From NCBI GenBank assembly GCA_009693865.1, contig SHWL01000002.1, positions 32,905 to 96,904 of the forward strand: a stretch of 64,000 nt of DNA, read 5' to 3'. Positions 1-64,000 of this stretch are shown in pieces. Made by a program: the position numbers and the translations under genes. The notes under the pieces were generated by a model, which saw only the letters and a list, made by a program, of their open reading frames with translations, was not told the origin of the DNA and did not search any database. The stretch is from Acetobacteraceae bacterium. GTDB lineage: Bacteria; Pseudomonadota; Alphaproteobacteria; Acetobacterales; Acetobacteraceae. Numbering within the stretch: position 1 is the stretch's first letter; every line of letters begins with the position of its first letter.

Positions 1-1
1 T

Positions 2-952
2 GTCGAATTGAAGCACGACCCCTTCACGCCGCTCGCCGTCGCCGCGCTGGCAACCCGGAAAGTGGAACTGACGCCGTCGGTCGCCATCGCCTTTCCGCGG
101 TCGCCGACGGTCATGGCGCACACCGCCTGGGATCTGCAGGCTAACTCCAACGGCCGTTTCGTTCTCGGCCTGGGCTCGCAGGTCAAAGGCCACAATGAAC
201 GCAGGTACGGGATCGCCTGGACCCCGCCCGCGCCGAGGCTGCGCGATTACGTGCTGGCGCTGCGGGCGTTGTGGCGGTGCTGGGAGGCCGGCGAAAAGCT
301 GGATTTCGAAAGCCCTCACTACAAATTGTCATTGATGACCCCGGCATTCGCGCCGGAGCCGACCGGTCTTCCCATGGTCCCTGTCACCATCGCCGCGGTT
401 GGCGACGCGATGCTACGGGTCGCCGGCCAGGTCGCCGACGGCGTGCGGCTACACCCGCTTTGTTCCCGGAAATATCTCGAAGAAGTCTGCATGCCGCAAA
501 TCGAGGAAGGCATGCGCCGCGGCAACCGAATTCGCAAGCATTTCGACATCCACGGCGGCGGCTTCGTTTGTACCGGCCCGAACGAGCAGACCGTCGCGGC
601 GGAGGTGGACAAAGCGCGGGAACGGATCGGCTTTTATGCGTCCACGCGCACCTATTTGCCCATTCTGCAATTGCACGGGCTCGGCGATCTCGGCCTGAAA
701 CTTCACCGCATGTCGGTGTCGGGTCAATGGGACAAGATGGGCGCCGAGATCTCCGACGACGCCGTGCGAATCTTCGCCGCCTGCGGAACGTACGATCGAT
801 TGCCGAAAGCGATTGAGGAACGTTTTGGCGGCGCGGCCGACTCAGTCGACATTCATTTCCCCGATAGCACACCGCGCGGTTTGGTGCGGGAGCTGGTTAC
901 CGACATCAAACGCATTCCCCACGTCTTCAAAGGGTTCAACACGAACCAATAA
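2..952 (+). CDS. LLM-class F420/flavin-dependent oxidoreductase, 5'-truncated
   Basis: The reading frame is open from the left edge, so the true start lies outside the window; a TTG at 8 is only an internal candidate. The visible 317 codons carry the luciferase-like TIM-barrel signatures: a strand ending GRFVLGLGSQV, then the conserved arginine-rich helix, and PVTIAAVGDAMLRVAGQVADG typical of substrate/cofactor-binding barrels. The family (luciferase-like monooxygenases, TIGR03617-like subgroup) uses F420 or FMN to oxidise small organic substrates in the cytoplasm; the substrate cannot be read from sequence. The stop is followed after 12 bases by an acyl-CoA dehydrogenase start with AAGAGGAAAC as ribosome site, so it is probably the first visible gene of a catabolic operon with the two dehydrogenases downstream. 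Confidence 0.8.
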   Translation, partial: VELKHDPFTPLAVAALATRKVELTPSVAIAFPRSPTVMAHTAWDLQANSNGRFVLGLGSQVKGHNERRYGIAWTPPAPRLRDYVLALRALWRCWEAGEKLDFESPHYKLSLMTPAFAPEPTGLPMVPVTIAAVGDAMLRVAGQVADGVRLHPLCSRKYLEEVCMPQIEEGMRRGNRIRKHFDIHGGGFVCTGPNEQTVAAEVDKARERIGFYASTRTYLPILQLHGLGDLGLKLHRMSVSGQWDKMGAEISDDAVRIFAACGTYDRLPKAIEERFGGAADSVDIHFPDSTPRGLVRELVTDIKRIPHVFKGFNTNQ

Positions 953-964
953 GAGGAAACGGCC

Positions 965-2113
965 ATGGTCACGCCCACCTTCCGGTTCGATCCGGTGGAA
1001 ATGCCGCCCGAGGCGCTGGAAACCCGCAAGGAGGTCCGCGCCTTCATCAAGGAACACGAACACCTGATGGGTTTCTCCCGCGGTGAGTTCAATCGCGATT
1101 TCAGCCGCGCCATGGGCAAAAAGGGCTGGATCGGCATGACCTGGCCGAAACAATATGGCGGCCACGAACGGACGTCGTTCGAACGCTATGTCGTGATCGA
1201 GGAAATGCTCGTCGCGGGCGCGCCGCTTTCGGCCCATTACACCGGCGATCGTCAAAGCGGCCCGAATATGTTGCGGTTCGGTACCGAGGAGCAAAAGAAT
1301 TACTTCCTCCCCCGAATCGCCGCCGGCGAAATGGCCTTCTGTATCGGCATGAGCGAGCCGAACTCCGGCTCCGATCTGGCGGGTACCCGCACCCGCGCGC
1401 AAAAGGTCGACGGAGGTTATAAAATCAACGGCACGAAGCTTTGGACGTCGAACGCGCACCGCGCCGATTATGCCATCCTGTTCTGCAAGATGGCGGGCGA
1501 CGGCAAGGAGGAACCAGACCGCCACGCCGGCGCCACGCAGTTCCTGCTGGACCTGAAGTCCCCGGGCATCGACATACGCCCGGTGATCAATCTCCTGGGC
1601 GAACACCATTTCAACGAAATTTTCCTCACCGACGTCTTCGTTCCCGACAACCGGCTACTGGGCGCGGAAGGCAATGGCTGGAACCAACTCACCAGCGAGT
1701 TGTCCTTCGAACGCAGCGCGCCGGACCGGTTCCTGGTGCTGTTTCAGATGCTGCAACAAATGATCCGCATGGCGGGACCCGAGCCGGATAAGGCGACCGC
1801 GGCCGCGCTCGGGAAGCTGATCTCACAATTGGCGACGTTGCGGAGCATGTCGGTCTCGATCGCGGGCATGTTGCAGGAAGGTATCAATCCCAACAACGAA
1901 TCGGCCGTCGTCAAGGATCTGGGCACCCGTTACGAGCAGGACATTCCGGTAGTCGCCCGCCAATTATTTCCGGCTGAACCGGAGTTGGAAGCGATCGATC
2001 TCTACAGTTCGATGATCGCCCGCTCCACGATGAACGCGCCACGCTTTTCCATCCAGGGCGGCACACGGGAAATCCTTCGCGGGATCATCGCCCGCGGCCT
2101 TGGCCTACGTTGA
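965..2113 (+). CDS. acyl-CoA dehydrogenase family protein
   Basis: 382-residue acyl-CoA dehydrogenase. The flavin/substrate signature CIGMSEPNSGSDLAG lies at about residues 126-140, followed by the beta-domain segment KINGTKLWTS, and the C terminus ends with GTREILRGIIARGLG, as in bacterial family members that act as two-gene pairs. Such enzymes introduce an alpha,beta double bond into an acyl-CoA and pass electrons to ETF. The ATG at 965 has a good ribosome site (GAGGAAAC). The next acyl-CoA dehydrogenase begins 16 bases after this stop, so the two probably form a heteromeric enzyme, as seen for actinobacterial and alphaproteobacterial FadE pairs (inference). Substrate unknown. Confidence 0.92.
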   Translation: MVTPTFRFDPVEMPPEALETRKEVRAFIKEHEHLMGFSRGEFNRDFSRAMGKKGWIGMTWPKQYGGHERTSFERYVVIEEMLVAGAPLSAHYTGDRQSGPNMLRFGTEEQKNYFLPRIAAGEMAFCIGMSEPNSGSDLAGTRTRAQKVDGGYKINGTKLWTSNAHRADYAILFCKMAGDGKEEPDRHAGATQFLLDLKSPGIDIRPVINLLGEHHFNEIFLTDVFVPDNRLLGAEGNGWNQLTSELSFERSAPDRFLVLFQMLQQMIRMAGPEPDKATAAALGKLISQLATLRSMSVSIAGMLQEGINPNNESAVVKDLGTRYEQDIPVVARQLFPAEPELEAIDLYSSMIARSTMNAPRFSIQGGTREILRGIIARGLGLR

Positions 2114-2129
2114 ACGGGGGGAAAATAAA

Positions 2130-3212
2130 ATGGCCATTCGCGACGAAACCCGGATGCTGCTGGAAAGCATGGGCCGGTTGTTCGAGGATCATTGCACCAA
2201 ACAGGTCGCCGACGCCGCCGAAACCGGGGTCTTCGCGCAAGGTTTATGGGACGCGGTCGCGGAAACCGGTGTGCCGCTGGCGGCGTTGCCGGAATCGGCC
2301 GGGGGCGCGGACGCGGAATGGTCGGACCTTTACGCCGCGTTACGCGTGGCCGCCCGTTTCTCCGCCCCCATCCCGCTCGCCGAGACCATGCTCGCTGGTT
2401 GGGCTGCTTCTTCATCTGGCCTTGAAACGAGTGACGGTCCCATGACGGTTGGCCCCGTGCGCCTGAGCGACGCGCTTACGCTGCGGCGCGACGGCAATGG
2501 CTGGCGTCTGTCCGGCACGGCCTCCCGGCTCCCTTACGCGTCCTTCGCCACCAGAACCGTGCTGATCGCCGATGGCCCGGATGGGGAGATGGTGGCCGCC
2601 TTCGACGGCACCGGCGGCAGCGATCTCGCCAAGGGTAAAAATATCGCCAACGAGTCGCGGGATACGCTGCAATTCAACGATGTCCGCCTGTCTTCCGACC
2701 AGGTCGCGCCAGTGGCCGGTGGAGTCTCGCGCGCGGCGCTGTACCGGCGGGGTGCCCTGGCCCGCGCCACGATGATGTCGGGGGCGTTGGAAAAAGCGAT
2801 GGACCTGGCGGTGACCTACGCCCAGGAGAGGGTGCAGTTCGGGCGTCCGATTTCGAAGTTCCAGGCGGTGCAGCAGAATCTCGCGGTGCTCGCGGGTCAG
2901 ACGGCGGCGGCGGTCGCGGCGGCCAATCTGGGAATTGAAGCCCTGGAGAAAACCAGCCCCGAACGTGAGGAATTTCTGATCGCGGTCGCGAAAACCAGGG
3001 TAGGAGAAGCCGCGACCCTGGCTTGCGAAATCGCGCATCAGGTTCACGGCGCCATTGGGTTTACCAAGGAATATTCCCTGCAACTTTCGACCAGGCGGCT
3101 TTGGTCGTGGCGGGAGGAATTCGGCGCCGACCCGGAATGGGCGGCCAGAGTTGGCGCCTATGCCTGCCGCCGCGGCGCCGACAACCTCTGGCCCATGTTG
3201 ACCGATGGCTGA
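2130..3212 (+). CDS. acyl-CoA dehydrogenase family protein, second of a pair
   Basis: 360-residue acyl-CoA dehydrogenase-like protein. The chosen ATG at 2130 follows a strong GGGGGG/GAAAAT site, whereas the frame extends in to 2100 inside the previous gene. The C-terminal alpha-helical domain is clear: FGRPISKFQAVQQNLAVLA and HQVHGAIGFTKEYSLQL with the following ARG-rich RRLW. The N-terminal flavin-binding signature is degenerate compared with the upstream paralogue, which is usual for the smaller partner in heteromeric acyl-CoA dehydrogenases. It lies immediately downstream of the first dehydrogenase in the same transcript and is followed by a hairpin terminator at 3300. Specific substrate cannot be assigned. 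Confidence 0.9.
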   Translation: MAIRDETRMLLESMGRLFEDHCTKQVADAAETGVFAQGLWDAVAETGVPLAALPESAGGADAEWSDLYAALRVAARFSAPIPLAETMLAGWAASSSGLETSDGPMTVGPVRLSDALTLRRDGNGWRLSGTASRLPYASFATRTVLIADGPDGEMVAAFDGTGGSDLAKGKNIANESRDTLQFNDVRLSSDQVAPVAGGVSRAALYRRGALARATMMSGALEKAMDLAVTYAQERVQFGRPISKFQAVQQNLAVLAGQTAAAVAAANLGIEALEKTSPEREEFLIAVAKTRVGEAATLACEIAHQVHGAIGFTKEYSLQLSTRRLWSWREEFGADPEWAARVGAYACRRGADNLWPMLTDG

Positions 3213-3299
3213 AGATTCTGGGAAATTACCAAATGAAAACCTTGTCATAGGGCCGTGGGTGGTTGGCAAACGGCCTGAACCTGGTTAAATCATCCCGCG

Positions 3300-3322
3300 C
3301 CCGCGAAGACGCGGGTTCCTTT
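3300..3322 (+). terminator. hairpin terminator after the acyl-CoA dehydrogenase operon
   Basis: Perfect 6-bp GC stem CCCGCG / CGCGGG (3300-3305 with 3310-3315) closed by the tetraloop AAGA and followed by TTCCTTT. It lies 87 bases after the second acyl-CoA dehydrogenase stop and upstream of the rodZ-like gene. The T tract is imperfect. Confidence 0.5.
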
Positions 3323-3444
3323 CGACGTCGCGCGGGCCAATGGCTTCAGCGACGGGCCGACGATAGACAGGCGGAGTGATCGTGCCGCGAGATGACGTGT
3401 CAATAAAGGCAACAAACAGAGCCGCATTGTCGAGGAGCGAGGCA

Positions 3445-4479
3445 ATGTTCCAGGAGGATCCGGAAGCGCCACTCGCCGGGGCGGACCTTCGTGCCGCGCG
3501 GGAGCGCCTCGGCTGGGCTCTGCCCGACGTCGCCGCGATGCTGCGAATTCGACCCTCGTATTTGGAGGCGCTCGAAGCCGGACGATTGGACCGATTACCT
3601 GGTAACGTATACGCGCTTGGGTACCTGCGCAGCTATTCGCTCGCGCTTGGGCTCGACCCGGAGCAAGCCGCGCGGCGATTCCGGTCTGCCACCGGAGTAA
3701 TGACCGGGCATACCAGGCTGGCATTTCCCGCGCCCGTTCCCGAACGAGGCCTGCCTGCCGGGGCACTTATCCTGGTGGGCCTGTTGCTGGTCGGCGGCGC
3801 CTATGCCGGTTGGTATCACCTCTCTGGAGAAGGCAAACTCCCTGCCGAGACCGTCGCGCCAGTGCCGGTCCGGCTTGCTTCGCTCGCGGAACAAGCTCTG
3901 CCCGGGCCGGACGGGCGCGTCCCGGTGCCCGCGCCGCCGCCCACGATGCCCGCACGCGCCGATGACGACGATCAGTTCGAGCCGCGTCAGGCCGCGTCGG
4001 AAAATCCGCTGCTGGCGCCGGAACCGGCACCGCCGCCTCCGCCGGTCGAGATAACGCGCGCGATGCCGATCCCGGGCGCCACGGCGACCACCGCGATCGC
4101 GATGCCGGTCACGCCACAGATGCGGCGGCCGGAGATGATGACATCGGACTCCGCCATCGTCGCGCCCTTGGCGGGCGATCCCGCGAACCCGGAAGGCACG
4201 CGGGTCATGCTGCGCTTCACCGGCGATACCTGGGTTCAGGTCAAGGAACGCGGCGGTCAGGCGCTGGTGACCAAAGTCATGAAGGCCGGCGAGACCTTCG
4301 CCGTACCAGCTCGGCCGAACCTGATCCTGAACACCGGCAATGCCGGCCGGGTCGAGGTTTTGGTCGATGGCATTCCGGTGCCGGCGATCGGCGGCGCGGG
4401 CGCGGTGCGCAAGGACGTGCCGATGGAGCCGGAGCAATTGAAAGCTGGGTATATCGTTCCGGTCACGACCCGGCGGTAG
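3445..4479 (+). CDS. RodZ-like helix-turn-helix membrane protein
   Basis: 344 residues from the ATG at 3445, which has GAGGAGCGAGG just upstream; an earlier in-frame ATG at 3376 lacks this. The N-terminal ~85 residues form a RodZ-type helix-turn-helix (ADLRAARERLGW...VAAMLRIRPSYLEALEAGR...GYLRSYSLALGL). A single membrane helix follows (about residues 104-122, ALILVGLLLVGGAYAGW). Then comes a long proline/alanine-rich linker and a C-terminal DUF4115-type beta domain (TWVQVKERGGQ...VEVLVDGIPVPAIG). RodZ links MreB to the cell-wall elongation machinery; in alphaproteobacteria this gene commonly sits just before ispG, as here. It was left without a symbol because orthology to E. coli rodZ is by domain order only. 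Confidence 0.85.
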   Translation: MFQEDPEAPLAGADLRAARERLGWALPDVAAMLRIRPSYLEALEAGRLDRLPGNVYALGYLRSYSLALGLDPEQAARRFRSATGVMTGHTRLAFPAPVPERGLPAGALILVGLLLVGGAYAGWYHLSGEGKLPAETVAPVPVRLASLAEQALPGPDGRVPVPAPPPTMPARADDDDQFEPRQAASENPLLAPEPAPPPPPVEITRAMPIPGATATTAIAMPVTPQMRRPEMMTSDSAIVAPLAGDPANPEGTRVMLRFTGDTWVQVKERGGQALVTKVMKAGETFAVPARPNLILNTGNAGRVEVLVDGIPVPAIGGAGAVRKDVPMEPEQLKAGYIVPVTTRR

Positions 4480-4512
4480 CGGTGCGCTCGCCGATTGACC
4501 GGGGGTAAAGCC

Positions 4513-4540
4513 GGCCTGGACGTTCCAGGCCGTTTGGGAG
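4513..4540 (+). promoter_or_regulatory. hairpin abutting the ispG ribosome-binding site
   Basis: Perfect 8-bp inverted repeat GGCCTGGA / TCCAGGCC (4513-4520 and 4524-4531) with a 3-base loop, followed within 5 bases by the GGGAG ribosome site at 4536-4540 and the ispG ATG at 4547. A leader hairpin this close to the ribosome site could protect or modulate initiation, or mark a processed rodZ-ispG boundary. Function is inferred. Confidence 0.35.
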
Positions 4541-4546
4541 TTCCGC

Positions 4547-5671
4547 ATGAGCTATCGCCCGTATCAGGACATCCAACGCCGCGCCTCGCGGCGGGTCTAC
4601 GTGGGCAAAGTCCCGGTCGGCGACGGCGCGCCGATCACGGTGCAGACCATGACCAACACCCTGACCACGGATGTCGCGGGTACGGTGGCGCAGATCCAGC
4701 GAGCCGAGGCAGCGGGCGTCGACATCGTCCGCGTCTCCTGCCCGGATCGGCCAAGCGCGTTGGCGTTGAAGGACATCGTGCGGCAGGTGAACGTCCCGAT
4801 CGTCGCCGACATCCACTTCCACTACCGGCGCGCGATTGAGGCCGCCGAAAGTGGCGCCGCCTGCCTGCGCATCAATCCCGGCAATATCGGCAGCGATGAG
4901 CGGGTGCGGGAGGTCGTGAAGGCGGCGCGCGATCACGGCTGCTCCATGCGGATCGGCGTGAACGCGGGCTCGTTGGAAAAGCACTTGCTGGAAAAATACG
5001 GCGAGCCCAACCCGGAAGCTTTGGTCGAAAGCGCGCTGTATCACGCGAATATTTTGCAGCAGCACGATTTTCATGACTTCAAAATCAGCGTGAAGGCCTC
5101 CGACGTATTTCTGGCGGTCGCGGCCTATCAGCAATTGGCCGAGGTCTGCGATCATCCGCTGCATATTGGCATCACCGAAGCCGGCGGCCGCCGCATGGGG
5201 ACCGTCAAATCCGCCATCGGCCTGGGCTCGCTGCTATGGGCGGGCATCGGCGACACGCTACGGGTGTCGCTGTCCGATGAGCCCGAGGAAGAAGTGCGGG
5301 TCGGCTGGGATCTGCTGAAATCGTTGGGTATCCGGCATCGCGGCGTGAAGGTGATCTCCTGCCCATCCTGCGCGCGCCAGGGGTTCAATGTGATCGAAAC
5401 GGTCCGCACGCTGGAAGACCGGCTCGCGCATATTGAAACGCCGCTGACGTTGTCGATCATCGGCTGTGTCGTGAATGGACCTGGCGAGGCGCTGATGACG
5501 GACATTGGCGTGACCGGCGGCGGCAATGGCCGGCACATGATCTACAGCGCCGGCAAGACCGATCATACGATCGCGGGCGCGACGATGGTCGACCACATCG
5601 TCGAACTGGTGGAGGCTAAGGCCGCCGAACTAAAGAGCGCGGCGGACGCGGAGAAGCTGGCGGCTGAGTAG
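4547..5671 (+). CDS. ispG: 4-hydroxy-3-methylbut-2-enyl diphosphate synthase (flavodoxin/ferredoxin)
   Basis: 374 residues, the bacterial length. IspG reductively converts MEcPP to HMBPP, the penultimate step of the MEP isoprenoid pathway, using a [4Fe-4S] cluster. The three cluster cysteines are visible as C272 and C275 ([10 protein letters not shown]) and C307 ([13 protein letters not shown]), and E314, the fourth ligand in this family, follows in the same motif. N-terminal [12 protein letters not shown] and the barrel motif [11 protein letters not shown] are typical. The start ATG has GGGAG at the right distance. The usual alphaproteobacterial neighbour hisS is not downstream; an unrelated AT-richer operon begins 8 bases after the stop. 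Confidence 0.97.
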
Positions 5672-5679
5672 TATGTAAG

Positions 5680-5910
5680 GTGGTAAGGCGGCCCGTCCCA
5701 AAGCCGTCTTATCTGGATCAATGCGATTATCTGGGCTTTGTGCATGGCGACCGCCGGTGGCGGAGCAAAAACGGGAACCGCTTGTTTACATGGGATGAAC
5801 TGCACGGAGAAATCGAGGTTTTCAATGTTCGAGGTAGACACCTTGGTTCATTGGATCCCGCTGGAAGCTTGATCAAGGAAGCCGTGCCAGGGAGATGGGT
5901 CGATGTGTAG
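5680..5910 (+). CDS. stand-alone colicin E3-type ribonuclease (cytotoxic) domain
   Basis: A 76-residue protein from a GTG start. It looks like only the C-terminal cytotoxic domain of colicin E3-family toxins, which cut 16S rRNA at the decoding centre. The core WDELHGEIEVFNVRGRHLG matches the E3 nuclease signature, and the catalytic set is present with family spacing: D39, H42 and E46 (colicin E3 D510, H513, E517), plus R72 in the VPGRW tail (E3 R545). A DPAGSLIK turn sits between. There is no receptor-binding or translocation domain and no signal peptide, so it should act inside its own cell. The stop overlaps the next start by 8 bases (ATGTGTAG), implying translational coupling. Base composition is visibly lower in GC than ispG upstream, suggesting transfer. 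Family call is by motif; activity is inferred. Confidence 0.8.
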   Translation: MVRRPVPKPSYLDQCDYLGFVHGDRRWRSKNGNRLFTWDELHGEIEVFNVRGRHLGSLDPAGSLIKEAVPGRWVDV

Positions 5911-6256
5911 CGCGTTAGTCGAACCAAGGCCACCGACGTTCTTCGACCTCTACAGTCACGGCCTGGCCCTGCCGGACGAGATCGATGATTTCATTGACCG
6001 TTGGCATGAGGACGCGTCTTCGCGTGCCAGCAGCCTGCCACTGCACGAATTTCTTGGGTTGACACGCGACGAATATGAAATTTGGGTGTTGGACCCGGAT
6101 GTACTGCCCCATGTTCTGATCGCACGCCGTGAGGCGCGACCACTCCCGGAGGTTATGAGCCAGTACCTGGATGCGTTCCCCCTGGCCGCTCGTGCGTCGG
6201 ATATCGCGACAATTAAGGCGCTTAGAAGCTGGTTGGCAAAGCGGCTGCTACCGTGA
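5903..6256 (+). CDS. small acidic protein, candidate antitoxin/immunity partner
   Basis: 117 residues, start overlapping the E3-like gene. I recognise no catalytic fold. It is acidic in its first half (ALPDEIDDFIDRWHED) and carries LPLHEFLGLTRDEYEIWVLD, a motif seen in short uncharacterised proteins next to toxin or ImmA/IrrE genes, then a basic helical tail ending WLAKRLLP. Position directly after a ribonuclease domain with overlapping start, and its acidity, make it the natural candidate for neutralising the toxin. It is longer than, and not obviously similar to, the classic E3 immunity protein (about 85 residues). Its stop overlaps the GTG of the metallopeptidase gene by four bases. Confidence 0.7.
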   Translation: MCSALVEPRPPTFFDLYSHGLALPDEIDDFIDRWHEDASSRASSLPLHEFLGLTRDEYEIWVLDPDVLPHVLIARREARPLPEVMSQYLDAFPLAARASDIATIKALRSWLAKRLLP

Positions 6257-7239
6257 ACGCCGCTTCGTTCGAGGTTAATCTCGCGCGAAGAGTCATTGAG
6301 CGTTTCAACTTGTCACCTCCCGTCGACGTCGAATCGGTTGCATACCGTTACGCGATGGTTGAGCACTGTCCGATTCCGCTTCAGGTTGACGGTATCTGCC
6401 TTAATTTGAAACGCCCAGGCATTCGGCCAACTATTATCGTCAACCTGGATCGACCTTTGCGACGTAGGCGATTCACCCTCGCACACGAGCTGGGCCATGT
6501 ATTGATCCCATGGCATCGGGGCAGTTTGTATGATGACTTTTCTTTGTCCGACCGAGAACGTACGTTTGATCGATGGGAAATGGAAGGTGAGGCAAATCGG
6601 TTCGCATCCGAATTGCTGATGCCATCTGATTGGATATCCGAGGTCCAGACGCTGGCCAATAATTTCGGGAGGGCAGTGTCCTGGGTTCAGGAACAGGCCG
6701 AAGTTTCAATGATCGCAAGTGCCATCCGTCTAATAGGGATTGCATCGGCGAACCACATTTTCGCCCATTGCGATGATACCGGATTCGTCCTGAATTCCGG
6801 GCGTTCACCTGGCACGTTGGCAAACGCACCCGCGTGGAACGAGGACCTTGATCGCTCATATTTGGACGGCAATGCCGCTGACAGAGGCGAGATTCTCGCG
6901 GGTGGCACATGCCTGTATTGGTGGAGATTCCCTGATGAAGTCGCGTTGGCCGAGCCAAACGATCCTCGGGATTGGCGATCGATTTTACAAGAGATCATTG
7001 ATGATCTGGTGGCCTTTGATAACGACAAACCCAGAGTTAGACAATCTATCAACGGAGTGATCGGGGCAACCAACAGCAGCAGGCGAGGTAGTTCTGCTGA
7101 GGAATTGCTCGCGGCCCTGATGCAGCGCTTCGACAGCAAACGCGCTCAGGGAGGTATCTTTCCCGAATTGCCCCGCCATCCGAATTTTCGCGACTTTCTG
7201 ATTCGGCGGGTAAAGACTCTTCGCGGCGTTGGACCATGA
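6253..7239 (+). CDS. ImmA/IrrE family metallo-endopeptidase
   Basis: 328 residues from a GTG that overlaps the previous stop (GTGA). The zinc protease motif H78-E-L-G-H82 lies in RRFTLAHELGHVLIPWH, and the downstream glutamate ligand region is EGEANRFASELLMP, exactly the ImmA/IrrE arrangement. This family cleaves repressors or antitoxins: ImmA in the ICEBs1 element, IrrE in Deinococcus. The C-terminal ~170 residues are family-typical but unassigned. As third cistron after a ribonuclease and a small acidic protein, it could process the acidic protein and so free the toxin (inference). The DNA is distinctly AT-richer than flanking housekeeping genes. There is no classic Xre-type HTH regulator in the operon. 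Confidence 0.88.
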   Translation: MNAASFEVNLARRVIERFNLSPPVDVESVAYRYAMVEHCPIPLQVDGICLNLKRPGIRPTIIVNLDRPLRRRRFTLAHELGHVLIPWHRGSLYDDFSLSDRERTFDRWEMEGEANRFASELLMPSDWISEVQTLANNFGRAVSWVQEQAEVSMIASAIRLIGIASANHIFAHCDDTGFVLNSGRSPGTLANAPAWNEDLDRSYLDGNAADRGEILAGGTCLYWWRFPDEVALAEPNDPRDWRSILQEIIDDLVAFDNDKPRVRQSINGVIGATNSSRRGSSAEELLAALMQRFDSKRAQGGIFPELPRHPNFRDFLIRRVKTLRGVGP

Positions 7240-7267
7240 TATATCTTGATCGCACCTGTTCCGGCGG

Positions 7268-7396
7268 ATGACGACGTATTGCTCTGGCTTTTCATGGGCC
7301 GCCTTTGTCGGCACCGGCATCGCGACGGACGATCCGGTCAACGTCACGCCGCCATGGCCCGATATCGGGAAGGGAGATAAACCATGTCAACCGTGA
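7268..7396 (+). CDS. possible 42-residue ORF in the gap after the ImmA/IrrE gene
   Basis: An ATG-initiated frame of 42 codons with sensible-looking composition (SWAAFVGTGIATDDPVNVTP, then PWPDIGKGDK). It has no recognisable domain and only a weak GGCGG upstream. It fills much of the 219-base gap (7240-7458) between the metallopeptidase stop and the macro-domain gene end, where nothing else was seen. It may be spurious or a remnant. Confidence 0.2.
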   Translation: MTTYCSGFSWAAFVGTGIATDDPVNVTPPWPDIGKGDKPCQP

Positions 7397-7458
7397 TCCT
7401 TTGCCGCCCGCCGCATTACAGTGGCATGAAATTACTAACCGATCTCGCCATTGGCGTC

Positions 7459-7965
7459 TCAACCGCCGGCCGCATCCTGAAACGCCCGGAGCACGGAATC
7501 GCCGAAGCAGGCGAAGATTACCTCGGTCAACAAGGTATTCCCGGCGAGAAATGTCACTGTCGTATCGATCGCGATCCGCGCCGCCGCCAGGATTGGATAA
7601 CCGTACACCCCGCAACTGATCGCCGGAAAGGCGATCGTACGAATGTCATGCGTCACCGCCAAAGTCAGACTTTCACGATAACAACTTGCCAGTAGTGCCG
7701 GTTCGTTGGCGGCGCCGCCCCGCCATACCGGGCCAACCGTGTGGATCACATATCGCGCCTTCAGGCGGTATCCTTTGGTGATTTTCGCGTAACCGGTGGG
7801 GCAACCGCCCAGGGTGCGGCATTCGGCGAGGAGGTCTGGGCCGGCGGCACGATGGATCGCGCCATCGACACCGCCGCCGCCCAACAACGTTTCGTTCGCC
7901 GCGTTGACGATGGCGTCCACTGCAAGCACCGTGATATCGGCGGCGACGATCCGGATGCGATGCAT
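7459..7965 (-). CDS. macro-domain protein, O-acetyl-ADP-ribose deacetylase type
   Basis: About 168 residues from ATG 7965; a GTG at 7977 overlapping the corA stop is an alternative start. The macro fold signatures are all present: [20 protein letters not shown] for ADP-ribose binding, the IHRAAGP helix, [22 protein letters not shown], and the phosphate loop [10 protein letters not shown]. MacroD/YmdB-type proteins remove ADP-ribose from acidic residues or deacetylate O-acetyl-ADP-ribose in the cytoplasm. It lies directly downstream of corA on the same strand with a stop/start overlap, so co-transcription is likely; no functional link between the two is evident. Confidence 0.92.
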
Positions 7966-7967
7966 GG

Positions 7968-8948
7968 CTACATCCACTTACGCCAGCGGAAGATCGCCAG
8001 CGGGATCAGGCTGGTCAGGATGATCAGAAACCAGGCAGAGGGATAACCCCAGGCCCACTCCAACTCCGGCATTGCCTTGAAATTCATGCCGTAAATGCCC
8101 GCGACAAGCACCGGCGGGATGCCGACCACTGAAGTGATTGTCATGACCTTCATGACATCGTTCTGCGCGATGTTGATGAACCCCAGTGTCGCATCCAGCA
8201 GGAACTGTAGCTTATCCGACAGATGGTTGTCGAAATCGCTGATCGACCCGATATCCCGCCGCAACGTCCGCAGCCGGCTTTTCAATCCGTCGGCCAACCA
8301 ATCCGCCGCGTTGGCCTCGATGAATGGCACAAGACGGGTGGCGCCAAGCTGGCTCTCACGGATGTGGGAGATCAGGTCGCCGATCCGGCCCAGTTGGACG
8401 AGCGTTTCACGGAGGATACGATCTTCCATTTTCCGGCCGGAGCCGCGATCGGCGCCGAGCGCGAACACACGATGGGAAATGTTATCGAGATCGGTTTGGA
8501 TCCGTTCCAGAACGTCGGCCTGGCGATCGACGATGGCCTCCAGCAAACCGATCAGAATATGCGCGGCGCTGTCGCTTCTGGCTTCGCCGCGCGGCATGTG
8601 TGTCACGAAAGTGTCAAAGACGTTGCTGACCGCGAACCTGACCGTCAGCAGCCGGTCCGGAGCCAAAACAAACCCGGCGGAAACGCCGCGCGGGCCATCG
8701 ATCATGCTGACCATGGGCATGCTGAGATACAGCACGCCATCTCGCACCCCGAGCCGGCTGGAGGTCTCGATCTCGCTGACCTCGGCCAGTGTCGGGACAT
8801 CGAGACCCGTCGCCTCGGCCACGAGACTTGCTTCTTCCGGTGTGGGTTCGTGCAAATCGATCCAGACGGCCTGCCGCAGCATCTCGACATCTGTCACGTT
8901 TTCAAGGCGGACCGGGCGGCCTGCCTCACACCCAAACGCCGTCAGCAT
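7968..8948 (-). CDS. corA: CorA family magnesium/cobalt transporter
   Basis: 326 residues. The diagnostic pore motif YGMNF is at about 286-290, at the end of the first C-terminal membrane helix ([19 protein letters not shown]). A second helix ([18 protein letters not shown]) and a basic RKWM tail follow, giving the standard two-TM CorA topology with a large cytoplasmic N-terminal funnel. It passes Mg2+ (or Co2+/Ni2+) passively down the potential. The start ATG at 8948 is preceded by GGGGGAT. The GMN loop is complete and length is normal, so it should be functional. It is separated from ilvC (same strand, upstream) by only 36 bases. Confidence 0.93.
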
Positions 8949-8984
8949 GCGATCCCCCGGGGTCAGACCGGACGGAAATTGACT

Positions 8985-10019
<1,035 letters not shown>

Positions 10020-10559
10020 TCAGTGTTCGGAGTGGAGTGAGGAGATAGTGCGGGCGCCGCGAGCGAGCGCCGCGATGCCGGTACGGGAGACCTCGGACAA
10101 CCCGAGGTCGCGCATCAGGTCGATGAAGGCGTCGAGCTTGTCGGACGTTCCGGTGATTTCGAAAACAAAACTACCAGTCGTCGTGTCGACGACACGGGCG
10201 CGGAAGGTTTCGGCGATGCGGAGGGATTCGACGCGTTTCTCGCCGGTGGCGATCACTTTCACCAACGCCATTTCGCGCGCGATATGTGGGCCTTCCTCGG
10301 TCAGGTCGGAAACGCGATGGACCTGGACGAGACGGTCGAGTTGCGCCTTGATTTGCGCGATGACCATGGCGGTGCCGGAGGTCACGAGATTGATGCGGGA
10401 CAGCGCGCCGTCCGCCTCGACCGGGGCGACGGTGAGGCTGTCGATGTTATAGCCTCGGCCGGTGAACAAGCCGATCACGCGGGCCAGGATGCCCGCTTCG
10501 TTTTCGACCAGCACCGAGATCGTGGCGGTGCGGGTCGTGTTATCCTGGTAGCCGGACAT
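10020..10559 (-). CDS. ilvN: acetolactate synthase small (regulatory) subunit
   Basis: 179 residues from the ATG at 10559 (MSGYQDN); an upstream in-frame ATG at 10577 adds six residues. It opens with a classic ACT domain (ISVLVENEAGILARVIGLF, then GRGYNIDSLTVAP), the valine-binding regulatory fold, followed by the longer C-terminal domain (SLRIAETFRARVVDTTTGSF) found in IlvH/IlvN proteins. It activates the catalytic subunit IlvB and confers feedback inhibition. It sits between ilvB and ilvC on the same strand. There is no recognisable leader peptide or T-box upstream of the operon. Confidence 0.95.
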   Translation of the reverse strand: MSGYQDNTTRTATISVLVENEAGILARVIGLFTGRGYNIDSLTVAPVEADGALSRINLVTSGTAMVIAQIKAQLDRLVQVHRVSDLTEEGPHIAREMALVKVIATGEKRVESLRIAETFRARVVDTTTGSFVFEITGTSDKLDAFIDLMRDLGLSEVSRTGIAALARGARTISSLHSEH

Positions 10560-10628
10560 GGGTTCAATCCGCTTCAAAAGCCAACGGGCGAAACTGGGCT
10601 CCGCTTAAGCCAAAATGGAAACAAGAGG

Positions 10629-12407
10629 TCAGACCAGCGCGAAACCCTGATCGGAGACGGCCGCGGCGTCGCCCTCGACTTCCGTGCCAAGGATCATTTC
10701 GTTGTGCGCGGCTCCGCTGGGGATCATCGGGAAGCAGTTTTCCTTCTGATCGACGGCGATGTCGGCGACGACCGCGATGTCGCTGGTCAGCATCTCAAGG
10801 ATGACCGCATCGAGTTGCTCGATCGACGTCGCGCGTAGGCCTTTGGCATGGAAGCTTTCCGCCAGCTTCACGAAATCCGGCAGCGCGGCGGAGTAGCTTT
10901 CGGAATACCGCCCGCCGTGCAGCAGCTCCTGCCACTGCCGGACCATTCCCATATATTCGTTGTTGAGGATGAACACTTTCACCGGCAACCGGTATTGCGC
11001 CAGCGTGCCCATCTCCTGGATGTTCATCAGGATCGAGGCCTCACCGGCGATGTCGATCACCATCGCGTCCGGATGCGCGACCTGCACGCCCATCGCGGCG
11101 GGCAGGCCGTACCCCATGGTTCCCAACCCGCCGGACGTCATCCAATGGTTCGGCCGGTCGAAGTGGAAGTATTGCGCGGCCCACATTTGATGCTGGCCAA
11201 CCTCGGTCGTGATGAACACGTCCTTGCCGAGGTTCCGGGTCATTTCGAATAAACGTTGGATGGCATATTGCGGCTTGATGATCGCGCCCGGCGTCATGTC
11301 CTGATGGAAGGCGAGGCAATTCTTCTCGCGCCAAATATCGATCTGGCGCCACCAGGCGGTCAACGCCGTGGTATCGACGGGCGTCGAATCGGCCTTCCAC
11401 GCGGCCAGCAGCGCATCCAGCGCCTTGCCCGCGTCGGCCACGATCGGCACCTCCACCGGCACGTTCTTGTTGATCGACGAGGTATCGATGTCGATGTGGA
11501 TCTTCCGGGATCCCTGGCTGAACGCGTTCAAACGTCCGGTGACCCGGTCGTCGAACCGCGCGCCGACTGCCAGCATGACGTCGCAGCCATGCATCGCGAG
11601 GTTCGCCTCATACGTCCCATGCATCCCCAGCATCCCCAGGAACCGGGGATCGGATGCCGGGCAACTCCCCAGCCCCATCAGCGTGTTGGTCACCGGGAAG
11701 CCGGTGGCGGCGATCAGGCTTCGAAGAGTTTCGGAGGCATGCGGCCCCGAATTGATCACTCCGCCTCCGGCATAGATGACGGGCCGCTTCGCCGCTTTCA
11801 GCAGCGCGACCGCCTTGCGGATTTGCGCCGGGTCGGGGTCCGTGCGCGGGCGGTAGCTCGTATGGGTCTTCGCCGCTTCGGCATAAGGCGCGGGATTGAT
11901 CAGAATATCCTTCGGCAGGTCGATGACCACCGGGCCCGGGCGGCCAGTGCGGGCGACGTAAAACGCCTCGTGGACGACGCGGGCCAGGTCCTCCGGCCGC
12001 TTCACCAGGTAATTGTGCTTGGTCGCCGGCCGGGTGATGCCGGTCGTGTCGGCCTCCTGAAACGCGTCGTTGCCAATGAGGTGCGTCGGCACCTGGCCAG
12101 TGAGGCAGACCACCGGAATGGAGTCCATCAGAGCATCCGCCAGCCCTGTCACCGCGTTGGTGGCGCCAGGCCCAGACGTCACCAGCACGACACCGACCTT
12201 GCCCGTGGAGCGGGCGTAGCCCTCCGCCGCATGTACCGCACCGCCTTCCTGGCGAACCAGGATGTGCCGGATGGAGTTCTGATTGAAGATCGCGTCGTAG
12301 ATCGGCAGGACGGCCCCGCCCGGATATCCGAAGATGACTTCGACGCCCTGGTCCCTCAGGGCGCGAAGCAGAATCTCGGCTCCTGGCTGACGGTCGGCGG
12401 TCGGCAT
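10629..12407 (-). CDS. ilvB: acetolactate synthase, large catalytic subunit
   Basis: 592 residues from ATG 12407, which has AGGAGA eight bases before it; the frame extends upstream without a ribosome site. The N-terminal PYR domain has the YPGGAVLPIYDA loop, the activating glutamate in ILVRQEGGAVHAAEGYARS and the VTSGPGATNAVTGLADA motif. The C-terminal PP domain binds ThDP/Mg (SGGLGTMGYGLPAAMGVQ, IDIAGEASILMNIQE...ILNNEYMGMVRQW). The usual GDG/GDA aspartate is Glu here, a variant I believe occurs in alphaproteobacterial enzymes. The enzyme condenses pyruvate units to acetolactate, the first branched-chain step, and needs FAD. It heads ilvB-ilvN-ilvC and follows miaA. Confidence 0.96.
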   Translation of the reverse strand: MPTADRQPGAEILLRALRDQGVEVIFGYPGGAVLPIYDAIFNQNSIRHILVRQEGGAVHAAEGYARSTGKVGVVLVTSGPGATNAVTGLADALMDSIPVVCLTGQVPTHLIGNDAFQEADTTGITRPATKHNYLVKRPEDLARVVHEAFYVARTGRPGPVVIDLPKDILINPAPYAEAAKTHTSYRPRTDPDPAQIRKAVALLKAAKRPVIYAGGGVINSGPHASETLRSLIAATGFPVTNTLMGLGSCPASDPRFLGMLGMHGTYEANLAMHGCDVMLAVGARFDDRVTGRLNAFSQGSRKIHIDIDTSSINKNVPVEVPIVADAGKALDALLAAWKADSTPVDTTALTAWWRQIDIWREKNCLAFHQDMTPGAIIKPQYAIQRLFEMTRNLGKDVFITTEVGQHQMWAAQYFHFDRPNHWMTSGGLGTMGYGLPAAMGVQVAHPDAMVIDIAGEASILMNIQEMGTLAQYRLPVKVFILNNEYMGMVRQWQELLHGGRYSESYSAALPDFVKLAESFHAKGLRATSIEQLDAVILEMLTSDIAVVADIAVDQKENCFPMIPSGAAHNEMILGTEVEGDAAAVSDQGFALV

Positions 12408-12463
12408 CTCAAGGTCTCCTGGGTTGAACGAACCGGGGTGGATAAGCTGGTTGCCGCGGTGCG

Positions 12464-13420
12464 TCAATCCTGCCGTTGAATAAACGCCAAGATCTTTCGC
12501 TCAATTCGTTCTGAATATTGCGCATTATCAGCATACCGTGATTCAAATATTTCTGTATCGGCGATATTGGCCAAGGAATGGTGCCGGAACCACGTCGCTT
12601 GCCGCTTCGTGTATTGCCCGGTGACCAGCTCGGTGCGTCGTCCAGCTTCCTCCAGCGACATCGTTCCGCGCAGATAAGCGGATAATTCCGGAACCCCATG
12701 GGCACGCATCGCCGGTAACGCGGGGTCGAGGTTCTGAGCCAGCAGGGCCCTGACCTCCGCGATCGCGCCCGCCGCCACCATGGCCGCGAACCGCGTGGCG
12801 ATGGCACGCCGCAGCGCCTCCCGCGGCGGATCGAGGCTGACCGCGAAAAACCGCCACGGCGCGGGCGGCAGCTTCCGGCTCTGCCAGGCGGCGAGGCCCA
12901 TTCCGGTGCCGCGCCAGACCTCCCACGCGCGGGCGATACGCTGGCTGTCGTTCGCCGCGATGCGCGCGGCAGTGGCCGGGTCGACCTTGGCGAGGCCCGC
13001 GCGCAGCTTCGCGGGTCCCAGATCGGTCAGGAGACGCCGTGCCTCCGCGCGAGCGTCCTCGCCGGGGTCAGGCACATCGGCGAGGCCCTGGGTCAGAGCC
13101 GCGAAATACATGCCAGTGCCACCGGTCAGGATCGGCAGCCGGCCCGATGCATGCGCCGATGCCATGGCGCCGAGGGCGGCCACCCGCCACCATGCGGCGT
13201 TCCCCGCCTCGGCCGCGAGCCGGACGCCATACAGGACATGCGGCACGCGCGCTTCATCCTCGGGCGAGGGCCGCGCGGTCAGCACGCGCAGTTCCCGATA
13301 CACCTGCATCGAGTCAGCGTTGACGATCGTGCCGCCAAGACGTTCGGCGATGGCCAGCGCCAGGGCGGATTTTCCGCTGGCGGTCGGTCCGGCGACGATC
13401 AGGGCAGGTGGATGGGTCAT
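12464..13420 (-). CDS. miaA: tRNA dimethylallyltransferase
   Basis: 318 residues. The P-loop IVAGPTASGKSALALA is at the N terminus, followed by the DMAPP/tRNA motifs IVNADSMQVYRELRVLTARP, PHVLYGV and LTGGTGMYFAAL. MiaA adds the dimethylallyl group to A37 of tRNAs reading UNN codons. The substrate DMAPP comes from the same MEP pathway as ispG in this window. The C-terminal region has RQATWFRHH, the conserved tRNA-contacting stretch. The gene ends 56 bases before the ilvB start on the same strand, so read-through into the ilv operon is plausible. Upstream is a 300-base gap with no gene. Confidence 0.95.
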   Translation of the reverse strand: MTHPPALIVAGPTASGKSALALAIAERLGGTIVNADSMQVYRELRVLTARPSPEDEARVPHVLYGVRLAAEAGNAAWWRVAALGAMASAHASGRLPILTGGTGMYFAALTQGLADVPDPGEDARAEARRLLTDLGPAKLRAGLAKVDPATAARIAANDSQRIARAWEVWRGTGMGLAAWQSRKLPPAPWRFFAVSLDPPREALRRAIATRFAAMVAAGAIAEVRALLAQNLDPALPAMRAHGVPELSAYLRGTMSLEEAGRRTELVTGQYTKRQATWFRHHSLANIADTEIFESRYADNAQYSERIERKILAFIQRQD

Positions 13421-13669
13421 TTAAGGCGCTTGGCACTCGTCCCTGGTTGGTGGCGTCTCAAGGCGTGACGTCTAAAGACGGGCCGCGATGACACGTTGCT
13501 CGCCGATTCCCGTGGCACGACCGACGCCGTCACTGTCACGGCACCCCTCCGTCCTCGCGTGTAGCAAGAAAATGGGTCGGGGCCGAAGCCCTCCGCGCGA
13601 ACGAAAAATTAACCAATCTCATGCCATCACTGGCGGCGGGGCGGGCAGGGCACCGGCCGATCAATGTAA

Positions 13670-13705
13670 GTTGTCACTTGACAACCTACTCTGATCCGCT
13701 ATTTT
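13670..13705 (+). promoter_or_regulatory. promoter with overlapping palindromic operator
   Basis: A near-perfect palindrome GTTGTCA-CT-TGACAAC (13670-13685) overlaps a consensus -35 element TTGACA (13678-13683). A -10-like TATTTT follows at 13700-13705, spacer 16. Transcription would start around 13712, just before the GGAGG at 13711-13715 and the TTG start at 13721. The placement is what is expected of a toxin-antitoxin operon repressed by its own DNA-binding product. The rest of the gap from 13421 to here shows no gene. Confidence 0.6.
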
Positions 13706-13720
13706 CTGATGGAGGATGAG

Positions 13721-14026
13721 TTGGCGAAACAACGGTCGCGACACCCCAACAAGGAGATTGAGAAGGCCCTGGTCTATGCCGAAGAGCAAGGATGGCGTGT
13801 CACCCTGCTGAATGGCCACGCCTGGGGCAAGATCCAATGTCCGTGGAATGACGCCGAGTGCCGTTGCGGGACATTCTGCCAAGTCTCGGTCTGGAGCACA
13901 CCCCGTGTCCCGGAACACATGGCTCACAACATCCATCGAGCAGTGGATGGCTGCAAACGACAGATGGCGTTGGCCGCGGCAAAAACCGGTGATCGCCTGC
14001 GACCGAAAGGAGATAATTATGGATAA
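13721..14026 (+). CDS. small conserved protein, candidate toxin of a two-gene module
   Basis: 101 residues from the TTG at 13721, chosen because GGAGG lies 5 bases upstream and the ATG at 13709 falls on the predicted -10/+1 region. The protein (AKQRSRHPNKEIEKALVYAE...GWRVTLLNGHAWGKIQCPW...SVWSTPRVPEHMAHNIHRAVDGC) has the layout of short proteins I know only as hypothetical partners of HTH proteins: a basic helix, GWRV..GHAWG strand pair, a Cys-rich loop (C, C-x-C-x3-C), and an SVWSTPR motif. It vaguely recalls HicA-type compact RNA-binding folds, but I do not claim homology. Its stop overlaps the DNA-binding partner's start by 8 bases. Confidence 0.7.
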   Translation: MAKQRSRHPNKEIEKALVYAEEQGWRVTLLNGHAWGKIQCPWNDAECRCGTFCQVSVWSTPRVPEHMAHNIHRAVDGCKRQMALAAAKTGDRLRPKGDNYG

Positions 14027-14540
14027 CCATGCGTTTGTGTTGAATTTTACCCTCCCCGGCCGGGAAGACAATCCGGAGCAGTATCTTGACGCCCTGTATA
14101 ACGCCGGTTGCGACGATGCCGCCATCGGGGTGGGCCAGTTCGGCATGATCGGGCTGGATTTCACCCGCGCCGCCGCCTCGGCCGAGGACGCCCTGCGGTC
14201 CGCCGTCGCCGACGTTCTGGCGGCGATCCCGGGCGCGAGCCTCGCGCAGGCTGGCCCCGATCTCGTCGGTCTGACCGAGATGGCGGAAATTTTCGGGTTC
14301 ACCCGTCAGAATATGCGGAAATACGCCACAGGCCAATCCAGCGCGCCCGAAGCGTTCCCGCCGCCGGTGGTTCTGGGCGATCCCAGCCTCTGGCATCTCG
14401 CCGAAATCGTCGCCTGGCTCCGGCTGAACACGAACTTGCGGCCTCCCGCTGGAATCCTGAACGTATCGAAGGTCACCGCGAAGATGAATTTCGAGGTCGA
14501 ACAAGAACGATTGAAGAGAATTCTTGCATTCTCCGCATAA
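14019..14540 (+). CDS. DNA-binding HTH protein, candidate antitoxin/autorepressor
   Basis: 173 residues from ATG 14019, with AAAGGAGAT just upstream. The N-terminal ~70 residues form a compact alpha/beta domain (FVLNFTLPGREDNPEQYLDA, then CDDAAIGVGQFGMIGLDFTR). It is followed by a helix-turn-helix like those of AlpA/MerR-type proteins (DLVGLTEMAEIFGFTRQNM) with a wing-like PPPVVLGDPSLWHLAEIVAWL. The start lies within the preceding gene, so the two are translationally coupled. It is the obvious candidate to bind the palindrome over the promoter at 13670-13685. Function as antitoxin is inferred from architecture, not shown. Confidence 0.75.
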   Translation: MDNHAFVLNFTLPGREDNPEQYLDALYNAGCDDAAIGVGQFGMIGLDFTRAAASAEDALRSAVADVLAAIPGASLAQAGPDLVGLTEMAEIFGFTRQNMRKYATGQSSAPEAFPPPVVLGDPSLWHLAEIVAWLRLNTNLRPPAGILNVSKVTAKMNFEVEQERLKRILAFSA

Positions 14541-14591
14541 AACCAAGACCGGGCGGAATGCCCCCATCACAAGATCGTCGCACGGAACAGA

Positions 14592-14619
14592 CTTGTCGCG
14601 GCCCGTCACTGCCCCTAAC
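14592..14619 (+). promoter_or_regulatory. candidate heat-shock (RpoH-type) promoter of grpE
   Basis: CTTGTCG at 14592-14598, a 13-base spacer, then CCCCTAAC at 14612-14619 resemble the RpoH consensus CTTGAAA-N13-CCCCAT. The predicted start of transcription is within a few bases of the grpE ATG at 14629, which has no clear Shine-Dalgarno sequence, so a leaderless transcript is possible. Confidence 0.4.
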
Positions 14620-14628
14620 TGAGCGCGT

Positions 14629-15243
14629 ATGAGCACCGATCCCCACGCGCACGACGAGACCGCCCATGCCGAGCAAGCGCCGGATGCGGCGAATGCCAAC
14701 GCTCCTCTGTCCCCCGACCAACTCATGCAGGCCGCGACCGCTCGCATTGCCGAGCTGGAAGCGGAACTCGCCGAAATGAAAGACCGCTGGCTGCGGGCGG
14801 AGGCCGAGACCTCCAACGTCCGTGCTCGCGGACGGCGAGAGGCGGAAGACGCGCGGCAATATGCAGTGCAGAAATTTGCCACCGACATCGTCGAGGCCGC
14901 TGAGAATCTGAACCGCGGTATCGACGCGCTCCCCCCCGCCACCGATGGCGAACCCGATGTACTGATCAAGGTTCGCGACGGCCTCGCCGGCATCGAGCGC
15001 GGGTTCACCGGCGTGCTTGAACGGAATGGAATCAAGAAGGAAGACCCGGTCGGCCAGGCCTTCGATCCCAACCTCCATCAGGCGATGGCCGAGCAGGAAA
15101 GCGAGGTGCATCCAGCCGGTACTGTTATGCACGCCTGGACCGCGTGCTGGACCCTGCATGGACGGCTGCTGAAACCCGCGATGGTCGTGGTGGCGAAGGC
15201 CCCCATCGCCGAGCTGGGTACGACCCTCAACGCCAAGGCATGA
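14629..15243 (+). CDS. grpE: nucleotide exchange factor GrpE
   Basis: 204 residues. An acidic disordered N terminus is followed by the long dimerising coiled coil (RIAELEAELAEMKDRWLRAEAETSNVRARG...DARQYAVQKF) and the C-terminal beta-wing (GVLERNGIKKEDPVGQAFDPNLHQAM), the complete GrpE layout. It releases ADP from DnaK in the cytoplasm and acts as thermosensor of the system. It precedes dnaK and dnaJ, giving the order grpE-dnaK-dnaJ, with a candidate RpoH promoter of its own. The 135-base gap to dnaK holds a second such promoter. Confidence 0.95.
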   Translation: MSTDPHAHDETAHAEQAPDAANANAPLSPDQLMQAATARIAELEAELAEMKDRWLRAEAETSNVRARGRREAEDARQYAVQKFATDIVEAAENLNRGIDALPPATDGEPDVLIKVRDGLAGIERGFTGVLERNGIKKEDPVGQAFDPNLHQAMAEQESEVHPAGTVMHAWTACWTLHGRLLKPAMVVVAKAPIAELGTTLNAKA

Positions 15244-15273
15244 ACAATCCGTCACAAAAACTTACCGTCCTCT

Positions 15274-15301
15274 CTTGCCCCCGGCGGGCAGGGCCCATAC
15301 A
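15274..15301 (+). promoter_or_regulatory. candidate heat-shock (RpoH-type) promoter of dnaK
   Basis: CTTGCCC at 15274-15280, a 13-base spacer, then CCCATACA at 15294-15301. This is the same spacing and core bases as the element upstream of grpE. It leaves a leader of about 70 bases before the dnaK ATG at 15378, which has CGGAGA as ribosome site. Confidence 0.45.
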
Positions 15302-15377
15302 TGGCTGCCATACCACCCCAATGGGGATGCTCGCGGTGCTTCGGGCCGCCCGCGTCCGCTAATCGGAGATTTCGACA

Positions 15378-17306
<1,929 letters not shown>

Positions 17307-17333
17307 GGGTTCAGGGCCGGTGAATTTGACTGG

Positions 17334-17364
17334 CGCGCCCGCACTTCGTTTGAAGGCGGGCGCG
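17334..17364 (+). terminator. strong hairpin between dnaK and dnaJ
   Basis: Perfect 9-bp GC stem CGCGCCCGC / GCGGGCGCG (17334-17342 and 17356-17364) with a 13-base loop, 27 bases after the dnaK stop. There is no T tract, so it may be an attenuator or an mRNA-stabilising 3' end that lowers dnaJ relative to dnaK rather than a full terminator. Confidence 0.4.
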
Positions 17365-17520
17365 TTGTGGTTCGGGACAGTCCTCCCAACAAATCAGGGG
17401 CGGGCGAAGACGGTGAAATCGGCGGTGCCACAAGGGGAACCCGCGATTTGGTGACAAAGACGCAGGGGGGTGCCACTCCGTTGGCGCGCCAAACGAAACG
17501 CCTGGGGACGATGAGTTAAG

Positions 17521-18666
17521 ATGGCAAAACAGGATTATTACGCCACCCTGGGCGTGGCAAAGGATGCGGACGCCGACGGCCTGAAACGGGCGTACCGGAA
17601 ACTCGCAATGCAATATCACCCGGACCGCAATCCCGGGAACGCCCAGGCCGAGGCGCAGTTCAAGGAATTGAATGAGGCGTACGATGTTCTGAAGGACGAT
17701 CAGAAACGTGGCGCCTACGACCGGTATGGCCACGCAGCGTTTGAACAGGGTGGCGGCGGCCAAGGCGGATTCTCGCAGGGATTCGATTTCTCGACGGGAG
17801 ATCTGGGCGGCATTTTCGACCAGGTCTTCGGCGACATCATGGGCGGACGCCGGGGCGGAGGGCGCACCCGGACAGGCTCCGACATAAGGCAGGCGGTGGA
17901 AATCGACCTCGCGCAGGCATTCGCCGGCGTCAAGGCCGATCTGCGCGTGCCGACCCGTGTCACCTGCGAGGCCTGCACCGGCACGGGATCCGAGGACAAG
18001 AGCAAACCCTCGGAAACCTGCGGCATGTGTCAGGGCGCCGGGAAGGTCCGCCGACAACAGGGCTTCTTCCTGATTGAGACGGCGTGCCCAACCTGCCAGG
18101 GCGCTGGCAAGACCATTCGCCAGCCCTGCCGGACATGCCGCGGCGCCGGCACGATGCAACGCGAACGGACCTTGCAGGTCGCTATCCCCGCCGGGGTGGA
18201 GGACGGCACTCGTATCCGCCTTCAGGGCGAGGGTGAGGCCGGGGGACAGGGCGCCCAGAACGGCGACCTGTATGTCCACATCGCGGTGCGGCCGCACCAG
18301 TTCTTCCAGCGCGAGCAGGCTAATATCCTCATGCGCGTGCCGCTGCGAATGACTCAGGCGGCTCTGGGCGGGGATATCGAGGTGCCGGTGATCGACGGCA
18401 CCAAGGCGAAGGTGAAAATCCCGCCGGGAACGCAAACCGGCGACAATTTCCGCCTTCGCGGCAAAGGATTCTCGGTGCTTCGCAGTGCCCAAAGGGGCGA
18501 CATGTTCATTCAGGTCGCGATTGAAACGCCGCAAAACCTGAGCGCCCGGCAGCGGGAGTTGTTGGAGCAGTTCGAGGCCGAAGCTCAGAAAACCACCAAA
18601 GGCAGCCCCGAGAATGAAGGGTTCTTCGCCAAGGTGCGGGAATTCTTCGAGGGCGGGCGGGCTTAA
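17521..18666 (+). CDS. dnaJ: molecular chaperone DnaJ
   Basis: 381 residues in the canonical type I order: J domain (residues 1-70, with HPD in MQYHPDRNPGN), a Gly/Phe-rich stretch (GGGGQGGFSQGF), four zinc-finger repeats (CEACTGTG, CGMCQGAG, CPTCQGAG, CRTCRGAG), and the C-terminal substrate-binding and dimerisation domains. It stimulates DnaK ATPase and delivers unfolded clients. The start ATG follows GGGGACGATGAGTTAAG. It is 214 bases downstream of dnaK, with a hairpin between them. Confidence 0.97.
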   Translation: MAKQDYYATLGVAKDADADGLKRAYRKLAMQYHPDRNPGNAQAEAQFKELNEAYDVLKDDQKRGAYDRYGHAAFEQGGGGQGGFSQGFDFSTGDLGGIFDQVFGDIMGGRRGGGRTRTGSDIRQAVEIDLAQAFAGVKADLRVPTRVTCEACTGTGSEDKSKPSETCGMCQGAGKVRRQQGFFLIETACPTCQGAGKTIRQPCRTCRGAGTMQRERTLQVAIPAGVEDGTRIRLQGEGEAGGQGAQNGDLYVHIAVRPHQFFQREQANILMRVPLRMTQAALGGDIEVPVIDGTKAKVKIPPGTQTGDNFRLRGKGFSVLRSAQRGDMFIQVAIETPQNLSARQRELLEQFEAEAQKTTKGSPENEGFFAKVREFFEGGRA

Positions 18667-18773
18667 GTCCGGACCCCGCGCCGGGCGGCCGCGGAACCCC
18701 CGTATGGCGTGAATTGTGCGTTGTCAAAACCCGATCAGCCGGCCGATATGTACGGGGCAACGACCACGGTGGA

Positions 18774-19295
18774 ATGGTTTCGATGATATCCGGTTTCATG
18801 ACATTTGTTTTCGTGACAACGGTCATCGGCCTGGGCTTCCCCTCCTTCGGCCAGGCGGAGACATTCACGGTGGGCCCGGGAAATGGGTTCGCGAGCGTCA
18901 CGTTCCCGGATTCCTGGAATGTCCGGCAAGTCAACCGGGGGCTTGAAGCCAGTACCAAAGATCAGGAAGTCTATATCTGGGTTGAAGCCTATACCGAGGC
19001 GACGCTCGACAAGCTCAGATCTGAGCACGAAGAATACTTTACCGCCCAGGGTGTGGAGGTCAAAGGCCCCCCACAAATCCATACCATCACGAAGAATGGC
19101 CTGGAGATGAAGGCGATGGATGTTCCGGCGGCATGGAACGGGAAGCGCACGGTTCTGCGATATGTATTTTTCGACCCAGGTCTCGCCTCCGACTGGAAGT
19201 TGATGCTTTCCTCCTGGGCTTCGCCGGAAGGTGACAAGCAATACGATGCCGAATCGACCAGTATTCTTGAAAGCGTGAAGTTCTTCGGAAAGTAA
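18774..19295 (+). CDS. exported protein of unknown function
   Basis: 173 residues from ATG 18774 (GGTGGA upstream); an alternative ATG lies at 18783. It has a clear signal peptide: a short N region, a hydrophobic core (GFMTFVFVTTVIGLGF) and a likely cut after SFGQA. The mature part begins FTVGPGNGFASVTFPDSWNV and contains repeated strand-like segments (YIWVEAYTEATLDKL, WKLMLSSWASPEGDKQYDA) ending SILESVKFFGK. This recalls the PsbP/DUF1795-like periplasmic fold, where a C-terminal helix reads 'xSIxxxxF', but the match is only suggestive. No operon partner; convergent context is absent. Confidence 0.75.
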   Translation: MVSMISGFMTFVFVTTVIGLGFPSFGQAETFTVGPGNGFASVTFPDSWNVRQVNRGLEASTKDQEVYIWVEAYTEATLDKLRSEHEEYFTAQGVEVKGPPQIHTITKNGLEMKAMDVPAAWNGKRTVLRYVFFDPGLASDWKLMLSSWASPEGDKQYDAESTSILESVKFFGK

Positions 19296-19412
19296 AGTCA
19301 TTCGCCTCGCGCGAGACCGGTTCGCCTCCCAGGGAAGGCCAGGTTGGAAGCGCTGCCCGCCAGTTCGCGGATGTACTCGCACATACCCTGAAACTGGCAT
19401 AACGTTCGACCC

Positions 19413-19904
19413 ATGACGGAAGACCTCTACGATCGCGACATTTTGACCTGGTCCCGGCACCAGGCCGATCTACTGCGTCGGCTCGCGCGCGGGGAACGGG
19501 TGAATGGCGTCGACTGGACGCACGTCGTCGAGGAGATCGAGGACGTGGGACTGTCCGAACTCAACGCTGTTCGAAGCTATCTGCGACAAATGCTGGTGCA
19601 TTTATTGAAGGTCCGGGGATGGCCTGATCATTCAGCGGCCGATCACTGGAGAGGCGAGATTGGAGCTTTCCAGGCCGACGCGGCACAACGCTTCGCGCCT
19701 TCGATGCGGCGGAAAATCGCACTGCCGCTTCTTTACGACAAGGCACGCACGCAGCTCAAAGGCCTCCAATACGATGGCGTGCGTCCTGATGCCTGGCCGG
19801 ATGCATGCCCTTTCACGCTGAACCAACTTCTGAAAGGGGAACGCGCCGACCTTGAGGATCGGCTGAAAGAGGCCGCTTCGGAGTCTCAGAACCTTACGTC
19901 GTGA
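19413..19904 (+). CDS. DUF29 family protein
   Basis: 163 residues. It matches DUF29, a small helical family common in cyanobacteria and Acetobacteraceae with no known function: the N-terminal LYDRDILTWSRHQADLL, the VDWTHVVEEIEDVGLSEL core and the CPFTLNQLL segment near the C terminus. The ATG follows a weak site (AACGTTCGACCC). It is mirrored by a second DUF29 gene of exactly the same length on the opposite strand 108 bases away (20013-20504). Confidence 0.85.
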   Translation: MTEDLYDRDILTWSRHQADLLRRLARGERVNGVDWTHVVEEIEDVGLSELNAVRSYLRQMLVHLLKVRGWPDHSAADHWRGEIGAFQADAAQRFAPSMRRKIALPLLYDKARTQLKGLQYDGVRPDAWPDACPFTLNQLLKGERADLEDRLKEAASESQNLTS

Positions 19905-20012
19905 CACCGGGGCCAACCCGCGCGGTAGGAAAGATACCGCCGGTGTTACCCAATGCCCCGCAGCGTGAATGTGCCAGGCAAACCGGTCGCCTCGCTTGAA
20001 CGCGGACCGGGT

Positions 20013-20504
20013 TTACGTGGCCTGATCAAGGTTCTCCCGCGCGGCCTCATCAAAACATTGTTCCGGCCTCGGGCGCCGTTCCGTCAGAAGTTGGTCCAGG
20101 GTGAACGGGCAGGACACCGGACACCGGCGCGGTGCGATTCCGTCGTAGTGCGCGCCATCGAGTTGTTCCAGCGCGTCGCTGTACAGCCGGGCAAGATCGA
20201 TCGTTTGCCGCATCGATGGCGCGAATCGGTGCTCCGCGTTCTGCTGGCACGCGACGACTTCCACCCGCCAATGAACCCGTAACCGATTGTCCGGCCAACC
20301 TTGAACTGTTGGCAAATGCACGAGCATCAGGTTTAAATGGCTTTGGGCCGAGTGGAGTTCGGATAATCCCACTCCCTCGATCTCCTCAACGACGTTTTCC
20401 CAGTCCACACCGTTATCGCCCTCTCCGCGCGCGAGGCGGCGCGGCAGATCGGCCTGGAGTTCCGACCAGATCAGGATGTCGCGGTCGTGGAGATCCTCCG
20501 GCAT
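20013..20504 (-). CDS. DUF29 family protein, inverted paralogue
   Basis: 163 residues from ATG 20504; the frame continues upstream without support. Over the first 50 residues it is identical to the neighbouring DUF29 protein at 39 positions (LHDRDILIWSELQADL, VDWENVVEEIEGVGLSEL), and the C-terminal CPFTLDQLL is kept. Some core hydrophobics are replaced by proline (QADLPRR, VHLPTVQG), which may mean relaxed constraint in this copy. The two genes face each other tail-to-tail, forming an inverted duplication. Function unknown. Confidence 0.8.
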   Translation of the reverse strand: MPEDLHDRDILIWSELQADLPRRLARGEGDNGVDWENVVEEIEGVGLSELHSAQSHLNLMLVHLPTVQGWPDNRLRVHWRVEVVACQQNAEHRFAPSMRQTIDLARLYSDALEQLDGAHYDGIAPRRCPVSCPFTLDQLLTERRPRPEQCFDEAARENLDQAT

Positions 20505-20620
20505 GGGCGGAATATCATGGCGGGCCGGACCCGAAAGCCAGAAACACGGCAATGGTCCGATCCGCCCCGGCACGGTAGGATCGCACCAAAGCCCGGAATC
20601 CGAGGGCGATGGAGGCAGTC

Positions 20621-21895
20621 ATGCGGCGTGCGATCATGGTCGTTCTGGACGGCCTCCGGCGAGACTTCGTGACCGAGGCAATCACGCCGCGGCTCGTGTC
20701 GTTCATGCGCCAGGCGGAATATTTTCCGAAGTTTCGCAGCGCATTTCCGTCCGCCACCCGCATCGTGTCCGCGACCTTCGCCACCGGATGTTTCCCCGCC
20801 CGTCACACCTTGCAGGGCAACGCGGTCGCGCTGATGGAAAACGGCGTGCTGGTCCCGCACGACGTGGGACGCCCGGACTTCCTGGCGCACAAGCGGACCG
20901 TCACCGGCCATTCGCTGGCCGTCCCCACGCTGGCCGAGCGGTTGGCGCCCCATGGCGGGGCGATCGTCTTCAACAACGTCTCCCCCGGCGCTGCTCGGGC
21001 GCACGATCCCGATGGGTTCGGGCATGTTTATCATCGCGCGATCTCGGTGGGTCCTGGCCTGAAACCGGAGGACGATCCGTTGCGGGTCACGCTCGACGCC
21101 GCGGGCGACCGGGCGATGACGGATCGTTTCATCACAGAAATCATTCACCGCCGCCGCCCGGCGTTCGGCTTGCTGTGGTGCGGAGAGCCGGACCACATCC
21201 AGCACAACGTCCCGCTCGGCTCGCCCGAGCATTTGACAGTGCTGCGGGAAGCGGATCGTCATGCCGGCATGGTGATGGACGCCGTGGCCCGCGAACGGGA
21301 GCGCGGCGACGACATTTTGCTGATCGTCGCCTCCGATCACGGCCACGAAACGGTCAGCGGTGTGATCGATGTCGAGGCCGACCTGATCGAGGCCGGCTTG
21401 AAGCATGGCCCGGACTCAACCGATGTCGTGGCGATGGCGAACGGAACCGCGACGTTGATCTATCTCCATCCCGACGCCGAGCCCCGCCGCGCCGCTCTGG
21501 ACGCCCACCTGCGCGCCGTCTCCTGGGCTGGCTCGGTGTTCGCGGAGGACAAGTTGGGTCTGGTGGGTCACGCGGCACATCAGGGATTGGCCTTCGCGGT
21601 GTCGATGCGGGCGGACGAGGGGCTGAACGATTTCGGCGTCCCTGGGCAATCGCTGGCGGCAAAGCCCAGGTGGGACAAGCCGGACCGGTTGGGGTGCGGA
21701 CAGCATGGCGGCCTCGGGGCGTGGGAGCAGTCGCCAGTGTTGATGATCGATGGGCCCGGGTTCATGGCGGGAGCGGAGCGTGCGAGCGAGGCGAGGATCG
21801 TCGATCTGGCGCCGACGATCCTCGCCCACCTGGGCGTGATTGCCCCTGATCTGGACGGGCGCGCACTGCTGATGAGGAACGAACGGGCGTCTTGA
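20621..21895 (+). CDS. alkaline phosphatase-superfamily nucleotide pyrophosphatase/phosphodiesterase
   Basis: 424 residues from ATG 20621, chosen because GGAGG lies six bases upstream; an ATG at 20609 is in frame. It opens with VVLDGLRRDFV, the metal-ligand Asp of the alkaline phosphatase/NPP superfamily. PSATRIVSATFATG supplies the Thr/Ser nucleophile region. Further metal ligands are in GEPDHIQHNVPLGS (D and H), and IVASDHGHE is the classic DHG motif. These are hallmarks of phosphodiesterases and phosphonate hydrolases. No signal peptide, so a cytoplasmic role is likely. Substrate unknown. Confidence 0.88.
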   Translation: MRRAIMVVLDGLRRDFVTEAITPRLVSFMRQAEYFPKFRSAFPSATRIVSATFATGCFPARHTLQGNAVALMENGVLVPHDVGRPDFLAHKRTVTGHSLAVPTLAERLAPHGGAIVFNNVSPGAARAHDPDGFGHVYHRAISVGPGLKPEDDPLRVTLDAAGDRAMTDRFITEIIHRRRPAFGLLWCGEPDHIQHNVPLGSPEHLTVLREADRHAGMVMDAVARERERGDDILLIVASDHGHETVSGVIDVEADLIEAGLKHGPDSTDVVAMANGTATLIYLHPDAEPRRAALDAHLRAVSWAGSVFAEDKLGLVGHAAHQGLAFAVSMRADEGLNDFGVPGQSLAAKPRWDKPDRLGCGQHGGLGAWEQSPVLMIDGPGFMAGAERASEARIVDLAPTILAHLGVIAPDLDGRALLMRNERAS

Positions 21896-22005
21896 GCCGC
21901 CGCCATCTTATCATCGCGCCGCCGCAATCCGGACACGCGGCCTCACCATATTTCCGGCTGTGAGGACCTCACCGCTTCGAGGCCTTAACAGCAAGGAACA
22001 AGACC

Positions 22006-22347
22006 ATGAGGCAAATGAAAACGCTATTGATCGCCGCCCCGGTGATGCTGGGGATGTTCGCCGCTCCCGCCGCGCACGCCGAATGGCGCGGCCATGGCGG
22101 ATGGGGGCCTCATGCGGGTGGGTGGAGTCATCATGGCGGCCATCGCGGCCCAGGTGGGTTGCTCGCGGGTGCGTTGCTGGGGCTTGGCGTCGCCGCCGTG
22201 GCTGGCGGGATCATCGCCGCGCAACAGCCGGCGCCGGTGTATTACGCCCCGCAACCCGCATACTACCCGGCACCCGGTTACTACGTACCGCAAGGGTATT
22301 ATGCGCCGCAAGCGTATTATGGTCAGCGGGAGTATTCGGGCCAATAA
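22006..22347 (+). CDS. small exported Gly/Tyr-rich protein
   Basis: 113 residues. A signal peptide (KTLLIAAPVMLGMFAAPAAHA) precedes a His/Gly-rich segment (GWGPHAGGWSHHGGHRGPGG), a hydrophobic stretch (LLAGALLGLGVAAVAGGIIAA) and a C-terminal tandem of YY-containing repeats (VYYAPQP, AYYPAPG, YYVPQG, YYAPQA). Such small secreted or outer-membrane-anchored proteins are common in Acetobacteraceae and Rhizobiales but uncharacterised. AAGGAACAAG upstream supports the ATG at 22006; 22015 is an alternative. The middle segment could be a membrane or glycine-zipper helix. Confidence 0.8.
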   Translation: MRQMKTLLIAAPVMLGMFAAPAAHAEWRGHGGWGPHAGGWSHHGGHRGPGGLLAGALLGLGVAAVAGGIIAAQQPAPVYYAPQPAYYPAPGYYVPQGYYAPQAYYGQREYSGQ

Positions 22348-22411
22348 GCCCCACTGGACGTAGCGCAACGAGGCAATCAGACTCCTCCCTCCAAACCGGA
22401 GGGAGGCAAGC

Positions 22412-23188
22412 ATGGCACACCGCATCGGCATCGCCGGGATCACCGGCCGCATGGGCCAACTTCTGGCCGAGGAAGTCCCCGCCGCCGGCGCGACGCTGAC
22501 CGGCGGCATCGGCCGGTCAGGTTCGGGGAAACCCGGTCCTTCAGGTATCGCGCTCTTCCCTGATCTCGTCACGCTCGCGGCCGCCTCGGAGGTGGTCATC
22601 GACTTCACGCATGCCTCGACCGCCCAGGTGACGGCGGCGGCGATGGCTGGGTCGGGCAAGGCGTGGGTGCTGGGGTCGTCGGGCCTGTCCGGCGCGGACG
22701 AAGCCGCGGTGGAAGCCGCGTCGAGGGCGATCCCCATCGTCTATGCCTCCAACTTCTCCGCCGGCGTGAACCTGGTGCTGGCATTGTGCGAGCGCATGGG
22801 CGCAGCGCTGCCCGCCGAGGCGTACGACGCGGAGATCATGGAAATGCACCATCGCCAGAAGGTCGATGCCCCATCGGGTACCGCGATCGGGATGGGCCGA
22901 GCGGTCGCCAAGGGCCGCGGCCAGAAGTTTGAGGACGTCCTGGTCAGCGGCCGTACCGGCCATACCGGCGCCCGCGAAACGGGAGCGATCGGGTTCGCCT
23001 CGCTGCGCGGCGGCCAGGTCGTGGGCGAGCACACGCTGATCTTCGCCTCGGGTACCGAGCACATCGCGCTGACACATCGCGCCTTCGATCGGCGGGCGTT
23101 CGCGACAGGGGCTGTGCGGGCGGCTCAATGGGTTGTGGGGAAGAAGCCGGGGCTTTACTCGATGATGGACGTGCTTGGGATGACGTGA
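22412..23188 (+). CDS. dapB: 4-hydroxy-tetrahydrodipicolinate reductase
   Basis: 258 residues. The N-terminal GITGRMGQLL is the NAD(P)H-binding motif, VVIDFTHAST is the next strand, and EIMEMHHRQKVDAPSGTAIGMG is the conserved catalytic/substrate signature (EAHHxxKxDAPSGTA). DapB reduces the cyclic dihydrodipicolinate intermediate toward lysine and diaminopimelate for peptidoglycan. GGAGGGAG sits before the ATG. In many alphaproteobacteria dapB follows dnaJ directly; here five genes lie between. A strong terminator follows. Confidence 0.96.
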   Translation: MAHRIGIAGITGRMGQLLAEEVPAAGATLTGGIGRSGSGKPGPSGIALFPDLVTLAAASEVVIDFTHASTAQVTAAAMAGSGKAWVLGSSGLSGADEAAVEAASRAIPIVYASNFSAGVNLVLALCERMGAALPAEAYDAEIMEMHHRQKVDAPSGTAIGMGRAVAKGRGQKFEDVLVSGRTGHTGARETGAIGFASLRGGQVVGEHTLIFASGTEHIALTHRAFDRRAFATGAVRAAQWVVGKKPGLYSMMDVLGMT

Positions 23189-23225
23189 GGGGCAATTATG
23201 CAGGCTGGGCGAGATCATCCATGGC

Positions 23226-23271
23226 GTCGGGAATCGCATGTCACCGATTCCCGACAACTGGAACTGTTTTT
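23226..23271 (+). terminator. terminator downstream of dapB
   Basis: Perfect 11-bp stem GTCGGGAATCG / CGATTCCCGAC (23226-23236 and 23245-23255) with an 8-base loop. It begins 38 bases after the dapB stop, with a TTTTT tract at 23267-23271, slightly detached from the stem. Confidence 0.55.
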
Positions 23272-23315
23272 CCCTGAGGGGATGTAGTTCAAATCATTCA
23301 GCTTTTCGTGGACTC

Positions 23316-23343
23316 TTGATGTGGGATGAGATTGTGATACGAT
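23316..23343 (+). promoter_or_regulatory. candidate promoter of the Panacea module
   Basis: TTGATG at 23316-23321 and TACGAT at 23338-23343 with a 16-base spacer, followed by CAGGAA and the ATG at 23362. The surrounding DNA is AT-richer than the flanking dapB and mnmG genes. Confidence 0.35.
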
Positions 23344-23361
23344 TACGGGAACAGGAACGCC

Positions 23362-23940
23362 ATGCCTCGTCCCCGCCACCTCGGTACCATAACCGTGCGT
23401 CTGCCCGGCGAAATGTCCCGGCTACGCCATATGATCTTGTACGTGGCGCGTCGTTGCTACTCGGCCAAGTATTTTGGGGCGATCAAACTCAATAAGATAA
23501 TTTGGAAGGCCGACTTCGACGCATTTGCCGCCCGAGGCGTTCCGGTTACCGGAAGAGAATACCGTCGCCAAAAATTAGGGCCGGTTCTCCGCGAGATGAA
23601 ACGCCTTCACACAGAAATGTTGATCGAAGGCGCGATTCGCGTCGAGCGAAGAGAGTTTGGCGAGGATATCGTTGAATTTAGGACCGTCGCTCAGGATGAA
23701 CCAAATTTGTCCCTATTCACGACCGAGGACCTTTCCTTTGTCGATGAGGCGATTTCACATTACTGGGAAATGACCGGACAGGAAAGCAGCGACGGGTCTC
23801 ACGGGGTGGCTTGGCGCACTCGGGCGAATGGCGATCCTATGCCATACGAGCTGTCACTGCTTTCGGATCGAGGTCTTGGGGCAGCGCAGGAAAAGCGCCT
23901 GACCGACATGATCGCGAGACGCAGAACCCAAACTCTGTAG
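23362..23940 (+). CDS. Panacea (DUF4065/SocA-like) domain protein, probable antitoxin
   Basis: 192 residues. The central stretch RRCYSAKYFGAIKLNKIIWK followed by ADFDAFAARGVPVTGREYRR matches the Panacea consensus (KLxKLLYxADF...G.PITG..Y). Then GPVLREMKRL and a C-terminal helical region follow. Panacea is a promiscuous antitoxin domain that neutralises unrelated toxins in two-gene PanAT modules; DUF4065 proteins such as SocA act as proteolytic adaptors. The next gene begins immediately after this stop with no gap, the expected PanAT layout. Base composition is lower in GC than the neighbours. Family call is from motif, pairing from gene order. Confidence 0.75.
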   Translation: MPRPRHLGTITVRLPGEMSRLRHMILYVARRCYSAKYFGAIKLNKIIWKADFDAFAARGVPVTGREYRRQKLGPVLREMKRLHTEMLIEGAIRVERREFGEDIVEFRTVAQDEPNLSLFTTEDLSFVDEAISHYWEMTGQESSDGSHGVAWRTRANGDPMPYELSLLSDRGLGAAQEKRLTDMIARRRTQTL

Positions 23941-24216
23941 ATGGCAAACGGCCATGAGATCGTGTTTTCGCCCAACTGTGACGTGGCGGCGCAGAAACTG
24001 GGCGGGTACGGTGCGATAGATGACGCGCTGATCCCTATATTTGATTCGCTTCATCACGATCCGCGAGGATTTCACAAGGTCGGTCTCGATTGGAGCGCCA
24101 ATCGCTTTATTCTGACCAAGGCATTCGGGAAAATACCAGCCCTCGTTTGGCTGTTTTACATAGAGGTAAGTGGAAAGGTAGTCATAGATCATGTCGAAGA
24201 ATTCGAAGATTACTGA
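23941..24216 (+). CDS. small partner of the Panacea protein, candidate toxin
   Basis: 91 residues starting at the base after the Panacea stop. It has no catalytic motif I can name. Features are an FSPNCDVAAQKLGGYGAIDD N-terminal part, FDSLHHDPRGFHKVGLDWSA in the middle, and a strand-rich end (FGKIPALVWLFYIEVSGKVV, then DHVEEFEDY). Size and the beta-rich C-terminal half are compatible with a RelE/ParE-like or other compact toxin. Directly coupled translation with the Panacea gene and AT-rich DNA suggest a mobile two-gene toxin-antitoxin unit. Function unproven. Confidence 0.65.
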   Translation: MANGHEIVFSPNCDVAAQKLGGYGAIDDALIPIFDSLHHDPRGFHKVGLDWSANRFILTKAFGKIPALVWLFYIEVSGKVVIDHVEEFEDY

Positions 24217-24269
24217 CGGTGCCGAGACCTATCGCCGCAAGGCCACGTCTTGCGAACGAGGGAATAGTC

Positions 24270-24465
24270 GTGCCATCCCGTAAGTCCCCCGACCCGAACG
24301 CCAGGCCCGATCCATTGGACGCCCCCCCCCCAGATTGAACGGTTCAAGGCCGTCGCTCGCGAATTGGAATGCGACGGAGACCCGGCGGCGTTCGAGGCGG
24401 CGTTACGAAAGATCGCCCAGCATAGGCCGAAAGGTCAGCCAATACCATCAAAGGACAAAAAATAG
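24270..24465 (+). pseudogene. small ORF interrupted by a frameshift at a C10 tract
   Basis: A GTG-started frame (VPSRKSPDPNARPDPLDA) runs into ten consecutive C residues at 24322-24331 and ends at a TGA eight codons early. In the adjacent frame coding resumes at once as IERFKAVARELECDGDPAAF and EAALRKIAQHRPKG, ending at TAG 24463-24465. With nine C residues the two halves join into one ~64-residue protein ending with a helical 'ERFK..ARELECD.D..AFE.ALRKIA' segment, a layout known from small uncharacterised proteins. The next gene's GTG overlaps this stop (TAGTG), indicating the joined frame is the real gene. It may be inactive, phase-variable, or a sequencing error in a homopolymer. Confidence 0.6.
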
Positions 24466-24737
24466 TGTCCTGGTGGGAGGACGACGCGATCCTCGCGCAA
24501 CGGCAGAAGCGCCAGGACGAACAAGATCGAGCCGAAGTTTTCACCGAAGACGAAGCTAATCGGGCAGCGGCCTATACGCGGGATGACCTGAGTAAGGTGG
24601 TATCGTACCTCTCGTCGTTGAACAGCCAGGTCTCGACCATCAAAAACATCATGCTTTTCTATTTTTTCTCGACATTCATCGCGCTGCTACTGGCGTTAGT
24701 CCTGTTTGTGATTCGTGTGGCCGGCGCCAATTATTAG
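24465..24737 (+). CDS. small single-pass membrane protein
   Basis: 90 residues from a GTG overlapping the previous stop. The N-terminal half is highly charged and helical (WWEDDAILAQRQKRQDEQDR, then AEVFTEDEANRAAAYTRDD). It is followed by SSLNSQVSTIKNIM and one strong membrane helix (FYFFSTFIALLLALVLFVIRV) near the C terminus. There is no known domain. It sits at the end of the AT-richer patch containing the Panacea module and faces mnmG tail-to-tail, 58 bases apart. Confidence 0.6.
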   Translation: MSWWEDDAILAQRQKRQDEQDRAEVFTEDEANRAAAYTRDDLSKVVSYLSSLNSQVSTIKNIMLFYFFSTFIALLLALVLFVIRVAGANY

Positions 24738-24795
24738 GCCCTAAAGCCTATTTTCATCGCAAAGTCCGTGAAGTGCACAATTGCCACGTGACGCC

Positions 24796-26682
24796 TCACG
24801 CGGCCACGTCCGCCTCCCGCTTCCGGAGATGCGCGGCCAGGGCTGCCATCGCGGCGGGGGTCATCCCCTGAATCCTCGCCGCCGCCCCGAACGATTCAGG
24901 ACGAACCGTGTTCAGCTTGTCCCGCAGTTCGGTCGACAGGCCACCGACCCGATCGAAGGCGATGCCGGATAGCGACACCGCCTCCTCCCGCGCGAACCCG
25001 CGGATCTCGGCTTGCTGGCGATGGAGGTAGCCGCCATACAGCGCCTCAGCCCGCATCTGCGCGACCGCTCTTGGCTGAGCGTCCAGCAAGAAGGGGAAGG
25101 CCCGGGTCAGGGCGTCCCAGGGCACGCCATCGTAGCCCGATAGCTCCACCACATCCCGCCAGCGCCCGTCGTCCCGAACGATCACCCCCATTTTCGCCAG
25201 CGCCGCCGGACTGCCGCCCGACACCCGCGCCTGAGCCATCAGGTCCGCCACCGCGGCTTGGTGAGCCCGGAACGAAGCGATACGCTCCGGCCCGGCGCAA
25301 CCCCAGGCGATCCCTTTCTCGGTCAGCCGCAGGTCCGCGTTATCGGCTCGCAACGACAGCCGAAACTCCGCGCGCGAGGTGAACATCCGGTACGGCTCGC
25401 TGACACCATGCAGGGTCAGGTCGTCCACCAGGACGCCGAGATAAGCGTCGGACCGCGCCAGCCGCGCCTCCTCCGCCCCACTCGCCAACCGCGCCGCGTT
25501 GATGCCTGCCAGAATCCCCTGGGCCGCCGCTTCCTCGTACCCGGTGGTGCCGTTGATCTGGCCCGCCAGAAACAGTCCGGGCAGGGCGCGCAGGCCGAGG
25601 CCGGGGGACAACGCGATGGGATCGACGTAATCGTATTCCACCGCATAGCCGGGACGGATCATCCGGGCACGTTCCAATCCCGGGATGGTGGCCAGCAGCG
25701 CCTGTTGCACGGTTTCTGGCAACGAGGTGGAGATGCCGTTCGGGTAAACCGTCGGGTCGTCCAACCCCTCGGGTTCCAGGAAGATGTTGTGCCGGTCGCG
25801 TTCGGCGAAACGCTTCACCTTGTCCTCGATTGACGGACAGTAGCGCGGCCCGACGCCGCTGATGTTGCCGACGTGGATGGCGGAAAGATGCAGGTTCTCC
25901 CGGATGATCGCATGCGTCGCGGGCGTCGTGGCGGTAACCCGGCACGCCAGTTGCGGCGAGGGAATTCGATGCGTCAGAACCGAGAACGGTTCCGGCACCG
26001 CATCGCCAGGATCCGCCACCAGACCCAGCCAATCGATCGTGGTCCTGTCCAATCGAGGCGGCGTACCGGTCTTCAGGCGGCCCATGGGCAGGTTCAACCG
26101 CTCCAACGTCAGGGCCAGACCAATCGCGGGGGCCTCGCCGATCCGGCCGGCCTGGATTTGCCGGTCGCCGATATGGATGACACCGCGCAAGAAGGTACCG
26201 GTGGTGAGCACCGCCGCGCCGCACGCTACCCGCGATCCGTCGGCGCAGATGGCCGCCGCCAGACGCCCGTCCGGCCCGATTTCCAGGTCCTCCACGGCCG
26301 CGGCGCGCAAGGTCAGACCGGGCGTGGCGTCCAAAGCGGCCCGCATGGCGCGACGATAGAGCGTGCGGTCGGCCTGTGCCCGAGGCCCCCGCACCGCCGG
26401 CCCCTTGCTGCGATTAAGCAGCTTGAAATGGATCCCCGCCGCGTCGGCCACCCGGCCCATCAGCCCATCGAGCGCGTCGACCTCGCGCACCAGATGGCCT
26501 TTGCCGATCCCGCCGATCGAGGGATTGCATGACATTTCCCCCAACGTTTCCAGCTTGTGGGTCAGTAGCAACGTTCGCGCGCCCATGCGAGCGGCCGCGG
26601 CGGCGGCCTCGCAGCCGGCATGACCGCCGCCGACGACGACAACGTCGAAGGTATTTGGGTTCTGGAACATCGGCGGTGTCAT
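24796..26682 (-). CDS. mnmG: tRNA uridine-5-carboxymethylaminomethyl(34) synthesis enzyme MnmG
   Basis: 628 residues. The N-terminal FAD motif [20 protein letters not shown], the signature [20 protein letters not shown] and the C-terminal region with [20 protein letters not shown] are diagnostic of MnmG (GidA). With MnmE it installs the cmnm5 group on U34 of tRNAs that read split-box codons. A second ATG at 26670 (MFQNPN) is an alternative start. In Acetobacteraceae mnmG is usually followed by rsmG-parA-parB; here the downstream side is the AT-richer Panacea/small-protein patch, convergent to it. Confidence 0.96.
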
Positions 26683-26722
26683 GTGAGGGTGAGGCGGCGG
26701 AAGTCAATCGTTGTACGGCCTC

Positions 26723-28987
26723 TCACCCCTTCAACCGCTCCAGGTCCGCCAGATCCTTCCCGCGTTGCACGCGCCGGCGCTCGTAACTCGCCTGGTTCTT
26801 GGTGCAAACAAGCGTATAAGGCGGGCCGCGCGTGAGAGTGGTCGTGGTCAGGTCGCATCCGGCGGTGCGGATCGTGCCTTCGACGTGGCCACGGGCGTGC
26901 TCGACCGCCCGGAACTCCCATTTTGGACGGGCCGGATCGGCCAGGAACCGGCGCAGCTCGGCGCAATGGACACACTTGCAGGCCACGGTGTCGGCCCGCC
27001 GCCAGTCCGCGGGGGGTTCCAGCGTCTCCGCGACCCGGAGGTTGAGGTGCGCGACACAGGCCAGCCGGAGATGCCGCACGGCGACGGTGTCCGCGACCTC
27101 AGACGCCTCCACCAAGGTCCGGACGCCCGGAATCAGGACCGTGTCGAAGTCGTAAACAGCCGGGCTCGCGAGCATGTGCGCCGCCGCGCGATTGGCCAAC
27201 GTGGTATCGATCCGCCCGAGCGCGGTGAAAAGATCGGCGATAAATCCCGGCTCCACGCCCGGTCCGCTTCGCCAAATGTCGCGCGTTACGCTGACTGGTA
27301 GCGCGCCTACCAACCCTTTCGCCGCTCCTTCGACCACCGCCTTACCCAGGACCGTTGCCTGAGCCAGCAGGGCGCCACAGGCGGCCAGCGACCGTCCCGC
27401 CGCCCCGGCCACAATATGGTGAAGTAACGCCGCGGCACGCTCTGGCGGCAGAAGCCGCAACGCGTCCGCAATCGCCGCGCAATCGTCCGAATCGAGTCCC
27501 TCCCGCGTCGCAACCACAGACAGGAACGCATCCAGCCGCGCCACGTCCTTGAGCCGGGTAAGCACACTCAGCATCTCGCCGGCGGCCGTCCCTGTGGTCT
27601 CGCGCCGGGGCGACCAGTGCTCCGTGGGCCAACTGTCGATCATATGGCCCGAAAGTTCGTGCGCCTGACGCCATGATGGCGAGTCCTCGCTTTCGCCGCC
27701 GGCCGCCCACTTGCTGGCGAGATCGGTGAGATAAGGCAACGTAACCCGCAACCCGGCCTGATTGATAATGGCCAGCAACCGGTTGACTGGCCAAAGCACC
27801 AGCGCGGCCCGGCGATAGGTACGATCGAACGAGGCGCCTTCGTTGCCGGTCGCTTCGCGGAAGTGTTGCTCATCCGGTTCGAGGTCCTCGAAGGCGTCAG
27901 GCGGCGAGAATTCGCCGTCCTCGACCGGGATATTGGTCAAAGCCGACGGTTCCCCATCCGGCCGGCGCCATTCCGAAGCTGTCACCGTGCGGTCGAATAT
28001 CTCCCCCACTTCAAAATTTTCGTCGTCGTCATCCCGGGACGAGCGGCGCCATGAGCCGGAATTGTCGGAATATTCCGCCGATCCGCTTTCCTCGATCGCA
28101 ACAAGCGCCAGATGCACCTCGCAACCGGATTTTCCGGCGGCGTCCACGACCACTTTCGCGACGCCAGCGTCGGCGCCTTTCAGATTGCCGAACCCAAGCT
28201 CGGCGGGCGTATAGGCATGTTCCAGGGGGTAGACCAGCTTTTCCGCCACGTCATCGTCCGCCGGCCGCGCCAGGTTCACCCACTCCGTCAACAACCGCGT
28301 CACGCCGTCCTGTTCGTTCGCGTAATCCGGTGGTTCGGGCAGCCGGCCGGGACCGCTCCGCATGAGGTTATAGACCAGGGCCAGCCGGTATCCCTCGGTC
28401 ACGGGCAGCACTTCATGCACGCAGTCGGCATAGAACGCGGCGAACGCGACCTCCGAGGGATCTTCGCACCGCAAATCCATGCGTATCTCGCGGTCCTTGT
28501 GCCGCACCACCAGCTCGCCGCCCGCGGAAAGCGAGGGAAGCACGAGAATCAGCGTGGCGAACATGCCCGGCGCTTTCTCGGTGTCGCGATGCCGTACAAA
28601 GAAGCTGCCCTTGTCGTAGATCAGCACTTTGTAAAGTTCGGCCTTGACCGGATCGGTGACCCCCAGACCCTCGGCCGCCCGTTCCAGGACCGTTTTGATC
28701 GTGCCCGCCCAATGCCGGCCCGCGATCTGGACCTTGCCCGGAGCGATTTGCCAGGTGCGGCGGACGGCGGTGTCGGTGAGGGTTTCCTCGCCGCGGCCAT
28801 AGGGCGCGCGCTCGGCCAGGGCGATGAGTTGTTCGGCCTGGACCGGCAACAACGGCAAAGCGATGGGGCCGGCGCCTTCGACCACGATTCGCGGGGCAAG
28901 CAGCTCCGTCGTTCCGGAGGTACAAAAATCGCCCTGACGGTCGATCGTGTCGAGCGCGGCGGCGAAGTCGGTGGCAAGGGATTCCAT
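26723..28987 (-). CDS. large 2OG-Fe(II) oxygenase family protein
   Basis: 754 residues. The N-terminal ~210 residues contain a prolyl-4-hydroxylase-like dioxygenase domain: [18 protein letters not shown] gives the H133-x-D135 iron ligands, [21 protein letters not shown] gives the distal H191 and the 2-oxoglutarate-binding R201, and [12 protein letters not shown] is the middle strand. The remaining ~540 residues are helical, with no catalytic motif recognised. They end with a cysteine cluster ([11 protein letters not shown]) and a basic [10 protein letters not shown] tail, possibly a small zinc-binding or nucleic-acid module. Proteins with this layout are annotated only as oxygenases. The start is 55 bases after the GMC gene on the same strand. 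Substrate unknown; the length is unusual. Confidence 0.8.
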
Positions 28988-29042
28988 GGTTTTTCCAGGT
29001 ATATGATATGGCTCCAGCGAACGTTACCCGCCAGGTGGCCGG

Positions 29043-30671
29043 TCACGCCATTGCGCGCGCATCCTCCAGGATCATCGCCGCCGCCTTCTCCGCGATCATG
29101 ATCGTCGGAGCGTTCGTGTTGCCCGCCGGGACCGTCGGCATGACCGAGGCATCGACCACGCGCAACCGCCCCACGCCATGCACGCGCAGCCTCGGGTCGA
29201 CGACCGCGTCGCCCCCGTCCGGACCCATCCGGCAGGTTCCGACCGGATGCAAGTTTGACAGAGCATTCTGCCGGATCGACTCCTCAAAGTCCGCGTCGGT
29301 TTCAACCCCTGGGCCGGGCACGATCTCCTCCGCCACATACGGAGCCAAAGACGGTTGTTTCGTGAACGACCGCACCATGCGCATACCGGTGGTCAGGGCC
29401 TGGAGATCGTATTGAGTTTGCAGGAAATTAAAGCGGATCGCCGGAGCCGCCAGAGGATCGGGGCTTTTCAACAACACGGTGCCTCTCGCGTCGGGCCGAA
29501 GGTGCACCGCGCTCAGGCTGAAACCGGGAAAGTCGTGCGCCACCGCCCCGCTCGGGCCACGGAACGCATAGCTGAACGGGGAAAAGTTGAATTGCAGATC
29601 GGGCCGTTCCAGACGCGGATCGCTGCGGCCAAACCCGCCGCAGGTAACGCCGTTCGTCGCCAACGGGCCGGATTTGAAGAACACATATTTCGCCATCGCC
29701 ATGATCTGGCGCGGCAGACTGTTCGCCAATTCGTTCATCGTGACTGGCTTTGTGCAACGATACGCGAGGCGAACGTAGAAATGATCCTGCAAATGAGCGC
29801 CCACCGCCGGAACATCCCGCGCGACCTCGATCCCGTTCGCGCGCAGCAACTCCCCTGGACCAATGCCGGACAATTGCAGCAACTGCGGCGAATTGAATAC
29901 GCCGCCACTGACGATCACCTCCGCGCGCGCGCGAGCCGAGCGAACGGCGCCCCCACTGACATATTCCACCCCGACCGCTTGCCCATTCTCGACGAGCACC
30001 TTCGTTGCCTGAGCGTTAGGACGCACGACAAGATTGGCGCGGTCTCGCGCGGGCCGCAAATAGGCGGTCGCGGTGCTCCAGCGGCGGCTTTTCCCAACGG
30101 TGCTCTGGAAATAACCCGCACCTTCCTGTTTCGCGCCGTTGAAGTCGTTATTGGGTGGTAACCCTGACTCGATCGCCGCGGCGACCACGCGATCCGCCAG
30201 TTCATGGCGCCGCGGCTGCTCGGAGACCGTCAGCGGTCCGCCGGTGCCATGGAATTCGCTCGCGCCACCTTGATAATTTTCGGCTTTCTTGAAGAACGGC
30301 AATACGCTGTCGTAGTCCCAGCCAGTGCAACCGCGTTGCCGCCATTCGTCGTAATCGGCGTGGTTGCCTCGCATGTAAACCATGCCATTGATGGAGCTGG
30401 TGCCGCCCAACACCTTGCCTCTGGGCGAATACATCGAACGGCCGGCGAGTTGCGGTTCGGGCTCGCTTTCGTACATCCAGTTGACGGCGGGATTGGCGAA
30501 CAGGCGGGAAAAACCCATGGGGACGTGGATCCAGGGATTGCGGTCCGGCGGCCCAGCTTCGAGCAGTAATACGCGGTAACGGCCAGACTCGCTGAGCCGC
30601 GCGGCGACGGCGCAGCCCGCCGATCCCGCGCCGGTAACGATGTAGTCGAAGTCTTCCTCCGTTGACGGCAC
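29043..30671 (-). CDS. GMC family oxidoreductase (choline dehydrogenase-like)
   Basis: 542 residues from a GTG at 30671, set by GGGGGAG seven bases upstream; the open frame extends much further without a ribosome site. It has the FAD motif [20 protein letters not shown], the GMC signature 1 [18 protein letters not shown], signature 2 [20 protein letters not shown], and the C-terminal active site [10 protein letters not shown] plus [20 protein letters not shown]. These FAD enzymes oxidise alcohols to aldehydes; substrates range from choline to polyethylene glycol or aromatic alcohols. No signal peptide. The next gene downstream is the 2OG oxygenase. Confidence 0.93.
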
Positions 30672-30983
30672 GGTGTTTCTCCCCCTTATTGGGCATGATA
30701 TCGCCGCCCTTGAACCCTGACTCTCAGCTTGCCCCCCCGCCGTCATGGCCCGGACAAGCCGGGCCATGACGGGAGAGAGGACGGCACGTCGATCTTTGAG
30801 CGCGGTAGTATAACTCTGCCCACGATGGACGCGAGGCGTCGAGTCCGAGGCCGAATCGCCACGGGTAACGACCGCGAAGCGCGCGGGGGACAGGATGATG
30901 AGCTGCATCGAAATTGCTGGTATGTTCCGCGATGTGCCTCACATCATCCACACGAGCCGCACCGTGGGTCGAGGGAGATCGAC
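30672..30983. other. gene-free interval between divergent genes
   Basis: 312 bases between the GTG of the GMC oxidoreductase and the ATG of the PEP-CTERM-like protein. Apart from a perfect palindromic repeat at 30741-30771 nothing coding was recognised; open frames here are extensions of neighbours without ribosome sites. Promoters for both divergent genes should lie here but no clear elements stand out. Confidence 0.6.
30741..30771. repeat. dispersed palindromic repeat (GTCATGGCCCGG family), copy 1
   Basis: Perfect 13-bp inverted repeat CGTCATGGCCCGG / CCGGGCCATGACG around the 5-base centre ACAAG. The same arms recur at 42141-42219 and in degenerate form at 60031-60096, always between genes. 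Confidence 0.8.
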
Positions 30984-31604
30984 ATGCGCCAAATGTTACG
31001 TTTAATGATGACCGCGTTGTGCCTCGGGTTCATGGCCGCGCCCGGCGCGCATGCCGCCATCATCTGGAATTTCGCGTATTCCGGAGATGGCCTGAGCGTC
31101 ACCGGAAAACTGACCACGAACGACAAAATTGGCGGCGCTTACCTGATCACCAGCATCACTGGTCTGCACAATGGCGATCCCATTACCGGCCTGATCCCGC
31201 CTGGCGGTTTTTCGTTCAACGACAACCTGCTGTACGACGCGTTCCCGGTGGTGGACGACCTCGGGGTGTCGTTTCTGGTGGGCACCGCGACCTATAATCT
31301 GTTCAACACCAACGGATTCGCCTGCAACGTAAGCGTGTACGAGTACGCGGAAACGCCCGACAGTACATGCTCCAACGCACCGGAAGTTCTCAGCATCTCT
31401 GTGACACGGGACGTACCGGCGCCTCCGGTCGCGGTGCTGGCGGGTGGGCTTCTGGTCCTGGCGGCAGCGAAATCCCGAAAGCGCCGTCAGACGGACGGCA
31501 CGGTCACGCCTACCATGTCGCCCTCGCGAACGATCGCCGCGAGTTGCTCCACGCTCCAACCCTCGGTCCCGGCGGGTCGTTTCGGCAGCACCATCCAGCG
31601 GTAA
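30984..31604 (+). CDS. exported protein with PEP-CTERM-like sorting tail
   Basis: 206 residues from ATG 30984, with GAGGGAGA upstream. A signal peptide (LMMTALCLGFMAAPGAHA) precedes a beta-rich domain (SGDGLSVTGKLTTNDKIGGA, then GLHNGDPITGLIPPGGFSFN) with two cysteines. The tail VPAPPVAVLAGGLLVLAAAK followed by SRKRRQ at about residues 144-169 is the PEP-CTERM pattern: VPxP, a hydrophobic helix, then arginines. Such proteins are cut by exosortase and exported to the surface. Unusually the frame runs 37 codons beyond the basic cluster and overlaps the nitrile hydratase gene's 3' end by 118 bases on the other strand. The natural stop may have been lost. No exosortase gene is in the window. Confidence 0.7.
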   Translation: MRQMLRLMMTALCLGFMAAPGAHAAIIWNFAYSGDGLSVTGKLTTNDKIGGAYLITSITGLHNGDPITGLIPPGGFSFNDNLLYDAFPVVDDLGVSFLVGTATYNLFNTNGFACNVSVYEYAETPDSTCSNAPEVLSISVTRDVPAPPVAVLAGGLLVLAAAKSRKRRQTDGTVTPTMSPSRTIAASCSTLQPSVPAGRFGSTIQR

Positions 31605-32065
31605 TCGGCGGTGGAATCGACGACGTGGATTTTCACCGTGTCCGGCAACGTTGTGCGGAACTCCCCCAGCAATCCGCGAGGATCGCGCACGGCGCGGGAG
31701 CGGTACGCGGCGGATTTGTACCAAAATGGCGGATAGCCCAAAACGGCGCGGGGATAACAACTGCACAACGTGCAAACGATCAGGTTATGCACCTCGTCTG
31801 AGTTTTCCAGCACGCCCAACGGAGGCATGCCGCGCATCGGAATGTTCATCGCCTCGGCGGCCTTGGTGCCGTCTTCCAGCATCAGCGCTTTATACGCCGG
31901 ATCGGTCCACGCCCGCGCCACCATTTTCGCCCCCTGTCCCGGGCTGGCGTTGTCGGTGGCCTGCTGACGTTCGGCGATCTCGGCCTCGGTGACCAGGTTT
32001 TTCGCCACCAGCAGTTTTCGTATCGCGGCGAGCAGGTCCTCGCCATCGGTTTCGATGAGTGTCAT
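31487..32065 (-). CDS. nitrile hydratase alpha / thiocyanate hydrolase gamma subunit, cobalt type
   Basis: 192 residues from ATG 32065 (ATGA overlap with the preceding gene). The metal claw C98-T-L-C101-S-C103 is in the motif VCTLCSCYPRAVLGYPPFWY. Threonine at the second position marks the non-corrin cobalt class; iron enzymes have serine. Downstream SAAYRSRAVRDPRGLLGEF and YRWMVLPKRPAGTEGW are standard alpha-subunit motifs. It holds the catalytic metal; two cysteines are normally oxidised to sulfinic/sulfenic forms. Nitrile hydratases turn nitriles into amides; thiocyanate hydrolase turns SCN- into COS and ammonia. The two partner genes lie just upstream in one coupled transcript. Confidence 0.92.
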   Translation of the reverse strand: MTLIETDGEDLLAAIRKLLVAKNLVTEAEIAERQQATDNASPGQGAKMVARAWTDPAYKALMLEDGTKAAEAMNIPMRGMPPLGVLENSDEVHNLIVCTLCSCYPRAVLGYPPFWYKSAAYRSRAVRDPRGLLGEFRTTLPDTVKIHVVDSTADYRWMVLPKRPAGTEGWSVEQLAAIVREGDMVGVTVPSV

Positions 32066-32343
32066 GGCCGCTCCAGCCAATGTTCGTAGAGTTCGACGAC
32101 AAGTTCGTCATTCGCCCTGCCCTCGGGCCAGAGCTCGTTCATGGGGAACGTCACGTGGTACAACGGATGTTTCGCCGCCGGGCGAGCGAAGGCGAGGTCC
32201 TCGGGGTTAGGGTGGTCGCCCAGGTAACGAAGGATTTGTCCTTTGTGGCCGCGCAGGTAGTGCGGGGTGCGGATATGAACCGGGCCTCTCGTTTCCGGCC
32301 AGTCGTTCTTCACGACCACGGGATCGCCGGGCGCGTAAGTCAT
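32062..32343 (-). CDS. nitrile hydratase beta subunit, C-terminal half as separate subunit
   Basis: 93 residues. It corresponds to the SH3-like C-terminal half of nitrile hydratase beta: FAPGDPV-type opening (TYAPGDPVVVKNDWPETRG), then HIRTPHYLRGHKGQILRYLG, HPLYHVTFPMNELWPEGRAN and DELVVELYEHWLE. In ordinary nitrile hydratases this is fused to the N-terminal helical half; here that half is a separate gene upstream. Both junctions are ATGA overlaps (32341-32343 upstream, 32062-32065 downstream), so stoichiometric expression is expected. The three-gene layout is the one known for thiocyanate hydrolase and toyocamycin nitrile hydratase. Confidence 0.88.
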   Translation of the reverse strand: MTYAPGDPVVVKNDWPETRGPVHIRTPHYLRGHKGQILRYLGDHPNPEDLAFARPAAKHPLYHVTFPMNELWPEGRANDELVVELYEHWLERP

Positions 32344-32648
32344 TTCGCGTCCAATGCGGCGCGGAGTTCGGCCTCGGTGATAAGCCCCTTGCGCAGGAGA
32401 TTATCCGTGATCGAGCGGATCCAGCGGCGGTAATAAGTGAGGCGGTGATACTCCGCCTCAGGGATCGCTTCGATGCCGCGGCGCAGTTCATCGACGGTCA
32501 TGATCTGCTTCGCGCCAAGCACGCCGCGGAGCGCGTCCACATCCCGGTCGAACGCGGTCAACGCGTGCGGCTCGATATCGACTGCCTCGCACATGAATTT
32601 CGACACGCCACCCATGTCGTGGTGGGACCGTTTATCATCGTTGTCCAT
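32340..32648 (-). CDS. nitrile hydratase beta subunit, N-terminal half as separate subunit
   Basis: 102 residues from ATG 32648; the frame is open to 32690. It resembles the N-terminal helical half of nitrile hydratase beta: HHDMGGVSKFM near the start (beta subunits usually open with IHDMGG), DIEPHALTAFDRDVDALRG, and the helix pair EYHRLTYYRRWIRSITDNLL followed by RKGLITEAEL. The small nitrile hydratase accessory proteins (P14K type) share this fold, so an activator role is an alternative. The HDMGG opening and Y..RW helix favour the beta half. It is first in the three-gene operon; no other activator gene is in the window. Confidence 0.82.
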   Translation of the reverse strand: MDNDDKRSHHDMGGVSKFMCEAVDIEPHALTAFDRDVDALRGVLGAKQIMTVDELRRGIEAIPEAEYHRLTYYRRWIRSITDNLLRKGLITEAELRAALDAK

Positions 32649-32757
32649 GGCCGGAGAGTAGCGCGGGCGCGGACGCCGGTAAATCGCCATGGCGCGGGGC
32701 CTGCCCTATAATGCGGCGCAGGGGCGGAACAGCCCTGGAACAAACGGGAGAAACACC

Positions 32758-33918
32758 ATGAAGCGCCGCCTTTCCTGGACGACTGCGCTGACCGCTCTGC
32801 TGTTGAGCGGGATGCCCCTTGGTGCGCGAGCCGACCTGCTGGTCTCGGCCAATGACGGCAAAGCGGTGCTCATCAATGGGGTGAATACCGTGCCGGACAA
32901 ACCGGTGCCGGACACCGTGTCGATCATCGATCTGACCGCGACGCCGCCGAAGGTGAAGGCCGAGATCCAGATGCCGACCAGTCTGGTGGGCCCGCCGTCG
33001 AGCGTGGCGATCGCACGGGATGAGTCGTACGCGCTGGTCACGGCGGCGACGAAGATCGATCCAGCGGATAAGAAGAAAGTCGTGCCGCACAATATCGTGA
33101 GCGTGGTCGATTTGCAGGCCTCGCCGCCGAAGGTGATCGCGACGCATGAGACGGGCGCGGGCGCGTCCGGCGTCGCCATCAACCGCGCCGGCACGCTGGC
33201 GTTGGTCGCCAACCGGGTCGAAGGCACCGTGTCGGTCTTCACCATCGCAGGGAAGACGCTGACGCCCGCCGGCAAGGTCGACCTGGGCAACCCGAAATCG
33301 GAGCCAAGCGCCGTCGCGTTCACCCCGGACGGCAAGCGGGCGCTGGTGACGCGGACCGGTGACAGCAAGATCACCTTGTTGACCGTCGATGGCACGAAGG
33401 TCACGCTTTCCGGCCGGGATATCTATGCCGGACACAAACCTTACCCGGTTGGCATCGCTCCGAACGGGAGTTTCGCGGTTGTCACGAACGTCGGGATGGG
33501 CGGTGGCGATGCCGACACCATGAGTCTGATCGATATGACCGCGAACCCGCCGCGCACGGTCGATACGGTGACGGTAGGCCCCTCTCCCGAGAGCATGACG
33601 ATCGCGCCCGACGGCAAGCATATCGCCGTGACCCTCATCAACGGCACCAACAAGCCGGGTGATTCCCCGTTCTTCAAGGTGCGCGGGGCGATGCCGGTGT
33701 TCGAGGTGCGGAACATGAAGCTGGTGAAGGTGACCGAGGCGCAGATCGGCCGCTGGTGTCAAGGCGCGGGTTGGAACAAGTCCAGCACGTTGATTTTGGT
33801 GCAGTGCATGGTGGAGCAGGAGATCGAGATGTTTAAGTTCGACGGCAAGACGTTAAAGCCGGCGGGCGTGATCAAGATCAATGGCGGTCCGGCCGGCATC
33901 GCGACGACGCCACAGTAA
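32758..33918 (+). CDS. exported beta-propeller (YVTN-type) protein
   Basis: 386 residues from ATG 32758, with CGGGAGAAAC before it. A signal peptide (SWTTALTALLLSGMPLGARA) leads into repeated propeller blades of about 45 residues: TVSIIDLTATPPKVKAEI, VSVVDLQASPPKVIATHETG, TVSVFTIAGKTLTPAG, ITLLTVDGTKVTLSGR, MSLIDMTANPPRTVDTVTVG. The recurring PSSVAIARD / PVGIAPNG / PESMTIAPDGK pattern is the YVTN signature. Two cysteines (WCQGAGW, VQCMVEQ) may form a disulphide. Role unknown; such periplasmic propellers often bind ligands or partner enzymes. It is divergent from the nitrile hydratase operon, 109 bases away. Confidence 0.88.
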   Translation: MKRRLSWTTALTALLLSGMPLGARADLLVSANDGKAVLINGVNTVPDKPVPDTVSIIDLTATPPKVKAEIQMPTSLVGPPSSVAIARDESYALVTAATKIDPADKKKVVPHNIVSVVDLQASPPKVIATHETGAGASGVAINRAGTLALVANRVEGTVSVFTIAGKTLTPAGKVDLGNPKSEPSAVAFTPDGKRALVTRTGDSKITLLTVDGTKVTLSGRDIYAGHKPYPVGIAPNGSFAVVTNVGMGGGDADTMSLIDMTANPPRTVDTVTVGPSPESMTIAPDGKHIAVTLINGTNKPGDSPFFKVRGAMPVFEVRNMKLVKVTEAQIGRWCQGAGWNKSSTLILVQCMVEQEIEMFKFDGKTLKPAGVIKINGGPAGIATTPQ

Positions 33919-33926
33919 ACGTTCAC

Positions 33927-33958
33927 GGCGCATGGGATGATGGGAAATTCCATGCGTC
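33927..33958. terminator. hairpin between convergent genes
   Basis: Inverted repeat of 9 bp with one G-U pair (33927-33935 with 33950-33958; core CGCATGG / CCATGCG) and a 14-base loop, between the stops of the propeller gene and the LLM monooxygenase. It could serve both strands; no T tract. Confidence 0.35.
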
Positions 33959-33963
33959 GCGGC

Positions 33964-35334
33964 TCATTGTCCTGACGCCCGATCCACCCACCGCTCCGCC
34001 GCCGCAGGATGCCCGTCCGGCAACCGATCCCCCGCCCCAAACAGTTTCTGGCGATACGTTCCCGGCCGATACGCCGTTTTATAAACTCCACGGTCTTGCA
34101 ACACCGGGACGATCAATTCGATAAAGTCTGCCAGGCACTCCGGCATCACCGTGCGGGACAGGTTGAACCCGTCGACATCCGCCTCCGCCATCCAGCGCTG
34201 CATCGTATCCGCTACCTGTGACGGAGACCCAACGATCGGCGCCTGACGCCCGCCCAGGATGGCGTTATCGATGAAGTTTCGTTTGGTCCAACCTGGGCCA
34301 AGCGCAGCGGCAAGAGCCTCGATATTCGACTGAATTGCCTGACTGGCGCTGGCGTCCACCGGCTCATCCATCCCGAAACGATCCAGATCGACTCCCAGGG
34401 AGGCAGAGCCGTGCGCCAGCACGCCCTCCATGCTCGCGTGATGGCGGTATTCGTCCAGCCTGTCCCGCGCTTCGGATTCCGTCCGGCCGGTGACGACACT
34501 GGCGAGGGGAAAAATTCGCAGTGGCCGCGTCCCCGCGCGCCGCCGCAGATCGGCGGTAAGCCGAGTGGTCTCCGGCAGGTTGCCACCATACACGAACACG
34601 CACTCGGCGTGACGCGCGGCGAAGATCCGGCCGCGGGTGGAAGCGCCGGCCTGATACAGGACCGGCGTGCGCTGCGGCGAGGGTTCCCACAACGGCACCG
34701 CATCCAGGCGGAACTGCTTACCCGCGTGATGGATCGCGCGAACCTTGGCGGGGTCGGTGTAAACGCCCCCGGCACGATCGCGGACGACGGCGTCGTCCTT
34801 CCAGCCGCCCTCCCACAACGCGTAGACAACGCGCATGAACTCTTCCGCGAAGTCGTATCGATCGTCGTGCGCCATTTGCTGGGCGAAACCCATCGCGCGG
34901 GCGGCGCTGTCCAGGGCGCCGGTGACGATGTTCCAGCCGATCCGGCCCTGAGTCAGATGATCCAGCGTCGCCATCCGGCGCGCGAACAGGTACGGCGGCT
35001 CGTACGCCAGGTTACAGGTGACCCCGAAGGAGAGATGCGTCGTGGCGTGCGCCATCGCGGGCACCAGCGCCAGCGGATCGATCAGCGGAATTTGCGCCGC
35101 TGAACGTAGTGCCGCCGCGGGCGTCCCGCCGAACACGTCGTAAACCCCGATAATGTCCGCCAGGAACAGCCCGTCGAACATCCCACGCTCCAGCAGCCGC
35201 GCCAGCGAAACCCAGCGATCCAGCGACGTGTAGCCGGACGACTGGTCGCTCGGATGGGTCCACATTCCGTGCTGGATATGGCCCACGCACGCCATGTCGA
35301 ACGCGTTGAGGCGGATTTCCCTTGCGGGGGACAT
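33964..35334 (-). CDS. LLM-class flavin-dependent monooxygenase (NtaA/SnaA/DszA type)
   Basis: 456 residues. Diagnostic stretches are [60 protein letters not shown] followed by [13 protein letters not shown], and [20 protein letters not shown]. These define the reduced-flavin two-component monooxygenases that attack nitrilotriacetate, sulphones or pristinamycin intermediates. They need FMNH2 from a separate reductase, which is not next to it. The substrate is unknown. The ATG follows a weak AAAGGAAAC site. It is divergent from the PEP synthase regulator gene. Confidence 0.92.
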
Positions 35335-35418
35335 GAGTTTCCTTTCGCGACGCCCGGAGCCTCGACAGGTTATTCCCGCCGCCGCATCCTGTCATCGCCG
35401 CTGCCGGGGATTGTCAAC

Positions 35419-36285
35419 ATGAATGAGCGCCGGATCAATCTGCATCTCGTCTCGGAAGCCACGGGCGAAACGCTGAACACGCTCGCCCGCGCGACGGTAC
35501 CCCAGTTTGAGAACACGCATATCGTGATGCATCGCTGGAGCCTGATCCGCACCAGCTTCCAGCTCCACCGCGTCCTCGACGGCATTGAGCACGAGCCTGG
35601 GCCGGTTCTCTCCACCCTGGTCGATCAGGCCCTGCGCGGCGAGTTGGAGACGATGTGCCGGCGGCTCAATCTGCCCGTGGTGCCGGTGCTCGATCCCGTC
35701 ATGAACATGTTACAGGAGTACATCGGTGAGGTCGCTGCGCACCGGCCGGGCCGCCAATACGTGATGAACGCGGATTATTTCAAACGTATCGACGCCATGC
35801 ATTACGTGTTGCAGCACGACGACGGCCAGGCGCAACCGGGTCTCGCGGAGGCCGATGTCGTGCTGGTCGGAGTTTCCCGGAGTTCGAAGACGCCAACATG
35901 TTTTTTCCTCGCCAACCGCGGCATCAAGGCGGCCAACGTGCCGCTGGTGCCGCACGCCGGATTGCCAGAGGGGCTGGAGCAAGCGCAATGCCCGGTCATC
36001 GGCCTCGCGATCGAGGCCCAGGCGTTGATCGATATCAGGCGGCACCGGTTGCGGCTGATCGGAAACGGAGGACAAACGGGCGCGATCCGGCACACCGAAA
36101 CCGATTACGTGGACGAGGAAGCGGTGAAGGCCGAACTGCTTTGGGCGCGGCGGTTATGCAACCGCAACGGCTGGCCGGTGATCGACGTGACAAGGCGTTC
36201 GATCGAGGAAACCGCGGCCACGGTGCTGCAATTGATGGAAGCGTGGCACGAGAGAAAGAAGAAGCAGGCGGCGGTGAGCTCCTGA
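35419..36285 (+). CDS. pyruvate,phosphate dikinase / PEP synthase regulatory protein
   Basis: 288 residues from ATG 35419; the longer frame has no ribosome site and would include DNA upstream of the neighbouring divergent gene. The N terminus [20 protein letters not shown] and the P-loop [10 protein letters not shown] (residues 151-160) define the DUF299 bifunctional ADP-dependent kinase/Pi-dependent pyrophosphorylase. It phosphorylates and dephosphorylates a threonine next to the catalytic histidine of PPDK or PEP synthase, switching gluconeogenic carbon flow. The C-terminal half carries the rest of the fold ([36 protein letters not shown]). Confidence 0.94.
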
Positions 36286-36330
36286 AACAGCATATCGGAT
36301 CGTGACACTCGCAACCGATGTCGCGACGCT

Positions 36331-36734
36331 TCAAACCAACAAGCAGGTTATGCCCAGTTGAGGGGCGGCTTCACTCAAGCGCCTATCGAGTGTGCAAAGC
36401 GTCGCTCCATGATCCGCGCATATCGCGAGGTGCAAGGCATCTCCCGCTCTTATGCCGGACATGTATTGGTCGGCAAGCCGCGCCGCCGTTTGGAACTGGC
36501 GATCCGTCACTGGTAATATGGTGACACTTTCCCTGATCAGGCGCGTGAACATCGCCAATGCCTCCGCGCGACCGGCGGCTTGATCGACAACGCCGAGGAG
36601 AACTCGGTCGTCACCCAGCTACTGATCGCGAGTTCGTCGGGGGATTGCGCGCCGAACCAGTCTTGAACACGCACGGTGTGCGTCTCGTTGGTCAGAGCGC
36701 AGACCAGGACCGAGGTATCCAGATAAAGGATCAA
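36331..36734 (-). pseudogene. PIN-domain toxin (VapC-like), frameshifted
   Basis: The first part (MILYLDTSVLVCAL...WVTTEFSSALSI) and the second (LAMFTRLIRESVTILPVTDR, then RAGDALHLAICADHGATLCT) are both clear PIN ribonuclease segments but lie in different frames. The junction is around 36573-36580, where one base is effectively missing; restored, the join reads ..SALSIKxAAGRAEALAMF.., a normal VapC helix. The four acidic residues of the PIN active site are split: D6 and the E of TTEFSSAL upstream, the D of AGDALHLA and TLDRRL downstream. The start overlaps the antitoxin stop (ATGA at 36731-36734). Probably inactivated, unless the shift is a sequencing error. Confidence 0.8.
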
Positions 36735-36973
36735 TAGCGCTCCGCATCGCGCATCGTTCGAATGAAGGCGCTCGTGTCCGGCGTTTGCTCGGGCATTCGG
36801 CTGGTGACCGCGCGCAAAGCCAGAACATCGATGGGTTTGCGGATATTTTTGATGGCTCGGAGCTGGGCGACCGGTTTACCCCGGCGCATGATATTCACCG
36901 GCTCGCCCGCCGCCGCCTGTTCGATGAGGGCGCCAAGATGTGCTTTGGCATCGCCCAGATTGACGTTCGCCAT
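36731..36973 (-). CDS. Phd/YefM-type antitoxin
   Basis: 80 residues. The N-terminal VNLGDAKAHLGALIEQAAAG and EPVNIMRRGKPVAQLRAI are the Phd/YefM DNA-binding and dimerisation fold (family motif 'ak.hl..li..a..Ge.v.ItrrGkpva.l'). The C-terminal MPEQTPDTSAFIRTMRDAER is the flexible toxin-binding tail. It would repress its own promoter and neutralise the PIN toxin encoded immediately downstream with an ATGA overlap. Since the toxin is frameshifted, this looks like an orphan antitoxin. Confidence 0.9.
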   Translation of the reverse strand: MANVNLGDAKAHLGALIEQAAAGEPVNIMRRGKPVAQLRAIKNIRKPIDVLALRAVTSRMPEQTPDTSAFIRTMRDAERY

Positions 36974-37089
36974 CTCTGGCTCTTGATCATTTTACCGTCG
37001 AGGCTATAGCATTTGGTGAGCATGGACCAACATTTTATAAATTCAGCCCAGGCCGGTTTGGACAGCCGCCAAGACCTGCTCCGCTACCG

Positions 37090-38250
37090 CTACCGCCACG
37101 CCCGCAGCCGATCCGCCGCCGCGCGCATGTCCGCCTCTGGCCCACAATAACTGAACCGCACGAACCGGTTGCCCCGCGTCCTATCGAAATCCACGCCGGG
37201 CGACGCCGCCACCCCTGCCTCATGCAACATCCGCGCGCAGAACGCGACACTATCGTTCGACCGGTCGCCGACATCCGCGAACAAGTAAAACGCCCCCTCG
37301 GCCGGCGATAGCCGCGAAAAACCGGCACCCGGCAATGCCGCCAGCAGATGGTCGCGCGACCGGCGATACCCCGCGATGTTCGCCCGCAGTTCCTCGTGAC
37401 AATCGAACGCCGCCTCGGCCGCGACCTGCGAGATATACGGCGCGCTGATGAACAGATTTTGGGTCAGGCATTCGACGGGACGGACCAGTTCCTCCGGCAG
37501 CACCATCCAGCCAATCCGCCAGCCGGTCATCGAGAAATACTTCGAGAAACTGTTCACCACGATGGCGTTCGAACTGAACGCGGCAGCCGTCGCGATTGGG
37601 CTGTCGTAATTCAACCCGTGATAAATCTCGTCGCTGATCAGCCTCACGGCGTTGGCATCGCACCAGCACGCGAGGGCGGCCAGCTCGTCCGGGTGCAGCA
37701 TCGTTCCGGCGGGATTGCAGGGGCTCGCGACCATCAACCCATCCGGCTTCGGGTCCAGCCGCTCAAGCATCGCCACACTGGGTTGGAACCGTGTTTCCGG
37801 TCCGGCCTCCAGGATCACCGGCTGGATCCCCAGCGCGGTCAGGATGTTGACATATGGCGGGTAGAATGGCGCCGCCATCGCCACCCGGTCGCCCGGGTCG
37901 AACGCCGCCAGGAACGCCAGCGGAAACGCGCCAGAAGCCCCGACGGTCACTGCAATGCGCGAAACCGGGATCTCCAGACCGTACCAATCGCGGATATGCG
38001 CCACAATCCGCTCCCGCAGCGAAATCCGGCCGAACGCCTCCGTGTACCCCAAAGGATCTCCTGATCGCAGCGCCGCCTGCGCCGCCGCCACGGCACCCGC
38101 CGGCGCGCCAGTCCCGGGCTGACCGACCTCCATGCGGATCACGCGCGGCGCACCGGGAGGCAGAGCAGCCTGACGCGCGTTGGCGGCCGCGATCACATCC
38201 ATGACGATGAACGGGGGAGCCGACGCGCCGCGGCCGACTTTCAATGCCAT
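37090..38250 (-). CDS. PLP-dependent class I/II aminotransferase
   Basis: 386 residues from ATG 38250, 7 bases after the upstream gene's stop. Key motifs: GQPGTGAP near the N terminus, VTVGASGAFPLAFLAAFDPG, VASPCNPAGTMLHPDEL for the substrate-binding loop, LISDEIYHGLNY with the PLP-contacting Asp and Tyr, and the Schiff-base lysine K237 in VVNSFSKYFSMTGWRIGW. Subfamily I-gamma aminotransferases of this type act on aspartate or branched/aromatic amino acids; specificity cannot be read. It appears co-transcribed with the GGT-like lipoprotein gene. Confidence 0.93.
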   Translation of the reverse strand: MALKVGRGASAPPFIVMDVIAAANARQAALPPGAPRVIRMEVGQPGTGAPAGAVAAAQAALRSGDPLGYTEAFGRISLRERIVAHIRDWYGLEIPVSRIAVTVGASGAFPLAFLAAFDPGDRVAMAAPFYPPYVNILTALGIQPVILEAGPETRFQPSVAMLERLDPKPDGLMVASPCNPAGTMLHPDELAALACWCDANAVRLISDEIYHGLNYDSPIATAAAFSSNAIVVNSFSKYFSMTGWRIGWMVLPEELVRPVECLTQNLFISAPYISQVAAEAAFDCHEELRANIAGYRRSRDHLLAALPGAGFSRLSPAEGAFYLFADVGDRSNDSVAFCARMLHEAGVAASPGVDFDRTRGNRFVRFSYCGPEADMRAAADRLRAWR

Positions 38251-38257
38251 GGCCGCC

Positions 38258-39721
38258 TCAGCTTCCGCGGGCCACGAGTCCGAACTCCCGCGGATCGGCC
38301 ACCGCGCCGCAGTTCGCTTCCGAGCCGGGCAAGTACCGGGCACAGGAAATCACGTTGGCGCGGCCGGGTTCGGGAACCAGGCTTTGCATGGGCTGGCCGG
38401 AACGCAGGGTGTTGGCCAGAGCGGCGGCGGCGGCAAGTCCTGATCCGGCCTGACCGCTGCCTCCCGCGGCGGCGCGAAACGCGTCCCGTCTTGGACTCCA
38501 GGCCAGCCCCGCGGCCAGCAGCGGCGGCGTCACATTGGCGGGCGAGGCCGCCGTCAGGAACCCAAGCCCAGGCACCATGCGTCCGGTGCCGAACAGGTTG
38601 TTCATCGTCATGGCGCAGACGACGGCATTGCCCTCGTCGTCCATCGCCGCGAAGCTGGTAGTGGCCGGATAGAGCGGCACAGACGCGGGAGCCACCAGTT
38701 CGCCGTTCAGGACCTGGTCGGAATTCGCCCCGCCGGCCCGCCACCGCGCGGCGGCCGCGAGTGAACTCAACAGCGCGGCCTGCACATCGGCCGGCCGGTC
38801 CCGAAGCGTCATGAGCGCCGCCGCCGCCGCGAGGCCGCCATCGGTCGGTGGGAACGCCACCTGGTCTTCGCCAAACGCGACGACCGCCGGGGGCTGGACC
38901 GCGGGCAACGCCGCGCGCAAATCGGCCAGCCCGATCGGCACCCCCGCCAGCGGCGACATCTGCTCGACCCGCCGCGCGAGGGCCCCCTGGTACAAATCAC
39001 CAACCCCCGCCACGCGTAACTGCGCCAGTGTCGCGGCCAGGTCCGGTTGCGTCATCGTCTGACCCTCGACCAAGGGCACGCCCCCTCTGCCGTAGGCGTT
39101 GCGCGCGCCCGGGTCAGCGAACAAGGGGCCCGCCACCAAGGCCAGGTCTCGCGCGAAGGCCCGCGAGACCGGCGAGCCGAATCGCGCGAGGCGTTCGGCT
39201 TTGTCGATCAGGAATTCGAACGGCAACCTTCCTCGCCCGGCATGCAAAACGAACATGCCGCGCGGCAGCATCGGCACGGCGGCGCGCCGGTCGCCGCCAC
39301 CGACGGTGACCACGGCGGGCGGAACGAACAAGATCGCGTCCGGGGCGCGTTTGCCGGCGGGGTGGTAGGCAACGCAGGCCCCGCCTCCACCAACACCAGC
39401 GCGGGATGGCAGTGTCACGCCAAGTGAAAGACCGACCGCGACGGCCGCGTCGGCCGCATTCCCACCAGCGGACAGAACCTCTTTCCCGACCAGCGCCGCG
39501 TTCGGCTCATCGGCCACGACCGCGCCAAGAAATCCATCGACAAAACCTGGTTGACCTCGTCGCGGGCCGCCGCCGAACACCGTTCGTTGGATCGAATCAA
39601 GCGTCGAACAGCCCGTGGCCAAGAGGCAGAGGATCAGTGGGAGGGAAAGGCGCGAGATCACGGTGAGCGGTCGCCGCGCGCGGGCCGGTTCGGCCGTGTT
39701 CACTCTTGGAGTCGGCGCCAT
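38258..39721 (-). CDS. gamma-glutamyltransferase-like lipoprotein
   Basis: About 487 residues if started at ATG 39721; GTG 39661, nearer a typical signal length, is an alternative. A lipoprotein signal ends with the lipobox LLATGC at about C38. The rest has Ntn-hydrolase gamma-glutamyltransferase features: VVADEPNAALVGKEVLSAGG, NAADAAVAVGLSLGVTLPS, the autoprocessing/catalytic Thr region TTSFAAMDDEGNAVVCAMTM followed by NNLFGTGRMVPGLGF. Overall it is shorter than E. coli GGT (about 580) and diverges at the glutamate-binding loop, so true GGT activity is uncertain. Lipid anchoring is unusual; E. coli GGT is a soluble periplasmic heterodimer. Confidence 0.78.
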   Translation of the reverse strand: MAPTPRVNTAEPARARRPLTVISRLSLPLILCLLATGCSTLDSIQRTVFGGGPRRGQPGFVDGFLGAVVADEPNAALVGKEVLSAGGNAADAAVAVGLSLGVTLPSRAGVGGGGACVAYHPAGKRAPDAILFVPPAVVTVGGGDRRAAVPMLPRGMFVLHAGRGRLPFEFLIDKAERLARFGSPVSRAFARDLALVAGPLFADPGARNAYGRGGVPLVEGQTMTQPDLAATLAQLRVAGVGDLYQGALARRVEQMSPLAGVPIGLADLRAALPAVQPPAVVAFGEDQVAFPPTDGGLAAAAALMTLRDRPADVQAALLSSLAAAARWRAGGANSDQVLNGELVAPASVPLYPATTSFAAMDDEGNAVVCAMTMNNLFGTGRMVPGLGFLTAASPANVTPPLLAAGLAWSPRRDAFRAAAGGSGQAGSGLAAAAALANTLRSGQPMQSLVPEPGRANVISCARYLPGSEANCGAVADPREFGLVARGS

Positions 39722-40035
39722 TCCCGTCCCTGGTCCCCATCTGTTGCCTGGCCGCGGGATCGGGCGTCCAGCTTGCGATGAACGCTGATCCGTGGCGCCC
39801 CACATCCACGCGGCCAGCCTCTCACCTGGGCCGGTTCGCGCGGGCAGGCCGATACGGGATGGTGCCATAAACGCGTTCGGGGGCAGCGGCAACCGGACGT
39901 TCTCCCAGGCAGCCAGGTCGCGGCCCAACCCGCGCGGCGGACGACACTTCGCGAAGACCATCGATCTGCTACAACCAGACGGGAGGGCGGCCTCCGCCAG
40001 AACCCAGTGAACGTCGCCAGGAAAGACACCCGATC

Positions 40036-40800
40036 ATGAGGCTTCCCGCCCGCGCCCTGATGGTACTCCCGCTCGCCGCCCTGTTCTTATCCCCCTCCGC
40101 CTTGGCGCCCCCCGCCTTGGCGGTGGCGGCGGAGTTCACCGCTGCCCAACGGACGGAGATCGTCACGGTCGTCCGCGACGCCCTGAAACGGGACGCCTCG
40201 ATCCTCCGCGACGCCGTCGCTGCCTTGCAGACCGACGACGGGCAGCGGGAGAAATCCGCCGCGCGGGCCGCGGTCGCCGCCGCGCGCAATGTCATGGTCA
40301 ACCCGAACGACCCCGTCGCCGGCAATCCCGCCGGCAAGGTCACGATCGTCGAGTTCTTCGATATCCGCTGCCCGTATTGCCTCAAGCTGGAACCCGAGAT
40401 GGCGGCATTCCTGGCCGGCGACCGCGATGTGCGGCTGGTGTACAAGGATCTTCCGATCCTTGGCCCGGCCAGTGTCATGGGATCGAAAGCTCTGCTCGCC
40501 GCGCATAAACAAAATGCCTATGAAAAACTTCGCGATGCGCTGTTGCGTAATCCATCCGATCTCACACGTGCGGGGATTGAAGCGGCGGCGAAAAAACTGG
40601 GGCTGGATACCGCGCGTTTGCTGACCGACATGGACGACCCGTCGGTTCAGTCGCAGATCGATGCCAATCTGCGGCTCGCGCAGCGTTTGAGCATCCAGGG
40701 CACGCCGGCGATGATCATAGGGGACGAACTGCTGCCAGGTGCTGTGAATGTGGCCGAACTGAAGCGGGCGGTCGCCGACACGCGGGCCGCCAAAAAATAA
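40036..40800 (+). CDS. DsbA-family thioredoxin-fold protein, exported
   Basis: 254 residues. A signal peptide (MVLPLAALFLSPSALAPPALA) is followed by an alpha-helical spacer (EIVTVVRDALKRDASILRDA). The thioredoxin domain has the redox motif C112-P-Y-C115 in FFDIRCPYCLKLEPEMAAF and the cis-proline loop SIQGTPAMIIGDELLPGAV. The N-terminal helical extension is typical of ScsC/DsbG-like disulphide oxidoreductases that may oligomerise. It works in the periplasm on protein disulphides. The stop is six bases from the convergent glycosyltransferase stop. Confidence 0.92.
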   Translation: MRLPARALMVLPLAALFLSPSALAPPALAVAAEFTAAQRTEIVTVVRDALKRDASILRDAVAALQTDDGQREKSAARAAVAAARNVMVNPNDPVAGNPAGKVTIVEFFDIRCPYCLKLEPEMAAFLAGDRDVRLVYKDLPILGPASVMGSKALLAAHKQNAYEKLRDALLRNPSDLTRAGIEAAAKKLGLDTARLLTDMDDPSVQSQIDANLRLAQRLSIQGTPAMIIGDELLPGAVNVAELKRAVADTRAAKK

Positions 40801-40806
40801 TGCCGC

Positions 40807-42090
40807 TCAGCGTTTCGCCCGCCGGCCTTTGACGGCCGGGACGGATCGTTGTTCCGGCACGTGTAATGAAAGTCCCGTGAGGCTTTCGATCTTGTTCGAG
40901 AACCCGCGTATGTAATCGGCCATCGCGAGATTGCGTTCGGCATAATTCCGCGCGCCGGTGCGCAGGGCCCGTGCCAGCTTCTTGTTCTCCACCACTTCAA
41001 GAACCGAATTGGCGAGGCCACGCGGATCGAAAAACGATGTCAGTAGCCCGTTTTGACCGTGGGTGATGAACTCCCGCACCGGTTCCGTGTCAGCGCCAAC
41101 AATCGCGCAGCCGACCGCCAGCGCTTCCCGCAACGACCAGGACGCGACGAACGGATAGGTCAGATAAACATGTGCGTCGGAACGGCGCAGCATCGAAAGA
41201 TAGACCTGATACTCGATACGTCCCGGAAACAGGACGCGAGCCGGATCGATCTGGCCGGCGACCTCCTTGATCAGAAGCTCGCGCCACGTTCCGCCACCGG
41301 GCGGTGGCGACCCGTAACTGACGCCGTCGCCACCTACCATCACGACCTTTAAGTTCTTCCTGGCGCGCAGCAAATCCGGCAGTGCGCGAAGCATCGTGTG
41401 GACGCCACGATAGGGCTCGAGATCCCGAGAAACATAGGTCACCAGAACGTCGTCGCGGCGAATGGTCATATCGCCAATTTTCAGCGGGGCTTGCCGGACT
41501 TTCGCGTCCGGTGAGCAGACATCCAGATTGACGCCTTCCCACATCAAATCGATTTTGGCCTGAGCCCATTCCGGATATGTGGACAATTGCCATTCGGTCG
41601 GGGTCACGCCATTGCCGTCCAGATTCAACGAAATGTGATTGATGGCATTCTTCGCGCGGATACGCGCGAAATCCGACGAGTCGATTGGAAACTCGGGATC
41701 GAATATCACGTCCGCGCTGTCGGTCCGGTAATAAAACTCCATATACCGAATGACTGGCACGCCGGGCCAGACATCGCCCAGGTTGAGCATTTCTCCCCAG
41801 CCGGCGTGGCCAATCATGATGTCCGGCGTAAAGCCCAGTTGCTTCAACGAATGGGCGGTTCTGGCGACGATCTCCGCGCGGCGGGCCGCAACGTCCAGCT
41901 CCCGCGCCGCGATATGCGTGTCGGCGGAAGCGGGGCGCGGTTTCGCGTAGGGAACTTTGCGGATCCCGTCGATATTGTTCAGGTTCGGCTCCGTGATGAA
42001 GACGATCTCGTGCCCGCCAATCTCCACCAGGTGGCGAATGATGTGGAGGAACTGACCAGGGAAATTCTGGTGGACAAACAGGAATTTCAA
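40807..42090 (-). CDS. GT4-family glycosyltransferase
   Basis: 427 residues from a TTG at 42090 (CCAGGATCACG upstream). I chose it over the longer frame because the extension to 42243 is translated from the palindromic repeat at 42141-42219. The N-terminal LKFLFVHQNFPGQFLHIIRH is the donor-side Rossmann opening. The C-terminal domain has VTYVSRDLEPYRGVHTMLRA, PGRIEYQVYLSMLRRSDAHV followed by YLTYPF, and the sugar-nucleotide motif SLREALAVGCAIVGADTEPV-REFI. This is a retaining GT4 enzyme that transfers sugars to a lipid, glycan or protein acceptor in the cytoplasm. It follows a small unknown protein and a giant glycosyltransferase on the same strand. Confidence 0.9.
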   Translation of the reverse strand: MKFLFVHQNFPGQFLHIIRHLVEIGGHEIVFITEPNLNNIDGIRKVPYAKPRPASADTHIAARELDVAARRAEIVARTAHSLKQLGFTPDIMIGHAGWGEMLNLGDVWPGVPVIRYMEFYYRTDSADVIFDPEFPIDSSDFARIRAKNAINHISLNLDGNGVTPTEWQLSTYPEWAQAKIDLMWEGVNLDVCSPDAKVRQAPLKIGDMTIRRDDVLVTYVSRDLEPYRGVHTMLRALPDLLRARKNLKVVMVGGDGVSYGSPPPGGGTWRELLIKEVAGQIDPARVLFPGRIEYQVYLSMLRRSDAHVYLTYPFVASWSLREALAVGCAIVGADTEPVREFITHGQNGLLTSFFDPRGLANSVLEVVENKKLARALRTGARNYAERNLAMADYIRGFSNKIESLTGLSLHVPEQRSVPAVKGRRAKR

Positions 42091-42140
42091 CGCGTGATCC
42101 TGGATCGAACCGGCGGCGTCCCGGCCGGTATTCTCAAAAT

Positions 42141-42219
42141 CGTCATGGCCCGGCTTGTCCGGGCCACCGGTCGCGGAACTGTGCTGGAACAGGTGGCCCG
42201 GACAAGCCGGGCCATGACG
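42141..42219. repeat. dispersed palindromic repeat, copy 2 (28-bp inverted repeat)
   Basis: A perfect 28-bp inverted repeat (42141-42168 and 42192-42219) with a 23-base loop. Its outer arms CGTCATGGCCCGG are identical to the repeat at 30741-30771; the inner part adds CTTGTCCGGGCCACC. Such a long stem would form a strong RNA hairpin on either strand and lies between two glycosyltransferase-operon genes. Confidence 0.85.
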
Positions 42220-42310
42220 AGGGAGGGGGTTGTCGCGACGCAACCTGATTGGAAAACGCTCCAGAGCGCGATCGCCTGAGGCTGGACGGCCGGAAAGCGA
42301 GAATCATGCT

Positions 42311-43258
42311 CTAACGGCGGCCCGGCCGGACCGGGGATTTTGGCGTCGCGACCCTGGACGAGGAGGGGCGCGCCGTGCCCGGGCGATCGGCGGACGATTG
42401 GCTGGCGCGCGGGACCAACTCGATCAGGAACGATTCCAAGGCCGCGAGGCCAGGCGACTCACACGCTGTTCCCTCATCGATCGGACCGACCGCGCTGCCG
42501 TCGATGAAGGTCGCTGAATAGCGCGCGGTGAATTCCTTCCCCGCCGCGCCTTTCAGCCGCACATTCAGACCGAGGAGTGGCAACGCCATGCCGCGGCTGC
42601 CGCAGAACTTGCCGTTGTCGACCCAGGGCGACAGCCATCCGCGCCCGAGGACGCCTTGGTATTCGATGTCGCCCGGGGCGATCGGCCCTTTGTCCGAAAT
42701 GCCAAAGCCTTCGATCCAGGCCCGGCTGCCGCGTTTGCCGATCCATTCGCCGAACTGACCGGGAACATCCCCGAAGGTCTGGATATGCGCCATCACGTCC
42801 GGTTCCCGCGTGGGTACGGCCGCGGCGTTTCCCGCGGTCTCCCCGGCAGAGGGTTCGCCCGCGAGACGTAGCACCTGAAGCCGCGGAGCGTTTTCCGCCG
42901 GTTGGCCCGCCGCCTGATAAATCGTCACCAGGACCTGCGCCGGCCCATCGGTCACGCGCACCAGCGCGGCCGTATTGTCCAGCCATCCGTCGTCGCGGAA
43001 GGTGCTGACGGTCACCGCTTCCGGCCGGCCGGCCATGCCCGGGCACCGTGTCACGCGGACACCGGGAAGTCCGGTCATGGGATCGGGCGCGCGGCTGCCC
43101 GGCGCGGGAAAAATGCAGAAGATACCGGTGTCCAGTGTCATCAGGTTCGCGGACACGCGAAGCTCGGTGATGCGCGCCGGCGCGGTTGCTTTGGCGTCCC
43201 CGGCGGGCGCCTCGCCCGCTTCGGTCTGGGTCGAAACCGCGTCGGCGGCAGGAGGCAT
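42311..43258 (-). CDS. protein of unknown function in the secretion/glycosyltransferase run
   Basis: 315 residues from ATG 43258; GTG 43270 overlaps the previous gene's vicinity and is also possible. I do not recognise the family. No signal peptide or membrane helix is visible. The N-terminal ~30 residues are low-complexity Ala/Thr/Gly, the middle holds several strand-like segments (ITELRVSANLMTLDTGIFCI, RVTDGPAQVLVTIYQAAG, then GKRGSRAWIEGFGISDK and GRGWLSPWVDNGKFCGSRGM), and the tail is Ser/Pro/Arg-rich. Several cysteines are spaced through it. It is translationally close to the giant glycosyltransferase and could be an accessory protein or a cargo of the neighbouring type I exporter (inference). 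Confidence 0.7.
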   Translation of the reverse strand: MPPAADAVSTQTEAGEAPAGDAKATAPARITELRVSANLMTLDTGIFCIFPAPGSRAPDPMTGLPGVRVTRCPGMAGRPEAVTVSTFRDDGWLDNTAALVRVTDGPAQVLVTIYQAAGQPAENAPRLQVLRLAGEPSAGETAGNAAAVPTREPDVMAHIQTFGDVPGQFGEWIGKRGSRAWIEGFGISDKGPIAPGDIEYQGVLGRGWLSPWVDNGKFCGSRGMALPLLGLNVRLKGAAGKEFTARYSATFIDGSAVGPIDEGTACESPGLAALESFLIELVPRASQSSADRPGTARPSSSRVATPKSPVRPGRR

Positions 43259-43270
43259 GCGTGATCTCAC

Positions 43271-46090
43271 TTACTCAGGGTTGCATCGATTGGAAGGCTT
43301 GTAAGCCGAAGGACGCCGGATCGGAAGAAAAGATCGTCCCCTGGACGCATTCAATAACGCATCGTTGATTGCCCCGGGGGACATTCCCAAGGGAAGCAGG
43401 AAGCCGCGGCCCGTGCGGCGGATCCGCTCGGCGGGGGCCCCGATGTCGAACGCGGCAACCTGAAGGCCGGCCCGCCACAGTTCTGTCAGACCCAGGCACC
43501 AGGTCTCCGGCCAGATCGATGGCAGGAACGCCAAAGCCGCGTCCTGAGCCTGAATCAAGGCGATCGCCTCGTCCGGTGCGTAGCGGCCGGTCACGAACAC
43601 ACGGCCCGTGTCGATCAGGCTTCGATCGTCGATTGTCGTGCCCGGCACGGCGAAGGTCAGGTCCAGCCCGCGGTCCCGGGCATCCCGGGCGCAGGCGAGC
43701 AGGACATGGAAGCCTTTGTGCAACCCGATTGCTCCCGCGACGCAGATCCGCGCGATGCCACTCCATGCCGGGATCGGCAGGGGATCGGCAAGGGTGTCAT
43801 CTTCCTCGTGCGGAACGACCGCGACAGGCAACCCGGGAAAATGCCGCCCCATGCGCTCGCCCGCGTCCCGCGATGGCGCGATGACCCGGCGCGCGGCCCG
43901 CAGAACGCCCGCCGACCGTTCCACCAACGCGTGGACGGAAATATCCTCATGCAGATAGCCGCCGGTTTCCGCGACGCAGGTCTCGCAATCCGCCAGCCGG
44001 GGTTCGCCGCAATAGCGATCGCCGCGGCCGACGAGTGCGATGCGCGGGCAAAACCAGGCAAAGTCGTGAACATGGGTATCGTATGGGACGCCCAGGCCGG
44101 GGATAATCTCAAACAGGGATGCGTCATGGTTCAGGAAATGATGCAGTTCGGCCGCGACGGGCCTCGTTCCGCGCAGAAAGCGCGCCAGAGCGGGTTTTTC
44201 GCGCGGCAGTTCGAATTTCAGATTCGGAAATCGCCGCCGCGTGCCGTCGCTGGCAACGACGTTGGCGGCCTCGCCTGGAATACGCAGGGGACGCAAAACG
44301 ACGGCGCGGAGGCCGTTGGCCTCATGCGCGGCCGCGGCGGCTTCGACCTGTCGTTCCACACCTCCCCCATCGTCGTGCGTTACCAGAATGATCGACCGGC
44401 GCGTCGTGTCCCGCCATCGCGCCTCGTCCAGTCGCCGCCGCGCAGGGGCGAGTGGGTCAGTCCCGCGAAATGCCGCCAGCCGAGCCTCGATCATCGGATG
44501 GAGGCGGTTCAATATGGCGCCGTTCCGATCGGCCAGGTGGTCCCAGGCGGCGCCCCCCGCCATTCGGCGCTTGTGGCCAGCGAACAGGCCAGGCAGCGCG
44601 ATATGGCGCCACCCCGCTTCAACTGCCCTCGCGCCGAATTCCACCAGGGCTTCCGCCCCCTGGGCGAACGGAACGGACAGGAACGGCCCGATCCGAGCCA
44701 AACAATCGCCGCGAACGTACACGCAGGGGCCCAGGGGGACCGGGATTTCGACCGGTGTCAGACCGTTCGCCCGTCGCGCGAAACGGTCCAATCGCGTCAC
44801 CAACGCCGTCTCAGCGATCTCCGGGTCTTCGCCGAACCAACTGAGTTCGGAGCCTTCCGACGTTGGATAAGCCGCGATCCCACGATTCGAAAACGGCGTC
44901 GCAGTGCCGATATCCGGTTCAGCGTAGGCTGCCTCGCGCAGACGTTCCAGCCAGTTCGGCGGAAGGATCGTGCCGTCCTCCAGCAGCACCAGATCGTGAC
45001 CGGGAAAGGCCGGCATGTGTGGGCCAATCCCGGTGCGCGAGGCCGTTCCCGTCTTCGCACCCACCCCGCGGGCGCGATCCATGAAGACGACCGGCACGCC
45101 TTCTGGGATCATCGCGGTGATACCGCCGTCAGTGCGCCCGGCAATGATCACCGCCACCGGTCGTCGCGACGGGATCCCGGCGGGAGGGTTCCCACGCCGC
45201 CGGCGAACCGGGCGAAGATTGGCCATGTCTCGGGGAACCGGACTCCCTGAAAGATCCTCGCTATCCCGGCCGCGCACATGGACCTGGGCCATCCCGCCGG
45301 GAATGGCCGCCCAGGGAAGCGAGAAGGCGCGCGGACGCGCGAGTGGTGGGAGGCCTCGAATGCCCTCCGCCAACGTTACGGCCGCGATGGACACGCGATG
45401 GCGCCCGGTTTCCACCCGCAAGATTGGATCGGTATCCGGGTCACCGGGATGCCAGGCCCACCCGCGCAAGCCCCCTTCCCAGGTTTCGACGAACCCTTCG
45501 ATCCGAGCGATTGCCTGGACCCGGATGGGACTTCCCGTCAGATGAGCGCCGCCGGCGGTCACGTCGATCCGTCGCGCGAGCGGCCACCCCGGCGGTAAAA
45601 CCCCATCCATCACCGGAACATCGTCGATCTGAATGCGGATTTGCCTGGTATCGTGTGCGTGGACAATCAGCGTGCCGCCGCCCGAGATCCCGCACCACCC
45701 CGGCGTCATCGCCACGCGATCGGCCAGCGCCGCCAGGTCTGGATGCGGCGCATGGCGGCTCAACGCGTGAGCCAGTGCCGCGCGCGCGGCCGAAACATCT
45801 CCCATCAGGAATTGCGCCGTGGCGAGGCCCAGCGATGCCTCCCGCACATCGAATTCCGTCAATACCTGGACGAAAAGAGCGGCCGCCCGCGGATTGTCAT
45901 GACCCACCATCGCCGAAGCGAGCGACAGCACGATGGTACCATCGCCGGGCGCCATCCGGTGCGCGCGTTCCAGCCAACGTATCGCTTCGGTCCGGTGGCC
46001 CAGACCCAGAGCGGCCTGACCTCGGAGGAAGGCATCCTGAACCAGATCGGCTTGCCGCGCCTGTTCAGCCGTTTCGGCGGTGGTTGCCAC
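43271..46090 (-). CDS. large multidomain glycosyltransferase (TPR-like + GT2-like + GT4-like)
   Basis: 939 residues. The first ~130 residues are TPR-like helical repeats (GQAALGLGHRTEAIRWLERA, then HRMAPGDGTIVLSLASAMVG). A beta-rich region follows, with WEGGLRGWAWHPGDPDTDPI. A GT2-like segment has VAVIIAGRTDGGITAMIPEG, DLVLLEDGTILPPNWLERLR (DxD-like), and IGPFLSVPFAQG. The last ~350 residues are a GT4-like module: SIILVTHDDGGGVERQVEAA, YDTHVHDFAWFCPRIALVG, ICVAGAIGLHKGFHVLLACA and LPSIWPETWCLGLTELWRAG. Fused N-terminal TPR and two glycosyltransferase modules suggest assembly of a complex glycan on a polypeptide or lipid. It starts 23 bases after the Sel1 gene, same strand. Confidence 0.85.
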   Translation of the reverse strand: MATTAETAEQARQADLVQDAFLRGQAALGLGHRTEAIRWLERAHRMAPGDGTIVLSLASAMVGHDNPRAAALFVQVLTEFDVREASLGLATAQFLMGDVSAARAALAHALSRHAPHPDLAALADRVAMTPGWCGISGGGTLIVHAHDTRQIRIQIDDVPVMDGVLPPGWPLARRIDVTAGGAHLTGSPIRVQAIARIEGFVETWEGGLRGWAWHPGDPDTDPILRVETGRHRVSIAAVTLAEGIRGLPPLARPRAFSLPWAAIPGGMAQVHVRGRDSEDLSGSPVPRDMANLRPVRRRRGNPPAGIPSRRPVAVIIAGRTDGGITAMIPEGVPVVFMDRARGVGAKTGTASRTGIGPHMPAFPGHDLVLLEDGTILPPNWLERLREAAYAEPDIGTATPFSNRGIAAYPTSEGSELSWFGEDPEIAETALVTRLDRFARRANGLTPVEIPVPLGPCVYVRGDCLARIGPFLSVPFAQGAEALVEFGARAVEAGWRHIALPGLFAGHKRRMAGGAAWDHLADRNGAILNRLHPMIEARLAAFRGTDPLAPARRRLDEARWRDTTRRSIILVTHDDGGGVERQVEAAAAAHEANGLRAVVLRPLRIPGEAANVVASDGTRRRFPNLKFELPREKPALARFLRGTRPVAAELHHFLNHDASLFEIIPGLGVPYDTHVHDFAWFCPRIALVGRGDRYCGEPRLADCETCVAETGGYLHEDISVHALVERSAGVLRAARRVIAPSRDAGERMGRHFPGLPVAVVPHEEDDTLADPLPIPAWSGIARICVAGAIGLHKGFHVLLACARDARDRGLDLTFAVPGTTIDDRSLIDTGRVFVTGRYAPDEAIALIQAQDAALAFLPSIWPETWCLGLTELWRAGLQVAAFDIGAPAERIRRTGRGFLLPLGMSPGAINDALLNASRGRSFLPIRRPSAYKPSNRCNPE

Positions 46091-46113
46091 GGTGGCGGGC
46101 GGGAAGTTGGGGA

Positions 46114-47868
46114 TCAGACCTCCTCGGCGACCGCCCCGTGCGTCGCGGGCGGCAAGCTCGCGAGGTCGGATTTGGCGTCCTGTAAACCTTGCGCGGCCGC
46201 CCGTTCCAGCCAGAGCCGTGCCTCCGTGAGATTTTGCTCGCCCGCCACGCCGCGGAGCAGAAAGCGGCCCAGCATCATCTGTGCGTAAGGATGGCCGCGC
46301 TCAGCGCCGGATCGGTACCATGTCTGGGCCGCGGCACGGTCGGTTGGCACGTCGTGCCCTCCGCCCAGCATCGCGCCGGTGGCGAACATCGCGCCGACAT
46401 GGCCGGCCTTGGCGGCCTTGGTGAACAGAATAAACGCGGCCGGATGGTCCTTGGGACCGCCCGTGCCATTCAGCATCATGTCGGCCAGCATGACCTGCGC
46501 TTCGATCATGCCAACCTCGGCGGCACGAGCAATCCAGGCGCGGCCTTCTTCAGCGTTCTTATCCACGCCGCGGCCTTCGACCAGCATGCGGCCGTACCAA
46601 TATTGGGCGTTGACCACACCGTCGGCAGCCCGGCGCAGCCATTCCGCTGCCTTCCTGTCGTCGCGTTCGATCCCAACGCCTTCCGCCAAACAGACGCCGA
46701 AATTGAAGGCGGCGATCAGATCACCCGACATCGCGGCCTGTTCGAACCATTCGCGGGTCAGGACCGAATCCTGCTGATCGCCGTGCCCCTTCAGCAAGAG
46801 ATTGCCAAGATCGGCGTGCGACGTCGTATCCCCCGCCTCTGCTGCGATCCGGAACAGCCGGGCCGCCTCATCCTGGTCGCGCGGCACGCCGGATCCGGTC
46901 AGATGCAACATGGCCAGCGCGCGCGCCGCGCCCTTGTGCTTTCCATCGACGGAGCGGCGGAACCACATCGCCGCTTCCGCGTAATTCGGCGGCAAGGCAC
47001 CACCTTTGGCATAGAGATCGCCAACCAAGGCCGCCGCTTCGGGATCGCCCGCGAGCGCGGCGCGGCGGAGCCAGGACTCTCCCTCGGTCGCATTTTTCTG
47101 GACGCCGATGCCGCGAAGCAAAGCAAAGCCCCATTTCGCTTGCGCCGAAACGTGACCTTTCTCGGCGGATTGCTGAAAATACCGCCCCGCGGCGGCTTGG
47201 TCCTGGGCCACGCCAACGCCGCGGTCGTGCATCATTCCATACAAGAACAGCGCCGTGGCGAGACCCTTTTCGGCCGCCGCCCGCAAATGGACGACAAGCC
47301 GTTCCTGGACCTCAGGGTCTTTCGCATCGCGCGCCAGAGCGAGGGCATGACCGAGTTGGCCCTGTGGGCATCCCACATCGGCCGAGCGTTTATACCACAG
47401 ATCGGATTGCGCCTGATCGCGCAGCTTCTCCGGTCCCGACCCAAGAATGAAGCCAAGGACCGCCTGAGCTTCCGCCGACCCCCCCTCGGCGGCACGCCGC
47501 GCCCAGAGCATGGCGGTTTCGAAGTCCGGGCCGGCCGCGTTCTGGCCGCCGAACAACATTCCCGTCCCGGTTTGCTCAGGCCCCATTCCGTTCAGGCAAA
47601 GGGTCGCAAGTAACGCCTGCGCTTCGACGTAACCGCGCGTGGCCGCCTTTTCGAGCCACCTGACCCCATTTCCCCGGCTGGGTGGAACCCCGGCGCCTTC
47701 CAGATAGCAGCGGCCGATCCGGTATTCGGCCTCGGGGATCCCCTTCCGCGCGGCGCGGGCCAACAGCGGGAACGCCGCCCGGCGATCGCCTTTGTCCGAG
47801 AGTTTCACCGCCCGCCGCAGGGCGGCCGTGGCCGAAAACGGCGCGAGCATACTGTCCAGCAGCCTCAT
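46114..47868 (-). CDS. Sel1-repeat (TPR-like) protein
   Basis: 584 residues from ATG 47868; the open frame extends upstream through the adaptor gene's end. Nearly the whole protein is tandem Sel1 repeats of 36 residues, at least a dozen, with the motif A..G...A...LG..Y..G.GV..D...A..W...A: for example NGVRWLEKAATRGYVEAQAL, GWRRAAEGGSAEAQAVLGF-like, DRGVGVAQDQAAAGRYFQQS, GVPRDQDEAARLFRIAAEAG. No signal peptide. Such solenoids scaffold protein complexes, often in secretion or exopolysaccharide systems. It sits between the HlyD adaptor and the giant glycosyltransferase, suggesting a scaffold for the pair. Confidence 0.9.
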   Translation of the reverse strand: MRLLDSMLAPFSATAALRRAVKLSDKGDRRAAFPLLARAARKGIPEAEYRIGRCYLEGAGVPPSRGNGVRWLEKAATRGYVEAQALLATLCLNGMGPEQTGTGMLFGGQNAAGPDFETAMLWARRAAEGGSAEAQAVLGFILGSGPEKLRDQAQSDLWYKRSADVGCPQGQLGHALALARDAKDPEVQERLVVHLRAAAEKGLATALFLYGMMHDRGVGVAQDQAAAGRYFQQSAEKGHVSAQAKWGFALLRGIGVQKNATEGESWLRRAALAGDPEAAALVGDLYAKGGALPPNYAEAAMWFRRSVDGKHKGAARALAMLHLTGSGVPRDQDEAARLFRIAAEAGDTTSHADLGNLLLKGHGDQQDSVLTREWFEQAAMSGDLIAAFNFGVCLAEGVGIERDDRKAAEWLRRAADGVVNAQYWYGRMLVEGRGVDKNAEEGRAWIARAAEVGMIEAQVMLADMMLNGTGGPKDHPAAFILFTKAAKAGHVGAMFATGAMLGGGHDVPTDRAAAQTWYRSGAERGHPYAQMMLGRFLLRGVAGEQNLTEARLWLERAAAQGLQDAKSDLASLPPATHGAVAEEV

Positions 47869-47998
47869 TCGCCGCTCGTGGCCCACTGCGACACCCGCGT
47901 CCGGTCGCGGCGCGGATTGAGCCGGCCAATTGGCGCGATCCAACTGGTGCCAGAGGGCCCCGGCACGTTCGGCAGGACGGCGATGCTCGGCGGCACGA

Positions 47999-49423
47999 TC
48001 ACGGTTCCCGCATACCCTCCTGCAACAACGGCATGGCCCGCCCAAGGAAATAGGCCAGGACGGTCCGTTTCCCGACCATGACGTCGGCGGTCACAGGCAT
48101 GCCCGGGCTGAGGCGGAAGCCCGCGGGTGTGTCGTGCAGGTCGATCCGGTCGAGTGTGACCCGCGCGCGGTACCAAACACCACTCCCTGCCGTCCCCGGC
48201 AACGGTACCGCGCCTGTTGGGTTCCGTTGTTCGTCCTGCGCGGTGAAACTATCGGCGCTCACGATCCGCACGACACCGTGCGCCATGCCGTACTGGGTGT
48301 AGGGGAAGGTGTCGAACTTGAGCGCCACCGCGTCGCCAACATGAACATAACCGTCCTCGCTGCCGGGAATGTTCACCTCGACTTCAAGCGGCGCATTGGA
48401 CGGTACGAGCGAGATGAACTGCTGTCCCGCGTTCAGCACCGACCCAATGGAAACCCGGCTGATGGTCAGCACGGTCGCGTCCCGCTCGGCCCGCAGCTCC
48501 ACCAATTGCCGGCGTAATTGCGCCTTGTTGAACGCCTCTCGCGAGTCCGAGAGTTTCGCGGTCGCCTCAGCCAGCTTCTGGGCCGCATCGGCATGCCAGC
48601 CTTGGATATAGCCGTTTCGCTCCGCCATCAAAGCGCCGAGGTCGCGCTGCGCGCCGTAGCCGACCTGTTCGACCGAATCAAGATTCCGCTGCATTTCCGC
48701 GCGGGTATCCATCGCCGACAGCGTGTTGATCTTGCTGCCGACCCCAAGCCGGTCCAGCTCCATCCGCATCTTTTCCAGATTTGTGGCGACATTCAGCCGG
48801 TCCCGGTAACCCACGACATCCGATCGCGACCGCGCCACCTGGGCTGAGAGGCTTTCCGCCTTCTGCCGGTAACCCTCCAGCTTAAAATTATATTCCGCCT
48901 GACGCTGGGCGTAGATCGCCGCCTCCAGCGCCAGATGCGGATCGGACCCGCTGTACGCGAACGGCCGGTTTTCCATTTCCGCCTGCAGCCGCGCTGTCTG
49001 CGAGGAATAAGCGGCGACCTGGCTTTTCAGGGCCTCGAGATCGGCCGCCGCGAATGTCGGGTCCAACCTGGCCAGGATCTGACCCGCCCGCACGGTTTCG
49101 CCTTCACGAACCTCAATCGAGCGGACGATCGCGGTTTCGAGCGGCTGAACGACCATCGTCGGCGACTTCGCGATCACCCTGCCTTGCGCCGTGACGACCT
49201 TGTCGACCTTGATCACGCCCATGGCGATGAAACAGGCAATCACCATGGTACTGACGGTCGTGGCGATGCCACGTGCGATGCGCGGCATGGGGGTGTTCAC
49301 AATCGCCGTGGAGGGCGACTGATACTCCAGGATCACTGGCAGGGCCAGATCGCGACGGTCCGCGAGGGCCGTCCCGATCGGCGTGCTAATTGCCGTGGAC
49401 GAGGTTTGGGGCGAGCGCGGCAT
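47999..49423 (-). CDS. HlyD-family type I secretion adaptor
   Basis: 474 residues. One N-terminal membrane helix (GIATTVSTMVIACFIAMGVI) is followed by the lipoyl half-motif VIAKSPTMVVQPLETAIVRS and VREGETVRAGQILARLDP. A long periplasmic coiled coil comes next (KSQVAAYSSQTARLQAEMEN and LEKMRMELDRLGVGSKINTL), and the C-terminal beta-barrel VSIGSVLNAGQQFISLVPSN carries the HlyD family signature region VGDAVALKFDTFPYTQYGM. It bridges an inner-membrane ABC exporter to TolC. Its start overlaps the ABC transporter's 3' end by 38 bases. No TolC gene is present in the window. Confidence 0.95.
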   Translation of the reverse strand: MPRSPQTSSTAISTPIGTALADRRDLALPVILEYQSPSTAIVNTPMPRIARGIATTVSTMVIACFIAMGVIKVDKVVTAQGRVIAKSPTMVVQPLETAIVRSIEVREGETVRAGQILARLDPTFAAADLEALKSQVAAYSSQTARLQAEMENRPFAYSGSDPHLALEAAIYAQRQAEYNFKLEGYRQKAESLSAQVARSRSDVVGYRDRLNVATNLEKMRMELDRLGVGSKINTLSAMDTRAEMQRNLDSVEQVGYGAQRDLGALMAERNGYIQGWHADAAQKLAEATAKLSDSREAFNKAQLRRQLVELRAERDATVLTISRVSIGSVLNAGQQFISLVPSNAPLEVEVNIPGSEDGYVHVGDAVALKFDTFPYTQYGMAHGVVRIVSADSFTAQDEQRNPTGAVPLPGTAGSGVWYRARVTLDRIDLHDTPAGFRLSPGMPVTADVMVGKRTVLAYFLGRAMPLLQEGMREP

Positions 49424-51701
49424 GACGGGGACCTTGTTTATCCAAATGACGATTCTGTTGCGCCCAGAGCTGGCGATAGACCGTACATCGCTCCAGTAGC
49501 TTTTCGTGCGGGGCGATATCCATCACCATGCCCTTATCCAGCACCATGATTTGATCGCATTCGACCAGCGACGACAGCCGGTGCGACACCACGACCATGG
49601 TCCGGCCCCGCGCGATGCGGAGCAGGTTGGCGTTGACCAGCGCCTCGCTTTCCGGGTCGAGCGCGCTGGTCGCCTCGTCCAGGATCACGATTCGCGGATC
49701 GGTGATCAGAGCGCGCGCGATGGCGAGGCGCTGCTTCTGACCGCCGGACAGGTTCGGCGAACCTTCTTCGATGTGGGTTTCATAGCCGTTGGGCATACGT
49801 TCGATGAATTCTTCCGCGCCGGCCAAACGCGCGGCCCGGATCGCGTCTTCCAATGTCAATCCGGGACGGCCCGCCAGGATGTTGTCGCGGATCGAGCCGC
49901 GGAACAGAAAGTTATCCTGCAGCACGACGCCGAAGCTCGACCGGAGATGGCGTAAGTTGATTTCCCGGAGGTCGGCGTTATCGATCCTCACGAACCCGGT
50001 GTATTCCCGGTTGATGCCCTGTAGCAGCCGCGTAACCGTCGATTTGCCTGATCCCGACCGGCCCACCAGGCCAAGCATTGTCCCGGCGGGGATCGCGAAC
50101 GACACCTTTTCCAGCGCCGGGGTCTTGGTGCCCGCGTATGTAAAGGTGACATCCTCAAAGGTAATCGCGCCGGCGAATTTCGGCCGCAGCCCACCGGACG
50201 CCGCATCGACTTCCAAAGGCCGATTCAGGACGTCGGCGGCTTGCGCCATGGCGCCCGCCACCTCTTCCCAATCCTCGATCAGCCGGGCCAGCCCCACCAA
50301 CGGCTGACTGACCCGCTGTGACAGCATCATGAAGGCGAACAGGCTCCCGACCTGGAAACCGGTTTCATCGACCAGCGCCAAATAGGCGCCCACCAGGATG
50401 ACCCCCATCCACATGAATCGCTCGATCGGGGTGACCAAGGTCTGCGGCCAGTTGCCAAGCTTGCCAAACGCCAGCCGCCACTTCCCGGCCTCGGCCACGC
50501 GCTCGTCCCAAAGCGCCTTACGCTGCGGTTCCAGCGCCAGGGACTTAACCGTCTTGATCCCGAAAACCGTCTCACCCAATGCCGACTGCTTGTCGGTCTC
50601 CGCCTGGATCACCCGGCCGAACACAACTCGCATCGGGCGCAGGTAAGCCAGAATGATCAACATCACGGCGGTGGAACACACCAGCACGATCCAGGCGAGG
50701 GTCGCGTTGAGCAAGAACAGGACCGGCAGCAGCACCGCCAGCGTGATCATGTCCAGCAGGGTCGTCAGTAGCTTGCCTGTGATGAAGCCACGCACCTGGT
50801 GAATCTGGCTGACCTTATACATGGTCTCACCGGCGGGGTGACGTTCGAAGTAATCCAGCGGCAGGCGGACGAGACGGGCAAAGATGTGCAGGTTGAGCTT
50901 GGCGTCGGTCCGGACACCGACCACCGCGATGATCAGACGGCGCGCGAAGCCCAGAAGCGTTTCGTACGCGACCATGATCCCCAGGATCGTACTGATCAGG
51001 AACAGCGTCGCGAAGCTGTGATGGGTAATCACTTTGTCGACAACCGACATGACCAGCAGCGGCGGCACGATGGTCAGGAAGCTGAGCGCGAACGACGCGA
51101 GGAAAAGATCGCCAAGGGCCTTCTTCTCCTTCATCATCATTTCGAACAGCCAGCCGACCGTGAACGGCGGATCGGCTTCCCGCCCGCCGCGTTCGCTTCG
51201 CAGCAGGATGGTCTCGCCGCTCCAGACCTCGGCGAGGCGCATCTCGTCGACCATGATCGCGGGTTCGGCTTCCGGTGCCCGCGGGTCTTTCAGGCCGACG
51301 ATCTTGGATTCAGCGTTGGCGCCGGTCAGCAGACCGGCGGTGCCGTCGTTGAACAGCAGCACCACGGGCCCGGTGCCGCCAAGATGCATCAAATGCCGCC
51401 ATCTCAGACGGAGGGCCCGGCACCACATGCCGGAGTTCTTCGCCCAATCGGATAACGCCGAGGCCCCGGGCGTCGTTTCGCCAGGCGCGTTGCGGAATTC
51501 GTGCGGGTCGAGTTCCAGCCCAAAGTATCTGGCCGCCATCATCATCGCCATCAGACGCGGATGCAGGGGCGCGCCGCGTGGCCCGCCCTCCAGCCCGTCC
51601 GCCTCACGGGACATGCCAGCCTCGGCGGCATCCGGGACCGGAGCGGGAGCCTGGCGTCCTAACCACGATGGGCCAGGCGTGTGTCCGTCAGCAATATCCA
51701 C
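49386..51701 (-). CDS. type I secretion ABC transporter with C39-like domain
   Basis: About 771 residues from GTG 51701 (AAAGGG upstream; a longer ATG frame from 51779 looks less likely). The N-terminal ~150 residues form a C39-like domain that lacks the catalytic cysteine, as in HlyB exporters that bind but do not cut substrates. Six membrane helices follow (DLFLASFALSFLTIVPPLLV, ATLFLISTILGIMVAYETLL, LLDMITLAVLLPVLFLLNAT and others). The nucleotide-binding domain has Walker A GLVGRSGSGKSTV, signature LSGGQKQRLAIARAL and Walker B RIVILDEATSALDPES. It would export an RTX-type or similar polypeptide with HlyD and TolC. First gene of the run; the cargo is not obvious. Confidence 0.94.
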   Translation of the reverse strand: MDIADGHTPGPSWLGRQAPAPVPDAAEAGMSREADGLEGGPRGAPLHPRLMAMMMAARYFGLELDPHEFRNAPGETTPGASALSDWAKNSGMWCRALRLRWRHLMHLGGTGPVVLLFNDGTAGLLTGANAESKIVGLKDPRAPEAEPAIMVDEMRLAEVWSGETILLRSERGGREADPPFTVGWLFEMMMKEKKALGDLFLASFALSFLTIVPPLLVMSVVDKVITHHSFATLFLISTILGIMVAYETLLGFARRLIIAVVGVRTDAKLNLHIFARLVRLPLDYFERHPAGETMYKVSQIHQVRGFITGKLLTTLLDMITLAVLLPVLFLLNATLAWIVLVCSTAVMLIILAYLRPMRVVFGRVIQAETDKQSALGETVFGIKTVKSLALEPQRKALWDERVAEAGKWRLAFGKLGNWPQTLVTPIERFMWMGVILVGAYLALVDETGFQVGSLFAFMMLSQRVSQPLVGLARLIEDWEEVAGAMAQAADVLNRPLEVDAASGGLRPKFAGAITFEDVTFTYAGTKTPALEKVSFAIPAGTMLGLVGRSGSGKSTVTRLLQGINREYTGFVRIDNADLREINLRHLRSSFGVVLQDNFLFRGSIRDNILAGRPGLTLEDAIRAARLAGAEEFIERMPNGYETHIEEGSPNLSGGQKQRLAIARALITDPRIVILDEATSALDPESEALVNANLLRIARGRTMVVVSHRLSSLVECDQIMVLDKGMVMDIAPHEKLLERCTVYRQLWAQQNRHLDKQGPRHAALAPNLVHGN

Positions 51702-52079
51702 GAGCGAACCCTTTAAGAGACCAAACCTCAGGCGGGAGGCGGAATATCGATCCGAAAGCGATGACAGGACCCAACGCAATCCCCTGTTTCAGGGATCATG
51801 AATGCCATGATCCCCGCGCTCGCTCCCCCCGAGAGCATGCCAGCCCAAACGTGTCATCTTAGCCACGTAAGTATGGCGGCGTCGGGTCACGCTTCACGGA
51901 GGTGACCGACCCGTCGTTCCTCTCGCCCTCTATGCCACTCCGCGACCAAATAAATCAACGAATCGTTGGTTTCCGGAGAATGTTCGCGGCGTACGGCTTC
52001 CCTGGCGGCCGGGAAGGCGGCACCATGATGGCAAATAGTCCCCGTCGCCGGGCGGGGCCAGCCGCGATGAGAGGCCATA
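51702..52079. other. gene-free interval with inverted repeats between divergent genes
   Basis: 378 bases between the exporter operon and the amidase gene. It contains a perfect 9-bp inverted repeat GGGATCATG / CATGATCCC with a 5-base centre (51792-51814) and a short palindrome CAACGA-A-TCGTTG (51956-51968), both possible operators for the divergent promoters. Nothing coding was recognised. Confidence 0.5.
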
Positions 52080-53291
52080 TTGCCATCGATCAATGACACC
52101 GTGCGGGCCTTCATGCCCGGCCCCCCTTGCGAACGGGAGGCTTTCGGGCCGGGCTCGCTGTCCGGCCTCAGCTTCGCGGTCAAGGATCTGTTCGACATCG
52201 CCGGTCACGTCACCGGCTTCGGCAATCCAGACTGGGCGCGGACCCACCCCGTGGCCGCCGGAACGGCGCCGCCCATAACCGCGCTATTGGAGGCCGGGGC
52301 ACGGCTGGCCGGGAAGACCAAGACGGTCGAGTTGGCCTACGGTCTGACCGGTGAAAACATTTGGTATGGAACCCCGCTCAACCCGGCCGCGCCGGACCGC
52401 TTTCCCGGCGGATCGAGTTGCGGATCGGCTGCCGCGACCGCCGCCGGCCTGGTCGATTTCGCGCTGGGTTCCGACACTGGCGGCTCCATCCGTATTCCCG
52501 CGAGCTATTGCGGGTTGTTCGGAATACGCCCGACCCACGGCGCCATCTCGCTCGCCGGAGCCTGCCCGCTGGCGCCAGGCTTCGACACCCTGGGTTGGTT
52601 CGCACGCGAAGCCACGCTGCTGGCAAGCGTTGGCGAGGTCTTGCTTCCGGCCGGCGGCCCCTTGGGCGGGCCGCTTTTGCTGGTAACCGAGGCCTGGGAA
52701 AACGCCCAGCCCGGCGTCGTCGACGCCCTTGGGCCGGCTTTGCGCGCGTTGGAGACAATTTTCGGGCCCGCGATCGGAATACGTCTGGTTCCCGAGGGCC
52801 TCGACACACTATTCGCCCATTTCCGCGCCGTTCAGGCGGAAGAAGCCTGGGCAGCCCTCGGTTCCTGGGTCGAGCAACACGCGCCTGCGTTCGGGCCCGG
52901 GGTCGGCGAGCGCTTCGCGGCGGCGAAAGCCCTGAATCCCGCGCTGCCGGCCGCCGGCCGCGCCTTCCGTCGAGACTTTCGCGCCAGAATTGGGGGGTTG
53001 CTCGCGGGCGGCGCGACCATGGTCTATCCGACCAGCCCGGGACCAGCGCCGTTGTTGACGGCGAGCCTTGAGGATCAGGACGTGGTGCGCCAGACCACGA
53101 TGGGCGTTACCGCGATCGCCGGGTTGTGTGGCCTGCCCGAGGTGACACTGCCCGCCGCCTCGGTCGACGGCGCCCCGATTGGCCTGTCCCTGGTTTCCGG
53201 GCGGGGCCGCGACCGCGCGCTGCTCGCCCGGGTCGTTGAGGCCGCCCGGGTGGCTGGCCTGCCATCCGTGACTGACAGGACTTCGCCATGA
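52080..53291 (+). CDS. amidase (amidase signature family)
   Basis: 403 residues from a TTG at 52080 (GAGAGG upstream; ATG 52113 is an alternative). The Lys-cisSer-Ser triad is visible: K35 in FAVKDLFDIAG, S112 in PGGSSCGSAAATAAG, and nucleophile S136 in GSDTGGSIRIPASYCGLFG; the 24-residue Ser-Ser spacing matches the family. These cytoplasmic enzymes hydrolyse amides such as indoleacetamide or aliphatic amides. Biologically it could take the amide product of the nitrile hydratase in the same window, though the two are 20 kb apart and not an operon. The stop overlaps the GNAT start (ATGA). Confidence 0.93.
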   Translation: MPSINDTVRAFMPGPPCEREAFGPGSLSGLSFAVKDLFDIAGHVTGFGNPDWARTHPVAAGTAPPITALLEAGARLAGKTKTVELAYGLTGENIWYGTPLNPAAPDRFPGGSSCGSAAATAAGLVDFALGSDTGGSIRIPASYCGLFGIRPTHGAISLAGACPLAPGFDTLGWFAREATLLASVGEVLLPAGGPLGGPLLLVTEAWENAQPGVVDALGPALRALETIFGPAIGIRLVPEGLDTLFAHFRAVQAEEAWAALGSWVEQHAPAFGPGVGERFAAAKALNPALPAAGRAFRRDFRARIGGLLAGGATMVYPTSPGPAPLLTASLEDQDVVRQTTMGVTAIAGLCGLPEVTLPAASVDGAPIGLSLVSGRGRDRALLARVVEAARVAGLPSVTDRTSP

Positions 53292-53806
53292 TCATTCGCG
53301 ACGCGACCGAGGCCGATTTGCCGGACATCCAGTCCATCTACGCCCATCACGTCCTCACCGGCACCGGCACGTTCGAGGAAGAGCCGCCCTCGGTCGAGGA
53401 CATGATGTCGCGGTACCGCCGGATCGTCGATCACGGCTGGCGCTGGCTGGTCGCGGCGGATGAGTCCGGGATATTGGGTTATGCTTATTACTCCCAGTTC
53501 CGGGAGCGGTCGGCGTACCGGTATTGCGTGGAAAACAGCGTCTATGTGCGGGAGAATGTGCGCGGTCAGGGTGTCGGCAAGGCGCTGGTCCAGGAATTGA
53601 TCGATATTTGCACGGCAGGCGGGATGCGCCAGATGATCGCGGTCATTGGCGATTCCGAAAATGTCGGCTCGATCGGAGTGCATGCGAGCCTCGGGTTCCA
53701 AAAAGTGGGGACGCTTCGCTCGACCGGGATCAAGTTCGGGCGATGGCTGGACTCGGTTTATATGCAGCGGGCACTCGGGCGCGGCGACATCGATATTCCC
53801 GCGTGA
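53288..53806 (+). CDS. GNAT N-acetyltransferase (phosphinothricin acetyltransferase-like)
   Basis: 172 residues. It opens IIRDATEADLPDIQSIYAHH and TGTGTFEEEPPSVEDM, the PAT-subfamily start. It has the acetyl-CoA loop NVRGQGVGKALVQELIDIC and the C-terminal NVGSIGVHASLGFQKVGTLR. Members acetylate phosphinothricin, methionine sulfone/sulfoximine or related amines; native substrate here is unknown. The start overlaps the amidase stop by four bases, so they are co-translated, an arrangement that may mean a shared substrate class. Confidence 0.9.
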   Translation: MIIRDATEADLPDIQSIYAHHVLTGTGTFEEEPPSVEDMMSRYRRIVDHGWRWLVAADESGILGYAYYSQFRERSAYRYCVENSVYVRENVRGQGVGKALVQELIDICTAGGMRQMIAVIGDSENVGSIGVHASLGFQKVGTLRSTGIKFGRWLDSVYMQRALGRGDIDIPA

Positions 53807-53928
53807 TGGAGGCGCGGAAGCGGGGAACCGCGGCCCCTCGCCACACTTCCGCTGTCCAACCGCCGATAAACTTCGCCCAGAAGGCCGCCTGTGCTACGGG
53901 TGATGCTCCACAGCCGCACCAGCCAGAC

Positions 53929-54249
53929 ATGTCCGCCCCCCTTGTCCCGCCCGAACTTCTCGAGCCCGTCGTGGCGTATTTCCAGCCGCGTCGCGTGGTC
54001 CTGTTCGGCTCCGTCGCACGCGGGGAGGCGGGACCCGATAGCGATATCGACCTGCTGGTGATTCTGGATGACGACGCCCCACCCGAAAAAGTCACGATAA
54101 AAGCTGGGCGCGAGTCCCGGCGAACTTACCGTGAACCTGCCGACGTGATCCCGGTGCGGGAGCATACCTACCAAACCCGATCGCATATTCCGGGGACATT
54201 GTCGCAGGCTGCTGCCCTGGACGGCATCGTCGTTTATGAGCGAACCTGA
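53929..54249 (+). CDS. minimal nucleotidyltransferase (MNT) domain protein, antitoxin
   Basis: 106 residues from ATG 53929. The nucleotidyltransferase signature G27-S-x10-D39-x-D41 is in VVLFGSVARGEAGPDSDIDL. It is followed by the C-terminal strand region VIPVREHTYQTRSHIPGTLS. In HEPN/MNT modules the MNT protein neutralises the HEPN ribonuclease, often by adenylylating it. The HEPN gene starts 14 bases before this gene's stop. The AT content is ordinary for the region. The 122-base gap before it has no gene. Confidence 0.9.
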   Translation: MSAPLVPPELLEPVVAYFQPRRVVLFGSVARGEAGPDSDIDLLVILDDDAPPEKVTIKAGRESRRTYREPADVIPVREHTYQTRSHIPGTLSQAAALDGIVVYERT

Positions 54250-54667
54250 CTCTCACACGCACTGGCGGGTGGTCGAGGAGTGGCTCGAATTTGCCCGGGA
54301 CGACCTCCGCGTGATGCGGGCTTGTTGCGAACCTGAACCACCAGTGTACCGGATGGCCGCGTACCTTTGTCAGCAAGCAGCGGAGAAAGTGTTGAAAGGC
54401 TTTCACGTCAAGGCGAACGTCCGGGTTCGGAAGACTCATGACCTTGTTGCGCTGGCGGATGTGGTCATCGCGCATTTTCCCGATATCGCGCATTTGGCCA
54501 CCCAGACAGAGAGCTGGACGGACTGGAACGTGGCCTACCGCTATCCCGGTGAATCGGACCGGCCGCCCGATCCATCCAGGAGCGAGCTTGAAGCCGCCGC
54601 CACGTGCATCGAACAATTGGCGGCGGTGTTGTGGGACCTGGCGCCCCCCGGATATGGCCGGCCGTGA
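54236..54667 (+). CDS. HEPN domain ribonuclease toxin
   Basis: 143 residues overlapping the MNT gene. A four-helix HEPN fold is evident: WRVVEEWLEFARDDLRVMRA, AAYLCQQAAEKVLKGFHVKA and SELEAAATCIEQLAAVLWDL. The catalytic Rx4-6H motif is R63-VRKT-H68 in NVRVRKTHDL. The toxin cuts RNA at the decoding or mRNA level when not modified by the MNT partner. Together with the MNT gene this is a complete, intact HEPN/MNT toxin-antitoxin locus. The 133 bases downstream hold no gene. Confidence 0.88.
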   Translation: MSEPDSHTHWRVVEEWLEFARDDLRVMRACCEPEPPVYRMAAYLCQQAAEKVLKGFHVKANVRVRKTHDLVALADVVIAHFPDIAHLATQTESWTDWNVAYRYPGESDRPPDPSRSELEAAATCIEQLAAVLWDLAPPGYGRP

Positions 54668-54800
54668 ACTCGATCGCCGCCGCGCCTGACACCAGCCAGC
54701 AAACCAACAACGTCCTTCCATCTCGCCAAGGCATTTCAGGCTCTGGGTGTTGGTTGGTTTCATCGTGGCCTCTCACCCATAATGCCAAAGGGCGGTGCTG

Positions 54801-56069
54801 ATGGATTGGCGCGACCGTCGTCTCTGGATGATGGCCGCCTACGGCTTCGTCGCGGGTCTGCCCCTGCCGTTGTCGACCTTCACCCTGCGCTACTGGCTGT
54901 CCGAGAGTGGCACCGCCCTGGCCGTAATCGGCCTGACCGCGAATATCGGGCTCGCGTATTCGTTGAAGTTCCTCTGGTCGCCGGTGTTCGACCAGGTGCC
55001 ACCGCCAGGCCCGATGCGACACCTGGGACGGCGGCGCGGGTGGCTGATGGCGATCCAACCAGCGCTGGCGCTCGCGGCCGGCGGGCTGGCGCTGACCAAT
55101 CCCGCCACCGCGCCGATGACGGCCATCGCGGCCGCGGCTTTGGTCGCGTTCCTGTCCGCCAGTCAGGACATCGCGATCGACGCCTGGCGCATCGAGACGT
55201 TCGCCCAGCGCATGCAAGGATCGGCCCTGGCCGCCTATGTCTGGGGTTACCGGTTCGCGATGCTCGCGGCGACGACCGGGGTGATCTGGGCCTCGGGCTT
55301 CGTGGGCTGGCATGCCGCTCTGCTGGGGATCGCGTGCCTGCTGCTGCTTGGCCCGATCGTCACGCTGTTGGCCCCGGAGCCAGTGGCAAGTGGCGCCCCC
55401 ATTGTTCAAGGCCTGACCCTGGCGCGACGGGCCCGGCACGCGGTCATCAACCCGCTGGTCGACTTCCTGACCCGGCCGGGCGCGATCATGATCTTGATCT
55501 TCGTCGCCTTGTTCAAACTCGGCGAGGCGATGGCCGGGATCATGACCGCGCCGTTTTACCGGAGCCTCAGCTTCACCCGCGAAGCCATCGCGGGTGCCGG
55601 GCCGTTTTCCCTGGTGGCGACCCTGACCGGAATCACGTTCGGCGGCTGGCTGGTCGCGCGGATCGGCGTCGGGCGAGCCCTGCTGTGGACCGGCTCGGCC
55701 CAAACCGTCGCCATGATCATGTACGAGGTGCTGGCGCACGCCCCCGGGCAACTTCCCATCCTGTATCTGACCGTCGCGATCGAGGCGTTCGCCCAGGGCA
55801 TGGCCGACGCGGCGTTCCTGACCTACCTGTCGGGGCTTTGCTCACGGGAATTCACCGCGACACATTACGCGCTGCTGTCGTCGGTTCCAGCCCTGGCGAT
55901 CCATACGATCGGCGGATTTTCGGGCATCATCGCGGCCGCCGTCGGGTGGGTCGCATTTTATGCGATCTGCACCATCGCCGCGTTGCCCGCGATGGGGTTG
56001 ATGGTGGTGCTGTTGAAGAGGTACCCGCCAGACGAGCGGGCCCCGGATCCGAGGGCCCGCGATCCCTGA
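54801..56069 (+). CDS. MFS transporter, AmpG/muropeptide-permease-like
   Basis: 422 residues from ATG 54801 (AAAGGGCGG upstream; GTG 54795 in frame). It has 12 predicted membrane segments. The first motif AAYGFVAGLPLPLSTFTLRY and the loop IGLTANIGLAYSLKFLWSPV followed by FDQVPPPG closely follow AmpG, as do GRRRGWLMAIQPALALAAGG and AFLSASQDIAIDAWRIETFA. AmpG imports anhydro-muropeptides for cell-wall recycling and controls ampC induction. Some AmpG-like carriers move other acylated molecules, so the assignment is to subfamily only. Confidence 0.85.
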   Translation: MDWRDRRLWMMAAYGFVAGLPLPLSTFTLRYWLSESGTALAVIGLTANIGLAYSLKFLWSPVFDQVPPPGPMRHLGRRRGWLMAIQPALALAAGGLALTNPATAPMTAIAAAALVAFLSASQDIAIDAWRIETFAQRMQGSALAAYVWGYRFAMLAATTGVIWASGFVGWHAALLGIACLLLLGPIVTLLAPEPVASGAPIVQGLTLARRARHAVINPLVDFLTRPGAIMILIFVALFKLGEAMAGIMTAPFYRSLSFTREAIAGAGPFSLVATLTGITFGGWLVARIGVGRALLWTGSAQTVAMIMYEVLAHAPGQLPILYLTVAIEAFAQGMADAAFLTYLSGLCSREFTATHYALLSSVPALAIHTIGGFSGIIAAAVGWVAFYAICTIAALPAMGLMVVLLKRYPPDERAPDPRARDP

Positions 56070-56070
56070 G

Positions 56071-56892
56071 TCACGCTGGTTCGATCGGCATCCGGGCAAT
56101 GCCACCCCAGGCGATCGGCGCGCCCGCTTTTTCCGCGGCGGCGGCCGGCGCCAGAGAGGTATCCCAATCGGCCGCGATGAAGCGGCGGCCGTTCACTTCG
56201 GCGGCTTCATCCGACAGCAGCCAAAGCAGTGGCGGCGCCATGATCTCGGGTTGCAGCATTTTCGCCGGATCGCCCGCCTGCCCAACCAGCGGCGTGTTCG
56301 TGACGCCGCCCGGCACCAGGACGTTGGACGTCACGCCCGTGCCCGCGAGGTCGGCCGACAAGCCCGCCATCGCCGCCTCAGCCGCTGCCTTGGAGGAGCC
56401 GTAGAGCAGGTAGCCTTGCCGCACCATCGTGCCGAGACTGGTGGTGACCGTGATGATCCGGCCCCGTCCCGCCGCCAGCATATGGGGCAGCACCGCGCGC
56501 GCCATGTTGATCGGCGCGGCGCCATTGATCGCCATGAACCGCGCCCATTGCTCCGGGGTTGTTTCCCAGAACCGGATCGGCTGCTGCCGCGCGTTCTCGC
56601 GCAATGACGCCTGCCCGATACCGGCGTTGTTCACCAGCGCGTCGATGCGGCCGAACTTGATCAGGGCCGAGCCCGCGACATGCGCGAACGAGTCTGGCTG
56701 CGTCAGATCGACGGCGACCGTGTTCACTTTCCCGGGGAGGTTCGCGGCCCGCTTGGCCAGCTCCGCCAGCGCGGCGCCATTGCGGTCGACCGCGGTGACG
56801 TCGTCGCCGGCGGTGAGCAGCGCGATGGTCATCACGAGGCCCATGCCGCTCGCGGCACCGGTCACGATGACGGATTTGTTGGTCGCTGCCAT
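56071..56892 (-). CDS. short-chain dehydrogenase/reductase
   Basis: 273 residues from ATG 56892 (GAAGGAATC upstream). The cofactor motif VTGAASGMGLVMTIALL, NNAGIGQASL and the catalytic YGSSK in GYLLYGSSKAAAEAAMAGLS are intact, with the active-site serine in VTTSLGTM. It is a classical SDR that oxidises or reduces a hydroxyl/keto group using NAD(P). Convergent with the AmpG-like gene; the two stops are one base apart. Substrate unknown. Confidence 0.93.
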   Translation of the reverse strand: MAATNKSVIVTGAASGMGLVMTIALLTAGDDVTAVDRNGAALAELAKRAANLPGKVNTVAVDLTQPDSFAHVAGSALIKFGRIDALVNNAGIGQASLRENARQQPIRFWETTPEQWARFMAINGAAPINMARAVLPHMLAAGRGRIITVTTSLGTMVRQGYLLYGSSKAAAEAAMAGLSADLAGTGVTSNVLVPGGVTNTPLVGQAGDPAKMLQPEIMAPPLLWLLSDEAAEVNGRRFIAADWDTSLAPAAAAEKAGAPIAWGGIARMPIEPA

Positions 56893-56983
56893 TTCTGATT
56901 CCTTCACATTGACGTGCCGGCACATTGACGTGCCCGACCGTGTCCGGTCCCGGGGGCGATGTCCAGAGCCAGAAGAGGCTGCT

Positions 56984-58783
56984 CTATCGAATTTTGGTGC
57001 GTACTTGGAATGAAAGGATTTTGTGCGTCGATTCCGCGGGCTTCCTGAAATTCTGGTTCGGGAGATAGGACGGGATACCGATAAGGGACACAGTCAGATT
57101 ACCCTCCCGATCGACCGTCAGGACCGTGTAGCTGAACGTGTCCGGCGACAGAAAATCGACCGGCTGACGTTTCGTATTGGCCTCGGGATCGAACTCCCGC
57201 CAAACATTCGCCAAACCGGGAAGTCCGGCCAGACCGTCGGCCGGTTGCCCCAGGGCCGCCTGTGAGGCCGTGCGAACAGTGGCCGCGGCCAGGATCGTTT
57301 CCATGTCGTGTTTCAGGAAAGTGTCCGGTCCGCCCGCGCCTATGGGACCGGTCACGATATGAATTGCCCCGGGCACCAGCGCTTTGGTTCCATCCCCGGT
57401 CTCATATTGCAGCCGGTTGAACCGGGTCGTGTGATCGTCGGTGGCGAGGAACACCACATGATCGATCGCATTGTCCGCGATGAATTTCAGCAACGCATTC
57501 CGCTCAGCGCGATAACCGCCGTACCAGGACTTTTGATCTTGCGAGACCACGTCTTTGACCTCGCCCACCATATCCATCGGTGTCGAAATTCCAACGAACT
57601 TCCAGGTGACCCCCGCGCGTTGGGCTTGCAGCAGCGTTGTCTTCAGCCAAGCGAACTGTGTCGCGCCCAACATGGTCCGGGCCGGGTTCGCGCCACGCGG
57701 ATCGGCGGCCGGCAGTTCGCCGCCGGTCGCCGTGCCGAGCCGCGCGTCCCGGTAGGACCGATCGTCGATCTGAATGTAGGCCGTATGCTTCCCCCAACGT
57801 TGCGCAAAGTAATTCCTCGCGGTCCCATGCAGTCGCGGATCGCCCGGCGCGTTAACCCGCGGCCCAGAGATACTCAGGCCCGAAGCCGGAGTGCCCATGA
57901 TATCGATCCGGGTGGGATGGTAATTGAAGAACGATTTCTCAAGGGTCAGAAACGCGAGCGTCTGATTGTGGAACGTTCCCGTATTATTGACGTCGAATGC
58001 CAGGGTCGCCGCTGGATTCCGCCCGGTCAACAACGCCTGAGGCGCGCCGCCCGACTGCAACGAGGCGTTGCCCAGTTCATGATTGTCGAGCAACGTATAA
58101 TGTCCCGTCGCCGCGAACAGGGGACGCAAACTGGCTTGACCGTCCGAGGCTATCGCACCGGTTTCCGAAACGCCCAGGATGTTCTGGCGATATTTGAGGT
58201 TATAGGCGATCAGAGCGCGTCGCGCGTCTTCAGCGTTGCTGGTGGGCGTCAGGTCGGGCACTTTGGGCGAAACAGTGGCCGGCCGGCCACTTGCCGTCTC
58301 GTACATCGTGTCGCCGTTGAAGATGAAGAAGTCCAGATTGTGCCGCCCGATATCGGCGATGGCTGGATAGGGCCGGAAACGCCCATCGGCATCCCCGCTG
58401 AACGCGAAGGTTATCGAAGTGGCCTGGTTTGGCCGCGGCGCTGTCGTGAAGCGTCCCACATCGCTTTTGGTATCGGCGACAAACCGGTAAAAATACCGGA
58501 ACCCGCTTCTGAGACCGGAAGGGTTCAGTTTCAACGTGAAATCGTTGTCCGCGATGGTCGACCCACCCGCCGACCAAACAATATGCCGAAAATCCGGATC
58601 CGTCGCGATTTGCGCCGTGACATCGGCCGGGCGGCCGTCATCCGTGGCGCGGGTCCATAGAATCACGTCGGTCGCCGTCATATCGCCCGCCGCGATGGCG
58701 TCGAAGGACACGACGGCGTACGCCGCGCCCCCCGGCAATCCAAGCAACCACGCCGCGAGTAGCGCGCGGAGAAGTCTCACCAC
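56984..58783 (-). CDS. PhoD-like alkaline phosphatase, exported
   Basis: 599 residues from a GTG that overlaps the preceding LLM gene's stop. A signal peptide (LRALLAAWLLGLPGGAAYA) precedes the PhoD N-terminal domain (DMTATDVILWTRATDDGRPA), then the metallophosphoesterase core: FAFSGDADGRFRPYPAIADI, DFFIFNGDTMYE, ATGHYTLLDNHELGN, and VVFLATDDHTTRFNRLQYET. Members are Ca/Fe phosphodiesterases/phosphatases secreted for phosphate scavenging. It is in the same run as the LLM oxidoreductase. No Pho box was identified. Confidence 0.88.
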   Translation of the reverse strand: MVRLLRALLAAWLLGLPGGAAYAVVSFDAIAAGDMTATDVILWTRATDDGRPADVTAQIATDPDFRHIVWSAGGSTIADNDFTLKLNPSGLRSGFRYFYRFVADTKSDVGRFTTAPRPNQATSITFAFSGDADGRFRPYPAIADIGRHNLDFFIFNGDTMYETASGRPATVSPKVPDLTPTSNAEDARRALIAYNLKYRQNILGVSETGAIASDGQASLRPLFAATGHYTLLDNHELGNASLQSGGAPQALLTGRNPAATLAFDVNNTGTFHNQTLAFLTLEKSFFNYHPTRIDIMGTPASGLSISGPRVNAPGDPRLHGTARNYFAQRWGKHTAYIQIDDRSYRDARLGTATGGELPAADPRGANPARTMLGATQFAWLKTTLLQAQRAGVTWKFVGISTPMDMVGEVKDVVSQDQKSWYGGYRAERNALLKFIADNAIDHVVFLATDDHTTRFNRLQYETGDGTKALVPGAIHIVTGPIGAGGPDTFLKHDMETILAAATVRTASQAALGQPADGLAGLPGLANVWREFDPEANTKRQPVDFLSPDTFSYTVLTVDREGNLTVSLIGIPSYLPNQNFRKPAESTHKILSFQVRTKIR

Positions 58784-59970
58784 GCTTCCTTACCCTGGAC
58801 GGGCCGTGCCACCGCGGCCCGCGCCTTTTGTTCGGCCTCATGCTTATCGAACATCGCCCGCGCCGCGCTGGTGCGCTTTTCAGTCAAAAGATCGCGATTT
58901 TCGGTACACCAGTCAAAGGAGTCGATCCTGGGCCTGTTGTCGCCCGAGAAATGCGGCATCACATAGCGTTGATAAAGTTCATACGACCGCTTGGTCTGCT
59001 CGAAATCGGCCCAGTTGTGGACCTGTTGCAAGAAAGCACCGAAATCGCCTTGCTTGTCGTACAGGCGCTGGATCATGGCGATCGCGTCGTCCGGGGTGCC
59101 GATGACGCCATAGTTGTTTTCCACGAACCATTCCGCGGCATCCTTGCCCGGCGGCACGTTGAAACGCGGCTGATTGTTGTTCAGATAACCGAGATAGTTG
59201 TCGAACCCATATTTCACATTCTCCTTCGCCTGCGCGCGGGTTTCCGCGATGTGCATCGGACCCACCAAACGTAAGCCGGCCGGATTCATCTTCAGCCCCT
59301 GTTCCGCCGCCATGTCGTTGGCGATCTTCCAGTTCGCCCCCAACGCGTCGTAGCCGAACGGGTTGGTCGCTGCGACGCAGATCATGCTCAGCCCGTATTT
59401 CCCCGCCAGACGCCCACCCGAGGGCGTGACGGCGCTGACCACCGCGACCTCCGGATACGGCTTCGTGTACGGCAGGATATGCGCGCGGGCGTTGACGTAA
59501 TTATACCAATCCGTTTTCTCGGTGACGTATTCGCCCTTGAAGAAACGCAGGATCACATCCAGTGCCTCGGCCATCCGGTCGCGCTGCGTGTTCGGGTCGA
59601 TCCCCAGCATCAACGCGTCCGATGCCAGCAGGCCGGGACCCGCGCCGAACATGATCCGGCCGCGCGTGTGATGGTCCAACTGGATGATCCGGTTCGCGGT
59701 CATCAGCGGATTATGATACGGTAACGATATCACGCCGGTACCGAATTTAATCCATCTCGTCCGCTCGGCCGCGACCGCGATGAACAGTTCGGGGGAGCTG
59801 ATGAGTTCCCAGCCGGCGGAATGATGCTCGCCAATCCAGGCTTCGTGGAACCCCAGCCGGTCGAGCCACTGCATCAATTCCAGATCGCGTTCGATACAGG
59901 CGGCGGGATTTTCGTTCAAGGGATGAAAGGGCGGCAAGAAGGCGCCGTGACGAAGCGGGATACCGGGCAT
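58777..59970 (-). CDS. LLM-class flavin-dependent oxidoreductase
   Basis: 397 residues from ATG 59970, with AGAAGGAAAC just upstream; the ATG at 59994 is less likely. It is a bacterial luciferase-like TIM barrel: HGAFLPPFHPLNENPAACIE, GFHEAWIGEHHSAGWELISS, FGTGVISLPYHNPLMTANRI followed by IQLDHHTRGRIMFGAGPG, and VAVVSAVTPSGGRLAGKYGL. It resembles the limonene/alkanal monooxygenase-like LLM group. Reduced flavin would come from elsewhere. It shares an 8-base start/stop overlap with the PhoD-like gene. Confidence 0.93.
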   Translation of the reverse strand: MPGIPLRHGAFLPPFHPLNENPAACIERDLELMQWLDRLGFHEAWIGEHHSAGWELISSPELFIAVAAERTRWIKFGTGVISLPYHNPLMTANRIIQLDHHTRGRIMFGAGPGLLASDALMLGIDPNTQRDRMAEALDVILRFFKGEYVTEKTDWYNYVNARAHILPYTKPYPEVAVVSAVTPSGGRLAGKYGLSMICVAATNPFGYDALGANWKIANDMAAEQGLKMNPAGLRLVGPMHIAETRAQAKENVKYGFDNYLGYLNNNQPRFNVPPGKDAAEWFVENNYGVIGTPDDAIAMIQRLYDKQGDFGAFLQQVHNWADFEQTKRSYELYQRYVMPHFSGDNRPRIDSFDWCTENRDLLTEKRTSAARAMFDKHEAEQKARAAVARPVQGKEAW

Positions 59971-60030
59971 GGGTCGTTTCCTTCTGGGGGACATCGCGTT
60001 GGGAGGATGTTAACAGGGATCGCTCTCTCT

Positions 60031-60096
60031 CGTCATGGCCCTGTCCCTGCGGAGGCGGGGGCCGGGCCACGACGCGAAAATCCGGGCATGACGAAA
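60031..60096. repeat. degenerate copy of the dispersed palindromic repeat
   Basis: CGTCATGGCC at 60031-60040 followed by GGGCCGGGCCACGACG around 60060-60075 and GGGCATGACGA up to 60095. This is the arm pattern of the copies at 30741 and 42141, with several mismatches. Confidence 0.5.
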
Positions 60097-60105
60097 AAGG
60101 AAATC

Positions 60106-61476
60106 ATGAGCCAACCGACTGACCGCCTGGACCGCCGTGTCTGGATTATCGCCGCCGCGTGCTCCTGCGGGCCGCTGATGTCCGGTCTCGATTCCACCAT
60201 GGTCAATGTCTCGTTGGACACTCTGAGTTCGGTGTTTGGTGCTCCCCTGGGCACGACCCAATGGGTAACCAGCGGCTATTTGCTCGCGCTGGCCCTGGCG
60301 TTGCCGCTCAGCGGGTGGCTGGTGGACCGGGTCGGCGCGCGGCGGATTTTTCTGGGTTGTTTCGCCGGGTTCATCCTGTGTTCGGTCCTGAGCGGGTTCG
60401 CGACTTCCATCCAACTCCTGATCCTGTGCCGGGTGCTGCAAGGCATCGCCGGCGGGCTGCTCGCGCCGATGATGCAAATGATGATGGCGCGCCACGCCGG
60501 ACGCCACATGGCCAGGGTCATCGGGGTTGCCGCCATGCCCGTCATGATCGGTCAAATGTTCGGTCCCAGCCTGGGCGGCCTCATTCTGGGCCACCTCGGC
60601 TGGCGCTGGATCTTTTTCGTGAACGTTCCGGTCGGATTGCTGGCGATCGGTTTCGCCTGGTTCGCCTTGCCGCGCGACGAAATCACCAGTTCGCGCCGCC
60701 TGGACCTGTTGGGATTCGCGATGATCTCCCCGGGCCTCGCGTTGCTGCTGGAAGGGCTGGTGTCGCTCGCGCACGGCGATGCGACGGCGCCGTTCAGTCT
60801 CGTGGCCAGTATCGCGCTGCTGTACGGATTCGCGAGGCACGCGCTGCGTCGTCCGGCTACCGCGCTGATCGATCTCCGATTGTTTCGAGCGCCAATTTTT
60901 CGCGCCGCCGCGAGCACGCAGTTTCTGTCCAATGCCATCAATTTTGGCGGCCAATTGCTGTTGCCGCTTTGGTTCCTGCAAGTCCGGCAAGAGTCCCCCA
61001 CGACAACCGGGCTGATGCTGGCGCCCCTTGGCCTTGGGATTTTCTTCGCGTTGCCGATCATGGGCCGTCTCAGCGAGCGATTCGGCCCGCGGGCGATCTC
61101 CGGCGCCGGCGCGGCGCTGTCGTTAATCGGCACATTACCCTTCGCCTTCGCCAGTGCCGAAACCCCTTATTTCATCCTGGGCCTCGCGCTGTTCGTACGT
61201 GGTTTCGGAGGTGGTTCGATCACCATCCCCTCAGCCGCCGCCGCATATTCGTCGGTGCCCAGGGAATCGCTGGGTCACGCGACAACATCCATCAATATCT
61301 GTCAGCGCTTCGGGGGCCCGACCGGGTCAGCCGGTCTGGCGATCTTCCTGCAATTCGCGCTCACCTATGCCGCGACAACGACGGCGGCCTATCACTGGGC
61401 ATTCTGGGCGCTCGCGGCGACCGCGGCGGCGGGATTGCTGGCCGCATCCCGCCTGCCCGGCCGTACGGCGCGGTGA
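60106..61476 (+). CDS. MFS drug:H+ antiporter, DHA2 (EmrB/QacA) type
   Basis: 456 residues from ATG 60106 (AAAAGGAAATC upstream; ATG 60088 in frame). The first helices carry the 14-TM DHA2 signatures SGLDSTMVNVSLDTLSSVFG, TQWVTSGYLLALALALPLSG (motif C-like region) and WLVDRVGARRIFLGCFAGF, with PVMIGQMFGPSLGGLILGHL and WRWIFFVNVPVGLLAIGF. DHA2 exporters expel hydrophobic toxic compounds across the inner membrane by proton antiport. The gene is alone; no HlyD/EmrA partner lies beside it, so it would act without a tripartite pump. Confidence 0.9.
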   Translation: MSQPTDRLDRRVWIIAAACSCGPLMSGLDSTMVNVSLDTLSSVFGAPLGTTQWVTSGYLLALALALPLSGWLVDRVGARRIFLGCFAGFILCSVLSGFATSIQLLILCRVLQGIAGGLLAPMMQMMMARHAGRHMARVIGVAAMPVMIGQMFGPSLGGLILGHLGWRWIFFVNVPVGLLAIGFAWFALPRDEITSSRRLDLLGFAMISPGLALLLEGLVSLAHGDATAPFSLVASIALLYGFARHALRRPATALIDLRLFRAPIFRAAASTQFLSNAINFGGQLLLPLWFLQVRQESPTTTGLMLAPLGLGIFFALPIMGRLSERFGPRAISGAGAALSLIGTLPFAFASAETPYFILGLALFVRGFGGGSITIPSAAAAYSSVPRESLGHATTSINICQRFGGPTGSAGLAIFLQFALTYAATTTAAYHWAFWALAATAAAGLLAASRLPGRTAR

Positions 61477-61608
61477 GCGATTCGCCCTGAACCGAAACGA
61501 TCGGGCGGTGAGAACCGGCGGCCGTCCATTCGCGCGGGGCATCCACCTCGACGGACGCCGCGTTTCGGGGGTAAGCTGGCGCCAAATCAGTAGCAGGAGC
61601 GCCAGGCG

Positions 61609-62835
61609 ATGAGTGGAGAAAACTGTCTGACCGGTATGAAGGTCCTTGACCTTACTCAGTTCGAGGCCGGTCCATCGTGCACCGAAGCCCTCGCCTGGAT
61701 GGGCGCGGACGTTGTGAAGGTCGAAAATCCGGGCGCGGGCGATCCGGGCCGGTCATCCGGGCGCACCAGCCCCGGCAACGACGCGCTGTATTTCTTGCAG
61801 TATAACTCGAACAAGCGTTCCGCCGCGGTAAACCTGAAGGATCCGCGCGGCCTGCAGCTCGTCAAGGATCTGGTCAAGAACGCCGACGTGATGATCGAGA
61901 ATTTTGCCCCTGGCGCGATTGAACGCCTCGGCCTCGGCTACGATGTCGTCAAGGCGATCAACCCCTCGATTATCTTCTGCCAGATCAAGGGTTTCGGCAC
62001 GGGCAGCCCCTACGAAAAAGGCCTCGCGTTCGACATGATCGCCCAGGCGTGCGGCGGGCTGATGAGCATCACGGGTGAGGAAGACGGCCCGCCCTGCAAG
62101 CCCGGCGCGACGATCGGCGACACCGGCACCGGCATGGTCATGGCGATCTCCATTCTGGGCGCCTATGTCCGGCGCCTGCGTACCGGCCAGGGCGAGCATC
62201 TGCAACTCGCGATGCAGGACTCGATCCTGCACTACATTCGCAATGCCTTTGCGTTCATGGAACGCACGGACGGCAAAGCGGCGCCGCGCGCGGGCTCGAA
62301 GACCGTCGGTGGCGGTAACCCGCCGATTGGCGTCTACCCCTGCAAGGGCGGCGGACCGAACGATTACGTCTATATCTACACCAGTGCCGCGAACCCCGAG
62401 CATTGGACCCGTTTGCTCAAGGTCATGGGCCGCGAGGAATTGATTGGCGACGAGCGCTATTCCACCCCGGCGGCGCGCACCGATCGGCGGGAGGAGGTCG
62501 ATGCGATCGTGACCGAATGGACGCTCAAACACGACAAGCAGACGGCGATGAATCTGGTCAGCGGTGCCACGATCCCGTCCGGCGCCGTGCTTGATACCCG
62601 CGAGCTGGCCGATGACAAAAGCTTCCAGGATCGGAAGATTCGCCAGACCATGAAGCACCCGGCGGTCGGCGATTACGTCATGAGCGGCTGGCCGGTGCGG
62701 TTCGGCGGCACACCGCCCGCCGTTGGCCCGGCACCGATGCTCGGGCAGCACAGCGCCAATATTCTGGCCGATTGGTTGAAGATGGACAACGACACCATCG
62801 GAGCCTTGAAATCGGACAAGGTGATCGCGGGATGA
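61609..62835 (+). CDS. CaiB/BaiF family CoA-transferase (class III)
   Basis: 408 residues. N-terminal MKVLDLTQFEAGPSCTEALA and WMGADVVKVENPGAGDPGRS precede the key aspartate region IFCQIKGFGTGSPYEKGLAF with the catalytic Asp in FDMIAQACGGLMSITG. Class III enzymes move CoA between carboxylic acids (carnitine, formate/oxalate, bile acids). The gene overlaps the enoyl-CoA hydratase start by four bases (ATGA), a standard catabolic pair: activate an acid as its CoA thioester, then hydrate it. Confidence 0.93.
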   Translation: MSGENCLTGMKVLDLTQFEAGPSCTEALAWMGADVVKVENPGAGDPGRSSGRTSPGNDALYFLQYNSNKRSAAVNLKDPRGLQLVKDLVKNADVMIENFAPGAIERLGLGYDVVKAINPSIIFCQIKGFGTGSPYEKGLAFDMIAQACGGLMSITGEEDGPPCKPGATIGDTGTGMVMAISILGAYVRRLRTGQGEHLQLAMQDSILHYIRNAFAFMERTDGKAAPRAGSKTVGGGNPPIGVYPCKGGGPNDYVYIYTSAANPEHWTRLLKVMGREELIGDERYSTPAARTDRREEVDAIVTEWTLKHDKQTAMNLVSGATIPSGAVLDTRELADDKSFQDRKIRQTMKHPAVGDYVMSGWPVRFGGTPPAVGPAPMLGQHSANILADWLKMDNDTIGALKSDKVIAG

Positions 62836-63608
62836 CGCATCAGTTTTGCACGGTCCAGGACGAGGGCCGGTTGCGCATCGTCACGCTCAACCGTCCCGAG
62901 GTGTTGAATGCGCTGCATGCCGACGCGAACGATGAACTGGCGGCGGTGTGGGATGAGTTCGCGGCGCGGGACGATCTCTGGGTCGGGATCGTCACCGGCG
63001 CCGGCGGACGCGCGTTTTCCGCGGGGAATGACCTGAAGGTTCAGGCCTCGGGCAAACGCCGCCCGAGCGGGCCCCGAGGATTCGCCGGCCTTTCGCATCG
63101 TTTCGATTTGGAGAAACCCCTGATCGCCGCGGTGAATGGCGTGGCGATGGGCGGCGGCTTCGAAGCCGCGCTGGCCTGCGACATCATCATCGCGTCGGAG
63201 AACGCAATCTTCGCGTTGCCCGAGCCGCGGGTTGGCCTGATCGCCGGCGCGGGGGGTGTGCACCGGCTGCCGCGCATCATTCCGATGAAAAAGGCGATGG
63301 GCATGATGCTGACCGGCCGGCGCGTGGCGGCGCGAGAGGGGTTCGAACTCGGCTTCGTCACCGAGGTCGTGCCCGAGGGTCAGGCCCTCGAAGGCGCCAA
63401 ACGCTGGGCCGCGATGATCCTGGAATGTTCGCCCAAGGCGGTCCGTGCGTCCAAACAGGCGGCCTATCGCGGGATGGACGAGCAGAAGCTGGAAACGGCG
63501 ATGCGCACGATTTATCCGGTGCAGCAGGAAAATATCGACAGTCAGGATTATATCGAAGGTCCGAAGGCATTCGCGGAAAAGCGGAAGCCGAACTGGTTGA
63601 ATAAGTAG
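62832..63608 (+). CDS. enoyl-CoA hydratase/isomerase family protein
   Basis: 258 residues from ATG 62832. Crotonase features: LRIVTLNRPEVLNALHADAN, the first oxyanion loop AGGRAFSAGNDLKVQASGKR, and the second, AAVNGVAMGGGFEAALACDI followed by IIASENAIFALPEPRVGLIA. The catalytic glutamates of typical hydratases lie in the ALPEPRVGL region, and E is present there. It acts on a CoA thioester after the neighbouring CoA-transferase. The C terminus QDYIEGPKAFAEKRKPNW is typical (dYxEGxxAFxEKR.P.W). Confidence 0.93.
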   Translation: MTHQFCTVQDEGRLRIVTLNRPEVLNALHADANDELAAVWDEFAARDDLWVGIVTGAGGRAFSAGNDLKVQASGKRRPSGPRGFAGLSHRFDLEKPLIAAVNGVAMGGGFEAALACDIIIASENAIFALPEPRVGLIAGAGGVHRLPRIIPMKKAMGMMLTGRRVAAREGFELGFVTEVVPEGQALEGAKRWAAMILECSPKAVRASKQAAYRGMDEQKLETAMRTIYPVQQENIDSQDYIEGPKAFAEKRKPNWLNK

Positions 63609-63858
63609 GACAAAGCCGGGGCCGCGTCTTCCGGCGCGTGTTCCGGCGGGAATATTGTTGGGGAAGATTGCTTGGGTGCGATAGGTTTTCGCGCGTCGGT
63701 TTGCAATCCTTGGGAACAGATGGAACCAGATCTCCGAACGCCAGTCGCCATCGGATGAGGTGGAAGATAACCCAGCGTTTCGGAAAGCCCTTGGAAGACC
63801 GCCGGGACATGAATGGACATTGGCCCTCGTCAAACCTTGGGAACTCCTGAGCCCCCCC
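63609..63858. other. gene-free interval before the insertion sequence
   Basis: 250 bases after the enoyl-CoA hydratase with no recognisable gene; open frames on either strand are short and have no family features. A direct repeat TTCCGGCG occurs twice near 63629-63650. It may be old flanking DNA of the insertion at the right edge. Confidence 0.4.
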
Positions 63859-64000
63859 TGTGTCAGAGAAGTTGCCGCCCGGATAGGATCAAGACCTCAG
63901 GGGGCGCTGGAAGACGAACATGGCTCGGTATGGACAGACGTTTAAGGACAACGCGGTGGCGCGACTGCTGCCGCCGCAGAGTTGCCCGGTAGAGGCGCTT
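63859..64000 (+). mobile_element. left end of an insertion sequence, IS3-type, cut by the window edge
   Basis: The transposase start at 63920 is preceded by about 60 bases typical of an IS left end. The terminal inverted repeat probably begins near TGTGTCAGAG at 63859-63868, as IS3 ends begin with TG; the other end lies outside the window, so the boundary is tentative. Confidence 0.45.
63920..64000 (+). CDS. IS3-family transposase OrfA, N-terminal fragment at the window edge
   Basis: Only the first 27 codons are visible: MARYGQTFKDNAVARLLPPQ followed by SCPVEAL. This is the start of the OrfA helix-turn-helix protein of one IS3-family group (typical opening MARYsQaFKd.aVARLLPPes..vE.v). OrfA binds the terminal repeats and, by a frameshift with OrfB, makes the transposase. 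GAAGACGAAC precedes the ATG. The rest lies outside the window. Confidence 0.8.
   Translation, partial: MARYGQTFKDNAVARLLPPQSCPVEAL

Follow-up and report, generated by a model that had tools for sequence, protein, structure and literature searches.

Toxins of the PF09000 type are known as delivered weapons, and the immunity protein of colicin E3 is mainly a beta-sheet protein. Proteases of the IrrE type are known as cutters of Xre repressors. According to a review, IrrE cleaves DdrO at the bond joining Leu106 to Arg107, within the alpha7-alpha8 loop (PMC8072749), and work on D. geothermalis reports that Arg118 in the DdrO loop is needed for ssDNA-stimulated cleavage and that CapP is likewise activated by ssDNA (PMC10904395). 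Among toxin-antitoxin (TA) systems, RosmerTA is presented as an ImmA-domain antitoxin joined to varied toxins (PMC10440598), and Makarova et al. (2009) predicted Xre-COG2856 three-component systems in which the protease cleaves the Xre antitoxin of RelE or PIN toxins (PMC2701414).

We analysed a window of 64,000 nucleotides (the whole stretch of DNA under study) from an Acetobacteraceae bacterium. It holds three overlapping genes, referred to here as T, M and I, which lie among their neighbours as follows:

4547..5671, plus strand: ispG (GcpE), the upstream neighbour (PF04551, E 3.5e-140)
5680..5910, plus strand: T, a colicin-E3-type cytotoxic RNase domain alone (76 aa, GTG start)
5903..6256, plus strand: M, an acidic protein with an all-helical model, the likely antitoxin (117 aa)
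6179..6199, plus strand: codons of M residues 93-99 (P-L-A-A-R-A-S), the loop motif, a candidate cleavage or recognition site for I
6253..7239, plus strand: I, a zinc peptidase of the M78/IrrE/ImmA type (328 aa, GTG start, HELGH)
7459-7977, minus strand: a macro-domain gene directly after the operon, on the opposite strand (PF01661, 1.1e-47)

In the window ORFs, T and M overlap by 8 bases and M and I by 4 bases; the coordinates given in a first-pass annotation, which had also noted that the genes overlap, were correct when rechecked. The ispG stop codon lies 8 bases before the start of T, and co-transcription of ispG and T is possible.

T matched PF09000 with an E-value of 1.7e-10 and 41.6 bits, where the curated cut-off is 22, and in the Pfam search this domain accounted for the whole of T and nothing else matched. 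T also matched the colicin E3 chain 1e44, at 3.5e-7 by phmmer and at 3e-12 by profile. Residues D39, H42, E46 and R72 of T align with what we take to be the catalytic set of colicin E3, and the catalytic residues and their spacing are the same as in the cytotoxic domains of colicin E3 and pyocin S6. Among 97 unique T sequences, D39, H42, E46, H54 and R72 were kept in 96, 96, 97, 95 and 95, respectively. These results confirmed the colicin-E3-type identity that had been proposed for this basic protein (pI 9.03). Unlike colicin E3 and pyocin S6, T has no receptor-binding domain, and delivery (translocation) domains are absent from its 76 aa in the window. A protein search covering proteins of 0.55-1.75 times the query length returned 62 T-like proteins of 53-96 aa, and T measured 74-79 aa in 72 of the 81 T genes found at 75 loci, with start codons chosen by rule. 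The idea of a domain-only toxin therefore held for the window and for its relatives, and on the same architecture we rejected T as a delivered bacteriocin or contact-dependent toxin. By analogy with colicin E3, T would cleave 16S rRNA at the decoding centre.

E3 domains of another kind were also observed, on a Bosea plasmid (L144), in a viral sequence (L112) and in the window's own genome (L152, contig C24), and no M match was found beside any of the three. The genes that follow the more distant E3 domains of L152 and L144 are alike by eye and may belong to a different immunity family.

M is acidic (pI 4.93) and gave no significant match in Pfam, NCBIfam or PDB. A protein search returned 29 M proteins, and no Pfam family was common to more than 2 of 89 members of the M family, even at E 0.1. 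Relatives of M include phage families without an assigned function, phrog_14299 among them. The proteins fall into two lengths, long (100-128 aa) and short (69-93 aa). The AlphaFold model of M is helical, with helices 81-91 and 99-115 flanking the motif loop, where confidence is low. M thus differs from the E3 immunity protein, both in having no Pfam match and in being all-helical in the model. Neither Pfam nor NCBIfam yielded an HTH family match for M, though a divergent HTH could escape these profiles, and M is in this respect unlike DdrO, ImmR and CapH, which carry a recognisable HTH. DdrO of Deinococcus is an Xre repressor of DNA-repair genes and CapH of CBASS is a transcription factor, whereas M is paired with a toxin and is likely its antitoxin. 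We infer from this pairing that M neutralises T. The family of this likely antitoxin is without earlier description in Pfam or NCBIfam and is present in many phyla.

I matched Peptidase_M78 at 3.5e-13 and carries HELGH at residues 78-82, so that the third gene is an ImmA/IrrE metallopeptidase, as had been read from its sequence. The best folds for I were PprI with ssDNA, IrrE and CapP, and an IrrE-like fold is predicted; profile match, HEXXH signature and predicted fold together place I in the M78/IrrE-ImmA group. Behind the peptidase lies a strand-rich domain that aligns with the GAF-like domain of IrrE, followed by an extra C-terminal helical part that sets I apart from IrrE/PprI. The zinc-site residues H78, E79 and H82 were invariant in 36/36 aligned I proteins, which argues for catalysis. 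No HTH match to I was found in Pfam at E 1. RmrA of RosmerTA is an Xre HTH fused to an ImmA peptidase, and the match of I to RmrA models is confined to the peptidase domain. The operon resembles RosmerTA and the Xre-COG2856 systems in combining a toxin with an ImmA-type protease. It differs from them in that the protease has a gene of its own, the antitoxin candidate is unannotated and gave no Xre match, the toxin is of the E3 type and a motif has been identified.

Several variants of I were seen outside the window. The I gene is split at L043 / L236 / L243, with its two parts about 1.3 kb apart and the M motif kept, as if it had been interrupted by an insertion. Greater length is seen in I proteins of the Bacillota type (427-437 aa in L041, L047, L048 and L080), and in L143 and L157 two stretches of such a protein match overlapping parts of the second half of the profile, a pattern that suggests a duplicated sensor domain.

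We then surveyed gene neighbourhoods at the 75 loci, which came from a single search of genome contigs with an alignment of T. An M-family gene lies directly after T in 75/75 loci (at L063, M is cut by the contig end), and the commonest spacing is the window's own 8-base overlap. The loci span Pseudomonadota, Bacillota, Bacteroidota, Actinomycetota, Cyanobacteriota, Planctomycetota, Chloroflexota, Spirochaetota and others. The survey could have separated the small ORF from its neighbour, and instead T was followed by M throughout. A chance or mis-called ORF is excluded, because T matches PF09000, because 62 T-like and 29 M proteins exist and because T stands directly before M at every locus. 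This constant adjacency, together with an M that has no known family, gives the pattern of a toxin plus an antitoxin; small genes that adjoin or overlap and are conserved as a pair, here at all 75 loci, are a feature of type II TA systems. I was directly downstream in 42/75 loci and absent in 33/75, with broken or partial copies counted as present (L006, L028, L043, L064, L076); therefore, I is not needed for the T-M pair. Of the tripartite operon proposed in the first-pass annotation, the three overlapping genes stand, but the protease is an optional member. These counts concern loci found through T, and the frequency of M or I without T lies outside their scope.

The distribution of M is rare and patchy: it was present in 15/98 genomes of a set of relatives, all 15 in the window's genus, and in 1/398 genomes of the phylum. 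Some M genes of congeners have no T match alongside (L089, L094, L103 and one of L082). In Acetobacteraceae, T-M pairs sit between ispG and hisS at L017 and L035, adjoin ispG in the window and at L059, and adjoin hisS at L013 and L045; tandem T-M arrays of up to three copies, some of them broken, also occur in this family. In Acetobacteraceae, the ispG-hisS junction seems to be a preferred site of insertion for T-M pairs. The window's own genome holds extra T-M copies on contigs C73 and C149, where the M tail is kept and the motif is missing, and one on C186 with a short M.

The C-terminal tail of M carries a motif with the consensus L-A-A-R-A/S. We collected 97 deduplicated T-M pairs from the window, its own genome, genome contigs, congeners, and viral and phage loci. 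The regular expression [AVI]AR[ASTGDP], written after inspection of the data, was found in 47/47 unique pairs with I and in 4/50 without I. The four carriers without an adjacent I are L007, L016, L077 and L049; L016 differs very little from L015, a locus with I, and the tail of L049, although counted, looks unrelated. In the 47 pairs with I, the central A and R are invariant, L, M or I precedes A-A in 45, and the last-helix W is conserved in 44; positions -12 to -3 hold about 0.7-1.3 bits each. Six loci with I that were fetched after the motif had been noted (L109, L111, L119, L120, L143 and L156) all carry it; L120 has no T and a fragment of I, L156 came from the search with I, and L119 and L120 came from the search with M.

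Of the pairs without I, 31 still have a tail, and 27 of these lack the pattern, many of them keeping the last-helix Trp. Because tailed pairs without I mostly lack the pattern, it is the motif that goes with the protease, rather than the mere possession of a tail. However, 24 of the 27 belong to one Acetobacteraceae clade, so that the motif-free tails may stem from few events. Long M had I adjacent in 42/57 loci and short M in 0/17 (Fisher p 2.5e-8, kinship ignored; L063 excluded). As the M tail adjoins the I gene, a single deletion can remove both, which can explain the short-M loci. Such linked deletion leaves the retained tails without the motif unexplained.

The motif and the protease were also compared on a tree built from T plus the M core, with the M tail excluded. 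I changes at least 17 times on this tree and the motif 14 times. In 17 contrasts (non-overlapping paths, rows differing in I), the motif was concordant with I in 13-14 and opposite in 0. Strong support was present for 18/94 inner branches, and contrasts limited to supported branches numbered 5, of which 3-4 were concordant and 0 opposite, with a p of 0.125 at best; the association is phylogenetically under-resolved. From the way in which the motif tracks I across sequences, the idea of a protease trigger for the operon gains support.

We consider it probable, at roughly two chances in three, that this is a three-component TA system in which M silences the E3-type T and I cuts M at the AAR loop, releasing T. 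In the model of M, the motif, a hydrophobic residue plus A-A-R in a loop before the last helix, resembles the site at which IrrE is described to cut DdrO. At rest, M would bind T and cover its active site, and I would stay inactive until a signal arrives. By analogy with the relatives PprI and CapP, that signal may be ssDNA. Activated I would cleave the loop that precedes the last helix of M, M would lose this helix and its hold on T, and the freed T would cleave 16S rRNA. At loci and in arrays without I, T and M would work as a plain two-gene TA system, in which the motif would be free to drift and would be mostly lost, or the whole tail would go.

Other explanations also merit attention. T-M could be a plain two-gene TA throughout, with I in an accessory regulatory role directed mainly at another substrate and with linked deletions behind the association of tail and I. 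The 33 loci without I fit this explanation, as do the short M genes, never seen with I and lacking a tail that is physically linked to the I gene, and the concentration of motif-free tails in one clade. Linked deletion, however, predicts neither an A and an R that are invariant in 47/47 pairs beside drifting preceding residues, nor tails without I that often keep the helix Trp yet lose A-A-R, and we regard this explanation as unlikely. It is less likely still that I forms part of the antitoxin in the manner of RmrA, silencing T-M by binding the M tail without a cut. ImmA-domain proteins are described as antitoxins in the RosmerTA report (PMC10440598), and a conserved tail motif could serve as a docking site, but the invariant zinc site speaks for catalysis, and since T-M pairs exist without I, M alone should suffice. 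The least probable explanation, to which we give very little weight, is that T-M pairs represent free-standing toxin-immunity cassettes from polymorphic or bacteriocin toxins awaiting recombination with delivery modules. Stand-alone toxin cassettes are described for polymorphic toxin systems (PMC3482391), and the tandem arrays in Acetobacteraceae would suit them. Against this stand the uniform, domain-only length of T, the E3 domains of another kind that have no M match alongside, and the flanks of loci with I, where the 25 of 84 Pfam families listed include no delivery module; most of these families have housekeeping functions, and two phage integrases and two Uma2 are among them.

The genes around the loci were also scanned with PADLOC at E 1e-10. 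For each locus we took at most three of the flanking ORFs closest to it (four at L048), picked by a crude greedy rule and not by a gene caller. The input was 114/152 listed ORFs for loci with I, after removal of the near copies L032 and L076, and 94/121 for loci without I. For loci with I, 25 of 36 PADLOC families were listed: mad3 matched three proteins and PDC-S03 two, and single matches went to AbiK/DRT models, PD-Lambda-4_B, mad2, mad8 and AriA. For loci without I, the 25 of 89 families listed had one member each and were nearly all reverse-transcriptase models, plus PD-T4-6. No recurring defence neighbour appeared among the PADLOC families listed for flanks with or without I. A few loci lie near defence-type genes, and there are no clear defence islands. 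In the window, the neighbours are ispG and the macro-domain gene, unlike the setting of CapP-CapH in CBASS.

M was also found in viruses and phages. A search with M gave 22 viral loci, and in 17 of them neither T nor I was present in the fetched flanks, which extended to at most 4 kb. Among 50,697 phage records, 116 matched M at E 1e-3, 3 of them over 80% of the M length; of four phage records inspected, L141 and L142 have M alone, and L140 and L143 have an E3 domain beside M. The search with I yielded at least 365 confirmed viral loci, of which 80 were kept; in the four of these whose I matches the profile beyond position 230 (L154-L157), I is always preceded by T and M. L122-L126, L128-L139, L141 and L142 carry an M domain without the AAR tail and no T or I match in the fetched flanks. 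As a speculation, lone phage or viral M might act as a decoy antitoxin. At L140, positions 1005-2358 correspond to genes 52 and 51 of Gordonia phage Phabuloso. The gene there that is annotated as a HicA-like toxin has a C-terminal match to the T profile (1.2e-15). Gene 51 carries a HicB-like annotation and starts with an M domain, and a separate metalloprotease gene comes next.

For the role of the operon in the cell, we put forward only tentatively, at somewhat less than even odds, an IrrE-type sensor protease with a built-in suicide effector: a stress or phage signal (e.g. ssDNA) would lead I to cut the antitoxin, T would strike the cell's own ribosomes, and lone phage M may be a decoy.

A description of such an operon was not found in the titles and abstract openings of the open-access literature, a scope that leaves subscription papers and preprints outside. 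What distinguishes the operon, as a probable protease-coupled TA system, is its undescribed antitoxin family, its E3 toxin and its candidate cleavage motif. IrrE/ImmA proteases have so far been known as regulators that destroy repressors. If the substrate here is the antitoxin of a ribosome-inactivating nuclease, sensing of the DNA-damage type would be tied directly to translation arrest. A circuit of this sort was predicted for Xre-COG2856 loci in 2009, and here the AAR loop gives it a testable prediction at the level of residues. If this is true, E3 domains, known as delivered weapons, would also serve as switches inside the cell.
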